Below are positions 1-64,000 of a DNA stretch of 64,000 nt, one piece after another. The stretch's first letter is position 1; every line of letters starts with the position of its first letter. Made by a program: the position numbers and the translations under genes. Where the stretch lies: positions 1,860,001 through 1,924,000 of the forward strand of contig NZ_CP118157.1 in the NCBI RefSeq assembly GCF_032878875.1, in the 5' to 3' direction. The DNA comes from Microbacterium sp. AB. GTDB lineage: Bacteria > Actinomycetota > Actinomycetes > Actinomycetales > Microbacteriaceae. The notes below the pieces were generated by a model. It was not told where the DNA came from, searched no databases, and saw only the letters and a list, made by a program, of their open reading frames with translations.

Positions 1-522
1 CGCCGTGTAGCGAGGGATCTGCGCCGCGACCTCGCGCGCCTGGCGGACGGCCGGCACGACCCCCTGCGCGATCCCCTCGCGCAGGGTGGCGATGTAGCCG
101 TCGATCGCGGCGGGGATGGCGCCGAGGCGCCGCGCCACGGCCGACCAGTCGTCGGGCGTCTCGGTCGGCATGAGGTCGTACACCTGTCGGATGTCCTGCG
201 GCGCGCTCGCGATGACGTTGAGGTCGCGCAGATGCCAACGCGCCTCGAACCGCTCGATGCTCAGGCGGAGCCCGCTCGACAGATCCGCCTTCGTGACGCG
301 GTCGACGTCGTCGGCGGGCTCGGCGGCGTCCAGCGCCGCGAGCACGGCACGCGCCTCGGCCACGTGCCGCTCCGCGCCCGCGGGACTGAAGTCGTCGTAG
401 CGGTCGTTCGCCTCGTCGCGCCCGATGTACGTCGCGAGCGTGGGCGAGAGGTCGACGACGGTGTCCACCCACCCCTCCGCGATGCGGTCGATCTCGGTCT
501 GCTGTCGAACGGCGTCGGTCAT
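1..522 (-). CDS. DUF885 family protein, N-terminal part (cut by window edge)
   Basis: The frame is open on the minus strand from an ATG at 522 to the window edge, giving about 174 residues with no stop. A strong GGAGGAG ribosome site lies just upstream of the ATG. The translation has the pattern of the DUF885 family, bacterial proteins often annotated as putative metallopeptidases: an early acidic helix, then a segment containing DLSPTLATYIG. The remaining and probably catalytic part lies outside the window, so activity cannot be judged. It follows polA in the same direction with a gap of about 29 bases, so the two may be co-transcribed. Family assignment is by recognition of the N-terminal pattern only. 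Confidence 0.7.
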   Translation of the reverse strand, partial: MTDAVRQQTEIDRIAEGWVDTVVDLSPTLATYIGRDEANDRYDDFSPAGAERHVAEARAVLAALDAAEPADDVDRVTKADLSSGLRLSIERFEARWHLRDLNVIASAPQDIRQVYDLMPTETPDDWSAVARRLGAIPAAIDGYIATLREGIAQGVVPAVRQAREVAAQIPRYTA

Positions 523-551
523 CGTCGTGTCTTCTCCTCCGTCTGCCGCGC

Positions 552-3179
552 TCAGTGCGCGGCCTGGTTCCAGTCGTCGCCGCGGCCGACCTGCACGTCG
601 AGCGGCACCGTGAGCTCGGCCGCGTCGGCCATGCGCCCGCGGACGATCGTCTCCACCGCGTCCCACTCCCCCTCGGCCACCTCCACGACGATCTCGTCGT
701 GGATCTGCAGCAGCAGCCGTGAGCGCAGACCGGCGAGGTCCTCGTGCACTCGGAACAGCGCGATCTTCATGATGTCGGCCGCCGATCCCTGGATCGGCGC
801 GTTGAGCGCCGCGCGCTCCGCGTTCTCGCGCAGCACGCGGTTCGGGCTTGTGAGGTCGGGAAACGGTCGCCGGCGGCCGAAGATCGTCTCGGTGTACCCG
901 TCGACGCGGGCCTTCTCCACCGACGACCGCAGGTAGTCGCGCACGGCGCCGAACCGCGCGAAGTACTCCAGCATGAGCGCCTTCGCCTCGGACTGCTCGA
1001 TGCGCAGCTGCTTCGAGAGCCCGAAGGCCGACAGCCCGTACACGAGGCCGTACGACATCGCCTTCACCTTCGTGCGCATCTCGTTCGACACGTCCTGCGG
1101 CTCCACGCCGAACACGCGGGCGCCGACGAAGCGGTGCAGGTCCTCCCCCGCCCGGAAGGCCTCGATGAGCGCGGGGTCGCCCGACAGGTGCGCCATGATC
1201 CGCATCTCGATCTGCGAGTAGTCGGCCGTCATCAGGGTCTCGTAGCCCGCCCCCACCTCGAACGCGGCGCGGATGCGGCGCGACTCCTCGGTGCGGACGG
1301 GGATGTTCTGCAGGTTCGGGTCGGTGCTCGACAGCCGCCCGGTCTGCGAGCCCGTCTGGACATAGGTCGTGTGCACCCGTCCGTCCGCGTCGATGGCCGC
1401 GTCGAGCCCGTCGATGATCTGCTTGAGCTTCGTGGCCTCGCGATGCGCGAGCAGGAGGCCGAGGAACGGATGGTCGGCCTTCTCCTGAAGCTCCGAGAGG
1501 GCGCCGGCGTCGGTCGTGTAGCCGGTCTTCGTCTTCCTCGTCTTCGGGAGGTCGAGCTCGACGAAGAGCACCTCCTGGAGCTGCTTCGGCGAGCCGAGGT
1601 TCACCTCGTGCCCGATCGTCGCGTACGCCTCCTGGGCGAGCCCCTGCGCGCGCTCCCCCAGCTCGTCCGAGAACGCCGAGAGCCTCTCGTGCGACACGGA
1701 CACTCCCGCGAGCTCCATCTCGGCCAGCGCGAGGAGCGTCGGCAGCTCGATGTCGGAGAGGACGGGCCGCACGCCCTCGGGAAGCGCGTCGCGCAGCGCC
1801 GCCGCCACCCGCACCGTGAACCACGAGCGCTGACCGGGCGTCGCCCCCTCGTCCTCGGGGACCAGCTGGGAGGGATCCGCCTCGGGGAGCTTCTCCTGCA
1901 GGTAGGTGTCGACGAGGTGGGCGAGCGTCTTGTCGGGGAAGCTCGGGCGCAGCAGCCATCCCGCGAGGATGACGTCGAACGCGAGCCCCGCGACCGCGAC
2001 GCCCGCGCGGCGCAGCGCCTTGACCTGCGGCTTCGCGTCGGCGAACGCCTTGGGCGCCTCCGACGCGAACCAGTCGGCCAGCGCGTCGCGCACGTCGTCG
2101 TCCCAGCCGGCCTCCACGACCTCCTCGGCGGTCGCGAGCCCGATCCGCACCGGGAGCCCGGCATCGGTCACGAGGGTGACGCCGATCTCGCCCTCCGCGG
2201 AGGCGACCCACGACGCCAGCTCGGGCGCCGTCCGCTCCGAGGCGGCCGGCGCCCGGGTCGCCGGCGCCGCCGCGGCCTCGTCTCCGGGGACCCCCGTCAC
2301 CTGCAGCACCCGCCCGAGCAGCGCGCGGAACTCGAGGCGCGCGAAGACGTCCCGCAGCGCCTGGGCGTCGGCGCCCTCGCGCCTGAGGTCGTCGAGCGCG
2401 ACCGGCAGCTCCACGTCGCGCAGGAGCCGGTTGAGCCGGCGGTTGCGGCGCACGTCCTCGACGTGGTCGCGCAGATTGCCGCCCACCACGCCCTTGAGGG
2501 TGTCGGCGCCGTCGAGCAGGGCGTCGAGCGAGCCGAACTGCGTGAGCCACTTCACGGCGGTCTTCTCGCCGACCTTCGGCACGCCGGGCAGGTTGTCGCT
2601 CGTCTCGCCGACGAGGGCGGCGATGTCGGGGTACATCTCCGGTGGCAGCCCGTACTTCTCCACGACGGCGGCGGGGTCGTAGCGCTTGAGCTTCGACACG
2701 CCCTGCACCGACGGGTACAGCAGCGTGATGTCGTCGTTCACGAGCTGGATGGTGTCGCGGTCGCCCGAGCAGACGAGCACGTGCCATCCCGCCTCCGCAC
2801 CGCGGGTCGCGAGGGTCGCGAGGATGTCGTCGGCCTCGAAGTCGGGCTTCTCCAGCACCGTCACGTTCATGGCGCGCAGGCACTCCTGCAGCAGCGGGAT
2901 CTGCCCCTTGAACTCGGGCGGCGTCTCGGCACGGGTGCCCTTGTACTCGGCGTACTCGCGCGTGCGGAACGACTCCCGCGACACGTCGAACGCGACCGCG
3001 ACGTGGGTCGGATCCTCGTCCCGCAGCAGGTTGACGAACATCGACAGGAACCCGTGGATCGCGTTCGTGTGCTGGCCGTCCGAGGTGGAGAAGTTCTCGA
3101 CCGGGAGGGCGAAGAACGCCCGGAAGGCGAGCGAATGGCCGTCGACGACGAGCAGAGTAGGCTTCGTGGAGTCCGTCAC
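552..3179 (-). CDS. polA: DNA polymerase I
   Basis: An 875-residue DNA polymerase I that fills gaps and removes RNA primers during lagging-strand synthesis and excision repair. The first ~290 residues are a 5'-3' exonuclease (DGHSLAFRAFFALP, then DFEADDILATLA and a helix-hairpin-helix near LPGVPKVGEKTA). The middle ~300-490 corresponds to the 3'-5' proofreading fold, but I do not see the usual acidic metal ligands, as in other actinobacterial PolA proteins. The polymerase has motif A (ADYSQIEMRIMAHLSGD, ~650), motif B (KAMSYGLVYG, ~710) and motif C (IHDEIVVEV, ~825). The GTG start follows a -10-like TACGCT by exactly six bases, suggesting a leaderless message. It is divergent from the thioesterase gene. 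Confidence 0.97.
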   Translation of the reverse strand: MTDSTKPTLLVVDGHSLAFRAFFALPVENFSTSDGQHTNAIHGFLSMFVNLLRDEDPTHVAVAFDVSRESFRTREYAEYKGTRAETPPEFKGQIPLLQECLRAMNVTVLEKPDFEADDILATLATRGAEAGWHVLVCSGDRDTIQLVNDDITLLYPSVQGVSKLKRYDPAAVVEKYGLPPEMYPDIAALVGETSDNLPGVPKVGEKTAVKWLTQFGSLDALLDGADTLKGVVGGNLRDHVEDVRRNRRLNRLLRDVELPVALDDLRREGADAQALRDVFARLEFRALLGRVLQVTGVPGDEAAAAPATRAPAASERTAPELASWVASAEGEIGVTLVTDAGLPVRIGLATAEEVVEAGWDDDVRDALADWFASEAPKAFADAKPQVKALRRAGVAVAGLAFDVILAGWLLRPSFPDKTLAHLVDTYLQEKLPEADPSQLVPEDEGATPGQRSWFTVRVAAALRDALPEGVRPVLSDIELPTLLALAEMELAGVSVSHERLSAFSDELGERAQGLAQEAYATIGHEVNLGSPKQLQEVLFVELDLPKTRKTKTGYTTDAGALSELQEKADHPFLGLLLAHREATKLKQIIDGLDAAIDADGRVHTTYVQTGSQTGRLSSTDPNLQNIPVRTEESRRIRAAFEVGAGYETLMTADYSQIEMRIMAHLSGDPALIEAFRAGEDLHRFVGARVFGVEPQDVSNEMRTKVKAMSYGLVYGLSAFGLSKQLRIEQSEAKALMLEYFARFGAVRDYLRSSVEKARVDGYTETIFGRRRPFPDLTSPNRVLRENAERAALNAPIQGSAADIMKIALFRVHEDLAGLRSRLLLQIHDEIVVEVAEGEWDAVETIVRGRMADAAELTVPLDVQVGRGDDWNQAAH

Positions 3180-3185
3180 CCGTCC

Positions 3186-3191
3186 AGCGTA
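3186..3191 (-). promoter_or_regulatory. -10 box of polA, probably leaderless
   Basis: On the minus strand TACGCT is followed by six bases and then the polA GTG, so a transcript starting seven bases after the hexamer would begin at the start codon. No convincing -35 box is visible. Confidence 0.4.
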
Positions 3192-3228
3192 ACGAGCGGC
3201 ACGGACATCCGAGTCACGAGGGAGACCG

Positions 3229-3651
3229 ATGGCGGATCAGCAGGACGGCCTGCAGTGGGTCAGGGAGCGCGGAGCGGGCCTCCTGGCGGAGCGGATGGGC
3301 ATCGAGTTCACCGAGTTCTCCGTCGAGCGGTCGGTCGCGACGATGCCCGTCGCCGGGAACACGCAGCCCGTGGGGCTCCTGCACGGGGGCGCCTACGTCG
3401 TGCTCGGCGAGTCGCTCGGATCGATGGCGGCCAACCTCTTCGCCGGTCCCGGGAGGCTCGCCGTCGGCGTCGACGTCAACGCGACCCACACCGCCTCCGC
3501 CGTGCGCGGCGTCGTCACGGGGGTCTGCACGCCCATCCATCTCGGCCGCACGCTCACCGTGCACGAGATCGCCATCACGAACGAGGACGGCCGACGCTGC
3601 TCGACCGTGCGCATCACCAACGTCATCAGGGACGCGCCGAAGGCGTCCTGA
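3229..3651 (+). CDS. Hotdog-fold acyl-CoA thioesterase (PaaI/MenI-like)
   Basis: A 140-residue single-domain hotdog thioesterase. The HGGAYVVLGESLGS segment gives the usual HGG at residues 52-54 and the catalytic acidic residue at Glu61; a second conserved stretch (NATHTASAVRG) forms the substrate groove. The family hydrolyses aryl- or acyl-CoA, for example 1,4-dihydroxy-2-naphthoyl-CoA in menaquinone synthesis or phenylacetate intermediates; the sequence does not separate these. The ATG has a GAGGGAG ribosome site. It is divergent from polA with only 49 bases between them and convergent with pdtaR, sharing the terminator at 3658-3690. Confidence 0.85.
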   Translation: MADQQDGLQWVRERGAGLLAERMGIEFTEFSVERSVATMPVAGNTQPVGLLHGGAYVVLGESLGSMAANLFAGPGRLAVGVDVNATHTASAVRGVVTGVCTPIHLGRTLTVHEIAITNEDGRRCSTVRITNVIRDAPKAS

Positions 3652-3657
3652 CGGCCG

Positions 3658-3690
3658 AAGGGCCGGGCATCCACGGGATGCCCGGCCCTT
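3658..3690. terminator. Bidirectional terminator hairpin
   Basis: A perfect 15-bp stem (AAGGGCCGGGCATCC pairing with GGATGCCCGGCCCTT) with a 3-base ACG loop lies between the convergent thioesterase and pdtaR genes. It begins seven bases after the thioesterase stop. The A and T ends give it a short T run in either direction. Confidence 0.9.
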
Positions 3691-3705
3691 CTCGCGTCTC
3701 GGCGG

Positions 3706-4323
3706 TCAGCCCTTCTTGGGGGCCAGCTGCTCGATGATCGCCTTCGCGACGTCCTGCATGGTGAGCCGGCGGTCCATCGACGCCTTCTGGATCCAGCGGA
3801 ACGCCTCCGGCTCCGACAGGCCCATCTTCTCGTTGAGGAGCCCCTTGGCGCGGTCGACGAGCTTGCGCGTCTCGAACCGCTCGACGAGGTCGCCGACCTC
3901 GGCCTCGAGCGTGATGATCTGGTCGTGGCGGGCGAGTGCGATCTCGATCGCCGGCAGCAGGTCGTTCGGGGTGAACGGCTTCACGACGTACGCCAGGGCG
4001 CCGGCCTCACTGGCCCGCTCCACGAGCTCCTTCTGGCTGAACGCCGTGAGGAGGACGACGGGCGCGATGTGGTTCTTGCTGAGCTTCTCGGCGGCGCTGA
4101 TGCCGTCGAGCTGCGGCATCTTGACGTCCATGATGACGAGGTCCGGCCGGAGCTCCGTCGCGAGCTGGACCGCGGTCTCCCCGTCGCCCGCCTCGCCGAC
4201 GACGTCGTAGCCGTTGTCGCGGAGGATCTCCACGATGTCCAGGCGGATGAGGGACTCGTCTTCTGCGACCACCACGCGGCGAGGTGCCGTCGCGGGGGTC
4301 TTCTCGGTCTGCTCTTCGCTCAC
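3706..4323 (-). CDS. pdtaR: ANTAR-domain response regulator (PdtaR type)
   Basis: A 205-residue response regulator. The receiver domain (~15-130) has the acidic pair near Glu21/Asp22, the phospho-acceptor Asp66 in VIMDVKMPQLDG, Thr93 and Lys115. The C-terminal ANTAR domain (~140-200; DRAKGLLNEKMGLSEPEAF) binds two-hexaloop RNA hairpins and prevents transcription termination when the receiver is phosphorylated. Actinobacterial orthologues such as Mycobacterium Rv1626 work with the kinase PdtaS, which is not in this window. The start is GTG; TAGGAT lies exactly six bases upstream, so the message may be leaderless, although AGGA in the same stretch could serve as a weak ribosome site. The gene stands alone between terminators. 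Confidence 0.93.
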   Translation of the reverse strand: MSEEQTEKTPATAPRRVVVAEDESLIRLDIVEILRDNGYDVVGEAGDGETAVQLATELRPDLVIMDVKMPQLDGISAAEKLSKNHIAPVVLLTAFSQKELVERASEAGALAYVVKPFTPNDLLPAIEIALARHDQIITLEAEVGDLVERFETRKLVDRAKGLLNEKMGLSEPEAFRWIQKASMDRRLTMQDVAKAIIEQLAPKKG

Positions 4324-4329
4324 TGTTCC

Positions 4330-4335
4330 ATCCTA
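4330..4335 (-). promoter_or_regulatory. -10 box of pdtaR
   Basis: TAGGAT on the minus strand, six bases before the GTG of pdtaR. The position fits a transcript that starts at the first base of the start codon. The same bases include AGGA, which could alternatively act as a ribosome site. Confidence 0.45.
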
Positions 4336-4376
4336 GAGGTCAAGTCGCTGGGCGAACCCCCAGACGACACGCAGAA

Positions 4377-4398
4377 CGCCGCGCGGATCCGCGCGGCG
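4377..4398. terminator. Palindromic terminator after tRNA-Leu
   Basis: A perfect 22-base palindrome (CGCCGCGCGGA and its complement) starts five bases after the 3' end of the minus-strand tRNA gene and is followed by TTCTGCGT. It separates the tRNA from the pdtaR promoter. Confidence 0.75.
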
Positions 4399-4403
4399 CG
4401 TCG

Positions 4404-4486
4404 TGCCGGTGGTGGGGGTCGAACCCACACGCCCTGTCGGGCAAAGCATTTTGAGTGCTCCGCGTCTGCCATTCCGCCACACCGGC
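4404..4486 (-). tRNA. tRNA-Leu(CAA)
   Basis: An 83-base tRNA with acceptor stem GCCGGTG/CACCGGC and discriminator A. The D-arm has the GGCGGAATGGCAGACGC pattern typical of leucine tRNAs. The anticodon stem GAGCA/TGCTT carries loop CTCAAAA (anticodon CAA, reads UUG). A long variable arm is followed by the T-loop GGTTCGAACCC. The 3' CCA is not encoded. UUG is a rare leucine codon in such a GC-rich genome, although TTG is used as a start codon nearby (pyk, gmk). Confidence 0.97.
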
Positions 4487-4530
4487 ATGCGTCCACGACG
4501 ATACCGGATCGGCCCGGCGTCGCGGCATGC

Positions 4531-4571
4531 GCGGGAGCGGGACCGACGGATGCCCGCCGTCCCGCCCCCGC
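4531..4571 (-). terminator. Terminator after pyk
   Basis: Six bases past the pyk stop, arms GCGGGAGCGGGAC and GTCCCGCCCCCGC pair over 13 positions with one mismatch around a 15-base loop. There is no clear T run, as is usual in very GC-rich genomes. Confidence 0.6.
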
Positions 4572-4577
4572 AGGACG

Positions 4578-6026
4578 CTACTGCCCCTGCTTGTACACGG
4601 GAGCGGCGCCGTGGACGGCGTCGCCGACGCGATGCACGCGCAGGTCGTTGGTCGAGCCCGAGATCCCGGGAGGGGAACCCGAGATGACGATCACCTTGTC
4701 GCCGACCTTCGCCAGGTCGTTCGACAGCAGGTGCTCGTCGACCTGCAGGAACATGCGGTCGGTGTGCTCGACCTGCTCGACGCGCACCGAGCGGATGCCC
4801 CAGGTCAGCGCCATCCGGCGACGGGTCGCCTCGTCCTGCGTGAACGCGAGCATGGGACGGCGCGAGCGCAGACGCGACAGGCGGCGAGCGGAGTCGCCCG
4901 ACTGCGTGAACACGCAGAGGAACTTCGCCTCGACGAAGTCGGCGACCTCGATCGCGGCGAGCGTGATGGCGCCGCCCTGCGTGCGGGGCTTGGCCGTGAG
5001 CGGCGCGATGCGCTCCAGCCCGTGGTCCTCCGTCGACTCGACGATGCGCGCCATGGTCTGCACCGTGATGGCGGGGTAGGCGCCCACGCTCGTCTCGCCG
5101 GAGAGCATGACGGCGTCGGCCCCGTCGAGCACGGCGTTGGCGACGTCGCTCGTCTCGGCCCGCGTGGGAACGGGGCTCGAGATCATCGACTCCAGCATCT
5201 GGGTCGCGACGATGACGGGCTTCGCCAGGCGGCGCGCGAGCTCCACGGCCTGCTTCTGCACGATCGGGACGGCCTCGAGGGGGAGCTCCACGCCGAGGTC
5301 GCCGCGCGCGACCATGATGCCGTCGAAGGCGTGCACGATCTCCTCGAGGTTGTCCACGGCCTGCGGCTTCTCGATCTTGGCGATGATCGGGACGCGGCGC
5401 CCCTCCTCCGCCATGATCACGTGCGCACGCTGGACGTCCTTCGCGCTCCGCACGAAGGACAGGGCGATGATGTCGGCGCCCTTGCGGAGCCCGTAGCGGA
5501 GATCCGCCTCGTCCTTCTCGCTGAGGGCGGGGACGTTGACGGCGACCCCCGGCAGGTTGATGCCCTTGTTGTTCGACACGGCGCCGGCGACGATCACCTC
5601 GGTGGTGACGACCGTGTCGTCGGTGTCGACGACCTTCACGCGCACCTTGCCGTCGTCGATGAGGAGCATGTCGCCCGGCCTGACGTCGTGGGGAAGCCCC
5701 TTGAACGTCGTGCTGCTGATCTCCTTGTTGCCGAGGATGTCCTCGGTGGTGATCTTGAAGATGTCGCCCGCTGCGAGGTCGTAGGGGCCGTCCTCGAACT
5801 TGCCGAGGCGGATCTTCGGACCCTGCAGGTCGACGAGGATCGCCACCGGCTTGCCCGCCTCCTCGGCTGCGGCGCGCACGTTCTCGAAGTTGTTGTCGTG
5901 CACGGTGTAGTCACCGTGGCTGAGGTTGAAACGCGCGACATCGAGCCCCGCCTCGATGAGGGACTTCACAGTCTCCTTCGTCGAGGTGGCGGGTCCCAGC
6001 GTGGCGACGATCTTGGCTCGTCTCAA
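4578..6026 (-). CDS. pyk: Pyruvate kinase
   Basis: Converts phosphoenolpyruvate and ADP to pyruvate and ATP, the last glycolytic step. Conserved features are RRAKIVATLGPATS at the N-terminus, FNLSHGDY, DLQGPKIRLG, the catalytic IIAKIEKPQAVDNL, MVARGDLGVELP and TQMLESMISSPVPTRAE, plus a C-terminal effector-type domain. I chose a TTG start at 6026 (482 residues) because it follows GGAAGG by seven bases and gives the N-terminus normal for the family. The frame stays open to a GTG at 6140, but those 38 extra residues (rich in A, S, T and E) resemble nothing in pyruvate kinases and have no ribosome site. It follows gltD with a gap of 138 bases and is probably separately transcribed. Confidence 0.96.
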   Translation of the reverse strand: MRRAKIVATLGPATSTKETVKSLIEAGLDVARFNLSHGDYTVHDNNFENVRAAAEEAGKPVAILVDLQGPKIRLGKFEDGPYDLAAGDIFKITTEDILGNKEISSTTFKGLPHDVRPGDMLLIDDGKVRVKVVDTDDTVVTTEVIVAGAVSNNKGINLPGVAVNVPALSEKDEADLRYGLRKGADIIALSFVRSAKDVQRAHVIMAEEGRRVPIIAKIEKPQAVDNLEEIVHAFDGIMVARGDLGVELPLEAVPIVQKQAVELARRLAKPVIVATQMLESMISSPVPTRAETSDVANAVLDGADAVMLSGETSVGAYPAITVQTMARIVESTEDHGLERIAPLTAKPRTQGGAITLAAIEVADFVEAKFLCVFTQSGDSARRLSRLRSRRPMLAFTQDEATRRRMALTWGIRSVRVEQVEHTDRMFLQVDEHLLSNDLAKVGDKVIVISGSPPGISGSTNDLRVHRVGDAVHGAAPVYKQGQ

Positions 6027-6164
6027 AAGCTTGCCTTCCGCACTGCTTGCTTCTTCTGTTGTGGACGCATCGGCGTCCGTCGGGCCGGTGAGCCGTTCCG
6101 CACGAACGGCCACCGCGGATTCACGGGATGCAGGTTCCACACTACGCGCACCCGCACGCGACCC

Positions 6165-7614
<1,450 letters not shown>

Positions 7615-7622
<8 letters not shown>

Positions 7623-10600
7623 CGGTCACCTCCATGATGCGGTTCCAGACGACGTCGCCGTCGGGATCGAGCCCCTCGTCCGCGGCCGCCTGCCGGGTCT
7701 CCAGCACCGCCGCGTAGTCGCGCGGGAGCACCCGCACGAAGTTCTCCGCCTCGTCCTCGAAGTCGTCGAGCAGGCGCTGCGCCAGCTCGGAGCCCGTCTC
7801 GGCGACGTGCTGGTGGAGCAGGTCGCGCAGGATCTCGACGTCTCCCGATCCGAGCGGGCCGAGCGTGAGCTCGCCGGAGGCGAGCGAGTCGCGGTTCATG
7901 AGCTTCTCGTCGAGACGGTAGACGTACGCGGTGCCGCCCGACATGCCGGCGCCGAGGTTCCGGCCGGTCTTCCCGAGGATGACCGCGAGGCCGCCCGTCA
8001 TGTACTCGAGCGCGTGGTCGCCCACGCCCTCGACGACGGCCGTCGCGCCCGAGTTGCGCACGAAGAAGCGCTCTCCGACGACGCCGCGGAGGAACAGCGT
8101 GCCCTGGGTCGCGCCGTAGCCGATGACGTTGCCCGCGATGACGTTCTCCGACGCGTCGAACGTGCTGTCGGCGGACGGCCGCACGACGATCTGCCCGCCC
8201 GAGAGCCCCTTGCCGACGTAGTCGTTCGAGTCGCCCTCGAGGCGGAGCGTGATGCCGTTCGGCAGGAACGCGCCGAAGGACTGACCGGCCGAGCCGCGGA
8301 GGTTGACCGTGATCGCGCCCGCGGGGAGCCCGTGCTCGCCGTGGGCCTTCGTCACGTGGTGGCCGAGCAGCGTCCCGACGGCGCGTGCGGTGTTGCGCAC
8401 CGGCAGGTCGATGACGATCTCGCCGCCGCCCGCGATGACGTCCTTCGCGCGCTCGATGAGCTGGATGTCGAAGTGCTCCTCGATCTCGTGCTCCTGCGCC
8501 CGCGCATGGCTGCGCGGCTCGTCGTCCGGGAAGGCGGGCCCCTCGAGCACGGGCGACAGGTCGAGCCCGTCGGTCTTCCAGTGCCTGATCGCGCGGTCGA
8601 CGTCGAGGACCTCGGCGTGGCCGACGGCCTCCTCGATCGAGCGGAAGCCGAGCTCCGCGAGGTACTCGCGCACTTCCTGCGCGACGAACCGCATGAAGTT
8701 CACGACGTGCTCGGCCTGGCCGGTGAACCGGCTGCGCAGCAGCGGGTTCTGCGTCGCGACGCCGACCGGGCACGTGTCGAGGTGGCACACGCGCATCATG
8801 ATGCATCCGCTGACGACGAGCGGCGCCGTGGCGAAGCCGAACTCCTCGGCACCGAGCAGGGCGCCGATCACGACGTCGCGGCCGGTCTTCATCTGACCGT
8901 CCACCTGCACGACGACGCGGTCCCGCATCCCGTTGAGCATGAGCGTCTGCTGCGCCTCGGCGAGGCCGAGCTCCCACGGCGTCCCGGCGTGCTTGAGCGA
9001 GTTCAGCGGGCTCGCGCCCGTCCCGCCGTCGTGGCCGGAGACGAGGATGACGTCGCTCAGCGCCTTCGCGACGCCCGCCGCCACCGCGCCGATGCCCGAC
9101 TGGCTCACGAGCTTCGTGTGGATGCGCGCGTCGGGGTTGGCGCGCTTCAGGTCGAAGATGAGCTGCTTGAGGTCCTCGATCGAATAGATGTCGTGGTGCG
9201 GAGGCGGGGAGATGAGCCCCACGCCGGCGGTCGCATGGCGCGTGCGCGCGACCCAGGGGTAGACCTTGCCCGGGGGCAGCTGCCCGCCCTCGCCGGGCTT
9301 CGCGCCCTGGGCGAGCTTGATCTGGATGTCGTCCGAATGGGTCAGGTACATGCTCGTCACGCCGAACCGGCCCGACGCGACCTGCTTGATGGAGCTGCGG
9401 CGCTCGGGGTCGAGCAGCCGGTCGACGTCCTCGCCGCCCTCGCCCGTGTTGGACTTGGCGCCCAGGCGGTTCATCGCGATCGCGAGCGTCTCGTGCGCCT
9501 CGCGGGAGATCGATCCGTAGCTCATGGCGCCGGTCGAGAACCGCTTCACGATCGAGGAGACCGGCTCGACCTCGTCGATCGGCACGGGCGGGCGGAGGCC
9601 CTGCCTGAACGCGAAGAGGCCGCGGAGCGTCTTCAGCTCCTCCGCCTGCTCGTCGACCAGGCGCGTGTAGTCGCGGAAGACGTCGTAGCGGCCCGTGCGC
9701 GTGGAGTGCTGGAGCTTGAAGATCGTCTCCGGGTTGAACAGGTGCGGCGAGCCGTCGCGACGCCACTGGTACTCCCCGCCCGTCCACAGCCGCTCGTGCG
9801 CGCGCACGGCGGCGTCCTCCGGGTACGCGAAGTCGTGACGGACGCGGTTCTCGGCCTCGATGTCCTCGACGCCGATCCCGCCGAGCTTCGACTCCGTGCC
9901 GGTGAAGTAGGCGTCGACGGTCTCCTGGCTGAGGCCGACGGCCTCGAACACCTGCGCGCCCGTGTAGGACGAGACCGTGGAGATCCCCATCTTCGACATG
10001 ATCTTCAGCACGCCCTTGCCGAGCGCGTAGATGAGGTTCTTGACCGCCTTCTCCGGCGTGACGCCCGCGATCGCGCCGGAGCGGACCAGGTACTCGACGG
10101 TCTCCATCGCGAGGTACGGGTTCACGGCGGTGGCGCCGTAGCCGAGGAGCGTCGCGACGTGGTGGACCTCGCGGACGTCGCCGGCCTCGACCACGAGGCC
10201 GACCTTCATGCGGGTCTCGTTGCGGATGAGGTGGTGGTGGACGGCCGCGACGGTGAGCAGCGACGGGATGGGCGCGAGGTCCTTGTTCGAGTCGCGGTCG
10301 GACAGGACGATGAACTCCGCCCCCTCGGCGATCGCGTCGTCCACCTCGGCGCAGATCTCCTCGAGGCGTGCGCGCATCGTCCCGGGGCCCGCGTCGAGGT
10401 GGTACAGCGCATGGATCGTCCGCGCGCTGCGCCCGGGAAGGGCGCTGTCGATGTGCTGGATCTTGGCGAGCTCGTCGTTGTCGATGACGGGGAAGTCGAG
10501 CCCGACGGTGCGGGCGTGCTCGGGGCCCCAGGCGAGGAGGTTCGGCTCGGGGCCGAGTCCCTGCTTGAGGCTCGTCACGACCTCCTCGCGGATCGAGTCG

Positions 10601-12189
10601 AGGGGCGGGTTCGTCACCTGCGCGAACTGCTGGGTGAAGTAGTCGAAGAGCAGGCGAGGCCGCTTGCTGAGGACGGCGATGGGCGTGTCCGATCCCATGG
10701 CGCCGAGCGGCTCGGCGCCGTTCTGCCCCATCGGCCTCAGCAGGATCCGCACCTCCTCCTCGGTGTAGCCGAACGTGCGCTGCCGGCGCGTGATCGACGC
10801 GATGGGGTGCACGAGGTGCTCGCGCTCGGGCAGGTCCGCCAGGCTCACGGCGCCCCGGTCGAGCCACTCCTGCCAGGGGGCCAGCGCCGCGAGAGAGGAC
10901 TTCACCTCGTCGTCGGAGATGATCCGGCCCGCCTCGGTGTCGACGACGAACATCGTGCCCGGTCGCAGGCGCCCCCGCCGTTCGATGCGCTCCGGCGCGA
11001 AGTCGAGGACGCCCGTCTCGGAGCCGATGACGACGAGGCCGTCCTTCGTGACGGTCCACCGTCCCGGCCGCAGGCCGTTGCGGTCGAGCGTCGCGCACAC
11101 GAGGGTCCCGTCGGTCGCGATGAGCGCGGCCGGGCCGTCCCACGGCTCCATCTGACCGGCGTGGAAGTCGTAGAACGCCCGCAGGGCGGGGTCGACGTAC
11201 GCCTTCTTCTCGTACGCCTCCGGCACCATCATGAGCATGGCGTGCGGCAGGCTGCGGCCCGTGAGGGTGAGCAGCTCGAGCACCTCGTCGAAGGACGCGG
11301 AGTCGCTCTCCGTGTCGCTGCAGATCGGCAGCAGCGGGCGGACGTCTCCGAGCAGCTCGCTCTCGAGCTGCGACTGCCGCGCGCGCATCCAGTTGCGGTT
11401 GCCGCCGACGGTGTTGATCTCGCCGTTGTGGGCGATCATGCGCAGCGGCTGCGCGAGGGGCCAGGAGGGGAACGTGTTCGTCGAGTAGCGCGAGTGGACG
11501 ACCGCGAGCTCGGTCGTGAACCGCTCGTCCTGCAGGTCGAGGTAGAACGGCTCGAGCTGCAGCGTCGTGACCATGCCCTTGTAGCCGAGCGTGCGGCTGG
11601 AGAGCGAGACGAAGTACGCGCCGAGCTCGTGCTGCGCGCGCTTGCGCAGCCGGTAGGCGAGCCGGTCGAGCTCGATCCCCGAGCGTGCGGGCTGATTGGC
11701 CGCCTGCGCGCTGGCGAGGAAGATCTGCTCGATGGCCGGCTGCGCGGCGCTCGCGAGACGTCCGAGGTGGGACGGGTCGACGGGCACCTCGCGCCAGCCG
11801 AGCACGGCGAGGCCCTCGGTCGCCGCGATCGCCGCGATGTCGGCCTTCTGGGCGGCGCGCTCGGACTCGTCCGTGGGGAGGAAGGAGAGGCCGACGGCGT
11901 ACTCCCCCGCGACCGGGAGAGCGAAGTCGACCACGGCACGGAGGAACGCGTCGGGCATCTGCGTGAGGATGCCCGCCCCGTCGCCCGTCCCGGCGTCGGA
12001 CCCGATCGCGCCGCGGTGCTCGAGGTTCCGCAGCGCCTCGAGGGCGAGGTCGACGATGTCGTGGCCCGCCTCGCCGCGCAGCGTGGCGACCATCGCCAGC
12101 CCGCAGGCGTCCTTCTCGAACGCCGGGTTGTACATCCCCTGCTTCGGGGGGAACGCGCCGGATGCGCTGTAACGGGGGCTCGATGCCAT
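7615..12189 (-). CDS. gltB: Glutamate synthase large subunit
   Basis: A 1524-residue ferredoxin/NADPH-type GOGAT subunit that transfers the amide nitrogen of glutamine to 2-oxoglutarate. The class II glutaminase domain begins at Cys29 in KDACGLAM, so a 28-residue propeptide is expected to be removed. The FMN-binding synthase barrel (~830-1200) contains the 3Fe-4S cysteines in [17 protein letters not shown] (~1130). The C-terminal beta-helix holds the repeating GxxxG segments ([18 protein letters not shown]). Its last eight bases overlap gltD. A GAGGACGG stretch before the ATG may be the ribosome site. Length is normal for the family. Confidence 0.98.
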
Positions 12190-12300
12190 GCCTACCGTCC
12201 TCGGGGTCGAATGCTCAGGTGGGACGACGTCGGCCCTGCGGAGACCGTCTCTCGCTCGCGTTCTTCGCCTCGTGTCCCCTGCGAAAGGACAGCAGAGGCG

Positions 12301-13311
12301 CTATCTCGCGGCTGCGGTGCTTGTGGCGACGGCCGTGGTGTCGGCTTCCGACGCAGCAGGATCGCTCACGTCGACGAAGTCTTCGGGTGTGTCCTGCGAT
12401 TGTAGCGCGTCGGCGTCGGCTCTCCGGCGCCCCGGGACGTACGGCGACGGCACGTCGCCGGTGTGGCGCGTCTGCACGACGAGGACGGCGATGCCGACCG
12501 CGATCGCGGCGATCGCGCCCCACACGTTCGTGCGGAGCCCGAGGATGATCTCGCTCGGATCGATGCGGATGGTCTCCCAGACCACCCGACCCGCGCCGTA
12601 CCAGATGAGGTAGACGGCGAACAGGCGCCCCCACTGGAACACGCGCTTGCGTCCGAGGGCGAGGAGGACGACGACGCCGAGCACGTTCCACACGACCTCG
12701 TACAGGAACGTCGGGTGGAACAGCGTGTCGTCGGGCAGCCCGGGCGGGAAGGCGGCGTTGTCCGGGTCGATCTCGAGGCCCCAGGGCAGATCCGTCGGCC
12801 AGCCGTAGAGCTCCTGGTTGAACCAGTTGCCGAACCGCCCGATCGCCTGGGCGAGGAGGATTCCCGGCGCCAGGGCGTCGGCGAAGCTCCCGAAGCGGAT
12901 GCCGGTCCAGCGGCAGCCGAGCCACGCGCCCACGGCTCCGCCGAGGAGCGCGCCGAAGATGGCGATCCCGCCCTCCCAGATCGCCCACACGGATCCGGGC
13001 TCGAACGGGTTCCACGGGTTCGAGCCGGCGCCGAAGTAGAAGCCCCAGTGCGTCACGACGTGGTAGACGCGGGCGCCGACGATCGCGAGCGGGACCGCCA
13101 GCAGCGCGATGTCGACGACGACCCACGGCTCCGCCCCCCGCCTGGTGAGCCGGCGGTTCGTGATGAGCGTCGCCACGACGATGCCCAGGATGATGCAGAG
13201 CGCGTAGAAGTGGATGCGCAACGGGCCGAGGTCGATGTACGAGACCTCGGGGCTGGGGATGCTCGTGACGACGCGGTTCACGACACCCGAGGAGACGGCG
13301 GAGGACAGCAT
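12301..13311 (-). CDS. lgt: Prolipoprotein diacylglyceryl transferase
   Basis: A 336-residue multi-spanning membrane enzyme that attaches diacylglycerol from phosphatidylglycerol to the lipobox cysteine of lipoproteins, the first lipoprotein maturation step. It shows about seven hydrophobic segments, the essential HFYALCIILG histidine region, the GGIAIFGALLGG segment and the Lgt signature around AIGRFGNWFNQELYG. The C-terminal ~45 residues are a charged, low-complexity cytoplasmic tail variable among actinobacteria. TAGACT lies seven bases before the ATG, so it may have its own leaderless promoter although it sits only 31 bases after trpA. Confidence 0.96.
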   Translation of the reverse strand: MLSSAVSSGVVNRVVTSIPSPEVSYIDLGPLRIHFYALCIILGIVVATLITNRRLTRRGAEPWVVVDIALLAVPLAIVGARVYHVVTHWGFYFGAGSNPWNPFEPGSVWAIWEGGIAIFGALLGGAVGAWLGCRWTGIRFGSFADALAPGILLAQAIGRFGNWFNQELYGWPTDLPWGLEIDPDNAAFPPGLPDDTLFHPTFLYEVVWNVLGVVVLLALGRKRVFQWGRLFAVYLIWYGAGRVVWETIRIDPSEIILGLRTNVWGAIAAIAVGIAVLVVQTRHTGDVPSPYVPGRRRADADALQSQDTPEDFVDVSDPAASEADTTAVATSTAAAR

Positions 13312-13318
13312 GATCGAG

Positions 13319-13324
13319 AGTCTA
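13319..13324 (-). promoter_or_regulatory. -10 box of lgt
   Basis: TAGACT on the minus strand, separated from the lgt ATG by seven bases, in the 31-base gap between trpA and lgt. It fits a leaderless start that would allow lgt expression independent of the trp genes. Confidence 0.4.
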
Positions 13325-13342
13325 ATTCCTCACGGAGGGCGC

Positions 13343-14128
13343 TCAGCGACGCACGGCGCCGGCCGCGAGCTCTCGGGTCTTCGCCGCGAGCGCCTCGACG
13401 CCGCCGTCGCCGAGCGCGCGCACGAGCGCCGTGCCGACGATCGCGCCGTCCGCGTACTCGAGGATGCTCGCGATCTGGTCGGGGGTGGAGACCCCGATCC
13501 CGACGCACGCGCGCCGTGCGCCGTGCGCGCGGAGACGCTCGACGAGAGCGCGCGCCGCGACGTCGAGCTCGGCCCGCTCGCCGGTGATGCCCATCGTCGA
13601 CACCGTGTACACGAATCCCGTCGACTCCGCCACGATCAGGTCGAGCCGCTCGTCCGTCGAGGTCGGCGCGGCGAGGAAGACGCGGTCCAGTCCCGTCCGG
13701 CGCGACGCGGCGATCCACTCCTCCGCCGCGTCGGGCGTGATGTCGGGCGTGATGAGTCCCGCTCCGCCCGCCGCGAGCACGTCGTCGGCGTAGCGGTCGA
13801 CGCCGTGCTGGACGACGAGGTTCCAGTACGTCATGACGACGACGGGGACGTCCGTGCGCCGCGTGATCTCCCGCAGGGCCGTGAAGAGGTCGGCCGTGCG
13901 GAACCCGGCCTCCAGAGCCGCGTTCGTGGCCTCCTGGATGACGGGGCCGTCCATGACCGGGTCGCTGTAGGGAGGCCCGAGCTCGATCACGTCGACGCCG
14001 TTCTCCGCCAGCGCGACGGCGGCGTCGATGCTCGTCCGCAGATCGGGGAAGCCCACGGGGAGGTAGCCGATGAAGGCGCCGCGGCCGTCGCGCTCGGCAC
14101 GCGCGAGCGCGTCCTCGATCCGGCTCAC
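13343..14128 (-). CDS. trpA: Tryptophan synthase alpha chain
   Basis: A 261-residue TIM barrel that cleaves indole-3-glycerol phosphate to indole, passed to TrpB. The catalytic pair falls exactly at Glu49 and Asp60 in [16 protein letters not shown]; the phosphate-binding segments ACVGIGVST and [12 protein letters not shown] are present. I chose the GTG start at 14128 because it gives the family N-terminus ([15 protein letters not shown]) and overlaps the trpB stop as GTGA, a translational-coupling arrangement. The reading frame runs far upstream as a shadow of trpB. Confidence 0.97.
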
Positions 14129-15333
14129 GCGTCCGCTCCCTCGTCGTACAGCCCGAACCAGCGCGCCGCGGTGTCCACGTCCTTGTCGCCGCGTCCCGAC
14201 AGGCAGACCGCGATCACCGCGTCCGGCCCCAGCTCCTTGCCGATCCGGATGGCTCCGGCCAGGGCGTGCGCCGACTCGATCGCGGGGATGATCCCCTCCG
14301 TGCGGCTGAGGAGACGCAGCGCCTCCATCGCCTCCGCGTCGGTCGCCGGGATGTACTCCGCGCGCCCGATCGAGGCGAGCCAGGAGTGCTCGGGACCGAC
14401 CCCGGGATAGTCGAGCCCGGCGGAGATCGAGTGCGACTCGACCGTCTGCCCGTCCTCGTCCTGCAGGACGTAGGTGCGCGATCCGTGGAGGACGCCGGGC
14501 CGTCCACGAGCGATCGACGCCGCGTGCCGCGGGGTGTCGACGCCGTCCCCCGCCGCCTCGACGCCGTAGAGCCTCACCTCCGGGTCGTCGATGAACGCGT
14601 CGAACATGCCGATCGCGTTCGATCCGCCGCCGACGCACGCGACGACGGCGTCCGGCAGGCGCCCCGTGCGCTCGAGGAGCTGCGGGCGTGCCTCCTCCGA
14701 GATGATCTTCTGGAAGTCGCGGACCATCGCCGGGAACGGGTGCGGCCCCGCGGCCGTGCCGAAGATGTAGTTCGTCGTCTCGACGCTCGCGACCCACTCG
14801 CGGTACGCCTCGTTGATCGCGTCCTTGAGCGTCCGCGATCCCGTCGTGACGGACACGACCTCTGCGCCCAGGAGACGCATGCGGGCGACGTTGAGCGCCT
14901 GGCGCTGCGTGTCGACCTCGCCCATGTAGATGCGGCACTCGAGCCCGAACAGCGCGGCCGCCGTCGCGGTCGCGACGCCGTGCTGGCCCGCGCCCGTCTC
15001 GGCGATCACGCGCGTCTTGCCCAGGCGGCGCGTGAGGAGCGCCTGCCCGAGCACGTTGTTGATCTTGTGGCTGCCGGTGTGGTTGAGGTCCTCGCGCTTG
15101 AGGAAGACGCGCGCTCCCCCGGCGTGCGCGGCGAAGCGGGGCACCTCGGTGAGCGCCGACGGCCGTCCCGCGTAGTCCTTCAGCAGCCCGTCGAGCTCCG
15201 CCCGGAAGTCCGGGTCGGCGATCGCCTGCTCGTGCGCGGCCGACAGCTCGTCGATCGCGGCGATGAGGGACTCCGGCATGTATCTGCCGCCGAAGTCGCC
15301 GTAGAACGGACCCGGCTGTTCGCGAAGGCTCAC
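14125..15333 (-). CDS. trpB: Tryptophan synthase beta chain
   Basis: A 402-residue PLP enzyme that condenses indole with serine. The PLP lysine is Lys90 in [11 protein letters not shown]; the phosphate-binding glycine loop is [28 protein letters not shown] and GRGDKD are all present. The N-terminal [15 protein letters not shown] is typical. The GTG start overlaps the trpC stop (GTGA) and the stop overlaps trpA, so trpC, trpB and trpA form one coupled unit. Confidence 0.98.
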
Positions 15334-16136
15334 GAGGGCTCCTCTCCTGCGACCGCGTCGCCGGCGGCGATGAACGCCCCGAGCGTCGCGACCGGGTCTC
15401 CTGTGACGAGCGCCTCGCCGACGAGCACGGCGTCGGCCCCGGCGCTGCGGTAGTGCGCGACGTCGCTCGGCCGCAGCACGGCCGACTCCGCGATCTTGAC
15501 GGCGTCGTCGGGGATGCCGTCGGCGAGACGTCCGAACAGGTCGCGGTCGAGCTCGAAGGTCGTGAGGTCACGGGCGTTCACGCCGATGAGCCCCGCGCCG
15601 AGATCCGCCGCCCTGGCGACCTCCTCCGCGGTGTGCGCCTCGACGAGCGGCGTCATGCCGAGCTCGAGCGTCAGCGCGAACAGCTCCTCGAGGACGCGCT
15701 GTTCGAGCGCCGCGACGATGAGGAGCACGATGTCGGCGCCGGCCGCCCTCGCCTCGATCACCTGATAGGGCGTGGCGACGAAGTCCTTGCGCAGGACGGG
15801 AAGGGACACCGCCGCCTTCACGGCCGAGAGGTCGTCGAGGCTGCCCTTGAAGCGGCGCCGCTCGGTGAGCACGGAGATCGCCGACGCGCCCCCCGCCTCG
15901 TAGAGGCCCGCCTGGAAGGCCGGATCGGGGATGGCCGCGAGGTCGCCGCGCGACGGGCTCGCGCGCTTCACCTCCGCGATGATCCGCACGCTCGTCCCGC
16001 GGCGCAGCGCGGAGGCGGCGTCGCGGGCGGGCGCCTGGGCCGCGGCGACGCGCTCCACCTCGGCCAGCGGATGAAGGGCCCTGCGGCCCTCCGAGTCCTC
16101 GACCGCCCCGGCCGTGAGCTCGGCCAGGAGCGACAT
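15330..16136 (-). CDS. trpC: Indole-3-glycerol phosphate synthase
   Basis: A 268-residue TIM barrel closing the indole ring. Conserved elements are [16 protein letters not shown] (substrate-binding Lys), LPVLRKDFV (catalytic Lys), [20 protein letters not shown] and [10 protein letters not shown]. The ATG at 16136 shares its A with the stop of the upstream 76-residue membrane gene (TGATG). A longer frame to 16946 is a shadow of the Trp-associated membrane gene. There is no trpE, trpD or trpG nearby, so the substrate must come from products encoded elsewhere. Confidence 0.97.
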
Positions 16137-16366
16137 CAGTGCGCCTTCGTCTGGTACTTGGTCCCGCGCACGCCGTAGCCGGCCTTCGACACGATCCATC
16201 CCGCGATGGGGCCGATGACGAAGAGCACGGACGCCGCGACGAGCAGCCACGGGATCCAGACGAACAGGGCCACCGCGGCGATCGAGAGCGCGACCAGCAT
16301 GATGAGCACGCTCGTCCAGGCGGCGGGCGAGTGTCCGTGTCCGGGATCGTCGATCGGATTGGTCAT
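16136..16366 (-). CDS. Small membrane protein of the trp cluster (DUF6704/HGCC type)
   Basis: A 76-residue protein with the signature DPGHGHSPAAW at its N-terminus and two hydrophobic helices (~17-35 and ~38-60), ending in a charged tail. Short proteins of this kind sit directly upstream of trpC in many Micrococcales and are annotated DUF6704 or HGCC; their role is unknown. The stop overlaps the trpC ATG by one base, so co-translation with trpC is likely. Catalytic residues are absent; a regulatory or structural membrane role is only a guess. Confidence 0.85.
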   Translation of the reverse strand: MTNPIDDPGHGHSPAAWTSVLIMLVALSIAAVALFVWIPWLLVAASVLFVIGPIAGWIVSKAGYGVRGTKYQTKAH

Positions 16367-16444
16367 GTCGTGTCATCCTCCGTGCTGCTGGGAACGCGTT
16401 CCAGTCTATCGGGGCGGTGCGCCCGCTCTCGCCGCCGGTGCCGG

Positions 16445-17062
16445 TCACCGGGTCGGGTCGTCGCCGCGCGACAGCCCGTCCCAGGAGTCGACGGCGTCGA
16501 GCGGCTCGTCCGCCGCCCTCGCCGCCGCCCCGCCGTCGTTCTCGTAGCGCCGCCCGCTCCGGCGCCAGGCGTGCGCCGTGGCGAGCGTCCAGACGCCCGC
16601 GAGCACGACGACGGCACCCGCGACGACCGACACCGCCGGCCAGGGCGTGAGGGAGATGCCCGTGACGAGATCGGAGACGGCGTCGGCGCCCGCGATGCCG
16701 GTGTGCTCCGTGACGACGGAGACGGCCGCCGACGGCGTCGGGTCGGCCGCGAGGCGGCCGCTGATCCACGCGATCGTGCCGCCGACGGCCACGGCGATCG
16801 CGCCGAGGACGTAGCGGAGGACGCGTCCGACGAGGGTGAGCACGAGCGAGAGGGCGAGCGCCGCGAGCGTGAGCGGCTGGAGCACCGGGACGGCCTCGGC
16901 CCCCGAGACGGGAAGCGCCGCGTCGGCGACGGTGGCCGTCAGCCACGTCTGCGTGGAGCCGATGAGCGCCACGGACGCGCCCGCGAGCGCGCCGAGCACC
17001 GCCGACGACCGCCCGCGGGCCGCGATCGGGCCGGAGGCGCGGGAACGGGCGGCGTCGCTCAT
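16445..17062 (-). CDS. Trp biosynthesis-associated membrane protein
   Basis: A 205-residue protein with about four membrane helices, matching the actinobacterial family named for its place next to tryptophan genes (TIGR02234-type). Recognisable parts are the [20 protein letters not shown] first helix, the TWLTATV loop and the TAHAWRR C-terminal motif. Function is unknown. The ATG overlaps the hisI stop as ATGA. In related genomes trpE normally lies between hisI and this gene; here it is absent and the junction is seamless. The longer frame to 17329 is a shadow of hisI. Confidence 0.88.
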
Positions 17063-17445
17063 CCGACCACCGGATGCAGGTCGCGGTCGCCGACGTCGTC
17101 TCGCGACAGGTCGCTCTCGAAGCACGTGCGCGTCCCCGTGTGGCAGGCGGGGCCCGTCTGCGCGACCTCGAGCAGGACGACGTCGCCGTCGCAGTCGAGC
17201 CGCGCCCCCTTGACGACCTGGATGTTCCCGGACGTGTCGCCCTTGCGCCAGTAGACGCCGCGCGAACGCGACCAGTACGTCACCCGCCCCGTGGTGAGGG
17301 TGCGGCGCAGCGCCTCCGCGTCCATCCACGCGAGCATGAGCACCTCGTGCGTCGCGTGCTCCTGCACGATCGCGGGCACGAGGCCGTCTGCGTTGAACGC
17401 CACGCGGGAGATGCGCGCGTCGAGGTCGGTCTGCCGGTCCGTCAT
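17059..17445 (-). CDS. hisI: Phosphoribosyl-AMP cyclohydrolase
   Basis: A 128-residue metal-dependent enzyme opening the purine ring of PR-AMP in histidine synthesis. The metal-binding residues are in [10 protein letters not shown] and [12 protein letters not shown]; the [14 protein letters not shown] segment is invariant in the family. The ATG overlaps the hisF stop (ATGA) and the stop overlaps the next membrane gene (ATGA), so it sits in a tightly coupled his-trp transcript. The longer upstream frame is a shadow of hisF. Confidence 0.97.
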
Positions 17446-18203
17446 CGTGCCTCGATCCCGTCGGCGCGGAGCGCGTCCTTGACCTCGCCGATCGTGATCT
17501 GACCGGAGTGGAACACGCTCGCGGCGAGGACGGCGTCGGCGCCCGCGCGCACCGCAGGGGCGAAGTGCGTCACGTCGCCCGCGCCTCCGGAGGCGATGAC
17601 GGGCACGTCCGCCGCCTCGCGCATGAGCCCGATGAGCTCGAGGTCGAAGCCCTCCTTCGTCCCGTCGGCGTCGATGGAGTTCACCAGGAGCTCCCCCGCG
17701 CCGCGCTCGACGGCCTCGCGCGCCCATGCGAGGGCGTCGAGGTCGGTCTCCTTCCTCCCGCCGTGCGTCGTGACGACGAAGCCCGAGGGCGTGCGCGCCG
17801 CGCGCTTCACGTCGAGGGAGAGCACGAGCGCCTGCGCGCCGTAGCGGTCGGCGATCTCGCCGAGCAGACCCGGCCGGGCGATCGCGGCGGAGTTCACGCC
17901 CACCTTGTCGGCGCCGACGGCCTGGAGCCGGGCGACGTCGTCGACCGAGCGGACGCCGCCTCCGACCGTCAACGGGATGAAGACCTGCTCGGCCGTCCGC
18001 CGCACGACGTCGTACATCGTCGCCCGCTCGTCCACCGTGGCCGTCACGTCGAGGAAGGTGAGCTCGTCCGCCCCCTGGGCGAAGTACCGCCGCGCGAGCT
18101 CGACGGGATCGCCCATCTCGCGCAGGTTCGCGAAGTTGACGCCCTTCACGACGCGGCCCGCGGCCACGTCGAGGCAGGGGATGACGCGGGTGATGACGCC
18201 CAT
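17442..18203 (-). CDS. hisF: Imidazole glycerol phosphate synthase, cyclase subunit
   Basis: A 253-residue TIM barrel that uses ammonia from HisH to form imidazole glycerol phosphate and AICAR. The first catalytic Asp is Asp12 in [15 protein letters not shown]; phosphate sites are [13 protein letters not shown] and [23 protein letters not shown] is conserved. The start shares one base with the hisG stop (TGATG). HisH is not encoded here and must lie elsewhere in the genome. Confidence 0.97.
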
Positions 18204-19042
18204 CAGAGACGCGCGTTGTGGATCGCGGTGACGAGGATGGCGCGGGCGCCGATCGCGTACAGGTCGTCCATGACGCGGTTCGCGCCCTTGCGCGGGACCA
18301 TGACGCGCACCGCCACCCACTCCGGGTCGCGGAGCGGCGAGACGGTCGGCGACTCGATGCCCGAGGCGATCGCCACGGCCTGGTCGACGAGGTCGGCCGG
18401 CAGGTCGTAGTCGAGCATGACGTACTGCCGTGCGACCATGACGCCGCGGAGCCGACGCAGGAGCTTCTCGATGCCCGGGTGTTCCTGCGGGCCCTGGATG
18501 AGCACGGCCTCGGACTCGAGGATCACGGGGCCGAAGACGTCGAGGCCCGCCTGGCGCAGGGTCGTGCCGGTCTCCACGACGTCGGCGATCGCGTCCGCCA
18601 CGCCGAGCTCGACGGCCGACTCGACGGCGCCGTCGAGCGGCACGAGGTCGGCGGCGACGCCGCGGCGGTCGAGGAACGCGTCGACGAGGCCCGGATACGA
18701 CGTCGCGACGCGGGCGCCGTCGAGGTCCGCGACGCCCGTGAACCGCCCGGGAGGAGCGGCGAAGCGGAACGTCGAGCGCGCGAAGCCGAGCGTCTCGATC
18801 TCGCGCGCGGACATCCGCGCGTCGAGCAGCAGATCGCGCCCCGTGATGCCGACGTCGAGCGCGCCGGCCGAGACGTACGTCGCGATGTCACGCGGGCGGA
18901 GGTAGAAGAACTCGACGTCGTTGGCCGCGTCGACGAGGTGGAGCGACTTGGAGTCGCGGCGTCCGGCGTAGCCGGCCTCTGTGAGCATCTCGGCGGCGGT
19001 CTCGGACAGCGAACCCTTGTTGGGAACGGCGATGCGGAGCAT
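18203..19042 (-). CDS. hisG: ATP phosphoribosyltransferase
   Basis: A 279-residue long-form HisG, the committing and feedback-inhibited step of histidine synthesis. [12 protein letters not shown] opens the protein; [12 protein letters not shown] and [14 protein letters not shown] bind PRPP and the last ~75 residues form the regulatory domain for histidine ([20 protein letters not shown]). I start at the ATG at 19042; the frame extends 16 residues to 19090 without a family match. Start overlap with hisF suggests coupling. Confidence 0.96.
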
Positions 19043-19086
19043 TCGGGGGCTTTCGATCGAGGTGTGAGAGGGGATGGCCGCGCAGC

Positions 19087-19350
19087 TCACAGATGTCGGT
19101 AGACGTCCTCGAGGGTGAGGCCCTTCGCGATCAGCAGCACCTGCAGGTGGTACAGCAGCTGCGAGACCTCCTCCGCCGTCTCGGCGTCGGACTGGTACTC
19201 CGCGGCCATCCAGACCTCGGCGGCCTCCTCCACGATCTTCTTGCCGATGAAGTGGACGCCGGCGTCCAGCTCCGCCACCGTCCCGGAGCCCTCCGGACGG
19301 CTCTGGGCCTTCTCAGCCAGCTCGGCGAACAGATCGTCGAATTTCTTCAC
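19087..19350 (-). CDS. hisE: Phosphoribosyl-ATP diphosphatase
   Basis: An 87-residue all-alpha MazG-like enzyme that hydrolyses PR-ATP to PR-AMP. The acidic metal-binding helix [13 protein letters not shown] and the [11 protein letters not shown] segment are typical. The GTG start lies exactly six bases after TAGCCT, so the transcript is probably leaderless; that -10 box contains the TAG stop of rpe. It opens the hisE-hisG-hisF-hisI group, about 45 bases before hisG. Confidence 0.95.
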
Positions 19351-19356
19351 CCGACA

Positions 19357-19362
19357 AGGCTA
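19357..19362 (-). promoter_or_regulatory. -10 box of hisE, formed partly by the rpe stop codon
   Basis: TAGCCT on the minus strand, six bases before the hisE GTG. Its first three bases are the TAG stop of rpe. The arrangement fits a leaderless hisE transcript. Confidence 0.45.
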
Positions 19363-20043
19363 CCGGGTCCGGTGGGCGTGCTCTGCGGCGAGGGCGCGCA
19401 GATCGGCGACGGAGGACGCGACATCCGTCGCCCCGAACACGGCCGACCCCGCCACGAAGGTGTCGGCGCCGGCCTCCGCGGCCTGCCCGATCGTCGAGGC
19501 GGAGATCCCTCCGTCGACCTGCAGCCAGACATCCGCCCCACGCGTGCGCGCCTCGGCGGAGAGGGAGCGGAGCTTGGGCATCATGTCGCCCATGAACGAC
19601 TGGCCGCCGAACCCCGGCTCGACGGTCATGACGAGGATCTGGTCGAACTCGTGCAGGTGCTCGAACAGCCCCTCGACGGGCGTGCCGGGCTTCACGGCCA
19701 CGCCGGCCCTGGCGCCCCTCGCCCGCAGGCGCCGCGCGAGGGCGATCGGCTCCGCGGCCGCCTCGAGATGAAAGGTCACCGACGCGGCGCCGAGTTCCGC
19801 GTAGCCGGGAGCCCAACGGTCGGCGTCGGTGATCATGAGGTGCACGTCGAGCGGAACCGGACTCGTCTGCTGGATGCGCTCGACCATCTGCGGACCGAAC
19901 GTGAGGTTCGGCACGAAGTGGTTGTCCATGACGTCGACGTGCACGAAGTCGGCCGTCGCGATCCGCTCGAGATCGGCCTGCATGTTCACGAAGTCGGCCG
20001 AGAGGATGCTCGGGTTGATCCGGGGCGCGGCGGGAAGGGTCAT
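19360..20043 (-). CDS. rpe: Ribulose-phosphate 3-epimerase
   Basis: A 227-residue TIM barrel interconverting ribulose-5-phosphate and xylulose-5-phosphate in the pentose phosphate pathway. Signatures: NPSILSADF, HVDVMDNHFVPNLTFG (metal His and catalytic Asp), LDVHLMI, MTVEPGFGGQSFM and the phosphate-binding VDGGIS and VAGSAVFGA. Two start codons are possible: ATG at 20043 (used here) and an ATG three codons earlier at 20052; neither has a strong ribosome site. Confidence 0.96.
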   Translation of the reverse strand: MTLPAAPRINPSILSADFVNMQADLERIATADFVHVDVMDNHFVPNLTFGPQMVERIQQTSPVPLDVHLMITDADRWAPGYAELGAASVTFHLEAAAEPIALARRLRARGARAGVAVKPGTPVEGLFEHLHEFDQILVMTVEPGFGGQSFMGDMMPKLRSLSAEARTRGADVWLQVDGGISASTIGQAAEAGADTFVAGSAVFGATDVASSVADLRALAAEHAHRTR

Positions 20044-20084
20044 CCGTTCCATTATGGTCCGCCCCCGAGAGTCCATCCGGCCCG

Positions 20085-20132
20085 CGAGAATGCACGCGGC
20101 AGACGGATCGTCGCGGGCGGCGTGGATTCTCG
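20085..20132. repeat. Imperfect inverted repeat between rsmB and rpe
   Basis: CGAGAATGCACGC at 20085-20097 and GCGTGGATTCTCG at 20120-20132 pair at 12 of 13 positions around a 22-base spacer, in the gap between the rsmB stop and the rpe start. It may be a terminator or an attenuating hairpin. Confidence 0.5.
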
Positions 20133-20167
20133 CCGCCGGGACGGATCCGCCGGGCGCGGAACGGGGC

Positions 20168-21559
20168 TCAGGCCCGCTTGCGCAGCAGCGCCAGGAACAT
20201 CGCGTCCGTCCCATGACGGTGCGGCCACAGCTGCGCATGGAGGGAGCCGTCGGACGGCTCCGGCAGATCGAGCGGCGTCAGCGACACGGCCTGCAGCGCC
20301 GCGCGCGCGTCGAGCTCCTCCACCTCGTCGCCGCGGCGCTCGCGGACCTCGCGCACGACCCCGGCGGTCTCCGCGAGATGGGGCGAGCACGTCACGTACG
20401 CCACGACGCCGCCCGGAGCGATCGCCGTGATCGCGGCGTCGAGCAGCGCCGCCTGCACCGGCACGAGGTCTGCGACGTCGGACGGCTGCTTGCGCCACCG
20501 CGCCTCCGGTCTGCGGCGCAGTGCGCCGAGCCCCGTGCAGGGCGCGTCGACGAGAACGCGGTCGTACCGTCCCGCGCGGTCGGCGGCGAGCGATCGGCCG
20601 TCCTCCTCGTGCACCTCGACGTCGAGCGGTACGGCGTCGAGCGCCCGGCGCACGAGCCCGGCGCGCGCCGGGGCGACCTCGTTCGCCTCGAGCAGCGCGC
20701 CTCCGGCGAGCGCCTCGGCCGCGAGCAGCGCCGTCTTCCCGCCGGGCCCTGCGCAGAGGTCGAGCCACCGCTCCCCGGGGGCGACGGGCGACAGCCGCGT
20801 GAGGGCGAGCGCGACGAGCTGCGAGCCCTCGTCCTGCACGCGGACGCGCCCCTCGGACGATCGGACGAGCCGCTCCGGGTCGCCGCCGCCGAGGCGGAAG
20901 CCGACGGGCGAATGCGGCGTGCTCTCCCCCTCGGGCGCCGCGAGTCCCGGAAGGGCGGCCATCGTCACCCCCGGCGCGACGTTGTCGGCCTCGAGGAGGG
21001 AGGCGAGCTCCTCGGCGCGCCCCTCGGCGGCCAGGGCGCGCCGGAAGGCCCGGATCACCCAGACGGGATGCGCGCTGGAGAGTCCCAGCCGCTCGTCCTC
21101 CGATCGCGCGGTCTCCCCCACGCGCGCCATCCAGTCGCCCGGCGTGTCTCGTGCCACGCGGCGGAGCACGGCGTTCGCGAAGCCGGCCGCCTGCGACCCG
21201 GCCTCCTCCCGCGCGAGCTGAACCGACTCGTTCACGGCCGCGTGCGACGCGACGCGCGTCGCGAGGATCTGGTGCACCGCGAGCCGCAGCGCGTCCAGCA
21301 CGGGCGGGTCGATCGCCGACGCGTCGCGATCTGCGGCCATCCGGATGATCGCGTCGTAGGTTCCGCGGCGCCGCAGCGTGCCGTATGCGAGCTCCGTCGC
21401 GAGGGCCGCGTCGGCGGCGCCGAGCCCCGCCCGCCGGATCTCGCGCGGCAAGAGCAGATTGGCGTACGCGTCGGACGAGGACACGGCCCGCAGCACGACG
21501 AAGGCGACCCGACGCGGCAGCTGCACGCGCACGTCCGCTCGCCTCTCCCGGCCGTTCAT
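20168..21559 (-). CDS. rsmB: 16S rRNA (cytosine-967-C5) methyltransferase
   Basis: A 463-residue protein with an N-terminal NusB-like RNA-binding domain (~15-150; ANLLLPREIRRAGLG, AYGTLRRRGTYDAII) and a SAM-dependent C5-methyltransferase domain. The SAM loop is WLDLCAGPGGKTALLAA; the two catalytic cysteines are in DAPCTGLGALRRRPEARW (~341) and VTCSPHLAE (~389). The expected product is m5C967 in helix 31 of 16S rRNA. It is downstream of fmt, as in many bacteria, but a large inverted repeat separates the two genes here. Confidence 0.95.
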   Translation of the reverse strand: MNGRERRADVRVQLPRRVAFVVLRAVSSSDAYANLLLPREIRRAGLGAADAALATELAYGTLRRRGTYDAIIRMAADRDASAIDPPVLDALRLAVHQILATRVASHAAVNESVQLAREEAGSQAAGFANAVLRRVARDTPGDWMARVGETARSEDERLGLSSAHPVWVIRAFRRALAAEGRAEELASLLEADNVAPGVTMAALPGLAAPEGESTPHSPVGFRLGGGDPERLVRSSEGRVRVQDEGSQLVALALTRLSPVAPGERWLDLCAGPGGKTALLAAEALAGGALLEANEVAPARAGLVRRALDAVPLDVEVHEEDGRSLAADRAGRYDRVLVDAPCTGLGALRRRPEARWRKQPSDVADLVPVQAALLDAAITAIAPGGVVAYVTCSPHLAETAGVVREVRERRGDEVEELDARAALQAVSLTPLDLPEPSDGSLHAQLWPHRHGTDAMFLALLRKRA

Positions 21560-21611
21560 CGGACCGTCCCGTTCGGCCGGCCCGACGCACCCGCGACCCG
21601 TCCGGCCCCCG

Positions 21612-21681
21612 GCGCCGGAGATTCCGCGAACGCCGGATCGAATCGGCGGATACCGTCCGGTGTTCGCGGAATCTCCGGCGC
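21612..21681. repeat. Large 26-bp inverted repeat between fmt and rsmB
   Basis: Arms 21612-21637 and 21656-21681 are complementary at 25 of 26 positions, with an 18-base loop; the core is GGAGATTCCGCGAAC and its complement. It would form a very stable hairpin in the fmt-rsmB transcript. It could be a terminator, a processing site or a mobile palindromic repeat. Confidence 0.9.
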
Positions 21682-21705
21682 TCGGGACATCTCCGGCGCT
21701 CGGGA
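21671..21705. repeat. Tandem 17-base repeat overlapping the inverted repeat
   Basis: ATCTCCGGCGCTCGGGA occurs at 21671-21687 and again at 21689-21705, one base apart. The first copy shares its left half with the right arm of the adjacent inverted repeat, so the second could offer an alternative pairing partner. Confidence 0.9.
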
Positions 21706-21719
21706 GAGGTGCGCGCCGG

Positions 21720-22655
21720 TCATGCGCCGAACCTCACCGCGTCGCGTGCGCCGCGAAGCCAGTCCGCCGCGTCCATCGGGCCCCTGCCCGACGGCTGCAC
21801 CCGCGTCACGAGGAGCGGGTCCGTGCGGGTTCCGACGAGGACGCCCCGCTTCGACGACGCCGTCTCCCCCGGCGCGAGCCCGGGAGCCCCCGGCGCCCGC
21901 TCCATCCTCAGCACCTTGACGCGCCCGCCGCCGACGGTCGTGTGCGCCCCCGGCTCGGGCGTGACGCCGCGCCAGCGCGCGAGGATGCGGCCGGCCGGCT
22001 GCGTCCAGTCCAGCGCGCCGTCCTCGAGGCGGAGCTTCGGCGCGGGCGTCGGCTCCCCCGACTGCGGAACGGCGACCGCCGAGCCGTCCGCGATCGCGGC
22101 GACGACGCCCGCGAGCTGCTCGGCGCCCGCGTCGGCGAGGACCGCGAGGGCCTCCCCCGCCGTCGCGTCGTCGGGCAGCGGAACGGGCGCCTGCGCGTAG
22201 ACGTCTCCGGCATCGAGCTCGCGGACGAGGCGGAACACCGCGGTGCCGAGCTCGTCGTCCCCCGCGATGAGCGCGTGCTGCACGGGCGCGGCTCCCCGCC
22301 ATCGCGGCAGCAGCGAGAAGTGCAGATTGATCCACCCGTGCGCCGGCGCCGACAGGAGCGGCTCGCGCACGAGGCCGCCGTAGGCGACGACGACGCCGAG
22401 GTCCGCGTCGAGCGCGACGATCTCCGAGGTCGCGTCGTCGTCGAGCCGCGCCGCCCGGATCACGGGGAGCCCGAGCCGCTCCGCCTCGACCGCGACGGGC
22501 GAGGGCGTGAGCACGCGTTTGCGCCCCTGAGGCGCGTCGGGCCGGGTCACGACGGCCGCGATGTCGTGACCCGCGGCGTGCAGGGCGCGAAGCGACGGCA
22601 CGGCGGCCTCGGGCGTGCCCGCGAAGACGAGACGGAACGACGGGGATGCGGTCAT
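21720..22655 (-). CDS. fmt: Methionyl-tRNA formyltransferase
   Basis: A 311-residue enzyme that formylates initiator Met-tRNA using 10-formyl-tetrahydrofolate. The catalytic segment HFSLLPRWRGAAPVQHALIAGD is present (Asn-His-Asp type site, with NLHFS preceding it), and the C-terminal ~100 residues form the tRNA-binding OB-like domain. The usual partner def is not next to it. It lies downstream of priA with a gap of about 190 bases containing its own -10 box. Confidence 0.96.
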   Translation of the reverse strand: MTASPSFRLVFAGTPEAAVPSLRALHAAGHDIAAVVTRPDAPQGRKRVLTPSPVAVEAERLGLPVIRAARLDDDATSEIVALDADLGVVVAYGGLVREPLLSAPAHGWINLHFSLLPRWRGAAPVQHALIAGDDELGTAVFRLVRELDAGDVYAQAPVPLPDDATAGEALAVLADAGAEQLAGVVAAIADGSAVAVPQSGEPTPAPKLRLEDGALDWTQPAGRILARWRGVTPEPGAHTTVGGGRVKVLRMERAPGAPGLAPGETASSKRGVLVGTRTDPLLVTRVQPSGRGPMDAADWLRGARDAVRFGA

Positions 22656-22724
22656 GCGTGGGGTACCTCGGGCGTTCGAACGGGGCGGCGGGCGTCACCA
22701 CGGGCGCGGCGGGTGAGCCCCTCG

Positions 22725-22730
22725 AGTCTA
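22725..22730 (-). promoter_or_regulatory. -10 box upstream of fmt
   Basis: TAGACT on the minus strand about 70 bases before the fmt ATG. The same hexamer precedes pyrR, efp and lgt in this window. No clear -35 box is seen. Confidence 0.35.
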
Positions 22731-22846
22731 TGCCTCGACGGAACGCAGGAAGGATGGACCAGGGGCGCACAGCCGACCCGCGGAATCCTGCGACGCGCCG
22801 AGCGGAGCCTCGGCGTCGCTCCTGCATCGTGTCCGGCCTCCGGCGT

Positions 22847-24829
22847 CTACAGCTCGGGATCGGCGAGGTCGACGCGCACGGCGAGCGTGTTGCGGGACGT
22901 GCCGCGACCGCGCGCGCCCTTCCCCCGCCCCCGGCCCCTGCCGCTCATGGCGGCCGCCACGACCGACGCCCGCAGGGATCTCGTCACGGCCGGCCCGCGG
23001 CCGTAGTCGAACCGGATGAGGGCGCGTGCTCCCGGATAGCCGTCGCGGTCGATCGGCACGGGTCCGAGGACGGCGTCGTCGCCGAGACCCGGCACGTCCG
23101 CCGCGAGCGTCTCCAGCGCGCGGTCGACCGCCGCGGAGTCCCCCTCGAGGCGTGCCACGCGTGCCGCCGGCGGCATGCGCAGCGGCAGCCGCTCCTCCAG
23201 CTCGGTCCGTGCGTAGTTCGGCTGCGTCCAGCTCGCGAGGGCCCGGGCGACCGGCCCCGTCACGCCGACGAGATGCACGGGAGCCCCGGGAGCCGCGAGC
23301 GCGGCCGCGTTCGACCACCAGCGCAGGCACGACTCGCCGATGCGCAGGTCGGGGGCCTGCAGCATGCGGTCGCCGTCGAGGAGGAGGACGGCGCGGTATC
23401 CGGACGGCGCGATCGGCTCGGCGCCCCGCGTCGCCACCACGAGCGCGGCGCGGTCGTCGACCTCGCGGACGGGATGGGCGCCGTCCGCCACGATGACGCG
23501 CGCCCCGGGGAACGCGCGGCCGAGCTCGTCGGCCGTCCTCTCGCTGCCGGAGGAGGCGAGGCGCAGCCGGGTCGACGCGCAGGCGGCGCACGCCCACGCG
23601 TGCGCCGATCTCCCGCACCATCCGCACACGGGCGTCGCGCCGCGGGCGCGGGCGTGCAGCGGCCCGCCGCAGTGCGCGCAACGCGTCGGGGTGCGGCAGT
23701 CAGCGCAGACGAGCGACGGCGCATAGCCGGGGCGTGCGACCTGCACGAGCACGGGCCCGAGGTCGAGCCCCTCGCGCACGGCGCGGAAGCTGGCCGACGG
23801 GATGCGCGCGGAGGCCTGCTCGTGCTCCGGCGCCGTGCTCAGCACGACGCGCGGCGCCGCCCGGCGCGGCGCGGCCGCCTCCGCCACGAACCCGAGCGTC
23901 ACGAGTCGCTCGACGTCGCTCGTGCGCGTGTGGCCGGCGAAGAGCAGCGCGCAGCCGTCGACGGCCTGGCGCACGAGGGCGACGTCGCGCGCATGCGCGT
24001 ACGGCGCGAGCGGCTCCTCGAACAGCGGGTCGCCGTCGTCCCAGAGGGCGACGAGGCCCGTGTCGTGCACGGGCGCGTACACCGCCGAGCGGTTGCCGAT
24101 GACGACACACGGCGCATCGTCGAGGGTGCGGAGGAACCCCGCGTAGCGTTCCGGTCCCGACTGGCCGGCGTCGTGCCGTACGAGCGCCGACCCGGGGACG
24201 AGTGCCAGCAGCTGCTCCTGCAGCAGATCGAGGTCGCGATGGTCGGGGACCGCCACGATCGCCGAGCGCCCCTCCGCCAGCACGGCCGCCGCGGCGGCGG
24301 CCAGCAGGCGCGCCCACGCCGGCCGTCCGTCGACGAGGCGCGGGGGCGCGTCGACGGCGATCCGTGCGCCGTCGAGGAGCCGATCGCGCAGCATGGGGAA
24401 CTCCGCGAGCACGTCGTCGGCCGTCCGCCGTTCCTCCGACAGCACGACGGGCGGCGTCGCCCCGTCGGAGGCGAGCCACGCCTTCTCGGCCCTGACCATC
24501 CGCTTGGGGATGGCCAGGCGCAGCACGTCGCTCGCGGAGCCCGCCGACCTGTCCGCGACGGTGCGCGCGAGCCGGTACAGACGCTCCGGCAGCACGCGTG
24601 CCGCGGAGACCACCTGGTCGATCTCGGACAGGGCGCGGTCGGCGTCGTCCTCGTCGCCGGTCTCGACGACGAATCCCTCGATCGTCCTCCCCGCCGAGCG
24701 CAGCGGGACCTTCACCCGGACGCCGGGCCGGGCGTCGCCGACCAGCTCGTCGGGGATCGCATAGTCGAACAGCCGGTCCAGCTGCGGCAGCGACGACTCC
24801 AGGAGCACGCGTGCGATACGGCGCGGCAT
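22847..24829 (-). CDS. priA: Primosomal protein PriA, helicase-inactive actinobacterial form
   Basis: A 660-residue PriA-like protein. The N-terminal DNA-binding domain (PRRIARVLLESSLPQLDRLFDYAIP) and the zinc-binding region with four CxxC pairs (~375-420; CADC, CAHC, CGWC, CAAC) are clear. The Walker A segment is replaced by a run of alanines (LLAAAAAAVLAEGR) and the DEAH box by LWDDGDPLFEE, so ATP-driven unwinding is not expected. This loss is known for actinobacterial PriA; a structural role in replication restart is likely. I use the ATG at 24829, with AGGGGG six bases upstream. The longer frame is a shadow of metK. Confidence 0.93.
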   Translation of the reverse strand: MPRRIARVLLESSLPQLDRLFDYAIPDELVGDARPGVRVKVPLRSAGRTIEGFVVETGDEDDADRALSEIDQVVSAARVLPERLYRLARTVADRSAGSASDVLRLAIPKRMVRAEKAWLASDGATPPVVLSEERRTADDVLAEFPMLRDRLLDGARIAVDAPPRLVDGRPAWARLLAAAAAAVLAEGRSAIVAVPDHRDLDLLQEQLLALVPGSALVRHDAGQSGPERYAGFLRTLDDAPCVVIGNRSAVYAPVHDTGLVALWDDGDPLFEEPLAPYAHARDVALVRQAVDGCALLFAGHTRTSDVERLVTLGFVAEAAAPRRAAPRVVLSTAPEHEQASARIPSASFRAVREGLDLGPVLVQVARPGYAPSLVCADCRTPTRCAHCGGPLHARARGATPVCGWCGRSAHAWACAACASTRLRLASSGSERTADELGRAFPGARVIVADGAHPVREVDDRAALVVATRGAEPIAPSGYRAVLLLDGDRMLQAPDLRIGESCLRWWSNAAALAAPGAPVHLVGVTGPVARALASWTQPNYARTELEERLPLRMPPAARVARLEGDSAAVDRALETLAADVPGLGDDAVLGPVPIDRDGYPGARALIRFDYGRGPAVTRSLRASVVAAAMSGRGRGRGKGARGRGTSRNTLAVRVDLADPEL

Positions 24830-24845
24830 CACGCGCCCCCTGCCG

Positions 24846-26036
<1,191 letters not shown>

Positions 26037-26094
26037 GGCGGCTCCAGGCGATCGGTCGGACGCGGTGCGGTTCGCGCCGCGCCCTCCAGTATGA

Positions 26095-26129
26095 CGAGGG
26101 CCTCCGACACTCGGTGACGGAGGCCCTCG
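26095..26129. terminator. Terminator between rpoZ and metK
   Basis: CGAGGGCCTCCG (26095-26106) and CGGAGGCCCTCG (26118-26129) form a perfect 12-bp stem with an 11-base loop, 31 bases after the rpoZ stop. It probably ends the pyr-gmk-rpoZ transcript. Confidence 0.85.
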
Positions 26130-26159
26130 GTATGACGTTCTGCTACTCGGCGGCGCTCA

Positions 26160-26414
26160 TCACTCCGCGGGACGGAGGCGCAGCTTGTCCTGGTGGATCT
26201 CGTGCAGCGCGATCGTGAGCGGCTTGTCCTCGACCGACGAGTCGACGAGCGGCCCGACGTTGTCGAAGAGGTTGCCCTCGTGCAGATCGGTGTAGTAGTC
26301 GTTGATCTGGCGGGCGCGCTTGGCGCCGTAGATCACAAGCTGGTACTTCGAGTCGACGCGGTCGAGAAGCTCGTCGATCGGCGGGTCGATGATGCCCTTG
26401 TGCTCGCTGCTCAT
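26160..26414 (-). CDS. rpoZ: RNA polymerase omega subunit
   Basis: An 84-residue omega subunit, which helps assemble the beta' subunit and contributes to a (p)ppGpp site in some bacteria. [33 protein letters not shown] carries the conserved VDSKY and AKRARQIN elements (shown here in pieces: [14 protein letters not shown], then [10 protein letters not shown]). The ATG at 26414 has a perfect AGGAGG six bases upstream; the frame extends 11 residues further without support. It follows the gmk fusion by 66 bases, the same order as gmk-rpoZ in mycobacteria. Confidence 0.96.
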
Positions 26415-26480
26415 TGCAGTCCTCCTGTTCGGCGACGCATGTCGCACGGCGAATCCATGGCGGGACGGCGCGCCGTGGTG

Positions 26481-27404
26481 TCAGCGCCCGGATGCCTGGA
26501 TCAAGTCTACGACCTGTCGCGCCGCATCGGCGACGCTGTCGTTCACGACGCGGAAGTCGAACTCCCCCTGCGCGGCCAGCTCGACCTTCGCCGTGCGCAG
26601 CCGGCGGGCCCGCTCCTCGGCGTCCTCCGTCCCGCGTCCGACGAGGCGCGAGGTCAGCTCGTCCCAGCTCGGCGGCAGCAGGAACACGAGCGTCGCGGAG
26701 GGGGCGGCCGCCCGCACCTGGCGCGCGCCCTGCAGGTCGATCTCGAGGAGGACGGCCTTCCCGTCGGCCAGCGCCCGCTCGATGGGGGCGCGCGGCGTGC
26801 CGTAACGGTGCCGGTTGTGTACCGTGGCGTGCTCGAGCAGCTCGCCGTCGGCGACGAGGCGGTCGAACTCCGCGTCGTCGACGAAGAAGTAGTGCTCGCC
26901 GTCCACCTCGCCCGGGCGCGGCGGGCGCGTCGTCGCCGAGACCGACAGCAGCAGCTCGGGGTGGTGCTCCTTGATGTGGGCCGCCACCGTGCCCTTGCCC
27001 ACCGCCGTCGGACCGGCGAGCACGATGAGCCGGCTCCGGCCGGGTCGCGCCTCCGGCTCCGGCATGCGGTCGTCCAGCCATGCGGCCAGCGCCTGGCGCT
27101 GCCGGCCGCCGAGGCCGCCGATGCGCTTGACGGGCGAGATCGCGAGCTCCGTCAGGATGCGGTCGCGCTTCCCCTCCCCGATCGCGGGAAGGGCGGTGAG
27201 GAACTCCGGCACGCGCAGGGTCCCGGCCGGCGAGTGCGGATCGGCGTCCGCACGGCGCAGGATCTCCTGCGGCGTCACGACGCGCGTCGACAGGTCCCGC
27301 TTGAGGCTCGCCCGTGCACGGCGCGCCTCGACGGCCCTCCGCGACGCGGCGGCGCGGTCGACCTCGGGCGGGGCGGGGCGGGGCACGCCCGGGTGCTCAG
27401 TCAA
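26481..27404 (-). CDS. gmk: Fusion of an mIHF-like DNA-binding domain with guanylate kinase
   Basis: A 307-residue protein in two parts. Residues ~15-112 match the actinobacterial integration host factor mIHF: a basic helix ([17 protein letters not shown]), then [20 protein letters not shown] and [20 protein letters not shown], the helix-two-turn-helix fold. Residues ~124-307 are guanylate kinase: P-loop [12 protein letters not shown] (~130-140), [20 protein letters not shown], and [12 protein letters not shown] for GMP; it converts GMP to GDP. In mycobacteria mihF, gmk and rpoZ are three adjacent genes, so this looks like joining of neighbours. The TTG start at 27404 follows GGAGG by five bases and overlaps the pyrF stop by eight bases. 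The window holds no separate mihF. Confidence 0.93.
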
Positions 27405-28247
27405 CGGATCCTCCGTCCCGCTCGCGCCGGTAGGCCCGCGCGGCCTCCGCGACGGCGTCGGCGATGTCGGCCGGACCGGCCGCGAGGATGCTCCGGCTCT
27501 CGGAGGCGATGACGCACGGCGCCATGTCCCCGAAGACCGACGCGAGGTCGCCGCCGCGCGCGCCCTGGAACCCGAAGCCGGGCGCGAGGATGGGAGCCGG
27601 CGGCGCGAACGGCGCGAGCCCGGCGTCCGTCCATCCCACCGTCGCGCCGATGACGAGCCCGGTGCTCCCCCACTCGCCGTCGGCGGCGACGCGCGCGTTG
27701 CGGGCCGAGACGTCCGACACGATCGACGCCGAGACCGTCCCGCGCTCCGTCGCGGCGCGCTGCACGCCGACGGCCTCCGGGTTGCTCGTGGCCGCGAGGA
27801 CGAACGCGCCCTTCCCGTGCGCGTCCGCGAGGGACAGCGCGCCCTCCAGCGCGCCGACGCCGAGGTACGGGCTCATCGTGAGCGCGTCCGCCTCGAGCGG
27901 CGACCCCGGGGCGAGCCAGGCCGCCGCGTACGCGTCCATGGTCGAGCCGATGTCCCCGCGCTTCGCGTCGGCGATGACGATCAGCCCCGCCGCGCGCGCC
28001 GCGGCGAGCACCTCCTCCAGCGCCGCGAAGCCGGCGGACCCGAACCGCTCGTAGAACGACGCCTGCGGCTTGACGAAGCCCGCACGACCCGTCGCCGCCT
28101 CGACGACGCGGAGGCCGAACTCGCGCACGCCGCCGGCGTCCGCCGCCAGCCCCCACTCCGCGAGGAGGGAGAGGTGCGGGTCGATGCCCACGCAGAGCGG
28201 CCCGCGTGCGCCGACGACGGATCGGACCCGCTCTCCGAAGGCGGCCA

Positions 28248-28248
<1 letters not shown>
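27397..28248 (-). CDS. pyrF: Orotidine 5'-phosphate decarboxylase
   Basis: A 283-residue type 2 OMP decarboxylase, the last step to [16 protein letters not shown] binds substrate and [15 protein letters not shown] carries the catalytic Asp-Lys-Asp array; [12 protein letters not shown] is typical of the long actinobacterial subtype. The GTG start at 28248 shares its G with the carB TAG stop, so it is translated in a chain with carB; its own stop lies inside the start of the gmk fusion. The frame running far upstream is a shadow of carB. Confidence 0.97.
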
Positions 28249-31563
<3,315 letters not shown>

Positions 31564-31571
<8 letters not shown>

Positions 31572-32724
31572 TCGCGTCCTTCTTGCTGAGAGTGTCGATC
31601 ACCATGTCGCGGAAGCGATCGAAGAGGTAGTTGGCGTCGTGCGGGCCCCCGGCGGCCTCGGGGTGGTACTGCACGGAGAACGCGGGGATGTCGAGCGCGC
31701 GCAGGCCCTCGACGACGTCGTCGTTGAGATCGACGTGGCTCACCTCGACCCGGCCGAAGCCGGCGGGGCTCTCGAAGGAGCCCTCGACCGGCGCGTCGAC
31801 GGCGAAGCCGTGGTTGTGCGCCGTGATCTCGACGCGCCCCGTGAGCTTGTCCTTGACGGGCTGGTTGATGCCGCGGTGCCCGAAGGGCAGCTTGTAGGTG
31901 CCCAGCCCGAGCGCGCGGCCGAACAGCTGGTTGCCGAAGCAGATCCCGAAGAAGGGCAGGCCGTCCCGCAGGGTGTCCTGCAGCAGCGCCACGTGGTCGT
32001 CGCTCGCCGCGGGGTCGCCGGGCCCGTTCGAGTAGAACACCGCGACGGGGTCGACGGCCTTGAGCTCCGCGAAGGAGACGCTCTGCGGCAGCACGTGCAC
32101 CTCGAAGCCGCGACGGGCGAGGTTCTCGACCGTCGCCTGCTTGATGCCGAGGTCGATGACCGCGAGGTTGCCGATCCTCTCTCCCACGGCGGGGGTGACG
32201 GCGGCGACCTCGACCGAGACGTCCGCCGAGAGGTTCCGGCCTGCCATCTCGGGCGCCGCGGTCACGATGCGCAGCTGCTCCGCCGGCTCGATGGCCGCGG
32301 CCTCCCCCGAGAACACGCCGCCCCGCATCGAGCCCGCCGATCGGATGTGCCGGGTGACGGCGCGCGTGTCGATGCCGCTGATCCCGACGACGCCGTCGCG
32401 CTCGAGGGCGGTCTCGAGCGACTCGTCGGCACGCCAGTTGGACACGACGCGGCTGGGGTCGCGGACGATGTACCCCGCGACCCAGATGCGTCGCGACTCC
32501 GGGTCCTCGGAGTTCACGCCGGTGTTGCCGATGTGCGGCGCGGTCTGCAGCACGATCTGCCCCGCGTAGGACGGGTCCGTGAGCGTCTCCTGGTATCCGG
32601 TCATGCCGGTGGAGAAGACCACCTCGCCGATGGTCGTGCCGCGCGCGCCGTAGGCGCGGCCGCTGAAGCGCGTGCCGTCTTCGAGGACGAGGACCGCGGG
32701 ATCGCGGTCGAGGAGAGAGGTCAT
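31564..32724 (-). CDS. carA: Carbamoyl-phosphate synthase small subunit
   Basis: A 386-residue glutamine amidotransferase delivering ammonia to CarB. The nucleophile is the Cys in [16 protein letters not shown] (~260), with the His-Glu pair in [13 protein letters not shown]. The N-terminal domain ([29 protein letters not shown]) docks CarB. The ATG at 32724 overlaps the stop of the PH-like gene as ATGA. The long upstream frame is a shadow. Confidence 0.98.
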
Positions 32725-33230
32725 CGGGTGGCTCCTGTGGGGGTGGAAGGGGCGCGCAGGTCTTCGATCGCCTCGACGAGGGCGTCGGGGTCGCCTCCCT
32801 GCAGGCGCACGTAGGAATCGCAGACCGTGCCGTCCGCGGCGTGCCAGGCGATCAGCACGAGGCCGTCCTGCTCCACGGCGCGGTCGATGGTCCAGGTGGC
32901 CCGTCCGGCGCCGGCGAGCTCGTCGACGCGGAGGAACACGGTGGGCTCGCCGACGAGATCGAGCGCGACGCCGCGGTCCGTGACGGTGACGGTCGTCCTC
33001 GCGCGGAAGCCGAGCGGGCGCACGGCGATCCGCTCGAGCGGCTCGCCGTGGCGCGTCGTCGCGACGTACAGGCCGGAGAACGCCGCGGTCGCGGCGCCCT
33101 CCGTCGCGCGGACGGGCGCGACCACCCCGGCGTCGCGGCGGACGCGTCGTCGCCAGCCCCAGACCATCCCCGCGAGGATCGCCGCGGCGATCGCGATCAT
33201 GACGAGCAGTCCCGGCACGTACGGGCTCAT
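32721..33230 (-). CDS. PH-like membrane protein of the pyrimidine operon
   Basis: A 169-residue protein with one N-terminal membrane helix (~5-25, [19 protein letters not shown]), a basic cytoplasmic flank (RRRVRRD) and a beta-rich domain of ~110 residues like the PH-like family between pyrC and carA in many actinobacteria. Function is unknown. It overlaps its neighbours on both sides (ATGA with pyrC and with carA), so it must be made with the pyrimidine enzymes. A role in anchoring or regulating them at the membrane is only inference. Confidence 0.85.
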
Positions 33231-34537
33231 GGGCGGGCTCCTTCCAGGTCGGCGAGCACGCCGTCGGCGAGCGTCGCGTATCCGCGATGGATCGTCCACA
33301 CGACACGGCCAGGAAGCTCCCGGCCGAGGTACGGCGAGTTCGCGCTGCGGCCTCGGAGGTCGTCTGTGGAGAACACGCCGGCCGGCCGCGGGTCGTAGAG
33401 GGTGATCTCGGCGGGCTGCCCGGCCTCGAGCGGCGTGCCGTGCCCGTCGATCCGGCCGATGCGCGCGGGCGCCTTCGAGAGGACGCGTGCGACATCCGCC
33501 CAGTCGAGGAGGCCCGTGGCCACCATCGACTCGTGGACGACCCGCAGGGCGCTCTCGAGCCCGACCATGCCGTTGGCCGCGGCGGCCCACTCGCACGTCT
33601 TGCTCTCGGCCGGATGCGGCGCGTGATCCGTCGCGACGATGTCGATCGTCCCGTCGGCGAGTCCCTCGCGCACGGCGAGCACGTCCTCGGCCGTCCGCAG
33701 CGGCGGGTTGACCTTGTAGCGCGCGTCGTAGCCGTGGGCGAGCTCGTCCGTGAGGAGCAGGTGATGCGGCGTGACCTCCGCCGTCACGTCGACGCCGCGG
33801 CGCTTCGCCCACCGGATGAGGTCGACGGAGCCGGCGGTCGAGAGATGGCAGACGTGAAGCCGCGAGCCGACGTGCTCGGCGAGCAGCACGTCGCGGGCGA
33901 TGATCGACTCCTCGGCGACGGCCGGCCATCCGGCCAGGCCGAGCTCCGCCGACACGACGCCCTCGTTCATCTGCGCGCCCTCCGTGAGGCGCGGGTCCTG
34001 CGCGTGTTGGGCGACGACGCCGTCGAACGCCTTCACGTACTCCAGCGCGCGGCGCATGATGAGCGGGTCGAACACGCAGAAGCCGTCGTCGCTGAAGACG
34101 CGCACGCGGGCCCGGGAGCCCGCCATCGCGCCGAGCTCGGCGAGACGCTCGCCCTTCTGCCCCACGGTGACCGCGCCGATGGGCTGCACGGTGGCGTAGC
34201 CCGCGGCCTCGCCGAGCGCGAGCTCCTGCTCGACGACGCCCGCGACGTCCGCCACGGGAGAGGTGTTGGGCATGGCGAAGACGGCCGTGAAGCCGCCCGC
34301 CGCGGCCGCGCGCGTCCCCGTGAGGATGGTCTCGCTCGCCTCGTATCCCGGCTCGCGCAGGTGCGTGTGCAGGTCGACGAGCCCCGGCAGGGCGACGAGG
34401 CCGTGGGCGTCGACGACGCGCGCGCCGGCGCGGCTGACGCCCGTGCCGACCTCGGTGATGCGGCCGTCCTCGACGAGGATGTCCGCCGCCTCGCCGCCCT
34501 CGATCGCGGCCCCCTGGATGAGAAGCACCTCGCTCAT
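33227..34537 (-). CDS. pyrC: Dihydroorotase
   Basis: A 436-residue class I dihydroorotase, closing carbamoyl aspartate to dihydroorotate. The metal-binding [14 protein letters not shown] motif, [28 protein letters not shown] and [14 protein letters not shown] are all present, so both zinc sites look intact and the enzyme should be active. Start at the ATG 34537, overlapping the pyrB stop as ATGA. Confidence 0.97.
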
Positions 34538-35492
34538 CGCTCCTCCTCGCTCGTCCGCTCGCCCGCGAGCAGCAGGTAGAGCACGGCCATCCGCACCGAG
34601 ACGCCGGCCTTCACCTGCTCGAGCACGGTGGCCCGGGGCGAGTCGGCTGCTGCTGCGGAGATCTCCAGTCCCCGGTTCATGGGACCGGGGTGCATGACAA
34701 TCGTAGCTTCCGGCAGCGTCGCCAGACGCTCGGGGTCGAGGCCCCAGCGGCGGGAATACTCCCGCTCCGACGGGAAATAGGCGGCGTTCATCCGCTCCAG
34801 CTGGATCCGCAGCATCATGAGCGCGTCGGGCCCGTCGGCGATGGCCTCGTCGAGGTCGTAGCGCACCGTCACGGGCCACAGCGACAGATCCTGCGGCAGC
34901 AGCGTCGGCGGCGCGACGAGCGTCACCTCGGCGCCGAGGGCGCGGAGCAACCACACGTTCGAGCGCGCGACGCGGGAGTGGAGGATGTCGCCGACGATCG
35001 CGACGCGGTATCCCTCGAGATCGCGGCCGCGGCTGCCGTGGCCGTGGCGGCGCTTCCGCATCGTGAACGCGTCGAGGAGCGCCTGCGTGGGATGCTCGTG
35101 CGTCCCGTCGCCCGCGTTGACGACGCCCGCCGAGATCCATCCGCTCGTCGCGAGCGTCCGCGGCGCGCCGGACGCTCCGTGCCGGATGACCACCGCGTCC
35201 GCGCCCATCGCCTGCAGCGTCTGGGCCGTGTCCTGCAGGCTCTCGCCCTTCGAGACGCTCGATCCCTTGGCGGAGAAGTTGATGACGTCCGCCGAGAGCC
35301 GCTTCGCGGCGGCCTCGAACGAGATGCGCGTGCGCGTGGAGTCCTCGAAGAAGAGGTTCACGACGGTCTTGCCGCGGAGGGTCGGCAGCTTCTTGACCTC
35401 CCGCTCCTGGGTGCCCGCCATGTCCTCCGCGACGTCGAGGATGCGGACGGCGTCGTCGCGGGAGAGCGTCTTGGTGTCGAGGAGATGGCGCA

Positions 35493-35493
<1 letters not shown>
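34534..35493 (-). CDS. pyrB: Aspartate carbamoyltransferase catalytic subunit
   Basis: A 319-residue ATCase catalytic chain. [19 protein letters not shown] binds carbamoyl phosphate, [18 protein letters not shown] supplies the flexible lysine loop, [14 protein letters not shown] and [12 protein letters not shown] bind substrate. No regulatory pyrI subunit is nearby, as is usual where PyrR is present. The ATG shares one base with the pyrR stop (TGATG). Confidence 0.98.
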
Positions 35494-36069
<576 letters not shown>

Positions 36070-36082
36070 TGCAGATGCCCCG

Positions 36083-36088
36083 AGTCTA
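36083..36088 (-). promoter_or_regulatory. -10 box of the pyr operon, sharing the PIN-gene stop codon
   Basis: TAGACT on the minus strand; its first three bases are the TAG stop of the upstream PIN gene. A start 6-8 bases further would give a leader of about 48 bases holding just the PyrR hairpin. No clear -35 box. Confidence 0.5.
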
Positions 36089-36487
36089 CCCGGCCGCCGG
36101 CTCCTCGTCCGCCCCGATCACGTCCACGCCGCGCTCACGGGCGGCGCGCGCGAGCCTCGTGTCGAAGGTCGCGAGGCTCGCACCCTCCACCAGGGCCGCG
36201 GCGAGGACGCAGCAGCCCGGCAGGCGCAGCCCCGTCTCCGCCCGCAGCCGGGCCAGCTCGACGGGCTCGTCGTCGGCCGGGACGTGGCGTTCCACGCCGA
36301 GCCTCGTGAGCACGGCGAGCGCCTCCGCCTCGCGTCCGACACGCACCGGTCCGACGAGGCTCTCCGCAGCGGTCATGGGGTGCAGCATCAACTCGTCCTC
36401 GGTGTCGAGGATCTCGAAAGCCCGTTCCGCATGCGCATCGCCTCCGACCATGTGCGCGATCATCACGCTCGCGTCGAGGACGATCAC
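36086..36487 (-). CDS. PIN-domain protein, VapC-like toxin of a toxin-antitoxin pair
   Basis: A 133-residue PIN domain. The first acidic residue is in VIVLDASVMIAHM, the second in MTAAESLVGPVR and the last in LATFDTRLARAA. At the position where the family usually has LPDCCVL the sequence reads LPGCCVL, so one normally metal-binding Asp is Gly. Active VapC toxins cleave RNA; this copy may be weakened. The GTG start overlaps the antitoxin stop as GTGA. Its TAG stop forms part of the pyr operon -10 box. Confidence 0.88.
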   Translation of the reverse strand: MIVLDASVMIAHMVGGDAHAERAFEILDTEDELMLHPMTAAESLVGPVRVGREAEALAVLTRLGVERHVPADDEPVELARLRAETGLRLPGCCVLAAALVEGASLATFDTRLARAARERGVDVIGADEEPAAG

Positions 36488-36747
36488 GCCGGCCAGTCCC
36501 CCCTGAGCTCTTCGAGATACCCCGGCGGATACGCGTCGGTCATCGTGCCACGCGTCTCCTCGAGCACGCGACGCCTCTCCGCGCGGCGGGAGGAGCGCGT
36601 CGCGGCCACGGACTCGGCCCCCGCGGTCAGCAGCCGCGTGACGAGCTCCGAGCGCGCGACGCCCGGCCACTCCTTGGCGGCCAGGTCGAGCGCCTCCGCG
36701 ACGGGAGGCGTCTGGGTGACCTGGATGCGGGGAAGCGCCGTGGGCAT
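36484..36747 (-). CDS. Ribbon-helix-helix antitoxin (VapB-like)
   Basis: An 87-residue protein whose N-terminus has a ribbon-helix-helix pattern (beta strand RIQVTQT, then PVAEALDLAAKEWPG and SELVTRLLTAGAESVAA helices), followed by a basic linker and a tail (YPPGYLEELRGDWPA) that probably wraps the toxin. Proteins of this type repress their own promoter and neutralise the PIN toxin encoded four bases into its end. A perfect 10-base inverted repeat overlies its promoter. TACACT lies exactly six bases before the ATG, so the message is likely leaderless. Confidence 0.85.
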   Translation of the reverse strand: MPTALPRIQVTQTPPVAEALDLAAKEWPGVARSELVTRLLTAGAESVAATRSSRRAERRRVLEETRGTMTDAYPPGYLEELRGDWPA

Positions 36748-36753
36748 GCGTCA

Positions 36754-36759
36754 AGTGTA
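36754..36759 (-). promoter_or_regulatory. -10 box of the toxin-antitoxin operon
   Basis: TACACT on the minus strand, six bases before the antitoxin ATG; four of its bases lie within the inner arm of the operator palindrome. TGTACC stands 17 bases upstream as a weak -35. Confidence 0.5.
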
Positions 36760-36782
36760 CCACCGGACGAATCGGTGGTACA
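36756..36782. promoter_or_regulatory. Palindromic operator of the toxin-antitoxin operon
   Basis: TGTACCACCG and CGGTGGTACA form perfect 10-base arms with a 7-base spacer. On the minus strand the repeat covers the region from the -35 position into the -10 box, so a ribbon-helix-helix dimer pair bound here would block RNA polymerase. The repeat may also act as a transcription stop for the SNF2 gene ending at 36788. Confidence 0.8.
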
Positions 36783-36787
36783 GGCGA

Positions 36788-39700
36788 TCAGTCCTCGAGC
36801 AGCCCGCGGATGTCGTCGGCCGTGAGCTCCTGCGAGAACAGCGCGTCGTCGTCCATCACGGCGCGGAACAGCCTCGACTTCCGCTCCTGCAACGCCATGA
36901 CCTTGTCCTCGATCGTGTCGGCCGCGATCATCCGGTACACCACGACGGTGCGCGTCTGGCCGATGCGGTGCGCGCGGTCCACGGCCTGCGACTCCGCGGC
37001 GGGGTTCCACCACGGGTCGAGCAGGAAGACGTAGTCGGCCTCGGTGAGCGTGAGGCCGAACCCGCCGGCCTTCAGGCTGATGAGGAAGACCGGCGCGTCG
37101 CCCTGCCGGAACGCGTCGACGGCCCCCGTCCTGTCGCGCGTCGCGCCGTCGAGCCGTGCGTGCGCGATCCCCTCGCGACCGAGCCGGGACTCGACGAGAT
37201 CGAGGTACGACGTGAACTGGCTGAAGACGAGCGCGCGATGGCCCTCCGCGACGATCTCGGTCAGCCGTTCGGCGAGCGCGTCCAGCTTGCTCGACCCGGC
37301 GTGCGCGTGCGCCGGGTCGACGAGCTCGGGGGCGAGGCTCAGCAGCCGCAGGAGCGTGAGCGAGCGGAACACGATGAACCGGTTGCGGTCCAGGTCGTCC
37401 AGGAGCCCCAGCACCTTCTGCCGTTCGCGCTGCAGGACGACGTCGTAGACGGCGCGGTGCGCGGCGCTCAGCTCCACGTGCAGATGCTGCTCCTGCTTGG
37501 GAGGCAGGTCCTCAGCGACGTGCTCCTTGGTGCGCCGCAGCATGAGGGGGCGGATGCGGCGACGCAGGCGTTCGAGTCGCCGTGCGCGGTACGCGCTCCC
37601 CTCCTGGTTCTCGGGGACCTTGCCCTTCTCGATGGGGCCGACGTACTCCTCGCGGAACCGCCGCGCGGACGGGAAGAGACCGGGAGCGGCGAGCGAGAGC
37701 AGCGCCCACAGGTCCTCGAGGCCGTTCTCCAGCGGCGTGCCCGTCACGGCGAAGGTCACGTCCGCGCGGAGCTCCCGTGCCGCCCGGTGCACCTTCGTCC
37801 GGGGGTTCTTCGCGAACTGCGCCTCGTCGAGCACGAGGCCGGCCCATTCCACGGCCGCGTACTCGTCGCCCTCCAACCGCAGGAGCGCATAGGAGGCGAC
37901 CACGACGTCCGCGTCCGCCGCCGCGTCCGCGACGGACGCCGGCCGCTTCGCGCGTGTCGCGGTCATCCGGCGCACCCTGAGCTCCGGCGCGAAGCGCGCG
38001 GCCTCGTCCTCCCACGTCGACGTCACGGAGGTGGGCGCGACGACGAGGAAGGGCCGACGTTCGCCGGCCTCGCGGGTGTGCAGGATGAGCGCGAGCATCT
38101 GCACCGTCTTGCCGAGCCCCATGTCGTCCGCGAGGATGCCGCCCAGCCGGTGCCGCCAGAGGAACGCGAGCCAGTCGAAGCCCGCCTTCTGATAGGTGCG
38201 CAGCTGCGCACGGAGCCCCGCGGGCAGCGGGGTCGGCTCGATGCGCTCGAAGTCCCGCAGCCCCTCGGCCGTCGCGCGCCACGAGACGGCGGGCACGGCC
38301 TCGTCCGCGAGGTCCTCGAAGTCGGCCCAGAGGTCCGTCTGATAGCGGCTGATGCGTGGCCCGCTCTCCCACTCCGAGAGCGTCGCGGCCTCGTCGACCA
38401 GATCCCGCAGACGCTGCAGCGCGGGATGGGCGAGCGAGAAGTATCCTCCGTCGGCGAGCAGCATCTTCTTCCGGCGCTGGCTGATCGCCGTGAACAGGGG
38501 CGCGAAGGGGATGTTGCGGCCGTCCACCGTCACGATCACGCCGAGGTCGAACCAGTCCGCATCCGTGCTCTCGACCGTCGAGACGGTGATCTCGGGCGCG
38601 GAGGTGAGCTCGCGATACCGGCGAGGCGTCCCCGTCGCCTCCACGACGACGCCCGCGGCCTCGAGGGCGGGCACGACCTTCGCCGAGAACTCGGCCGCGT
38701 CGACGTCGCGGAGCTCTCCCGAGGCCGCGAACGGCAGGTCGGAGGCGTCCGCCCACGTGCCGGCGATCCGCGAGGCGAGCTCCGCCTCCTCGGCGGCGTC
38801 GCGGTCCGGGTCGGCTGCGGCGGCCCCCGGCTCCCCGTCGAACGGGCGGCGGCCGAGACCGGGGTACGACCAGGCGAGCTCGTAGGCGGTCCTGTCCCCC
38901 GGGCGGAAGACCACCGCGAGGAGCGGACGCGGCCGCGGCGCTTCCGGCAGCTCGATCCCGTCTCCGGCGCGCACGTCCGCGCGCCGGGCGAGCACCGGGA
39001 CGGCCTCGCGCAGGAACTCCTCCGACTCCGACGCCGGGACGGCGAGGGTCCCGCCCGCGGCGAGCAGCGCCTGCAGCGGATCCGTCAGCTCGACCGGGGC
39101 GAGCGCGAGCGCGATCCGGCCGTCCTCGACCGCGAACGCGTACAGCCCGGCGCGGGAGACCGGCCGTGCCGACGCGGCGGTCACGTCCTCGCCGTCGATC
39201 TCGATCTCGGCGTGCACGCTCATCCCGCCGTCCTCGTCGCGGACGATGCGCATGCGGGCGGCCGCGCCGTCCGCCAGGCGCACGTCGAGCAGCTTCTGCG
39301 TCGGCACGAGCGGGATGCCGAGGCGTGCCGCCGTGCGCAGGTGCGGCCAGAGGAGCGCCGATGCGATCGTGTCCAGCGTGAGCCACTCCGCGCCGTCGCC
39401 GAACGCGTCGAGACGGAACACGTCGCGCGCGATGCTGTAGAGCTCCGCGAACCACCGCGACTGCGCCCGGGGGAAGCGTCCTCCCGGACGCCGGACGGTC
39501 TCCCACGACGCGTCGCCCTTGATCCATGCGCTCGACCTGTCGCTGCGGAGCAGGGGGCGCAGGCCGACGAACAGCTCGGGCAGCCGCTCCCCCGCGAGGT
39601 CGCGCGGACGGGCGGGCTCCGCACGGCGCGTCTGCCACGCTCGTGCCCCGCCGGGCGACCGCCTGCGCAGCTCCACGCCGAGGGCGAGCGGCACCGCCCC

Positions 39701-40075
39701 CGTCTCCGCCGCGGTCTCGGGGACGAGCGAGCGCCACGACGAGGCCGCGGGTCCGCCCCGGGGCCGGAGCCCGGCGGCGGCCGAGCGCTGCTGCGCGTTC
39801 GCCGCCAGCAGCGCGGCGACGACGTGCTTGCAGCGGCTGCGCAGGGGGCAGCTGCACTCGGTCGCCGCGATCGCCCCCGAGCGACCGTCGACGAGCACGC
39901 GGCTGCGGTAGCTGCGCCCCGAGCTGCCGTGCACGGCGGCCGTGAGCGTGACGCCGTCGGAGAGCCACTGCGCGTGCGCGACGGCGCCCTCCTGGAAGTA
40001 CGCGAGACCGCGCTCGTACGCCCCGCCCTCCGCCATGCGGCGGATGGCCTCGGGCTCGATGTACGGCACGATCAC
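36788..40075 (-). CDS. SNF2-family ATPase with N-terminal SWIM zinc finger
   Basis: A 1095-residue protein. A SWIM finger (ECSCPLRSRCKHVVAALL, ~72-88; CxC..CxH) is followed by a poorly conserved ~500-residue region and the SNF2 core: motif I ILADDMGLGKTVQMLAL (~650), motif II LVLDEAQFAKNP (DEAQ, ~748), GTPLENGLEDLWALL, and the C-terminal helicase lobe ending in VDRAHRIGQTRTVVVYRMI. These enzymes translocate on double-stranded DNA; bacterial members such as RapA remodel RNA polymerase or act in repair or defence. The GTG start is 19 bases after nusB and has no clear ribosome site. In related genomes nusB is usually followed directly by pyrR, so this gene and the adjacent toxin-antitoxin pair look inserted. 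Confidence 0.93.
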   Translation of the reverse strand: MIVPYIEPEAIRRMAEGGAYERGLAYFQEGAVAHAQWLSDGVTLTAAVHGSSGRSYRSRVLVDGRSGAIAATECSCPLRSRCKHVVAALLAANAQQRSAAAGLRPRGGPAASSWRSLVPETAAETGAVPLALGVELRRRSPGGARAWQTRRAEPARPRDLAGERLPELFVGLRPLLRSDRSSAWIKGDASWETVRRPGGRFPRAQSRWFAELYSIARDVFRLDAFGDGAEWLTLDTIASALLWPHLRTAARLGIPLVPTQKLLDVRLADGAAARMRIVRDEDGGMSVHAEIEIDGEDVTAASARPVSRAGLYAFAVEDGRIALALAPVELTDPLQALLAAGGTLAVPASESEEFLREAVPVLARRADVRAGDGIELPEAPRPRPLLAVVFRPGDRTAYELAWSYPGLGRRPFDGEPGAAAADPDRDAAEEAELASRIAGTWADASDLPFAASGELRDVDAAEFSAKVVPALEAAGVVVEATGTPRRYRELTSAPEITVSTVESTDADWFDLGVIVTVDGRNIPFAPLFTAISQRRKKMLLADGGYFSLAHPALQRLRDLVDEAATLSEWESGPRISRYQTDLWADFEDLADEAVPAVSWRATAEGLRDFERIEPTPLPAGLRAQLRTYQKAGFDWLAFLWRHRLGGILADDMGLGKTVQMLALILHTREAGERRPFLVVAPTSVTSTWEDEAARFAPELRVRRMTATRAKRPASVADAAADADVVVASYALLRLEGDEYAAVEWAGLVLDEAQFAKNPRTKVHRAARELRADVTFAVTGTPLENGLEDLWALLSLAAPGLFPSARRFREEYVGPIEKGKVPENQEGSAYRARRLERLRRRIRPLMLRRTKEHVAEDLPPKQEQHLHVELSAAHRAVYDVVLQRERQKVLGLLDDLDRNRFIVFRSLTLLRLLSLAPELVDPAHAHAGSSKLDALAERLTEIVAEGHRALVFSQFTSYLDLVESRLGREGIAHARLDGATRDRTGAVDAFRQGDAPVFLISLKAGGFGLTLTEADYVFLLDPWWNPAAESQAVDRAHRIGQTRTVVVYRMIAADTIEDKVMALQERKSRLFRAVMDDDALFSQELTADDIRGLLED

Positions 40076-40094
40076 CCCGAGGACGCCCGCGCTC

Positions 40095-40505
40095 TCAGCT
40101 GGACCGCGCGATCCGGGCGAGCACGCCGTGGACGAACGCGCCGGACTCCTCGGTCGAGAGCTCCTTCGCGAGCTCGACGGCCTCGTCGATCGCGACGGCG
40201 GTCGGCACCTCGTCGTTGAAGAGGATCTCCCAGACGCCGATGCGCAGGAGCGCCCGGTCGACGGCGGGCATGCGCTCGATCCGCCAGTCCCGGCTGTGGG
40301 TCGTGATCTGCTCGTCGATCTCGTCGCGATGGTCGAGGACGCCGTCGACGATGTCCCGCGCGTACAGCCAGGAGGCCTGGCGTGCCGGCTCCCCCGCCGC
40401 GCGCTTCGCCTCGGCCGCGAGGGTCGCCTCGACGGCGTCGCCGCGGACGTCGGAGGAGAACAGGATGTCGAGGGCGCGCTTGCGCGCCTTGGTGCGTGCG
40501 CTCAC
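40095..40505 (-). CDS. nusB: Transcription antitermination factor NusB
   Basis: A 136-residue all-helical protein that joins NusE on boxA RNA for rRNA antitermination. [41 protein letters not shown] and TAVAIDEAVELAKELSTEESGAFVHGVLARI (conserved in parts: AIDEAVELAK and FVHGVL) are typical. The GTG start is nine bases after the efp stop, so the two are probably co-expressed. Confidence 0.97.
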   Translation of the reverse strand: MSARTKARKRALDILFSSDVRGDAVEATLAAEAKRAAGEPARQASWLYARDIVDGVLDHRDEIDEQITTHSRDWRIERMPAVDRALLRIGVWEILFNDEVPTAVAIDEAVELAKELSTEESGAFVHGVLARIARSS

Positions 40506-40514
40506 TCCGGCGGC

Positions 40515-41075
40515 TCAGTTGACCCGGCCGAGGTAGTCGCCCGTCCGGGTGTCGACCTTGACCTTCGTGCCGGTCTCGAGGAAGAGCGGCACCTGGATCT
40601 CGTAGCCCGTCTCGACCGTGGCGGGCTTGGTGCCGGCCGACGAGCGGTCGCCCTGCAGGCCCGGCTCGGTGTAGGTGATCTCCAGCACGACGGACGCGGG
40701 GAGGTCGACGTACAGCGGCAGGCCGTCGTGGAGGGCGATCGTGACGAGCTGGTTCTCGAGCAGATAGTTGGCGGCGTCGCCCACGACGGAGCTCGAGACG
40801 TTGATCTGGTCGTAGTCGGCCGCGTCCATGAAGACGAACGACTCGCCGTCGTTGTAGAGGTACGTGAAGTCGCGGCGGTCGACGTTCTGGATGTCCACCT
40901 TGGCCCCCGCGTTGAACGTGCGGTCGACGGTCTTGCCCGAGACGACGTTCTTGAGCTTCGTGCGCACGAACGCACCGCCCTTGCCGGGCTTGACGTGCTG
41001 GAACTCCACGACGTTCCAGAGCTGCCCGTCGATGGCGAGCACGACGCCGTTCCTGATGTCTGCGGTCGATGCCAT
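40515..41075 (-). CDS. efp: Elongation factor P
   Basis: A 186-residue three-domain protein that relieves ribosome stalling on polyproline. The acceptor loop reads [16 protein letters not shown], with Lys at the tip as in the unmodified KPGKGGA type; no EF-P modification gene is visible. The C-terminal OB domain ends in [17 protein letters not shown], the usual signature. Low proline-codon context was not assessed. It lies between aroB and nusB as in many actinobacteria and has its own -10 box at the aroB stop. Confidence 0.98.
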
Positions 41076-41147
41076 TGTCGTATGTGGTCCGTTCGTGAGG
41101 AGTCGGTTCGTCGGGAGTCGGCGGGCCCGCTTCCGGGCCGATGAACG

Positions 41148-41153
41148 AGTCTA
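41148..41153 (-). promoter_or_regulatory. -10 box of efp, sharing the aroB stop codon
   Basis: TAGACT on the minus strand, whose first three bases are the TAG stop of aroB. The predicted leader to the efp ATG is about 65 bases. Confidence 0.45.
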
Positions 41154-42269
41154 GCGGGCGCCGCCCGTCGGGATGATGCGGCCCGCGTCCTCCTCGCCGA
41201 TCTCCTGGTACGCCGCGAAGAGCAGCGACTCGTCGGGCGCCTGCGCCACGGTGGGCTTGCCGATGTCGTCGAGCAGGACGAAGCGCAGCATGCCCGCCCG
41301 CGCCTTCTTGTCCCGCTGCATCGTCGCCAGGAGCTGCCGCCAGGCGCCCGAGCGATAGGTCGTCGGCAGGCCGAGCGACGTCAGGACGGCGCGGTGGCGG
41401 TCCACGGCCGCGTCGGACAGGCGGCCGGCGAGCCGGGAGAGCTCCGCGGCGTACATCATGCCGATCGACACGGCAGCGCCGTGACGCCAGCGGTAGCGCT
41501 CGGCGTGCTCGATCGCGTGGCCGAGGGTGTGGCCGTAGTTCAGCGTCTCGCGGAGCCCCGCCTCGCGGAAGTCCTGGCCGACGACGTCGGCCTTCATCCG
41601 GATGGCCAGCTCGATGCAGCGGCGGAACTCCGCCGTCGTCGGGTCCGTCGCGCGCGCCGGATCCGCCTCGACGACGTCGAGGATCTCCGGGTAGCGGATG
41701 AACCCGGCCTTCACGACCTCGGCGAACCCGGCGACCGCCTCGTTGGCGGGCAGCGTCGCGAGGAGGTCGAGGTCGCAGACCACGACGCGCGGGGCCCAGA
41801 AGGCGCCGACGAGGTTCTTGCCCTCCGCCGTGTTGATGCCGGTCTTGCCGCCCACCGCCGCGTCGACCATCCCGAGGACGGTCGTGGGGATCTGGACGAG
41901 GTCGACCCCGCGCAGCCACGTGGCCGCGACGAAGCCCGCGAGGTCGGTGACCGCGCCTCCGCCGAGGCCGATGACGGCGTCGGTGCGCGTGAAGTCGGCC
42001 TGGCCCATGATCTGCCAGCAGAAGGCCGCGACCTCGACGCGCTTGGCCTGCTCCGCGTCGGGCACCTCCGCGAGGAGGATCTCGCGCGATCCGTCCCCGA
42101 CGAGCTCGGACCGCAGCTGCTCGGCCCGGGCCCCGAGCGACGGCTGGTGCACGATGAGGACCTTCTTCGCCGCGGGGGGCAGCAGCTCCCCCAGTCGCGC
42201 GATGACGCCGTTTCCGACGACGACGTCGTAGCCGGGCGTCCCGCGGACCGGGATGACGGTGTCGTTCAT
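41151..42269 (-). CDS. aroB: 3-dehydroquinate synthase
   Basis: A 372-residue NAD- and metal-dependent enzyme that makes the first carbocycle of the shikimate pathway. GLGGGAVTDLAGFVAATWLRG binds NAD (in pieces: GGGAVTDLAGF), QIPTTVLGMVDAAVGGKTGIN the substrate, and NYGHTLGHAIEHAERY the zinc. The ATG at 42269 overlaps the aroK stop as ATGA. The longer frame upstream is a shadow of aroK. Confidence 0.97.
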   Translation of the reverse strand: MNDTVIPVRGTPGYDVVVGNGVIARLGELLPPAAKKVLIVHQPSLGARAEQLRSELVGDGSREILLAEVPDAEQAKRVEVAAFCWQIMGQADFTRTDAVIGLGGGAVTDLAGFVAATWLRGVDLVQIPTTVLGMVDAAVGGKTGINTAEGKNLVGAFWAPRVVVCDLDLLATLPANEAVAGFAEVVKAGFIRYPEILDVVEADPARATDPTTAEFRRCIELAIRMKADVVGQDFREAGLRETLNYGHTLGHAIEHAERYRWRHGAAVSIGMMYAAELSRLAGRLSDAAVDRHRAVLTSLGLPTTYRSGAWRQLLATMQRDKKARAGMLRFVLLDDIGKPTVAQAPDESLLFAAYQEIGEEDAGRIIPTGGAR

Positions 42270-42853
42270 CGTTCCTCCTCCGGGGCAGCGGCGTGCTGCT
42301 CCTCGCCGCGCAGCCACGCGACGACGTGCTCGACGGTCGTCTGGGTGGGGAGCCGCGACGTGTCGAAGGCCACGTCGGCGACCTCCGCGTAGATCGGGGC
42401 GCGCTCGCCGGCGATCCGCACCCACTCCGCGAGCGGATCGCCGCCGTTGAGCAACGGCCGTCTCCGGCCCCGGATCCGCCGCGCGATGGAGTCCTCGTCG
42501 ACCGTGAGCAGGACGACGCGGTGATCGCGCAGGCGCTCGCGCGTCTCCCGCGCGAGCACGGCCCCTCCGCCCAGCGCGACGACGCCTCGACGCTCCAGCG
42601 CCTCGCGCACCGCCTCGCGCTCGAGGGCGCGGAAGCGCTCCTCGCCCTCCCGCGCGAACAGGTCCGCGATCGCCCCGTGCGCGCGGACGATCTCGGCGTC
42701 GGTGTCGGTGAACGGGACGTTCAGGGCGCGTGCGACGCGCCTGCCGATGCTCGACTTTCCCGCGCCCATGGGGCCGACGAACACGATCGCGCCCTTCCCG
42801 GCCGGTCCCGCCTCGGAGGAACCGCGCGATCCCGCCTCAGCGGGCGAGGTCAT
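42266..42853 (-). CDS. aroK: Shikimate kinase
   Basis: A 195-residue P-loop kinase phosphorylating shikimate. Walker [10 protein letters not shown] is at 27-35; TDTDAEI and ALGGGAVL bind shikimate; [12 protein letters not shown] is the lid. The first ~20 residues are a flexible extension rich in G, A and S. It starts within aroC (17-base overlap) and its stop overlaps aroB, so aroC-aroK-aroB are translationally chained. Confidence 0.97.
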
Positions 42854-44054
42854 GCGACACCGCGCCGGCCGCCGTGTGCTGGGTCTCGGGGATGGCGGCG
42901 AGGTATGACTCGAGGTTGCGACGGGTCTCCGAGACGGAGTCCCCCCCGAACTTCTCGAGCACGACGTCCGCGAGCACGATGGCGACCATGGCCTCCGCGA
43001 CGACGCCGGCCGCGGGCACGGCGCACACGTCCGAGCGCTGATGGTGCGCCGAAGCCGTGTCGCCCGTGGCCACGTCCACCGTCCGCAGGGCGTGCGGCAC
43101 CGTCGCGATGGGCTTCATGCCGGCGCGGATCCGCAGCAGCGTGCCCGTCGACATCCCGCCCTCGGTCCCGCCCGCCCGGTCGGTCCCGCGGGCGATGCCC
43201 CGGTCGGTGGAGAAGAGCTCGTCGTGCGCCTGCGAGCCGCGACGGCGCGTCGTCTCGAACCCGTCCCCGACCTCGACGCCCTTGATGGCCTGGATGCTCA
43301 TGAGAGCCTGTGCGAGCTTGCCGTCGAGACGGCGGTCCCACTGCACGTGCGAGCCGAGCCCGGGGGGCAGGTCGTACGCGAGCACCTCGACGACCCCGCC
43401 CAGCGTGTCGCCGTCCTTCTTCGCCGCGTCGACCTCGGCCACCATGAGCGCGCTCGTCGCCGGGTCGAAGCACCGCAGCGGATCGGCGTCGAGCGCCGCG
43501 ACGTCGTCGGGCGACGGAAGCGGGGAGCCGTCGGGCACGCGCACGGGGCCGATCGACAGCGTGTGGCTGACGAGACGGATCCCGAGCTCGCCGAGGAACG
43601 CGCGCGCCACGGCGCCGAGGGCGACACGGGCGGCGGTCTCGCGGGCGCTCGCCCGCTCGAGGACCGGGCGCGACTCGTCGAAGCCGTACTTCTGCATCCC
43701 GACGAGGTCCGCATGTCCGGGCCGGGGCCGCGTGAGCGGCGCACCGCGGCCGCGCGACTTCTCGGTGAGCTCCACGGGCTCGGGGCTCATGACCTCCGTC
43801 CACTTCGGCCACTCGGTGTTCCCGATCCGCAGTGCGACGGGGCTCCCGATCGAGAGTCCGTGTCGGATGCCGGCGGAGATCGACAGCTCGTCCTGCTCGA
43901 ACTTCATGCGCGAGCCGCGCCCGTAGCCGAGCTTGCGCCGCTGCAGATCCTCCTGGATGGCGGAGGCGGTCACGGGGACGCCCGCCGGGAGTCCCTCCAT
44001 GAGGGCGATCAGTTCGGGGCCGTGCGATTCGCCGGCCGTGAGCACACGGAGCAT
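42837..44054 (-). CDS. aroC: Chorismate synthase
   Basis: A 405-residue FMN-dependent enzyme that forms chorismate. [45 protein letters not shown] and the C-terminal [20 protein letters not shown] are the standard signatures. It needs reduced FMN supplied from elsewhere. Its start lies six bases after the aroE stop codon. Chorismate is the substrate that TrpE would use, which makes the missing trpE in this window relevant. Confidence 0.98.
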
Positions 44055-44059
44055 GATCG

Positions 44060-44923
44060 CTATTCTCCCATGAGCGCCGCGCGCATCGCGGCCACCACGT
44101 CCGCCTCCCGGTCGAGCGGGGTGTCGAGACGGCCGGACGTGAACACGCGCACCTGCAGCACGGCCTGGTGAAGGAGCATGCCGAGCCCCGAATGCGCCTC
44201 GCCGTCGGTCCAGAGTCGCGCCAGCGCGGAGGGCCAGGGATCGTACGCCACGTCGAAGAGCGGTCCTCCCGCCCGCGCGAGCCGCTCCGCGTGCGCGTCG
44301 GGGAGCACGGTCCCCCCGGGCAGGGTCGCGACGGTCAGGTCCACCGGCTCGTGCGCGGCCCCGAAGGGCTCCGCCTGCACCGCGACGCCGGCCCGCTCGC
44401 CGATCGCGACGAGCGGCGCCGCGCGTTCCGGCGTGCGTGCGACGACGTGGACGCGGCGCGCTCCCAGCTCGCCCAGCGCCACGAGCGCCGACGCCGCCGT
44501 CGCTCCGGCCCCCGCGATGCGCGCGGTCTCGACCTCGCGGATCCCGAGCTCGGCAAGCGCGACGACGATGCCGCCGACATCCGTGTTGAATCCGATCGGG
44601 CCCGCTCCGTCCCCGCTGTCGATGCCCGGGAGGTCGCGGGAGGGGGTGCCGAAGAAGAGGGTGTTGACGGCCCCCGTCAGCTCGGCGCGCCTGCCGTGCC
44701 ACGACGCGGCGCGGAACGCCGCCTCCTTGAGCGGCATCGTCACCGCCAGGCCCCGCCATCCCGCTCCGATGCCCGCGAGCGCCTGGTCGAACGCCGCCCG
44801 CTCGACCAGGCGGCGTCCGAACGTCCAGTCGAGCCCGAGCACGCGGTAGGCGGCGCCGTGCAGCTGCGGCGACCGGCTGTGCTCGATCGGCGCGCCCCAG
44901 ACCTCGAGGCGCGTCTCACTCAC
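44060..44923 (-). CDS. aroE: Shikimate dehydrogenase
   Basis: A 287-residue shikimate dehydrogenase. Substrate site: [20 protein letters not shown] and [11 protein letters not shown] with the catalytic Lys; the nucleotide site [12 protein letters not shown] varies from the usual GAGG pattern. GFNTDVGG is conserved. The GTG start at 44923 overlaps the mltG stop by eight bases. The frame running further upstream is a shadow of mltG. Confidence 0.95.
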
Positions 44924-46262
44924 AGTAGACCGCGTTCTCGGCGCTCGCCCGGCACCATTCCTGCAGCCGCTCCACGGCCGCCTCGTGCTCCGCGAGCGTG
45001 CTCGAGAACACCGTCTCCCCCGTGGCGAGGTCGACCGGCACGAAGTAGAGCCAGTCGCCGTCCGCGGGCGACATCGCCGCCTGGATCGCGGCCTCGCCGG
45101 GCAGCCCGATGGGCCCCACGGGCAGCCCCTGGTGCACGTAGGTGTTGTACGGGTTCGACTCGTCGGCGCGCTGCTCGTCGGTCGTCCACACCGTGTGCGT
45201 GCTGTCGGCGCCGTACGCGACGGTGGCGTCCGACTGCAGCAGCATGCCCTCGTCGACGCGGTTGAAGAAGACGCGCGCGATCTGCGCCATGTCGTCCTCG
45301 CCACCCGACTCGCGCTGGACGAGGGCCGCCATCGTGAGGATCTGCAGCCGGTCCTCCTCGGGAACGCCCAGACCGTCGAGCCGTTCGAACATCTCGTCGA
45401 CGAGCACGCGGATGACGTCCTCCGCCGTCGCATCCGGCTCGAACGTGTAGGTGGCGGGGAAGAGGAAGCCCTCGATGCTCGGGGCGTCGGCCGGGATGCC
45501 GAACTGCGTGTAGTCGGCCGCCTCTGCCTGCAGCTCCTCCAGCGGGATCTCCGTGACCTCGGAGATGCTCACGAGCGCGTCGGCGGCGAAGCTCCCCTCC
45601 GTGATCAGCACCGTGTTCTCCAGGCGCGTCTCGGGGTCCTCGAGCGCGTCGAGGGCCGCCGCGGACGTCATCTTCTGCTGGAGGCGGTAGACGCCGGGAT
45701 AGAAGGTGGGGTTCTCGCCGCTGTCGAGAAGGTACTGGTAGAACGAGTCCGACTCGAGCGTGACGCCGGCCTCGTGCAGCGAGGCGGACACCGCCTCGCC
45801 CGTGTCCCCGTCGGCGACCGTGACGAGCGCCTCGCCGGTCGCGTCGCCCTCCTCGTAGTCGTGCGGGCCGTCCCAACCCATGACGGCCGAGATCCGGTCG
45901 CCGTAGGCGTTCCACGCCCACAGTCCGCCCGCGGCGACGCCGCCGAGGAGGACGAGCACGATGACGATGGAGATCAGGCAGCCGAGCCTGCTGCCCTTGC
46001 GCGGCGCGGGTCGCCCCACGGTCTCCGGCGTGAAGAGGTCGTCCAGGCCCGCGGGCTGTCGCTCGCCCCTCGCCGTGGCCTCGTCGATGGTCGCGCCCTG
46101 CGGAGCGGCGTCCGCGGGCGGGCGCGTGATCGGCGGACCGGAGGCCGCGTCGTGCGCGGCGGCGCTGGGCAGCGTGCGGCGCGACTCGGCGGCCAGCTCC
46201 TGCGCGCGCCGCTCACGACGCGTCAGCGGGCGCTCGGGATCGGGATTCGAGGTCTCGGGCAT
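44916..46262 (-). CDS. mltG: Endolytic murein transglycosylase
   Basis: A 448-residue YceG-family enzyme that cuts nascent glycan strands and so sets their length. A ~90-residue disordered, charged cytoplasmic N-terminus leads to one membrane helix (LISIVIVLVLLGGVAAGGLWAW, ~95-117), a LysM-like region (TVADGDTGEAVSASLHEAGV), and the catalytic domain with the active Glu in LVQRESGG (~319) and the conserved SPYNTY-like NPYNTYVHQGLPVGPIGLPG. It sits between ruvX and aroE, the usual actinobacterial order. Confidence 0.96.
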   Translation of the reverse strand: MPETSNPDPERPLTRRERRAQELAAESRRTLPSAAAHDAASGPPITRPPADAAPQGATIDEATARGERQPAGLDDLFTPETVGRPAPRKGSRLGCLISIVIVLVLLGGVAAGGLWAWNAYGDRISAVMGWDGPHDYEEGDATGEALVTVADGDTGEAVSASLHEAGVTLESDSFYQYLLDSGENPTFYPGVYRLQQKMTSAAALDALEDPETRLENTVLITEGSFAADALVSISEVTEIPLEELQAEAADYTQFGIPADAPSIEGFLFPATYTFEPDATAEDVIRVLVDEMFERLDGLGVPEEDRLQILTMAALVQRESGGEDDMAQIARVFFNRVDEGMLLQSDATVAYGADSTHTVWTTDEQRADESNPYNTYVHQGLPVGPIGLPGEAAIQAAMSPADGDWLYFVPVDLATGETVFSSTLAEHEAAVERLQEWCRASAENAVYCE

Positions 46263-46270
46263 TCGGGGGT

Positions 46271-46738
46271 CTACTCCAAACCGGTGCCGACGGGCTCCCC
46301 GGGGGCGGATCCCGTCTGCTTCTCCGTGTCGATCGCGTGCTGCAGCAGCACCACCGCGGCGACCTGGTCGACAATGCTACGCGAGCCCTTCTGCGATCGC
46401 CCGGACTGCCGCAGCGCGGAATGCGCGCTCACGGTGCTCAGCCGCTCGTCGACGAGCCTCACGGGCACGGGATGGCGCGCCGCCAGAGCCGCGGCGAAGT
46501 CGCGCGCGTCCTGCGTGGACGGCGTGTCGTCGCCGCGCATGTTGAGCGGGAGCCCGACGACGAACTCGAGCGGCCCGTGCTCGACCGCGAGCTCCACCAG
46601 CCGGGCGATCGAGCGCTCGTTCCGCGGAACCGTCTCCACGGGCACGGCGAGCATCCCGTCGGGGTCGCAGCGGGCGACGCCGATGCGGGCCTTCCCCACG
46701 TCGACGCCGAGCCGGACGCCGCGACGGAAGCCCGTCAC
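46271..46738 (-). CDS. ruvX: RuvX / YqgF Holliday-junction resolvase-like nuclease
   Basis: A 155-residue RNase H-fold protein. RLGVDVGKARIGVA, FVVGLPLNMRGDD and VRLVDERLSTVSAH hold the expected acidic residues. Proposed roles are 16S rRNA 5'-end processing or junction resolution. The GTG start overlaps the alaS stop (GTGA), giving the conserved alaS-ruvX pair. The C-terminal ~20 residues are disordered. Confidence 0.96.
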   Translation of the reverse strand: MTGFRRGVRLGVDVGKARIGVARCDPDGMLAVPVETVPRNERSIARLVELAVEHGPLEFVVGLPLNMRGDDTPSTQDARDFAAALAARHPVPVRLVDERLSTVSAHSALRQSGRSQKGSRSIVDQVAAVVLLQHAIDTEKQTGSAPGEPVGTGLE

Positions 46739-49395
46739 GCAGCGACCAGGCCGCGTCGCACCGCATCGAGCGCCGCCGGGACGGCCGACGCGTCGGCGCC
46801 GCCTCCCTGCGCCATGTCGTCCCGGCCGCCGCCTCCGCCGCCCAGCGCCGCCGCGGCCGCCTTCGCCAGCGCGCCGGCCTTCGCCCCGGCACGACGAGCG
46901 GCGTCGTTCGTCGCGACGATGACGACCGGGCGTCCCGCGACCTCGGCGGCGAGCGCCACCACGGCGGCCTCGCTGCCCAGCCTCTCCCGCACGCTGGAGA
47001 CGAGCGAGCGCACGTCGTCCTGCGATCCGACGGCGCCGACGGACTCCGCCACGAGCCGGACGGCGCCCGCACGCGTCGCGGCGTCGACGAGCGCCGGCAC
47101 GCGTTCGCCGAGCGCCTTCGCCTCGAACTGGGCGATCTTCTTCTCGGCGGCCTTGAGGCTCGCGGCGAGCTCGGACACGCGCGTCGCGAGCTGGTCCTTC
47201 GGCGTCTTCAGCGCCGAGGTGAGCTCGTTCACGAGGGCGCGCTCCGCCGTGAGCTCGCGGAAGGCGTCGAGGCCGACGAGCGCCTCGACCCTCCGGTTCG
47301 ACGCGCCCACCGACGACTCGCCCGTGATGCTGATGAGGCCGATCTCGGCCGACGACGCCACATGGGTGCCGCCGCACAGCTCGCGCGACCACGGTCCCCC
47401 GATGTCGACCATCCGCACCCGGTCGCCGTACTTCTCGCCGAACAGCGCCGTGGCGCCGGCGGCCTTGGCGTCATCGAGGGAGAGCACGCGCGTGGTCACC
47501 TCGAGGTTGTCGCGCACCGCGTTGTTCGCGATCTCCTCGATCTCGGTGCGGGTGACGGGGCTCAGCGCCTGGCCCCACGTGAAGTCGAAGCGCAGGTATC
47601 CGGCGCGGTTGAGCGAGCCGGCCTGCGTCGCGCCCTTGCCGAGGGTGTCGCGGAGGGCCGCGTGCACGAGGTGCGTCGCGGAGTGCGCCTGCGTCGCGGC
47701 GCGCCGGTTGGCGGCGTCGACGATCGTCGACGCCGGCTGTCCGACGCCGACCTCGCCTCGCGCGACCTCGACCGTGTGGCTCACGAGACCGGGCACGGGC
47801 CGCTGCACGTCGAGCACCTCGAGCTCGAACCCGGGGCCGACGATCACGCCCTTGTCCGCGACCTGCCCGCCGGACTCGGCGTAGAGCGACGTCTCGGCGA
47901 CGATGACCTCCGCGATCTGACCCTGCGTCGCGCTGGGCACGCTCACGCCGTCGACGAGCACGCCGAGCACGTTCGTCTCGGTCTCCAGATCGGTGTAGCC
48001 CGTGAAGGCCGTCTCCCCCTGCGCACGGAAGGCGCTGTAGACGCCGACGTCGGCGATGGCGCGCTTGCGCGAGCGGGCGTCGGCCTTCGCACGCTGCCTC
48101 TGCTCCTGCATGAGCGAGTCGAAGGCGTCGCGATCGACGCCCAGGCCCGCCTCCTCGGCGATCTCGAGCGTGAGGTCGATGGGGAACCCGTACGTGTCGT
48201 GCAGGAGGAAAGCCTCGGGCCCCGTGAGCGTCGATCCGCCGGACGCCCTGGTCTTCTCCACCGCGGTGTCGAGGATGGTGGAGCCGGCGGTCAGCGTGCG
48301 CAGGAAGGTCTCCTCCTCCGCGAACGCGTAGGAGGAGATGCGCTGCCAGTCGGTCTCGACCTCGGGGTAGCCCGCCTTCATGGCGTCGCGCGAGGCCTCG
48401 AACAGGGCGGGGAAGGTCGCCTCCTCGACGCCGAGCAGACGCATCGAGCGCACGGTGCGCCGCATCAGCCGGCGCAGGATGTAGCCGCGGCCCTCGTTCG
48501 ACGGCGTCACGCCGTCGGAGAGGAGCATGAGCGACGAGCGCACGTGGTCGGCGATGACGCGGAAGCGGACGTCGTCGACGTGCTCGGCGCCGTAGCGGCG
48601 GCCGGAGAGCTCGACGGCGCGGTCGAGGACAGGGCGCACCTGATCGGTCTCGTACATGTTCTCGACGCCCTGCTTGATGAAGGCGACGCGCTCGAGCCCC
48701 ATGCCCGTGTCGATGTTCTTCTCCGGCAGCTCGCCGACGATGTCGAACTCGGTCTTGGAGCGCACGTTGGCGATCGAGTTCTGCATGAACACGAGGTTCC
48801 AGATCTCGAGGAAGCGGTTGTCGTCGACGGCGGGCCCGCCCTCGGCGCCGTAGGCGGGGCCGCGGTCGAAATAGATCTCCGAGCACGGGCCCGCGGGACC
48901 GGGCTGCCCGGTCGTCCAGAAGTTGTCGGCGCGTCCCAGGCGCTGGATGCGCTCGGCGGGAAGACCCGCGATCCGCTGCCAGAGGGCCGCGGCCTCGTCG
49001 TCGTCCTCGTACACGGTGACCCACAGGTCGCGCTCGGCGAAGCCCAGGCCGCCGTCCGCCTCGCTCGACGTCAGGAGCTCCCAGGCGTAGGAGATCGCCC
49101 CCTCCTTGAAGTAGTCGCCGAACGACCAGTTGCCGAGCATCTGGAAGAAGGTGCCGTGCCGGGCGGTCTTCCCGACCTCCTCGATGTCGTTCGTGCGGAT
49201 GCACTTCTGCACGTCGGCGGCGCGCGCGTAGGGCGCGGGCACCACGCCCGTCAGGTACGGGATGAACGGCACCATGCCGGCGATCGTGAACATGATCGAC
49301 GGGTCGTCGCTCACAAGCGATGCCGACGGGACGATGGTGTGCTCGTTCTTCTCGAAGTAGTCGAGGTAGCGCTGCGCGATCTCCGCGGTCTTCAT
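46735..49395 (-). CDS. alaS: Alanyl-tRNA synthetase
   Basis: An 886-residue class II enzyme charging tRNA-Ala. The catalytic domain (~1-250) starts with KTAEIAQRYLDYFEKNEHTIVPSASLV; the editing domain has the zinc ligands in HSATHLVHAALRDTLG (~572) and ELCGGTHV (~675); the C-Ala domain ends in a glycine-rich LGGGGGGRDDMAQGGG. Length is normal. It is followed by ruvX, mltG and aroE with overlaps or short gaps. Confidence 0.98.
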   Translation of the reverse strand: MKTAEIAQRYLDYFEKNEHTIVPSASLVSDDPSIMFTIAGMVPFIPYLTGVVPAPYARAADVQKCIRTNDIEEVGKTARHGTFFQMLGNWSFGDYFKEGAISYAWELLTSSEADGGLGFAERDLWVTVYEDDDEAAALWQRIAGLPAERIQRLGRADNFWTTGQPGPAGPCSEIYFDRGPAYGAEGGPAVDDNRFLEIWNLVFMQNSIANVRSKTEFDIVGELPEKNIDTGMGLERVAFIKQGVENMYETDQVRPVLDRAVELSGRRYGAEHVDDVRFRVIADHVRSSLMLLSDGVTPSNEGRGYILRRLMRRTVRSMRLLGVEEATFPALFEASRDAMKAGYPEVETDWQRISSYAFAEEETFLRTLTAGSTILDTAVEKTRASGGSTLTGPEAFLLHDTYGFPIDLTLEIAEEAGLGVDRDAFDSLMQEQRQRAKADARSRKRAIADVGVYSAFRAQGETAFTGYTDLETETNVLGVLVDGVSVPSATQGQIAEVIVAETSLYAESGGQVADKGVIVGPGFELEVLDVQRPVPGLVSHTVEVARGEVGVGQPASTIVDAANRRAATQAHSATHLVHAALRDTLGKGATQAGSLNRAGYLRFDFTWGQALSPVTRTEIEEIANNAVRDNLEVTTRVLSLDDAKAAGATALFGEKYGDRVRMVDIGGPWSRELCGGTHVASSAEIGLISITGESSVGASNRRVEALVGLDAFRELTAERALVNELTSALKTPKDQLATRVSELAASLKAAEKKIAQFEAKALGERVPALVDAATRAGAVRLVAESVGAVGSQDDVRSLVSSVRERLGSEAAVVALAAEVAGRPVVIVATNDAARRAGAKAGALAKAAAAALGGGGGGRDDMAQGGGADASAVPAALDAVRRGLVAA

Positions 49396-49432
49396 GGGAT
49401 GGGGACTCGTCCTTGCTGATGCGTGCGGAAGC

Positions 49433-49451
49433 GGCCGCCGGGCGGGCGGCC
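49433..49451. terminator. Hairpin between the small membrane gene and alaS
   Basis: Arms GGCCGCC and GGCGGCC with a 5-base loop, 17 bases after the stop of the small membrane gene and before alaS. It is a short GC hairpin without a T run. Confidence 0.45.
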
Positions 49452-49467
49452 GGGGAACGTCAGGGGG

Positions 49468-49662
49468 TCAGGCGCGCTCGCCGGTCTCGTCGTCGCGGCG
49501 TGACGCCTCGGCGTAGTACGCGTCGGAGATGCGCTCGGTGAACTCTTCGATGCGGGCGTCGATCGATGCGAGCACCTCGTGACCGCGCGGGTCCTTGTTG
49601 AGGACGTGCGCGGCGACGAACCCGCCGACGATGCCGATCAGGAACCACAGCAGTCTCTTCAT
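49468..49662 (-). CDS. Small single-span membrane protein
   Basis: A 64-residue protein: MKRLLWFLIGIVGGFVAAHV forms one membrane helix, followed by NKDPRGHEVLASIDARIEEF and an acidic, basic-mixed tail. I do not recognise a named family with certainty; short proteins like this commonly occur between rpsD and alaS in Micrococcales. I start at the second possible methionine (49662), since residues before it are a basic run not expected in such a protein. TAGGAT 60 bases upstream (49722-49727) is a possible -10 box. Confidence 0.75.
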   Translation of the reverse strand: MKRLLWFLIGIVGGFVAAHVLNKDPRGHEVLASIDARIEEFTERISDAYYAEASRRDDETGERA

Positions 49663-49750
49663 CTCATCCGTCCTCGCGGGTCTCGTCCGCCGGCGCCGCA
49701 CCTCGCGAGCGGCGTCCGTCCATCCTAGTTGCGAATGGCGGCGGCGACGC

Positions 49751-49786
49751 GGGAGGGCGCCGGGGCCGAAGCCCCGACGCCCTCCC
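49751..49786 (-). terminator. Terminator after rpsD
   Basis: GGGAGGGCG and CGCCCTCCC pair, then GGGGC and GCCCC pair after a 2-by-2 internal loop, closed by CGAA. The hairpin begins 21 bases after the rpsD stop. It is strong but lacks a T run. Confidence 0.85.
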
Positions 49787-49806
49787 GGTCGCCCCGCCGT
49801 GCGGGA

Positions 49807-50436
49807 TCAGCGAGCCGCGTAGTACTCGACGACGAGCTGCACGTCGCACGTGACGGGCACCTCGGCGCGCTTCGGCTGGCGCACGAGCTTGGCCTGGAGC
49901 TTGTCGAGCGCGACCTCGAGGTAGCCCGGGACCGGGGGCAGGACCTCGGCGTGACCGCCGGCGGCCGCGACCTGGAAGGGCTCGAGGCCCTCGCTCTTCG
50001 CCTTGACCTCGATGGTCTGGCCCGGCTTCACGCGGAACGACGGGCGGTCGACGATCTTGCCGTCGACGAGGATGTGGCGGTGCACGACGAACTGGCGGGC
50101 CTGCGCCGTGGTGCGGGCGAAGCCCGAACGGACCACGAGGGCGTCGAGGCGCACCTCGAGGAGCTCGACGAGGTTCTCACCGGTCAGGCCGTCGTGGCGA
50201 CGGGCCTCGTTGAACGCGATGCGCAGCTGCTTCTCGCGGATGCCGTACTGCTCGCGCAGACGCTGCTTCTCGCGGAGACGGACGGCGTAGTCGCTGTCTG
50301 CCTTGCGCTTGGTGCGGCCGTGCTGGCCGGGGCCGTAGGGGCGCTTCTCGAGGTAGCGCGCGGCCTTCGGGGTGAGCGCGACGCCGAGCGCGCGCGAGAG
50401 ACGGACCTTGCGGCGGTCCTGGGACTTGGTGACCAT
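49807..50436 (-). CDS. rpsD: 30S ribosomal protein S4
   Basis: A 209-residue S4, a primary 16S rRNA binder that nucleates 30S assembly. The N-terminal region has no zinc-binding cysteines (the C-minus form) and includes KRPYGPGQHGRTKRK; the S4 RNA-binding domain is at ~100-165 (LEVRLDALVVRSGFARTTAQARQ). The ATG at 50436 has AAAGGAAA as ribosome site; an in-frame extension to 50562 is rejected. The gene stands alone, away from the alpha operon, as in other Micrococcales. A 12-codon leader ORF ends at its ribosome site. Confidence 0.98.
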   Translation of the reverse strand: MVTKSQDRRKVRLSRALGVALTPKAARYLEKRPYGPGQHGRTKRKADSDYAVRLREKQRLREQYGIREKQLRIAFNEARRHDGLTGENLVELLEVRLDALVVRSGFARTTAQARQFVVHRHILVDGKIVDRPSFRVKPGQTIEVKAKSEGLEPFQVAAAGGHAEVLPPVPGYLEVALDKLQAKLVRQPKRAEVPVTCDVQLVVEYYAAR

Positions 50437-50446
50437 CGGTTTCCTT

Positions 50447-50485
50447 TCACGTGGCCGCGTCTGTCGCGGTCGCACGGACGTACAT
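50447..50485 (-). CDS. Putative 12-residue leader ORF upstream of rpsD
   Basis: MYVRATATDAAT on the minus strand, with GGGAGAAG four bases before its ATG, a better ribosome site than that of rpsD. Its TGA stop is the start of the rpsD ribosome site, ten bases before the rpsD ATG. A CCGCG/CGCGG hairpin lies inside it. This is a sequence prediction only; it could be chance. Confidence 0.4.
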   Translation of the reverse strand: MYVRATATDAAT

Positions 50486-50613
50486 CGCTCTTCTCCCGCA
50501 GAGGGCGTACGCCGGACTGCCCAGAGGAATGCGAAGAGGGATGTGCCCGGATTTCGAGCCACCCGAGCTTATCAGACGGGGATGGGCGCCGCTCGCCGCG
50601 CGGCCGGGAGCCC

Positions 50614-51996
50614 TCAGGAGCCGAGGATGCGGCGGATCCGCTCGAGTCGCGCGGAGACCTCGCGCTCGCCGCCGTGGTTGGTGGGCTCGTAGTACCGGCG
50701 TCCGACGAGCTCGTCCGGGAGGTACTGCTGGGCGACGACGCCGAGATCGTGGTCGTGCGGGTACACGTATCCCTTGCCGTGCCCGAGCCGCTTCGCGCCC
50801 GCGTAGTGCGCGTCGCGCAGGTGCTTCGGCACGGGTCCCATCCGTCCCGCCTGCACGTCGGCCATCGCGGACGAGATGGCCGTGTAGGCCGCGTTCGACT
50901 TCGCGGCCGTCGCCAGGTAGATCGTGGCCTCGGCGAGGGGGATGCGCCCCTCCGGCATGCCGATGAAGGCGACCGCGTCGGCGGCGGCCACCGCGATCTG
51001 CAGCGCCTGAGGGTCGGCGAGGCCGATGTCCTCCGCGGCGTGGATGACGAGCCGGCGAGCGATGAAGCGCGGGTCCTCCCCCGCCTCGATCATGCGCGCG
51101 AGGTAGTGGACGGCCGCGTCGGGGTCGGAGCCCCGGATCGATTTGATGAAGGCGCTGATGACGTCGTAGTGCTCGTCGCCCTGACGGTCGTAGCGAAGGA
51201 GCGCGCGGTCGACGGCCTGGGCGACCTGCTCGGCGGTCACGACGGACGGCGCCGCCTCATCCTCCGTCCGGTCGTCGTCCTCGGCGCCTTCGTCCTCGGC
51301 GTCGTCGTCTTCCGTGCGGTCCGAGACCGCCACGGCCGCGCTCGCCTCCAGGGCGGTCAGCGCTCGGCGCGCATCGCCCGATGCGAGCTGGATGAGGGCG
51401 GTGCGCGCCTCCGGCGAGAGCGTCACCGCGCCCGCGAGGCCGCGCGCGTCGCTCACGGCCCGGTCGACGAGCGTCCCGAGGTCGTCGTCCGTGAGGGGCT
51501 GGAGGGTGAGCAGGAGCGACCGGGACAGCAGCGGGGAGACGACGGAGAACGAGGGGTTCTCGGTCGTCGCGGCGATGAGGATCACCCAGCCGTTCTCCAC
51601 GCCGGGAAGCAGCGCGTCCTGCTGCGCCTTCGTGAAGCGGTGGATCTCGTCGAGGAAGAGGATGGTCGACTGACCGTAGAGATCGCGCTGGTTCAGCGCC
51701 TCCTGCATCACCTCGCGCACGTCCTTGACGCCCGCCGTGACGGCCGAGAGCTCCACGAACCGCCGGCCGGAGGAGCGGGCGATCGCCTGCGCGAGGGTCG
51801 TCTTGCCCGTCCCGGGCGGCCCCCAGAGGATGACCGACACCGTGCCCGGCTTCGTCGCGCTCGGGTCGGCCAGCGCGACGAGCGGCGACCCCGGGCGCAG
51901 CAGGTGCGACTGACCGGCGACCTCGTCGAGCGACGTCGGACGCATCCGCACGGCGAGCGGCGTCTGCCCCTGGAACAGCGCGGATGGGGAGGTCAT
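50614..51996 (-). CDS. rarA: Replication-associated recombination protein A (MgsA)
   Basis: A 460-residue AAA+ ATPase acting at stalled replication forks. Walker [17 protein letters not shown], Walker [16 protein letters not shown], sensor 1 AATTENPSF, and the C-terminal tetramerisation domain with [21 protein letters not shown] are present. Residues ~224-245 hold an unusual acidic insert rich in Asp and Glu ([18 protein letters not shown]). The ATG is preceded by TAGCCT and six G residues, so the transcript may be leaderless. Confidence 0.96.
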
Positions 51997-51998
51997 CC

Positions 51999-52031
51999 CC
52001 CCAGGCTAGTCGCGACCTGGGACACCGTCCG
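51999..52031. repeat. Imperfect direct repeat, copy next to rarA
   Basis: This 33-base stretch begins in the rarA promoter. It matches 54440-54472 on the other side of secA2 at 27 of 33 positions; both begin CCCCAGGCT. Confidence 0.55.
52003..52008 (-). promoter_or_regulatory. -10 box of rarA, probably leaderless
   Basis: TAGCCT on the minus strand followed by six G residues and the rarA ATG. The G run itself could also act as a crude ribosome site. Confidence 0.45.
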
Positions 52032-52045
52032 GTCCGGCCCGCGCC

Positions 52046-54370
52046 TCACTCGATGCCGAGCACCTTCGAGCGGAAGGCGCGCCCAGCCCGGCCCGTGAGC
52101 CGATCGCCGGCGCTTCCGAGGGGGTCGTCCGTGATCATGTACGTCCACGTCGCCGACGGACGCCGTAGCCCGAGCTCCTCCAGGTCGCGGCCGACGTCAT
52201 CCGGGCTCAGGCATGCCACGAAGTCCGCGGCATCGCGGAAGACCTTCTCGAAGAAGCCTGCGAACTCGCGAAGGGCGATGCGATGGAACTCGTCGGAAGG
52301 TCGCTGGCCCGCGAGGGCACGCAGATGTATCCCGTCCCGGACCTCCTGGAGCAGGGCGAGATGATCGGTCCAGTGGTCGTCTAGGTGGAAGAGCAGCACG
52401 CTCCGGACCGCTCCGGCCGTCGCGTCACGCCCTCTGCCCGCCTCCAGCAGCGCCAGATGGTCCGGGAGCTCGCTCCGCAGCGCTCCGACCGCCGCGTCTT
52501 CCGCCTCGAGCGCGTGGCGCCGTGCGAGGACGGCGGCGCGCTGCGCGGAGATCGCGCGGCTATAGACCCATGTGGCTCGGTGCCGATCGCGCCGCACCCC
52601 CGCGGCGATCCGCTGCGACGCGTCCACGATCGCGCGTCGGCGTGCCTGCGCCATCCCCGCACCGCGCCGCGCGACCTCCGCGAGCAGATGCGCCGGCGCG
52701 TGCGCCTGGACGAGCTCGTCAGCGAGCGCCGCCATGAGGACGCTCGAGCCGGGGTCGCCCTGCCTGCCCGCCCGCCCGCGGAGCTGGGCGTCGAGCCTGC
52801 CCGACGGGTACCTGCCCGCCGAGACCACGGCGAGCCCGCCTGTCGCCACGACGCGCTCGCGGTCGCCCTCGTCGGCGCCGCCCAGGCGGACATCCGTCCC
52901 GCGGCCCGACATCTGGGTGGAGATCGTCACGGCGCCGTGCTCACCGGCGCGCGCGACGATCGACGCCTCGTCGGCGTCGTTCTTCGCGTTCAGCACCCGC
53001 GGCTCGATCCCGGTGCGACGAAGGGCATCGGCGAGGGACTCCGACTCGGCGACGCTCTGCGTCCCGACGAGGACGGGCTGCCCTCCCCCGTGACGTGCGA
53101 CGACCTCGTCGACGACGGCCGTCGTCTTCTCGATCCCGGTGAGGAACACGCGATCGGGCTCGTCGGCCCTCCTGTTCGGCTCTCGTCGTTCGACGCGCCC
53201 CGCCGGGAGCTCGTAGAACTCGAGCAGGTCTTCGGCCACCGCCAGCATGGTCCCGCTCATGCCCGTCAGCGTGGCGTACGAGCGGAGGAGATCCTGAATG
53301 GTGATGCTGTCCAGGATGATGCCCGGCGTGCTGATCGCGAGGCGTTCCTTCGCCTCCACGGCGGCCTGCAGACCGTCGGGCCAGCGTTGCAGACGGGCGA
53401 CTCGGCCCCGGCTCGTGCTGACGAGCCGAACGGCGTCGCCCTCGACGAGGTAGTCCACGTCGCGTCGGAGGAACACGCGTGCGTGAAGAGCGAGGTTGAC
53501 GCGCGTGAGGATGTGGATACTGTCTTCCGCGAAGAGGTTCTGGCCGCCGAGCATCCCCTCGATCGCGTCGATTCCCCGGTCCGTCAGCGAGGCGGTCGCA
53601 TGGTCCGCGTCAACGGCGAAGTCCCGCCCCTCTTGGAGCCGCTCGACAAGACGCGTCGCCTCGTCCGTCTCGGGCCCGCGAGCGGCGTCGCTCCCCGCGA
53701 GGACGAGCGGGACCATGGCCTCGTCGATCATCACGGCGTCGGCCTCGTCGACGATCGCGACGTCGAGGACGGGCCGCACGCGCTCCGCCGGGTCGACGAC
53801 GAAGCGGTCTCGGAGGACATCGAAGCCGATCTCGCCCACCGGCGCGTACACGACGTCGCTGCGGTACACGCGCCGCCGGACGTCCTGAGGCGTCTCCTGG
53901 CCCACCCAGGCCACGCTCATGCCCAGAAGCGCGAACAACGGGCCCATCCCCTCCGCATCACGTCGGGCGAGGTAGTCGTTCACCGAGACGACGTGCACGT
54001 GGCGGCCCTCCGCGGCGTGCACCGCAGCCGCGAGCGCCCCCACGAGCGTCTTCCCCTCGCCCGTGTCCATCTCCACGCCGTGGCCCGTGACCAGCGCGCA
54101 GCAGGCCAGCAGTTGCTCATCGAAGGCCTCCACGCCGATTGTGCGTCGCGCGGCCTCGCGCAGGGCGGCGAGCAGCCGCGCCGGCGGGGGCTCCGCGTGC
54201 GCCGCCCGGACGGACGTCGCCACGACCGCCTTCACCTCTGCATCGCTGCCCGCGCGCATCTCGTCGGCGAGGAACGCGGCTCGTCCGACCACGGGCGCGA
54301 ATCGCCGGAACGACACGCTGCCCGGCCGCCCGATCGCCCGGGAGAGCCACGACGGCGCACCCGGCCTCAT
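52046..54370 (-). CDS. secA2: Accessory Sec translocase SecA2, actinobacterial type
   Basis: A 774-residue SecA homologue that would drive export of a subset of proteins through SecYEG. The ATPase has Walker A GVEMDTGEGKTLVGALAAA (~100; MDTGEGKT where SecA1 usually has MKTGEGKT), DEAD in IVDEADAVMIDEAMVPL (~208), PVLVGTQSVAESE and MSGRGTDVRLGG (~493), LRGRAGRQGDPGSS. Unlike SecA1 it lacks the C-terminal zinc-binding tail. The ATG at 54370 overlaps, as ATGA, the stop of a possible 12-codon ORF. In typical relatives rarA is followed by the DUF349 region, so secA2 appears inserted; a diverged repeat flanks it. Confidence 0.9.
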   Translation of the reverse strand: MRPGAPSWLSRAIGRPGSVSFRRFAPVVGRAAFLADEMRAGSDAEVKAVVATSVRAAHAEPPPARLLAALREAARRTIGVEAFDEQLLACCALVTGHGVEMDTGEGKTLVGALAAAVHAAEGRHVHVVSVNDYLARRDAEGMGPLFALLGMSVAWVGQETPQDVRRRVYRSDVVYAPVGEIGFDVLRDRFVVDPAERVRPVLDVAIVDEADAVMIDEAMVPLVLAGSDAARGPETDEATRLVERLQEGRDFAVDADHATASLTDRGIDAIEGMLGGQNLFAEDSIHILTRVNLALHARVFLRRDVDYLVEGDAVRLVSTSRGRVARLQRWPDGLQAAVEAKERLAISTPGIILDSITIQDLLRSYATLTGMSGTMLAVAEDLLEFYELPAGRVERREPNRRADEPDRVFLTGIEKTTAVVDEVVARHGGGQPVLVGTQSVAESESLADALRRTGIEPRVLNAKNDADEASIVARAGEHGAVTISTQMSGRGTDVRLGGADEGDRERVVATGGLAVVSAGRYPSGRLDAQLRGRAGRQGDPGSSVLMAALADELVQAHAPAHLLAEVARRGAGMAQARRRAIVDASQRIAAGVRRDRHRATWVYSRAISAQRAAVLARRHALEAEDAAVGALRSELPDHLALLEAGRGRDATAGAVRSVLLFHLDDHWTDHLALLQEVRDGIHLRALAGQRPSDEFHRIALREFAGFFEKVFRDAADFVACLSPDDVGRDLEELGLRRPSATWTYMITDDPLGSAGDRLTGRAGRAFRSKVLGIE

Positions 54371-54405
54371 CCGCACCGTCCTCGCGCCGCCCGTCCTGCT
54401 TTCAT
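54367..54405 (-). CDS. Putative 12-residue leaderless ORF overlapping the secA2 start
   Basis: MKAGRAARGRCG on the minus strand; TAGGGT lies exactly six bases before its ATG, and its TGA stop overlaps the secA2 ATG (ATGA). If translated, it would deliver ribosomes to secA2. Low complexity and short length make this tentative. Confidence 0.35.
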   Translation of the reverse strand: MKAGRAARGRCG

Positions 54406-54411
54406 GACACG

Positions 54412-54417
54412 ACCCTA
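54412..54417 (-). promoter_or_regulatory. -10 box upstream of secA2
   Basis: TAGGGT on the minus strand. A transcript beginning seven bases later would start at the ATG of the 12-codon ORF. No TTGACA-like -35 is seen. Confidence 0.35.
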
Positions 54418-54439
54418 GGCCCGCGGTACGCGCCGACCT

Positions 54440-54472
54440 CCCCAGGCTCGTCGCGATCTCCGACACGGTCTG
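54440..54472. repeat. Imperfect direct repeat, copy upstream of secA2
   Basis: Diverged copy of the 33-base stretch next to rarA (27 of 33 identical). Here the -10 hexamer of the rarA copy has been altered by a base change (CT-A-GT to CT-C-GT). The 278-base region 54406-54683 otherwise holds only the two divergent promoters. Confidence 0.55.
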
Positions 54473-54616
54473 TTCCCGCCGTCGGCGAATTCGGCGACGT
54501 CGCCTCCGTTCACCTGACGGATTCGACCCGACTCGTCGTCCGAACCGGGTCGTTCTCGTCATTCGAGGCCCCGAACGGACGCGGTCCGCCCCGTCCGTCG
54601 CCCGGGGCGCGCCGTT

Positions 54617-54645
54617 TTGGCTGCGCGTACCGTGCGGCGTAGTCT
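54617..54645 (+). promoter_or_regulatory. Promoter of the small anchor protein and DUF349 genes
   Basis: TTGGCT, a 17-base spacer and TAGTCT, the best two-box promoter in the window. A start about seven bases later leaves a leader of about 30 bases before the TTG at 54684. Confidence 0.65.
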
Positions 54646-54683
54646 CTTCCCCGGCTCAGACCGAGGGAGCGAAGGAGAATCCG

Positions 54684-54983
54684 TTGGCCACCGGTAAGAA
54701 CCGTGACGATCGCGAGGCGCGTCAGCGCGTACGAGCGTACGAGGCCCGCACCCGGCTGCACGACGCTCAGGTCGCGCGCCGGAAGCGCGACAACATCGTC
54801 TCCATCGGCGCCGCGACCGTCATCGTCGCCGCCGCGATCGGCGCTCAGGCGCTCTTCTACTCCGTCGGGCCCGGCGCGCCGGAGCCCGCCGTCTCGCCGT
54901 CGCCCTCGGAGACGAGCGCACCCGCTCCGCTCGTCACGCCGGAGGGCTCGACGCCCTCGCCCGCCGCGACGCCGGCCGAGTGA
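54684..54983 (+). CDS. Short single-span membrane protein resembling a cyclophilin anchor without its catalytic domain
   Basis: A 99-residue protein: a basic helical N-terminus (~1-37, REARQRVRAYEARTRLHDAQ), one membrane helix (~38-59, SIGAATVIVAAAIGAQALFY) and an extracytoplasmic tail rich in P, S, A and T. In many actinobacteria the gene in this place, next to rsh and DUF349, encodes a membrane-anchored peptidyl-prolyl isomerase with just this kind of N-terminus. Here the stop follows the linker and no isomerase domain is seen before the next gene. TTG start with AAGGAG five bases upstream. Function unknown. Confidence 0.75.
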   Translation: MATGKNRDDREARQRVRAYEARTRLHDAQVARRKRDNIVSIGAATVIVAAAIGAQALFYSVGPGAPEPAVSPSPSETSAPAPLVTPEGSTPSPAATPAE

Positions 54984-55071
54984 CCCGCGCGGCCCGCGAC
55001 GGGGCGTCGACGCGTACTAGGCTGGGGCCGTCCTGTCCCCCTCCCGCGGGATCCCGCGCAAGGAGATTCCT

Positions 55072-56700
55072 GTGTCGACTTCCGATCACACCCCCGAGAA
55101 CGACTCCGCGCCCCGGCCGGCGGACGAGCCGACCGTCGACGCGGATGCCGGCGTCGCGGACCCCCTGACGGCGAAGGCCGTCGCGGACAGCGCCGTCTCC
55201 GAAGGCGGCCAGGTGCCGGCGCCGAAGACGGATGCCGCGGAGGGACAGGAGGACGCCCCGGGGCCGATCGAGGCCGCGCCCGCCGCCCCGGAGACGGAGG
55301 CCGCACCCGCTCCCGCACTAGAGGAGCCATCTGCCGCGCCCGCCCCGGAGACCGCGCCCGCGCCGGAGACCGCGCCCGCGCCGGAGCCCGCGCCCGCCGT
55401 GACGGAGACCGCGCCCGCCGCTCCCGCCGCGGAAGAACCATCTGCCGCGCCCGCCACCCCGGGCGCCGTGGTCATCGAGGAGACCTGGGCGCAGGTCACC
55501 GAGAACGGCGTCGTCTCCGTCCGCGAGGCGGAGGGATGGCGTGTCGTCGGCGAGTATCCGGACGGCACCCCGCAGGAGGCGCTGGAGTACTTCGCGCGCA
55601 AGTTCGCCGACCTCGAGTTCAAGGTGCGGACGCTCGAGCAGCGTCACACGCGGGGCGGCGCGTCGGCCGGCGATCTGCGCAGCCAGGCCGCCCGTCTCCA
55701 GGGCGACGTCCGGGGCGCCGCCGCGGTCGGCGACCTGCAGGGACTCGAACGCCGCCTCGGCACGCTCGTCGAGACGCTGGCGGAGGCCACGGCCGAAGAG
55801 GCCGCCGCCGCGCGCGCGGCGGTCGAGGCCGCCGTCGTCGAGCGCACGGCGATCGTCGAGAAGGCGGAGGAGCTGGCCGCCCGCGATCCCCAGTCGGTGC
55901 AGTGGAAGCAGGCGACGGCCGACCTCGCCGATCTCTTCGCCGCGTGGCAGAGCCATCAGCAGAACGGCCCCCGCCTTCCGAAGGCTCAGGCGCAAGCGCT
56001 CTGGAAGCGGTTCCGCGACGCGCGCTCGACGGTCGAGCGTCGCCGCAGGGCGTTCTTCGCCGAGCTGGACGAGGTGCACAAGGCCGCGCGCGACGTGAAG
56101 AACCGGCTCATCGAGCGCGCCGAGGCCCTCGCGCCGCAGGGCGAGGACGGCATCCCCGCCTACCGCGGCCTGCTCGACGAGTGGAAGCGCACCGGACGCG
56201 CGGGGCGAAAGGCCGACGATGCGCTCTGGGCACGTTTCAAGGCCGCGGGAGACGCCCTCTACCGGGCACGCGCGGACCGCGACGCCGCCGAGCAGGCGGA
56301 GTCGGCTCCGCGCATCGAGGCGCGCACGGCGCTTCTGGAGGAGGCGAGGATCGTCGCCGAGACGAAGGACCTCACCGAGGCCCGGAGGATCCTCACCGGC
56401 ATCCAGCGCCGCTGGGACGAGGTCGGCCGCATCTTCCCGCGCGACGTCGAGCGGGGTCTCGACGATCAGCTCCGCAAGATCGAGCAGGAGCTCAAGCAGC
56501 GCGAGGACGTCGACTGGAAGCGCAACAACCCCGAGACCAAGGCGCGGGCGAACGACCTCGGCGGGCAGCTGCGCGAGGCGATCGAGAAGCTCGAGACGGA
56601 GATCGCCGAGGCCGAGGCGACGGGCGACGCGAAGGCCGCGTCGGAGGCCAGGGAGGCCCTCGACGCACGCCAGGCCTGGCTTCGCGCGATCGGCGGCTGA
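55072..56700 (+). CDS. DUF349 domain protein
   Basis: A 542-residue protein. The first ~135 residues are low complexity, dominated by Pro, Ala and Glu with an APAPET repeat (from an 18-base tandem repeat near 55345-55400). Then WAQVTENGVVSVREAEGWRVVGEYPDGTPQEAL precedes an all-helical, charged part with several DUF349 repeats of ~70 residues, each with W..F pairs (LWKRFRDARSTVERRRRAFF, LWARFKAAGDALYRARADRD). The function of DUF349 is unclear. GTG start with AAGGAG six bases upstream. It lies by the stringent-response gene rsh as in relatives. A coiled coil is likely. Confidence 0.9.
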   Translation: MSTSDHTPENDSAPRPADEPTVDADAGVADPLTAKAVADSAVSEGGQVPAPKTDAAEGQEDAPGPIEAAPAAPETEAAPAPALEEPSAAPAPETAPAPETAPAPEPAPAVTETAPAAPAAEEPSAAPATPGAVVIEETWAQVTENGVVSVREAEGWRVVGEYPDGTPQEALEYFARKFADLEFKVRTLEQRHTRGGASAGDLRSQAARLQGDVRGAAAVGDLQGLERRLGTLVETLAEATAEEAAAARAAVEAAVVERTAIVEKAEELAARDPQSVQWKQATADLADLFAAWQSHQQNGPRLPKAQAQALWKRFRDARSTVERRRRAFFAELDEVHKAARDVKNRLIERAEALAPQGEDGIPAYRGLLDEWKRTGRAGRKADDALWARFKAAGDALYRARADRDAAEQAESAPRIEARTALLEEARIVAETKDLTEARRILTGIQRRWDEVGRIFPRDVERGLDDQLRKIEQELKQREDVDWKRNNPETKARANDLGGQLREAIEKLETEIAEAEATGDAKAASEAREALDARQAWLRAIGG

Positions 56701-56717
56701 GGAGCACGGACGCGGCG

Positions 56718-56754
56718 GCGCCACGCTCCGGACCGACCGTCCGGAGCGTGGCGC
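56718..56754 (+). terminator. Terminator after the DUF349 gene
   Basis: A perfect 16-bp stem (GCGCCACGCTCCGGAC and its complement) with a 5-base loop, 18 bases past the stop, followed by TGTCC. Confidence 0.9.
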
Positions 56755-56804
56755 TGTCCACAGGCATGCACGCCACCCCGCGGTCGACCGGCACACTGGC
56801 CCGC

Positions 56805-57386
56805 ATGCCGTCCATCGCCCCCGTGCTGTTCCCCGGACCCCGCTTCTCCGTCGCCGAGCTCCGGGCCGCGTGCCTCGACGGCGAGCTCATCCCGTTCGGC
56901 GCGGGGTATCTCCCCGCCGACGCGCCGACGCCGCCGTTCGTCCGCGCCGCCGCCATCGCTCCCTGCATCGCCTCCAGCTACGCGTTCGTGCGGCTCACCG
57001 CCGCATGGATCCATGGCGCGACGGATGAGCTCGGAGACAGGTGGGAGGTCCAGCGCGCCGTGCCGTGGCAGACGACCCGGATCGTCGACCGGAGGATCCG
57101 CTATCGCGATCAGGAGCTGCCGCCCGAGGACGGCGTGGTCCTCGCCGGCGCCACCGTCTCCACGCCGTCTCGCACGCTCGCCGACCTCGCCCGCGACGCC
57201 GTGCGTCCCGACCCCGTCGCGCACGACGCGGCGATCCGTCTCGCCGCCGACGCCTCAGCGTGCCGCGGCGCGCTCGCGTGGTTCGACGCGCATCCGCGGC
57301 GCACGCACGCCGTCGCCGCCGTCGCGTTCCTGCGCTCCGTCGGCGCAGCGGGAGACGACCGCGGTCAGGACGACGTCACGCGGTAG
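56805..57386 (+). CDS. AbiEi-like antitoxin-type protein without a visible partner
   Basis: A 193-residue protein similar to the AbiEi family (type IV toxin-antitoxin antitoxin-like) common in Microbacteriaceae: PVLFPGPRFSVAELRAACLDG, LTAAWIHGATDEL, VQRAVPWQTTRIVDRRIRYRD and STPSRTLADLARDA are recognisable. Such proteins repress and neutralise an AbiEii nucleotidyltransferase, but no AbiEii gene is near. The start is the ATG at 56805; an ATG 13 codons earlier is possible. Its last 22 bases overlap the end of rsh, convergently. Orphan members may be stand-alone regulators. Confidence 0.75.
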   Translation: MPSIAPVLFPGPRFSVAELRAACLDGELIPFGAGYLPADAPTPPFVRAAAIAPCIASSYAFVRLTAAWIHGATDELGDRWEVQRAVPWQTTRIVDRRIRYRDQELPPEDGVVLAGATVSTPSRTLADLARDAVRPDPVAHDAAIRLAADASACRGALAWFDAHPRRTHAVAAVAFLRSVGAAGDDRGQDDVTR

Positions 57387-59602
57387 ACGTCGTACACGCC
57401 GTCGATGCGCCTCACCGCGTTGAGCACCCGATCGAGGTGCACCGTGTCGCCCATCTCGAACACGTAGCGGGAGATCGCCAGGCGCTCGCGCGTCGTCGAC
57501 ACGTTCGCCGACAGGATGTTCACATGGTGCTCGCTCAGCGCCTTCGTGATGTCGGAGAGGAGCCCGGCCCGGTCGAGGGCCTCCACCTGGATCTGGACGA
57601 GGAAGACGCTCTTGGTCGTCGGCGCCCACTCGACGTCGATCATGCGCTCGGGGGTGTCCTTCAGCGCCGAGACGTTGGTGCAGTCCGCCCGGTGGACGGA
57701 CACTCCCTGGCCGCGCGTGATGAAGCCCACGATCTCGTCGCCGGGGACCGGCGTGCAGCACTTCGCGAGCTTCACGAGGATGTCGTCGGCGCCGCGCACG
57801 AGCACGCCCGAGTCGCCGCCGCGGATCTTCCGCTGCGAGACGGTCGGCGGCAGATCCAGCGGGCCGGTGACGGGCTCCACCGTCTGATGCAGCGCGGTGA
57901 CCTTCTCGAGCACCGACTGCGTCGAGACGTGCCCCTCGCCGACCGCGGCGTAGAGGGCGGAGACGTCCTCGAGATGCAGCTGGTGCGCGACGTCGCCGAG
58001 CGAGTTCTTGAGGTTCTGCAGCGGCATGCTGTTGCGGCGCATCGCTCGCGCGATGGCCTCCTTGCCCTGCTCGATCGCCTCGTCGCGACGCTCCTTCGTG
58101 AACCAGCCGCGGATCTTGTTCCGCGCACGCGAGCTCTTCACGAAGGTCAGCCAGTCCTGGCTCGGCCCCGCGTCGGGGTTCTTCGACGTGAACACCTCGA
58201 CGACGTCGCCCGAGTTCAGCTGCGAGTCCAGCGGGACGAGCCGCCCGTTGACCTTCGCCCCCATCGTCCGGTGGCCGATCTCGGTGTGCACCGCATACCC
58301 GAAGTCCACGGGGGTGGCGCCGGCCGGGAGGCCGATCACGCGGCCCTTCGGCGTGAAGACGTAGACCTCCTTGGCGCCGATCTCGAACCGCAGCGAGTCC
58401 AGGAACTCGCCGGGGTCCTTCGTCTCCGCCTGCCAGTCGCTCAGGCGTGCGACCCACGCCATGTCGGTGTCGGAGGGACGCTGGTCGCTTTGGCCCGAGG
58501 CCATCCGCTCCTTGTACTTCCAGTGCGCCGCGACGCCGTACTCCGCCTGCTGGTGCATCTCCTGCGTGCGGATCTGGATCTCGACGGTACGGCCTCCGGG
58601 CCCGATCACGGTCGTGTGGAGCGAGCGGTACAGATTGAACTTCGGCGTCGCGATGTAGTCCTTGAACCGGCCCGGGAGCGGCGTCCAGCGGGCGTGGATC
58701 GCGCCGAGCACCGCGTAGCAGTCGCGCACGCTGCTCACGATCACCCGGATGCCGATGAGGTCGTAGATGTCGTCGAACTCCCGGCCCCGCACGACCATCT
58801 TCTGGTACACGGAGTAGAGCTGCTTCGGCCGTCCGACGACCATGCCCCGGATGCGGAGCTCGTGCAGGTCGACGTTCACGTCGTCGATGACGCGCTGCAC
58901 GTACTGCTCGCGCTGCGGCGTGCGCTGCTTCACGAGGCTGTCGATCTCGTTGAAGATCTTCGGATAGAGCACCGCGAAGGAGAGGTCCTCTAGCTCCGAC
59001 TTGATGGCCTGGATGCCGAGTCTGTGCGCGAGCGGCGCATAGATCTCGAGCGTCTCGGTCGCCTTCTTCTTCGCCTTCTCGGGCGGCACGAAGCCCCAGG
59101 TCCGCGCATTGTGGAGGCGGTCGGCGAGCTTGATGACGAGCACGCGGATGTCCTTCGACATCGCCACGATCATCTTGCGGACGGTCTCGGCCTGGGCGCT
59201 CTCGCCGTACTTGACCTTGTCGAGCTTCGTCACGCCGTCCACGAGGAGCGCGACCTCGTCGCCGAACTCCGCGCGCAGGTCCTCGAGCGGGTACCCCGTG
59301 TCCTCCACGGTGTCGTGCAGGAGCGCCGCCGCGATCGCCTTGGGCCCGAGCCCCAGCTCCGCGAGGATCTCGGCCACCGCGAGCGGATGGGTGATGTAGG
59401 GCTCGCCGCTGCGCCGCTTCTGGCCGCGATGCCGCTCCTCGGCGACCTGGTACGCCTTCTCGATGATCGCGATGTCGCCGCGAGGATGATTGGCCTTGAC
59501 GGCGGCGAGCAGCCGGGAGAGATCGGCGTAACGCGGCGCCCGCGAGAAGATCCTCGGCACGAGCCTGCGAAGGCTCGTCGGGCTGGCCGTCGTGTCCGCC
59601 AT
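57365..59602 (-). CDS. rsh: Bifunctional (p)ppGpp synthetase/hydrolase (Rel/RSH)
   Basis: A 745-residue Rel. Hydrolase HD domain: ITHPLAVAEIL, AALLHDTVEDTGY (~94) and IKLADRLHNARTW. Synthetase: GREFDDIYDLIGIRVIV, RFKDYIATPKFNLYRSLHTTV (split here as FKDYIATPK and NLYRSLHTT, ~320) and VEIQIRTQEMH. A TGS domain (~395-455, VYVFTPKGRVIGLPAGATPV), a CC/zinc-finger segment (KLAKCCTPVPGD) and a C-terminal ACT domain follow. Both active sites look intact. ATG at 59602 with GGAGGAG; a 12-residue upstream extension is rejected. It is 75 bases downstream of secF. Confidence 0.97.
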   Translation of the reverse strand: MADTTASPTSLRRLVPRIFSRAPRYADLSRLLAAVKANHPRGDIAIIEKAYQVAEERHRGQKRRSGEPYITHPLAVAEILAELGLGPKAIAAALLHDTVEDTGYPLEDLRAEFGDEVALLVDGVTKLDKVKYGESAQAETVRKMIVAMSKDIRVLVIKLADRLHNARTWGFVPPEKAKKKATETLEIYAPLAHRLGIQAIKSELEDLSFAVLYPKIFNEIDSLVKQRTPQREQYVQRVIDDVNVDLHELRIRGMVVGRPKQLYSVYQKMVVRGREFDDIYDLIGIRVIVSSVRDCYAVLGAIHARWTPLPGRFKDYIATPKFNLYRSLHTTVIGPGGRTVEIQIRTQEMHQQAEYGVAAHWKYKERMASGQSDQRPSDTDMAWVARLSDWQAETKDPGEFLDSLRFEIGAKEVYVFTPKGRVIGLPAGATPVDFGYAVHTEIGHRTMGAKVNGRLVPLDSQLNSGDVVEVFTSKNPDAGPSQDWLTFVKSSRARNKIRGWFTKERRDEAIEQGKEAIARAMRRNSMPLQNLKNSLGDVAHQLHLEDVSALYAAVGEGHVSTQSVLEKVTALHQTVEPVTGPLDLPPTVSQRKIRGGDSGVLVRGADDILVKLAKCCTPVPGDEIVGFITRGQGVSVHRADCTNVSALKDTPERMIDVEWAPTTKSVFLVQIQVEALDRAGLLSDITKALSEHHVNILSANVSTTRERLAISRYVFEMGDTVHLDRVLNAVRRIDGVYDVYRVTSS

Positions 59603-59636
59603 CGCTCTCCTCCCCCTGCCCGCCGACGTGGACATC

Positions 59637-59642
59637 ATCCTA
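59637..59642 (-). promoter_or_regulatory. -10 box of rsh
   Basis: TAGGAT on the minus strand about 35 bases before the rsh ATG, in the secF-rsh gap; leader of ~27 bases containing GGAGGAG. No clear -35. Confidence 0.4.
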
Positions 59643-59677
59643 CGCCCGGACGGAGGGGCCCGAGACGACGACCGTCG

Positions 59678-60670
59678 TCACCCCTTCGCCTCGACGCGGG
59701 CGGTCTCCCGTGCGGCCAGGACGCGCGCGTCGCGCTGCGCGATCGCGGGCTCCCTCTCGCGCATGAGCGAGTACAGGGGGGCCGAGACGAAGAGCGTCGA
59801 GTAGGTCGCGACGAGGATGCCCACGAAGATGGAGAGCGAGATGTCCGAGAGCGTCTCGGCGCCGAGCCAGAACACGCCGATGAACAGGATGGCCGCCACC
59901 GGAAGCGCGGCGACGATCGAGGTGTTGATCGATCGGATGAGCGTCTGGTTGACGCCGAGGTTGACGGACTCCCCGAACGTGCGCGTCGACGTCTCGCCGT
60001 CCTCCGAGGTGTTCTCGCGGACCTTGTCGAAGACGACGGTCGTGTCGTAGAGCGAGTATCCGAGGATCGTGAGGAAGCCGATCACCGCCGCCGGGGAGAT
60101 CTCGAACCCCGCGAGCGAGTAGACGCCGATCGTGATGACGAGCACGTCGACGAGGCCCACGATCGCGGCGACCGACATCTTCCAGGTGCGGAAGTAGATC
60201 GCGAGGATGACGAAGGTCAGGGCGAGGAACACGCCGAGCCCCCACAGCGACTGCCGCGTGACGTCCGCACCCCACGTCGGGCCGATGAAGGAGTCCGCGA
60301 CCTCGGCGGCGGGCACGTCGTACGCCTCGGCGAGGGCGCTCGCGACCGAGCGCGTCTCGTCCTGCGTCATCTGCGACGTCTGCACGCGGATGTCCGACTC
60401 CCCGATCACGGTCACCCTCGCCTCGGCCTCGGGCACGACCTCCGCGACGACGTCGGTCGCGATCGCCTGGTCGGTCGACGACGGGCCGGAGACGGTGAAC
60501 TGCGATCCGCCGGTGAACTCGATCGAGAACTCCACGCCGCGCAGGAAGGGCGCGAGGATCGAGACGGCGATCAGCGCGATCGCGATGACGAACCACAGCC
60601 GGCGGCGACGGACGAACGGAACGGACGCCTTGCCGGTGTAGAGGTCGTTGCCCCACTGCGCCATGCCCAT
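59678..60670 (-). CDS. secF: Protein translocase subunit SecF
   Basis: A 330-residue six-helix membrane protein that with SecD uses the proton gradient to pull exported chains out. The first helix (LWFVIAIALIAVSILAPFL), FSIEFTGGSQF in the P1 loop, the conserved FDKVREN and TLIRSINTSIVAALPVAAI in the later helices and a C-terminal basic tail are seen. The start shares one base with secD's stop (TGATG), so equal synthesis is likely. First of two closely spaced methionines used. Confidence 0.96.
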   Translation of the reverse strand: MGMAQWGNDLYTGKASVPFVRRRRLWFVIAIALIAVSILAPFLRGVEFSIEFTGGSQFTVSGPSSTDQAIATDVVAEVVPEAEARVTVIGESDIRVQTSQMTQDETRSVASALAEAYDVPAAEVADSFIGPTWGADVTRQSLWGLGVFLALTFVILAIYFRTWKMSVAAIVGLVDVLVITIGVYSLAGFEISPAAVIGFLTILGYSLYDTTVVFDKVRENTSEDGETSTRTFGESVNLGVNQTLIRSINTSIVAALPVAAILFIGVFWLGAETLSDISLSIFVGILVATYSTLFVSAPLYSLMREREPAIAQRDARVLAARETARVEAKG

Positions 60671-62367
60671 CAGACGTTCTCCTTCTTGCCGCCGAGCTCC
60701 GCCGCGGCGCGCTCGGCCTCCTTGCGTTCGGCGATCGTCTGACGGCGCTCCGCCTCGCCCCGGGACCTCTTCGCCCGCGGCCCCGTCGCGGTCGGCGCCC
60801 GGAACTGCGCGCGGCCGCGGAAGACGGCGCCAAGCGCCTCGGGGTCGAGGCCGGAGAGCGGATGGCCGCCGCCGAAGAACCGGGTGCGGGCGAGGAGCTG
60901 CATGACCGGATGCGTGAAGATGACGAAGATCAGCACGTCGAGCAGGGTCGTGAGGCCCAGCGTGAAGGCGAAGCCCTTCACGGTCGCGTCGGCGAGGATG
61001 TACAGCACCACGGCCGCGAGGATGTTGATCGACTTCGAGATGTAGATCGTGCGTTTCGCACGCGACCATCCGTCCTCGACCGCGCCGGTGATCGTCTTCC
61101 CGTCGCGCAGCTCATCGCGTATGCGCTCGAAGTAGACGATGAACGAGTCGGCCGTGAAGCCGATCGTCACGATCAGCCCCGCGACGCCCGCGAGCGAGAG
61201 GCGGTATCCGATCCGCCACGAGAGGATGCACAGCAGGATGTACGTGAGTACCGCCATCACCCCGAGCGAGGCGATGATCACGAACCCGAGCGCGCGGTAG
61301 CTGATGAGCACGACGTAGAGCGCGACGAGGCCCAGGCCGATGAGGCCGGCGATGAGGCCGACCTGCAGCTGCTGGGAGCCGAGCGTCGCGGAGATCGTGT
61401 CGGAGGAGACGACCTCGAAGCTGATCGGCAGCGCGCCGAACTTCAGCTGGTCGGCGAGGGTCTGCGCCGTCTCCTGCGTGATGCCGGTGCCGGAGATGCT
61501 CGGCCGGCCGTTCGTGATGACGCCGTCCATCGTCGGCGCGGAGATCACCTGTCCGTCGAGGACGAACGCGAACATGTTGTACGGCTCGGTCTGCCCGTAG
61601 AGCTCCTGGCTCACGGTCGAGAACAGCTCGGTCCCCTCGTCGTCGAACCGCAGCTGCACGGCCCACTGGCCGTTCTGCTGGTCGACGACGGCCTGAGCGT
61701 CCGTGATGGCCGAGCCGTCGATCTCGAGCGGGCCGAGGAGGTATTTCGCCGTACCGCCCTCGTCGCACGCGATGAGCGGCTGGTCGTTCGCGACCGACGA
61801 CTGGTCGGCCGGGTCGGCGCAGTCGTACGCGAGGAACTCGGCCTCGAGCGCGGGCGTGATCCAGTTGGGGTCGTTGCCCGCCGTCGGCTCGATCGTCGGC
61901 GTCGCCTCGAGCGAGGGGTCGGGCGTCGGATACGGCGTCGGCTCGCCGTCCTCCCCCACGAACGTCGTGGCGGCCTGCGTCGCGTACAGCACCTTGCGGA
62001 GCTGCATCTGCGCGCTCGCCTCGATCCGCTCGCGCGTCGCCTCGTCGGCCTCGCCGGGGATCTGCACGACGATGTTGCTCGCGCCCTGCGTCGTGACCTC
62101 CGCCTCGGACACGCCCGACGCGTCGACGCGCTCGCGGATGATCGTGACCGCCTGGCTCATCTGCTCGGACGAGGGGGATGCGCCGTCGGTCTGGGCCTCG
62201 AGCACGATCTGCGTGCCGCCCTGCAGGTCGAGCGCGAGCTCGGGCACCCAGGAGCTGCCCTTGAAGGCGTACACGCCGAGCGCGTTGATTCCGAAGAGGA
62301 CGGCCGCGATCGCGAGGAGCCCGATGAGAGCGCGCAGGGCCCTGCGCACAGGAGAGAGTGTCGCCAC
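60670..62367 (-). CDS. secD: Protein translocase subunit SecD
   Basis: A 565-residue SecD. First helix at ~10-30, LDLQGGTQIVLEAQ opens the large extracytoplasmic domain, RVDASGVSEAEVTTQG and VVQIPGEAD follow, then five helices with GFTADSFIVYFERIRDELRDG and NILAAVVLYILA. The P1 domain carries a threonine/proline-rich insert near 150-170 (DGEPTPYPTPDPSLEATPT) not typical of model SecD. GTG start with a distant GGAAAG. Cytoplasmic C-terminus is strongly charged. Confidence 0.96.
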   Translation of the reverse strand: MATLSPVRRALRALIGLLAIAAVLFGINALGVYAFKGSSWVPELALDLQGGTQIVLEAQTDGASPSSEQMSQAVTIIRERVDASGVSEAEVTTQGASNIVVQIPGEADEATRERIEASAQMQLRKVLYATQAATTFVGEDGEPTPYPTPDPSLEATPTIEPTAGNDPNWITPALEAEFLAYDCADPADQSSVANDQPLIACDEGGTAKYLLGPLEIDGSAITDAQAVVDQQNGQWAVQLRFDDEGTELFSTVSQELYGQTEPYNMFAFVLDGQVISAPTMDGVITNGRPSISGTGITQETAQTLADQLKFGALPISFEVVSSDTISATLGSQQLQVGLIAGLIGLGLVALYVVLISYRALGFVIIASLGVMAVLTYILLCILSWRIGYRLSLAGVAGLIVTIGFTADSFIVYFERIRDELRDGKTITGAVEDGWSRAKRTIYISKSINILAAVVLYILADATVKGFAFTLGLTTLLDVLIFVIFTHPVMQLLARTRFFGGGHPLSGLDPEALGAVFRGRAQFRAPTATGPRAKRSRGEAERRQTIAERKEAERAAAELGGKKENV

Positions 62368-62414
62368 GAAACGTCAGCTTTCCGGTCGGCCCGAGGGCCC
62401 GTGATCAGGAGATG

Positions 62415-62852
62415 TCAGGCCTTGGGCTTGTCTTCGCGGGGAAGGTCGTCGGCAGCGGCGCCGTCGAGGTCGTGCGCGCCCTGCGGGGGACGGGCCTCGT
62501 CGGTCGTCGTCTCGACGTCGGCGCCGCTGAGGTTCTCGAGGCTCTCGGCCGCGTCGGCCGTGTCCTCCTCCTCGACGACGGCCTCCGTCTCGGGCGCCAG
62601 GTCGATGGCCTGCGCGTGCACCTCGACGACCACGTCGGGGGCGATCTCGATCTGCGCGGGCTGGGTGAGGTCGTCGGCGTCGAACTCGACGATGGTGCCG
62701 AACAGGCCGCTGCGCGTCATGACGCGCGCGCCCGGCACGAGGCGGAGCTGGCGCTGCTCCTGCTCCTCCTTCAGCTTCTTCGTCCGCCGCCGGGAGCTGA
62801 CGAACATGAAGACCAGGAGTGCGGCCAGGACGACGAGGAGCAGATAGTCCAT
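62415..62852 (-). CDS. yajC: Preprotein translocase subunit YajC
   Basis: A 145-residue YajC: one N-terminal membrane helix (DYLLLVVLAALLVFMFV), the basic SSRRRTKKLKEEQEQ stretch and the conserved LVPGARVMTRSGLFGTIVEF domain. Residues from ~95 are a long acidic tail, longer than in well-studied YajC proteins. ATG at 62852; a 12-residue extension is rejected. It forms the secD-secF-yajC export module. Confidence 0.95.
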   Translation of the reverse strand: MDYLLLVVLAALLVFMFVSSRRRTKKLKEEQEQRQLRLVPGARVMTRSGLFGTIVEFDADDLTQPAQIEIAPDVVVEVHAQAIDLAPETEAVVEEEDTADAAESLENLSGADVETTTDEARPPQGAHDLDGAAADDLPREDKPKA

Positions 62853-62936
62853 AGAGGAGGCGCCTTTCAGACGAGCACGAGCCGTCATCGGCCCTGGGGG
62901 GACGACGCCGGAGAGCCCGGCGCGAAGTCTTCAGTG

Positions 62937-62942
62937 ATTATA
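62937..62942 (-). promoter_or_regulatory. Consensus -10 box of yajC-secDF, overlapping the ruvB stop
   Basis: A perfect TATAAT on the minus strand that contains the ruvB TAA stop. It lies about 85 bases before the yajC ATG; a CGCCGG/CCGGCG hairpin (62905-62923) is in the leader. No clear -35. Confidence 0.5.
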
Positions 62943-63978
62943 GGTCATCGAGCTTCAGCGCGGTCTGCCCCTGCCCGGTGTGCGCGACGCCGAGATGCTC
63001 GTAGGCCTCCGGCATCGCGACGCGGCCGCGCGGTGTGCGCCCCATGAAGCCGATGCGCACGAGATACGGCTCGACGACGCTCTCGACCGTGTCGGCCTCC
63101 TCGCCGACCGACACCGAGAGCGTCCCCAGCCCCACGGGCCCGCCGCGGAAACGACGCACGAGGGCGTCCAGGACCGCGCGGTCGAGGCGGTCGAGGCCGA
63201 TCGCGTCGACGTCGTACAGCTCCAGCGCCGCGTGCACGTCGTCGATCGTCGCGGCCGCCCCTCCGGCGTTCACGAGCGCGTAGTCGCGCACACGGCGCAG
63301 CAGCCGGTTGGCGATCCGCGGCGTCCCGCGCGATCGCCGGGCGATCTCCGCGCGCTGCGGACCGGCGAGGTCCATGCCGATGACCCGCGCGGATCGGGCG
63401 ATGACGCGTTCGAGCTCCTCCGGCTCGTAGTACTCCAGATGGGCCGTGAACCCGAAGCGGTCGCGAAGGGGGTTGGGGAGCAGCCCGGACCGCGTCGTCG
63501 CTCCGACGAGCGTGAACGGCGCGAGGTCGAGGGGGATGCTCGTCGCGCCGGCGCCCTTGCCGACCATGATGTCGATGCGGAAGTCCTCCATCGCGAGGTA
63601 GAGCATCTCCTCCGCCGTGCGCGCCATCCGGTGGATCTCGTCGATGAAGAGGACCTCGCCCGGCGTGAGGCTCGACAGCAGCGCGGCGAGGTCGCCCGCG
63701 TGCTGGATGGCCGGACCGCTCGACATCCGCAGGGGCCTGTCGCTCTCGTGGGCGACGATCATCGCGAGGGTCGTCTTGCCCAGGCCCGGCGGGCCGGCCA
63801 GCAGGATGTGGTCGGCCGGCCGGGCCTGGATGCGTGCGGCGTCCAGGAGCAGCTGCAGCTGGCCGCGGACCTTCTGCTGGCCGACGAACTCCCCCAGGCT
63901 CGCCGGGCGCAGCGCGCCCTCGATCGCGAGCTCGGTCTCGTCGACCGGCTCGGGCGAGGCGATGTCGCGCTCAGCCAC
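62938..63978 (-). CDS. ruvB: Holliday junction branch migration DNA helicase RuvB
   Basis: A 346-residue AAA+ motor for branch migration with Ruv[21 protein letters not shown] is Walker A (~60-75), [11 protein letters not shown]alker [22 protein letters not shown] sensor/arginine region (GATTRSGLL and LRDRFG), and the C-terminal winged helix ends in [14 protein letters not shown] start overlapping the presumed ruvA stop by eight bases. It precedes yajC as in relatives. Confidence 0.97.
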
Positions 63979-64000
63979 GGGCCGCCCCCGCCTGGGCGGG
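63971..64000 (-). CDS. Probable C-terminal end of RuvA (cut by window edge)
   Basis: In the frame that ends with TGA at 63973-63971 the last residues are PAQAGAARG. The stop overlaps the ruvB start by eight bases, and ruvA-ruvB is the standard order. Nine residues are too few for a firm assignment. Confidence 0.35.

Follow-up and report, generated by a model that had tools for sequence, protein, structure and literature searches.

Actinobacterial IHF, described as mIHF (Rv1388) in Mycobacterium tuberculosis and as sIHF (SCO1480) in Streptomyces, is a free protein of about 105 residues covered by the NF041260 and PF22525 models. It is essential in mycobacteria (excerpted texts of PMC6155035 and PMC10028186). 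According to the excerpt of PMC6155035, mihF of M. tuberculosis has its own transcription starts, mIHF ranks among the ten most abundant proteins, and mihF could be deleted only with gmk and rpoZ supplied in trans, owing to polar effects; thus, mihF, gmk and rpoZ form one unit in this organism without being fused.

The window (the whole 64,000-nucleotide stretch of Microbacterium sp. AB DNA that was analysed) carries an IHF domain and a guanylate kinase as one gene (Table 1). A single stop-free frame on the minus strand encodes 307 residues, from a TTG at 27404 to a stop at 26481. This TTG is the first possible start, as no ATG, GTG or TTG lies between it and the preceding stop. The first 8 nt of the gene overlap the end of pyrF, including its stop (TTGACTGA, 27404-27397), in line with the coupling to pyrF that the original prediction proposed. 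The identities of the neighbouring pyrF, rpoZ and metK genes were verified. No coaBC (dfp) gene is found between rpoZ and metK (26036-26160), its place in mycobacteria.

Table 1. Features of the fused gene and its neighbours, in window coordinates.
Feature	Position	Strand	Remarks
Fused gene, IHF (mIHF) domain + guanylate kinase, 307 aa	26481..27404	-	TTG start; domain profiles
IHF/H2TH domain, residues 16-108	27081..27359	-	NF041260 above cut-off; N-domain model matches sIHF-DNA complexes
Linker, residues ~113-123	27036..27068	-	10-residue pLDDT means 76-83, whole-protein model
Guanylate kinase domain, residues 125-303, P-loop G131-T139	26496..27032	-	TIGR03263 above cut-off
Shine-Dalgarno GGAGG, within the 3' end of pyrF	27410..27414	-	5 nt before TTG
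pyrF (orotidine-5'-phosphate decarboxylase)	27397..28233	-	Upstream neighbour; start approximate
rpoZ (RNA polymerase omega)	26160..26414	-	Next downstream; start inferred from ATG of MSSEHKG
metK	24846..26036	-	After rpoZ, same gene block

Both halves score above the cut-offs of their family models. The NCBIfam actino_IHF model (NF041260) matches residues 16-108 with 70.3 bits (cut-off 60), and Guanyl_kin (TIGR03263) matches residues 125-303 with 213.5 bits (cut-off 160.45). Pfam places H2TH_5 at residues 46-107 and Guanylate_kin at 124-304, each above its cut-off, and a sequence search of the PDB returns mIHF (6tob, E 2e-14), sIHF (4itq, E 3.4e-8) and M. tuberculosis Gmk (1znw, E 4.5e-54). 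The genome of the strain (3,636,743 bp, one contig) has one IHF and one guanylate kinase above the cut-offs, and both are the fused gene. The profile search for a second, stand-alone mihF in this genome, a check proposed at the outset, returned two sub-threshold matches (19.7 and 17.5 bits) and none above the cut-off; at that threshold, the IHF domain is present solely as part of the fusion. Guanylate kinase activity (GMP + ATP to GDP + ADP) is expected of the protein since the fused gene is the only guanylate kinase above the cut-off in the genome.

An AlphaFold2 (AF2) model of the whole protein, made with an alignment of 44 fused proteins (A1), has a mean pLDDT of 92.5 and comprises two confident domains and a weaker stretch at about residues 111-130; with a pTM of 0.68, it gives no firm mutual arrangement of the domains. 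Searched with Foldseek, the whole model finds kinases only among the 50 matches listed, and the N domain was therefore modelled apart. The N-terminal 116 residues (A2, 33 selected rows of fused and separate proteins; pLDDT 93.8) are predicted to form helices at residues 14-39, 45-54, 65-70, 77-86 and 100-113, that is, the long helix 1 and H2TH of the mIHF/sIHF fold. The best PDB matches of this model are DNA-bound sIHF (6bek_D, TM 0.88; 4itq_A, TM 0.85; by target length), followed by mIHF (6tob). The kinase half best matches M. tuberculosis Gmk (1s4q, E 4.7e-22). Seven residues, K137, S156, R160, R163, Y172, R257 and R268, which make up the P-loop lysine and the GMP-site and lid residues, are identical in 44/44 rows of A1. 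Thus, the original prediction of one uninterrupted frame with an mIHF-like N-terminus and an intact guanylate kinase is borne out by the family models, the PDB matches, the predicted folds and the retention of every site residue checked.

The fusion is family-wide. As a query, the window protein matches 149 of 149 Microbacteriaceae genomes (78 genera), and the proposed survey of the family finds the IHF-kinase fusion in 141 of them, in one frame in 140 and split across two contig ends in the other (G134). The one-frame calls are based mostly on match span and stop count; one genome with a long linker (G140) was called by inspecting its locus. In-frame stops were flagged in some Microbacteriaceae rows; in the five genomes inspected, none lies between the two domains of a fused gene. 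In the databases, both domains are in the precomputed Pfam architecture of all 120 matches listed (of 8000), the source names of the fused proteins are nearly always 'guanylate kinase', and NCBI types its IHF model as 'equivalog_domain'. Microbacterium-type fused genes are also recorded under Stenotrophomonas maltophilia P13 (82% identity) and Planococcus sp. APC 4015 (76%); these records are probably contaminated or mislabelled assemblies, and a record named Micromonospora sp. DT81.3 (P0066) may be another.

The IHF model (E<=1e-4) has exactly one match in 140 of the 149 Microbacteriaceae genomes, an extra 23-bit match in one (G148) and no match in eight. The IHF-less genomes belong to three genera (three to g10, three to g12 and two to g65). 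The pyrF stop and the kinase domain are at most 13 nt apart in six of these genomes and 32 nt apart in a seventh (L126); in the remaining locus (L127, genus g65), the intervening 286 nt code for an Ala/Thr/Pro-rich stretch. As judged from these pyrF-gmk junctions, which replace the IHF match in three genera, the IHF half can be lost while the kinase stays and is dispensable there. The g10 and g12 genomes without an IHF match are 1.3-1.7 Mb in size. The smallest Microbacteriaceae genome surveyed (G013, 0.93 Mb) retains the fusion, with an IHF score of 56-58 bits.

Selection was estimated from 84 loci of the Microbacterium type, namely the 80 best-matching of 123 relatives and four more, at least two of them duplicates. 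In 84/84, no stop interrupts the frame across the two domains. Values of dN/dS (Nei-Gojobori) are rough, as synonymous sites are near saturation, and amount to about 0.15 for helix 1, 0.28 for residues 41-62, about 0.27 for the H2TH, about 0.18 for the kinase and about 0.41 for the linker, which is under the weakest selection. The low values indicate that the IHF half is translated and constrained, and the open frame together with purifying selection argues that the fused frame is not due to chance. The linker between the domain HMMs is 12 residues long in 78/84 of these loci and 6-39 residues long in 33 other Microbacteriaceae loci.

The TTG at 27404 was predicted to be the only start with a clear ribosome site. 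The GGAGG is indeed present; its exclusivity needs one qualification, as the residue-40 column (T in the window) has a start-like codon in 39/84 loci, 25 of them with an SD-like core. Initiation at residue 40 would remove helix 1 and thus would not be a kinase-only start. In only 52/84 loci does an SD-like core precede a start codon located no more than 40 codons before the IHF domain; the true start is thus less clear in some relatives than in others. An internal start that yields only the kinase would have spoken against the fusion; no conserved one was found in the 84 loci. One Microbacterium oryzae record (P0014) has 268 residues and matches 87% of the query, and another of that species has 309; databases seem to start some fused genes late, perhaps at a Met near residue 40.

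Outside Microbacteriaceae, the non-fused loci inspected have mihF next to gmk as a gene of its own, as anticipated by the original prediction that the fusion joins genes that are elsewhere adjacent. In the other families of the order, no fusion is found among the matches listed with the protein query (297 genomes) or by the IHF model (159 genomes), and every full-length match listed outside Microbacteriaceae has at least one stop. Long IHF frames (at least 280 residues) in these families were examined as candidate fusions and rejected, nine by inspection of the locus and three by coordinates only; a long frame (338) from the class survey (G556) was also inspected and is not fused. An IHF match (E<=1e-4) is missing from 14/159 genomes of the order, including 11/11 of one family (f4), which may thus do without actinobacterial IHF as a whole. 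Among 57 separate loci, the mihF stop lies -1 to 678 nt from the kinase domain. In four loci inspected among the full-length matches of the order outside Microbacteriaceae (L137, L138, L139 and L141), mihF ends in the frame of the kinase, 18-60 nt before its domain. The loss of one stop is thus a possible route of fusion. It is not established, as same-frame pairs are not in excess: 9/57 loci are in frame, fewer than the one third expected by chance, in a non-random sample that includes the four loci chosen for being in frame.

A second fusion is found in Nanopelagicaceae, the abundant freshwater acI group. In a survey of the class (158 genomes), the IHF open frames of one family (f39) were conspicuously long, at 291-321 residues, and inspection of each locus placed IHF and kinase in one frame in 13/13 genomes; fused proteins of this type are assigned to Candidatus Nanopelagicaceae in the protein search (e.g., Candidatus Planktophila sulfonica). 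The order of Nanopelagicaceae has the fusion in one frame in 102 of 121 genomes; two more are interrupted by contig ends (G635 and G663), and the remaining 17, from five genera, have the two genes unfused. Inspection of the locus covered 36 of the fused genomes, and the others were called by match span and an open frame of at least 290 residues, eight of them with a flagged stop. A tree of the kinase domain (63 rows) rejects the grouping of every fused kinase in one clade (p-AU 9e-65; log-likelihood lower by 118); thus, Nanopelagicaceae made the IHF-kinase fusion independently of Microbacteriaceae. In this tree, Nanopelagicaceae, fused and unfused, form one side of a branch (support 98/93), as do fused and IHF-less Microbacteriaceae (88/88, not starred). 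The fused Nanopelagicaceae do not fall together in the best tree, but grouping them is not rejected (p 0.21); there may have been more than one gain or loss of the fusion inside this lineage. Of 69 initial rows, six that are long or divergent (L136, L227, L228, L132, L133 and L231) were left out of the tree; in a quick tree that includes them, L136 and the g12 pair fall outside the other Microbacteriaceae on long branches. A survey of the phylum (396 genomes) gave one further fusion among the matches listed (L227 of G919, family f53), for which one frame was confirmed and whose IHF domain is without its first residues. The f53 relative L228 is separate, with one in-frame stop. This third case is weak as it concerns 1/35 genomes of the family, a MAG that is 82% complete.

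The fusion in Microbacteriaceae is accompanied by a change upstream. The gap between the pyrF stop and the point where the IHF domain model begins has a median of 13 nt in 83 loci of the Microbacterium type (at most 90 nt in 78 of them) and 19 nt in 33 other Microbacteriaceae loci (at most 90 nt in 33/33), so that the tight junction with pyrF found in the window extends across the family. By contrast, the median is 219.5 nt (124-1126) in 14 separate loci of the same order and 212 nt in other separate loci (pyrF found in 15/36). Microbacteriaceae have thus lost the gap before mihF. With the gap, a separate promoter was probably lost, given that mihF of M. tuberculosis has start sites of its own (PMC6155035, excerpt). 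In Nanopelagicaceae, the gap is short in fused loci (median 40 nt; 46 loci, 36 genomes) and unfused loci (median 47 nt; n=7) alike and is, therefore, independent of the fusion. In a comparison of codon adaptation in 20 genomes, meant to reveal a lowered expression of IHF, background genes outscored ribosomal ones in 7.

The residues of the IHF half that are presumed to contact DNA are in part retained and in part changed. In the 33 rows of A2, fused and separate, R17, R28, R31, K35, G76, R94, G97, G99 and Q102 are identical; the fused domains thus keep the H2TH glycines as well as the basic R28, R31 and K35 of helix 1. The arginines of the RRxR motif (R170/R171/R173 in the 190-residue numbering) are presumed to be important for DNA binding by mIHF. 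The window protein has K93, R94 and G96 at these positions; the motif is K-R-x-G in Microbacteriaceae and R-R-x-Q/A/G in Nanopelagicaceae. Counted over distinct domains, the third arginine is present in 1/114 Microbacteriaceae and 0/35 Nanopelagicaceae versus 42/47 separate proteins. This loss cannot be assigned to fusion: the relation is an association of counts that are not independent events, and some unfused loci also lack the arginine (seven unfused Nanopelagicaceae have 4 R, 1 G, 1 K and 1 Q, and the unfused L191 and L228 are without it). The mean net charge of the IHF domain is +10.6 in 80 Microbacterium-type loci and +9.0 in 37 other Microbacteriaceae loci versus +7.4 in 14 same-order separate loci, and in Nanopelagicaceae +8.7 in fused (46 loci, 36 genomes) versus +9.7 in unfused loci (n=7). 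The IHF domain has diverged in Microbacteriaceae, with family-model scores of 44-83 bits versus 107-149 bits in separate mIHF of the same order. DNA binding is probably kept but changed, and the loss of the third arginine (G96) together with a lysine in place of the first (K93) suggests that the DNA contact may be altered or weaker.

Taken together, the data favour, with a probability of roughly 0.6, a bifunctional protein in which a DNA-binding IHF/H2TH half and a GMP kinase half are joined by a short flexible tether and are made 1:1 in the pyrF unit. The C-terminal half would make GDP from GMP, while the N-terminal half has most likely kept a weak, dynamic DNA binding, such that the kinase would be on the nucleoid part of the time. 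The halves, joined by a linker that is short and probably flexible, would act largely independently. The sensing of GMP/GDP levels at the nucleoid put forward in the original prediction is, like any cross-talk between the halves, conjectural. Such a protein would have arisen when the neighbours mihF and gmk were brought into one frame, for example by loss of the stop between them; in Microbacteriaceae, the gap before mihF was lost as well and with it a presumed promoter, which would fix production at 1:1 within the pyrF unit and at a lower IHF dose than that of free mIHF. What the sequences establish is the architecture, the presence as a single copy, the spread, the selection acting on each half, the independent second origin and the loss of the pyrF-mihF gap. 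Judged from sequence, a tether that matters and a fusion that is a bystander of gene order carry about equal weight. The bystander version, which falls a little short of an even chance, holds that co-transcribed neighbours were joined by chance and that each half keeps its old job, the tether itself being without function; it shares the kept functions with the bifunctional reading, and the odds of the two overlap. The variable length and weak constraint of the linker are consistent with it, as are the tight pyrF-gmk junction in most IHF-less genomes and the short gap in unfused Nanopelagicaceae. It accounts less readily for the retention of the fusion in 141/149 Microbacteriaceae and its independent appearance in a second lineage, and locking mIHF 1:1 to an enzyme should be costly, to judge from M. 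tuberculosis (PMC6155035, excerpt). In favour of the bifunctional reading, large tags on msIHF are tolerated: according to the excerpt of PMC10028186, the native protein, which is essential, can be exchanged for a form tagged with EGFP, mNeonGreen, PAmCherry or HaloTag with no growth defect, and the Dendra2-tagged form causes a slight growth delay.

That the IHF half is no longer a nucleoid protein and instead acts as a regulatory domain, with the kinase itself, the ribosome or RNA as its binding partner, is unlikely. The R173 equivalent is lost in most members of both fused lineages, the family scores of the Microbacteriaceae domains are low, and the N domain has a weak fold similarity to ribosomal S13-type H2TH domains (from rank 6, E 0.15 and up), all of which would suit such repurposing. 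However, the net positive charge is kept, the basic residues of helix 1 are invariant, all four fold matches at E<=0.001 are to mIHF or to chains of sIHF-DNA complexes (three), and the three Nanopelagicaceae IHF copies scanned score 79.5-130.9 bits, two of them near separate mIHF. Less probable still is a gene with two products, in which an internal start or proteolysis frees the kinase and the fusion is genetic only. V128 has a start-like codon in 60/84 Microbacterium-type loci, but an SD-like core precedes only 5 of those 60; the residue is inside a predicted beta-strand (126-130), and in the IHF-less genus g10 (L129 and L131) a Met precedes by three residues the RLTV/KLIV at the head of this strand. 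An artefact of annotation or assembly is hardly conceivable, as over 200 genomes from two families have the same open frame and both halves are under purifying selection. A bolder reading, which we consider rather doubtful, is that a free, abundant, promoter-driven nucleoid protein has twice become the DNA-tethering or regulatory domain of a GMP kinase, placing GDP supply on the chromosome or under its control; both lineages would have lost the free form of IHF and mostly the same presumed DNA-contact arginine, and Microbacteriaceae the upstream region as well.

Actinobacterial IHF is thus carried only as half of a nucleotide enzyme in a large bacterial family and in a family of abundant freshwater actinobacteria, which challenges the assumption that mIHF must be free and in large excess. 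The natural variants (fused, unfused sisters and those with the IHF half lost) are suited to testing IHF function and a link between guanine nucleotides and the nucleoid, and the soil-dwelling Microbacteriaceae and the Nanopelagicaceae allow one to ask whether nucleotide synthesis is tied to DNA. Gene counts that label the fused proteins as plain 'guanylate kinase' may report mIHF as absent. The domains and the database architecture are already known. The original prediction did not anticipate the spread across the family, the three genera without the IHF half or the second lineage. It would have lost its novelty had the fusion been well described; no paper describing an IHF-kinase fusion was found in the searches of the open-licence literature, nor was a description found there of its family-wide presence, second origin, loss in three genera or linked gap loss.

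Compared with M. tuberculosis, the fused locus has the same genes in the same order (mihF-gmk-rpoZ), whereas mihF and gmk are two genes in that species and mIHF is very abundant with transcription starts of its own (PMC6155035, excerpt). The N-terminal domain is like actinobacterial IHF in fold, H2TH glycines, basic helix 1, proximity to gmk and rpoZ, and presence as the sole copy; it differs in being joined to a kinase, in K93/G96, in its lower family score and in the loss of the pyrF-mihF gap. The C-terminal domain is like bacterial Gmk (TIGR03263; 1s4q/1znw) in the site residues checked, fold and single copy, to which the fused protein adds an N-terminal extension of about 120 residues of a DNA-binding type. 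The MAGUK-type guanylate kinase domains are also part of multidomain proteins, in this case eukaryotic scaffold proteins, and have lost catalysis; unlike these domains, the fused protein keeps its kinase site residues.
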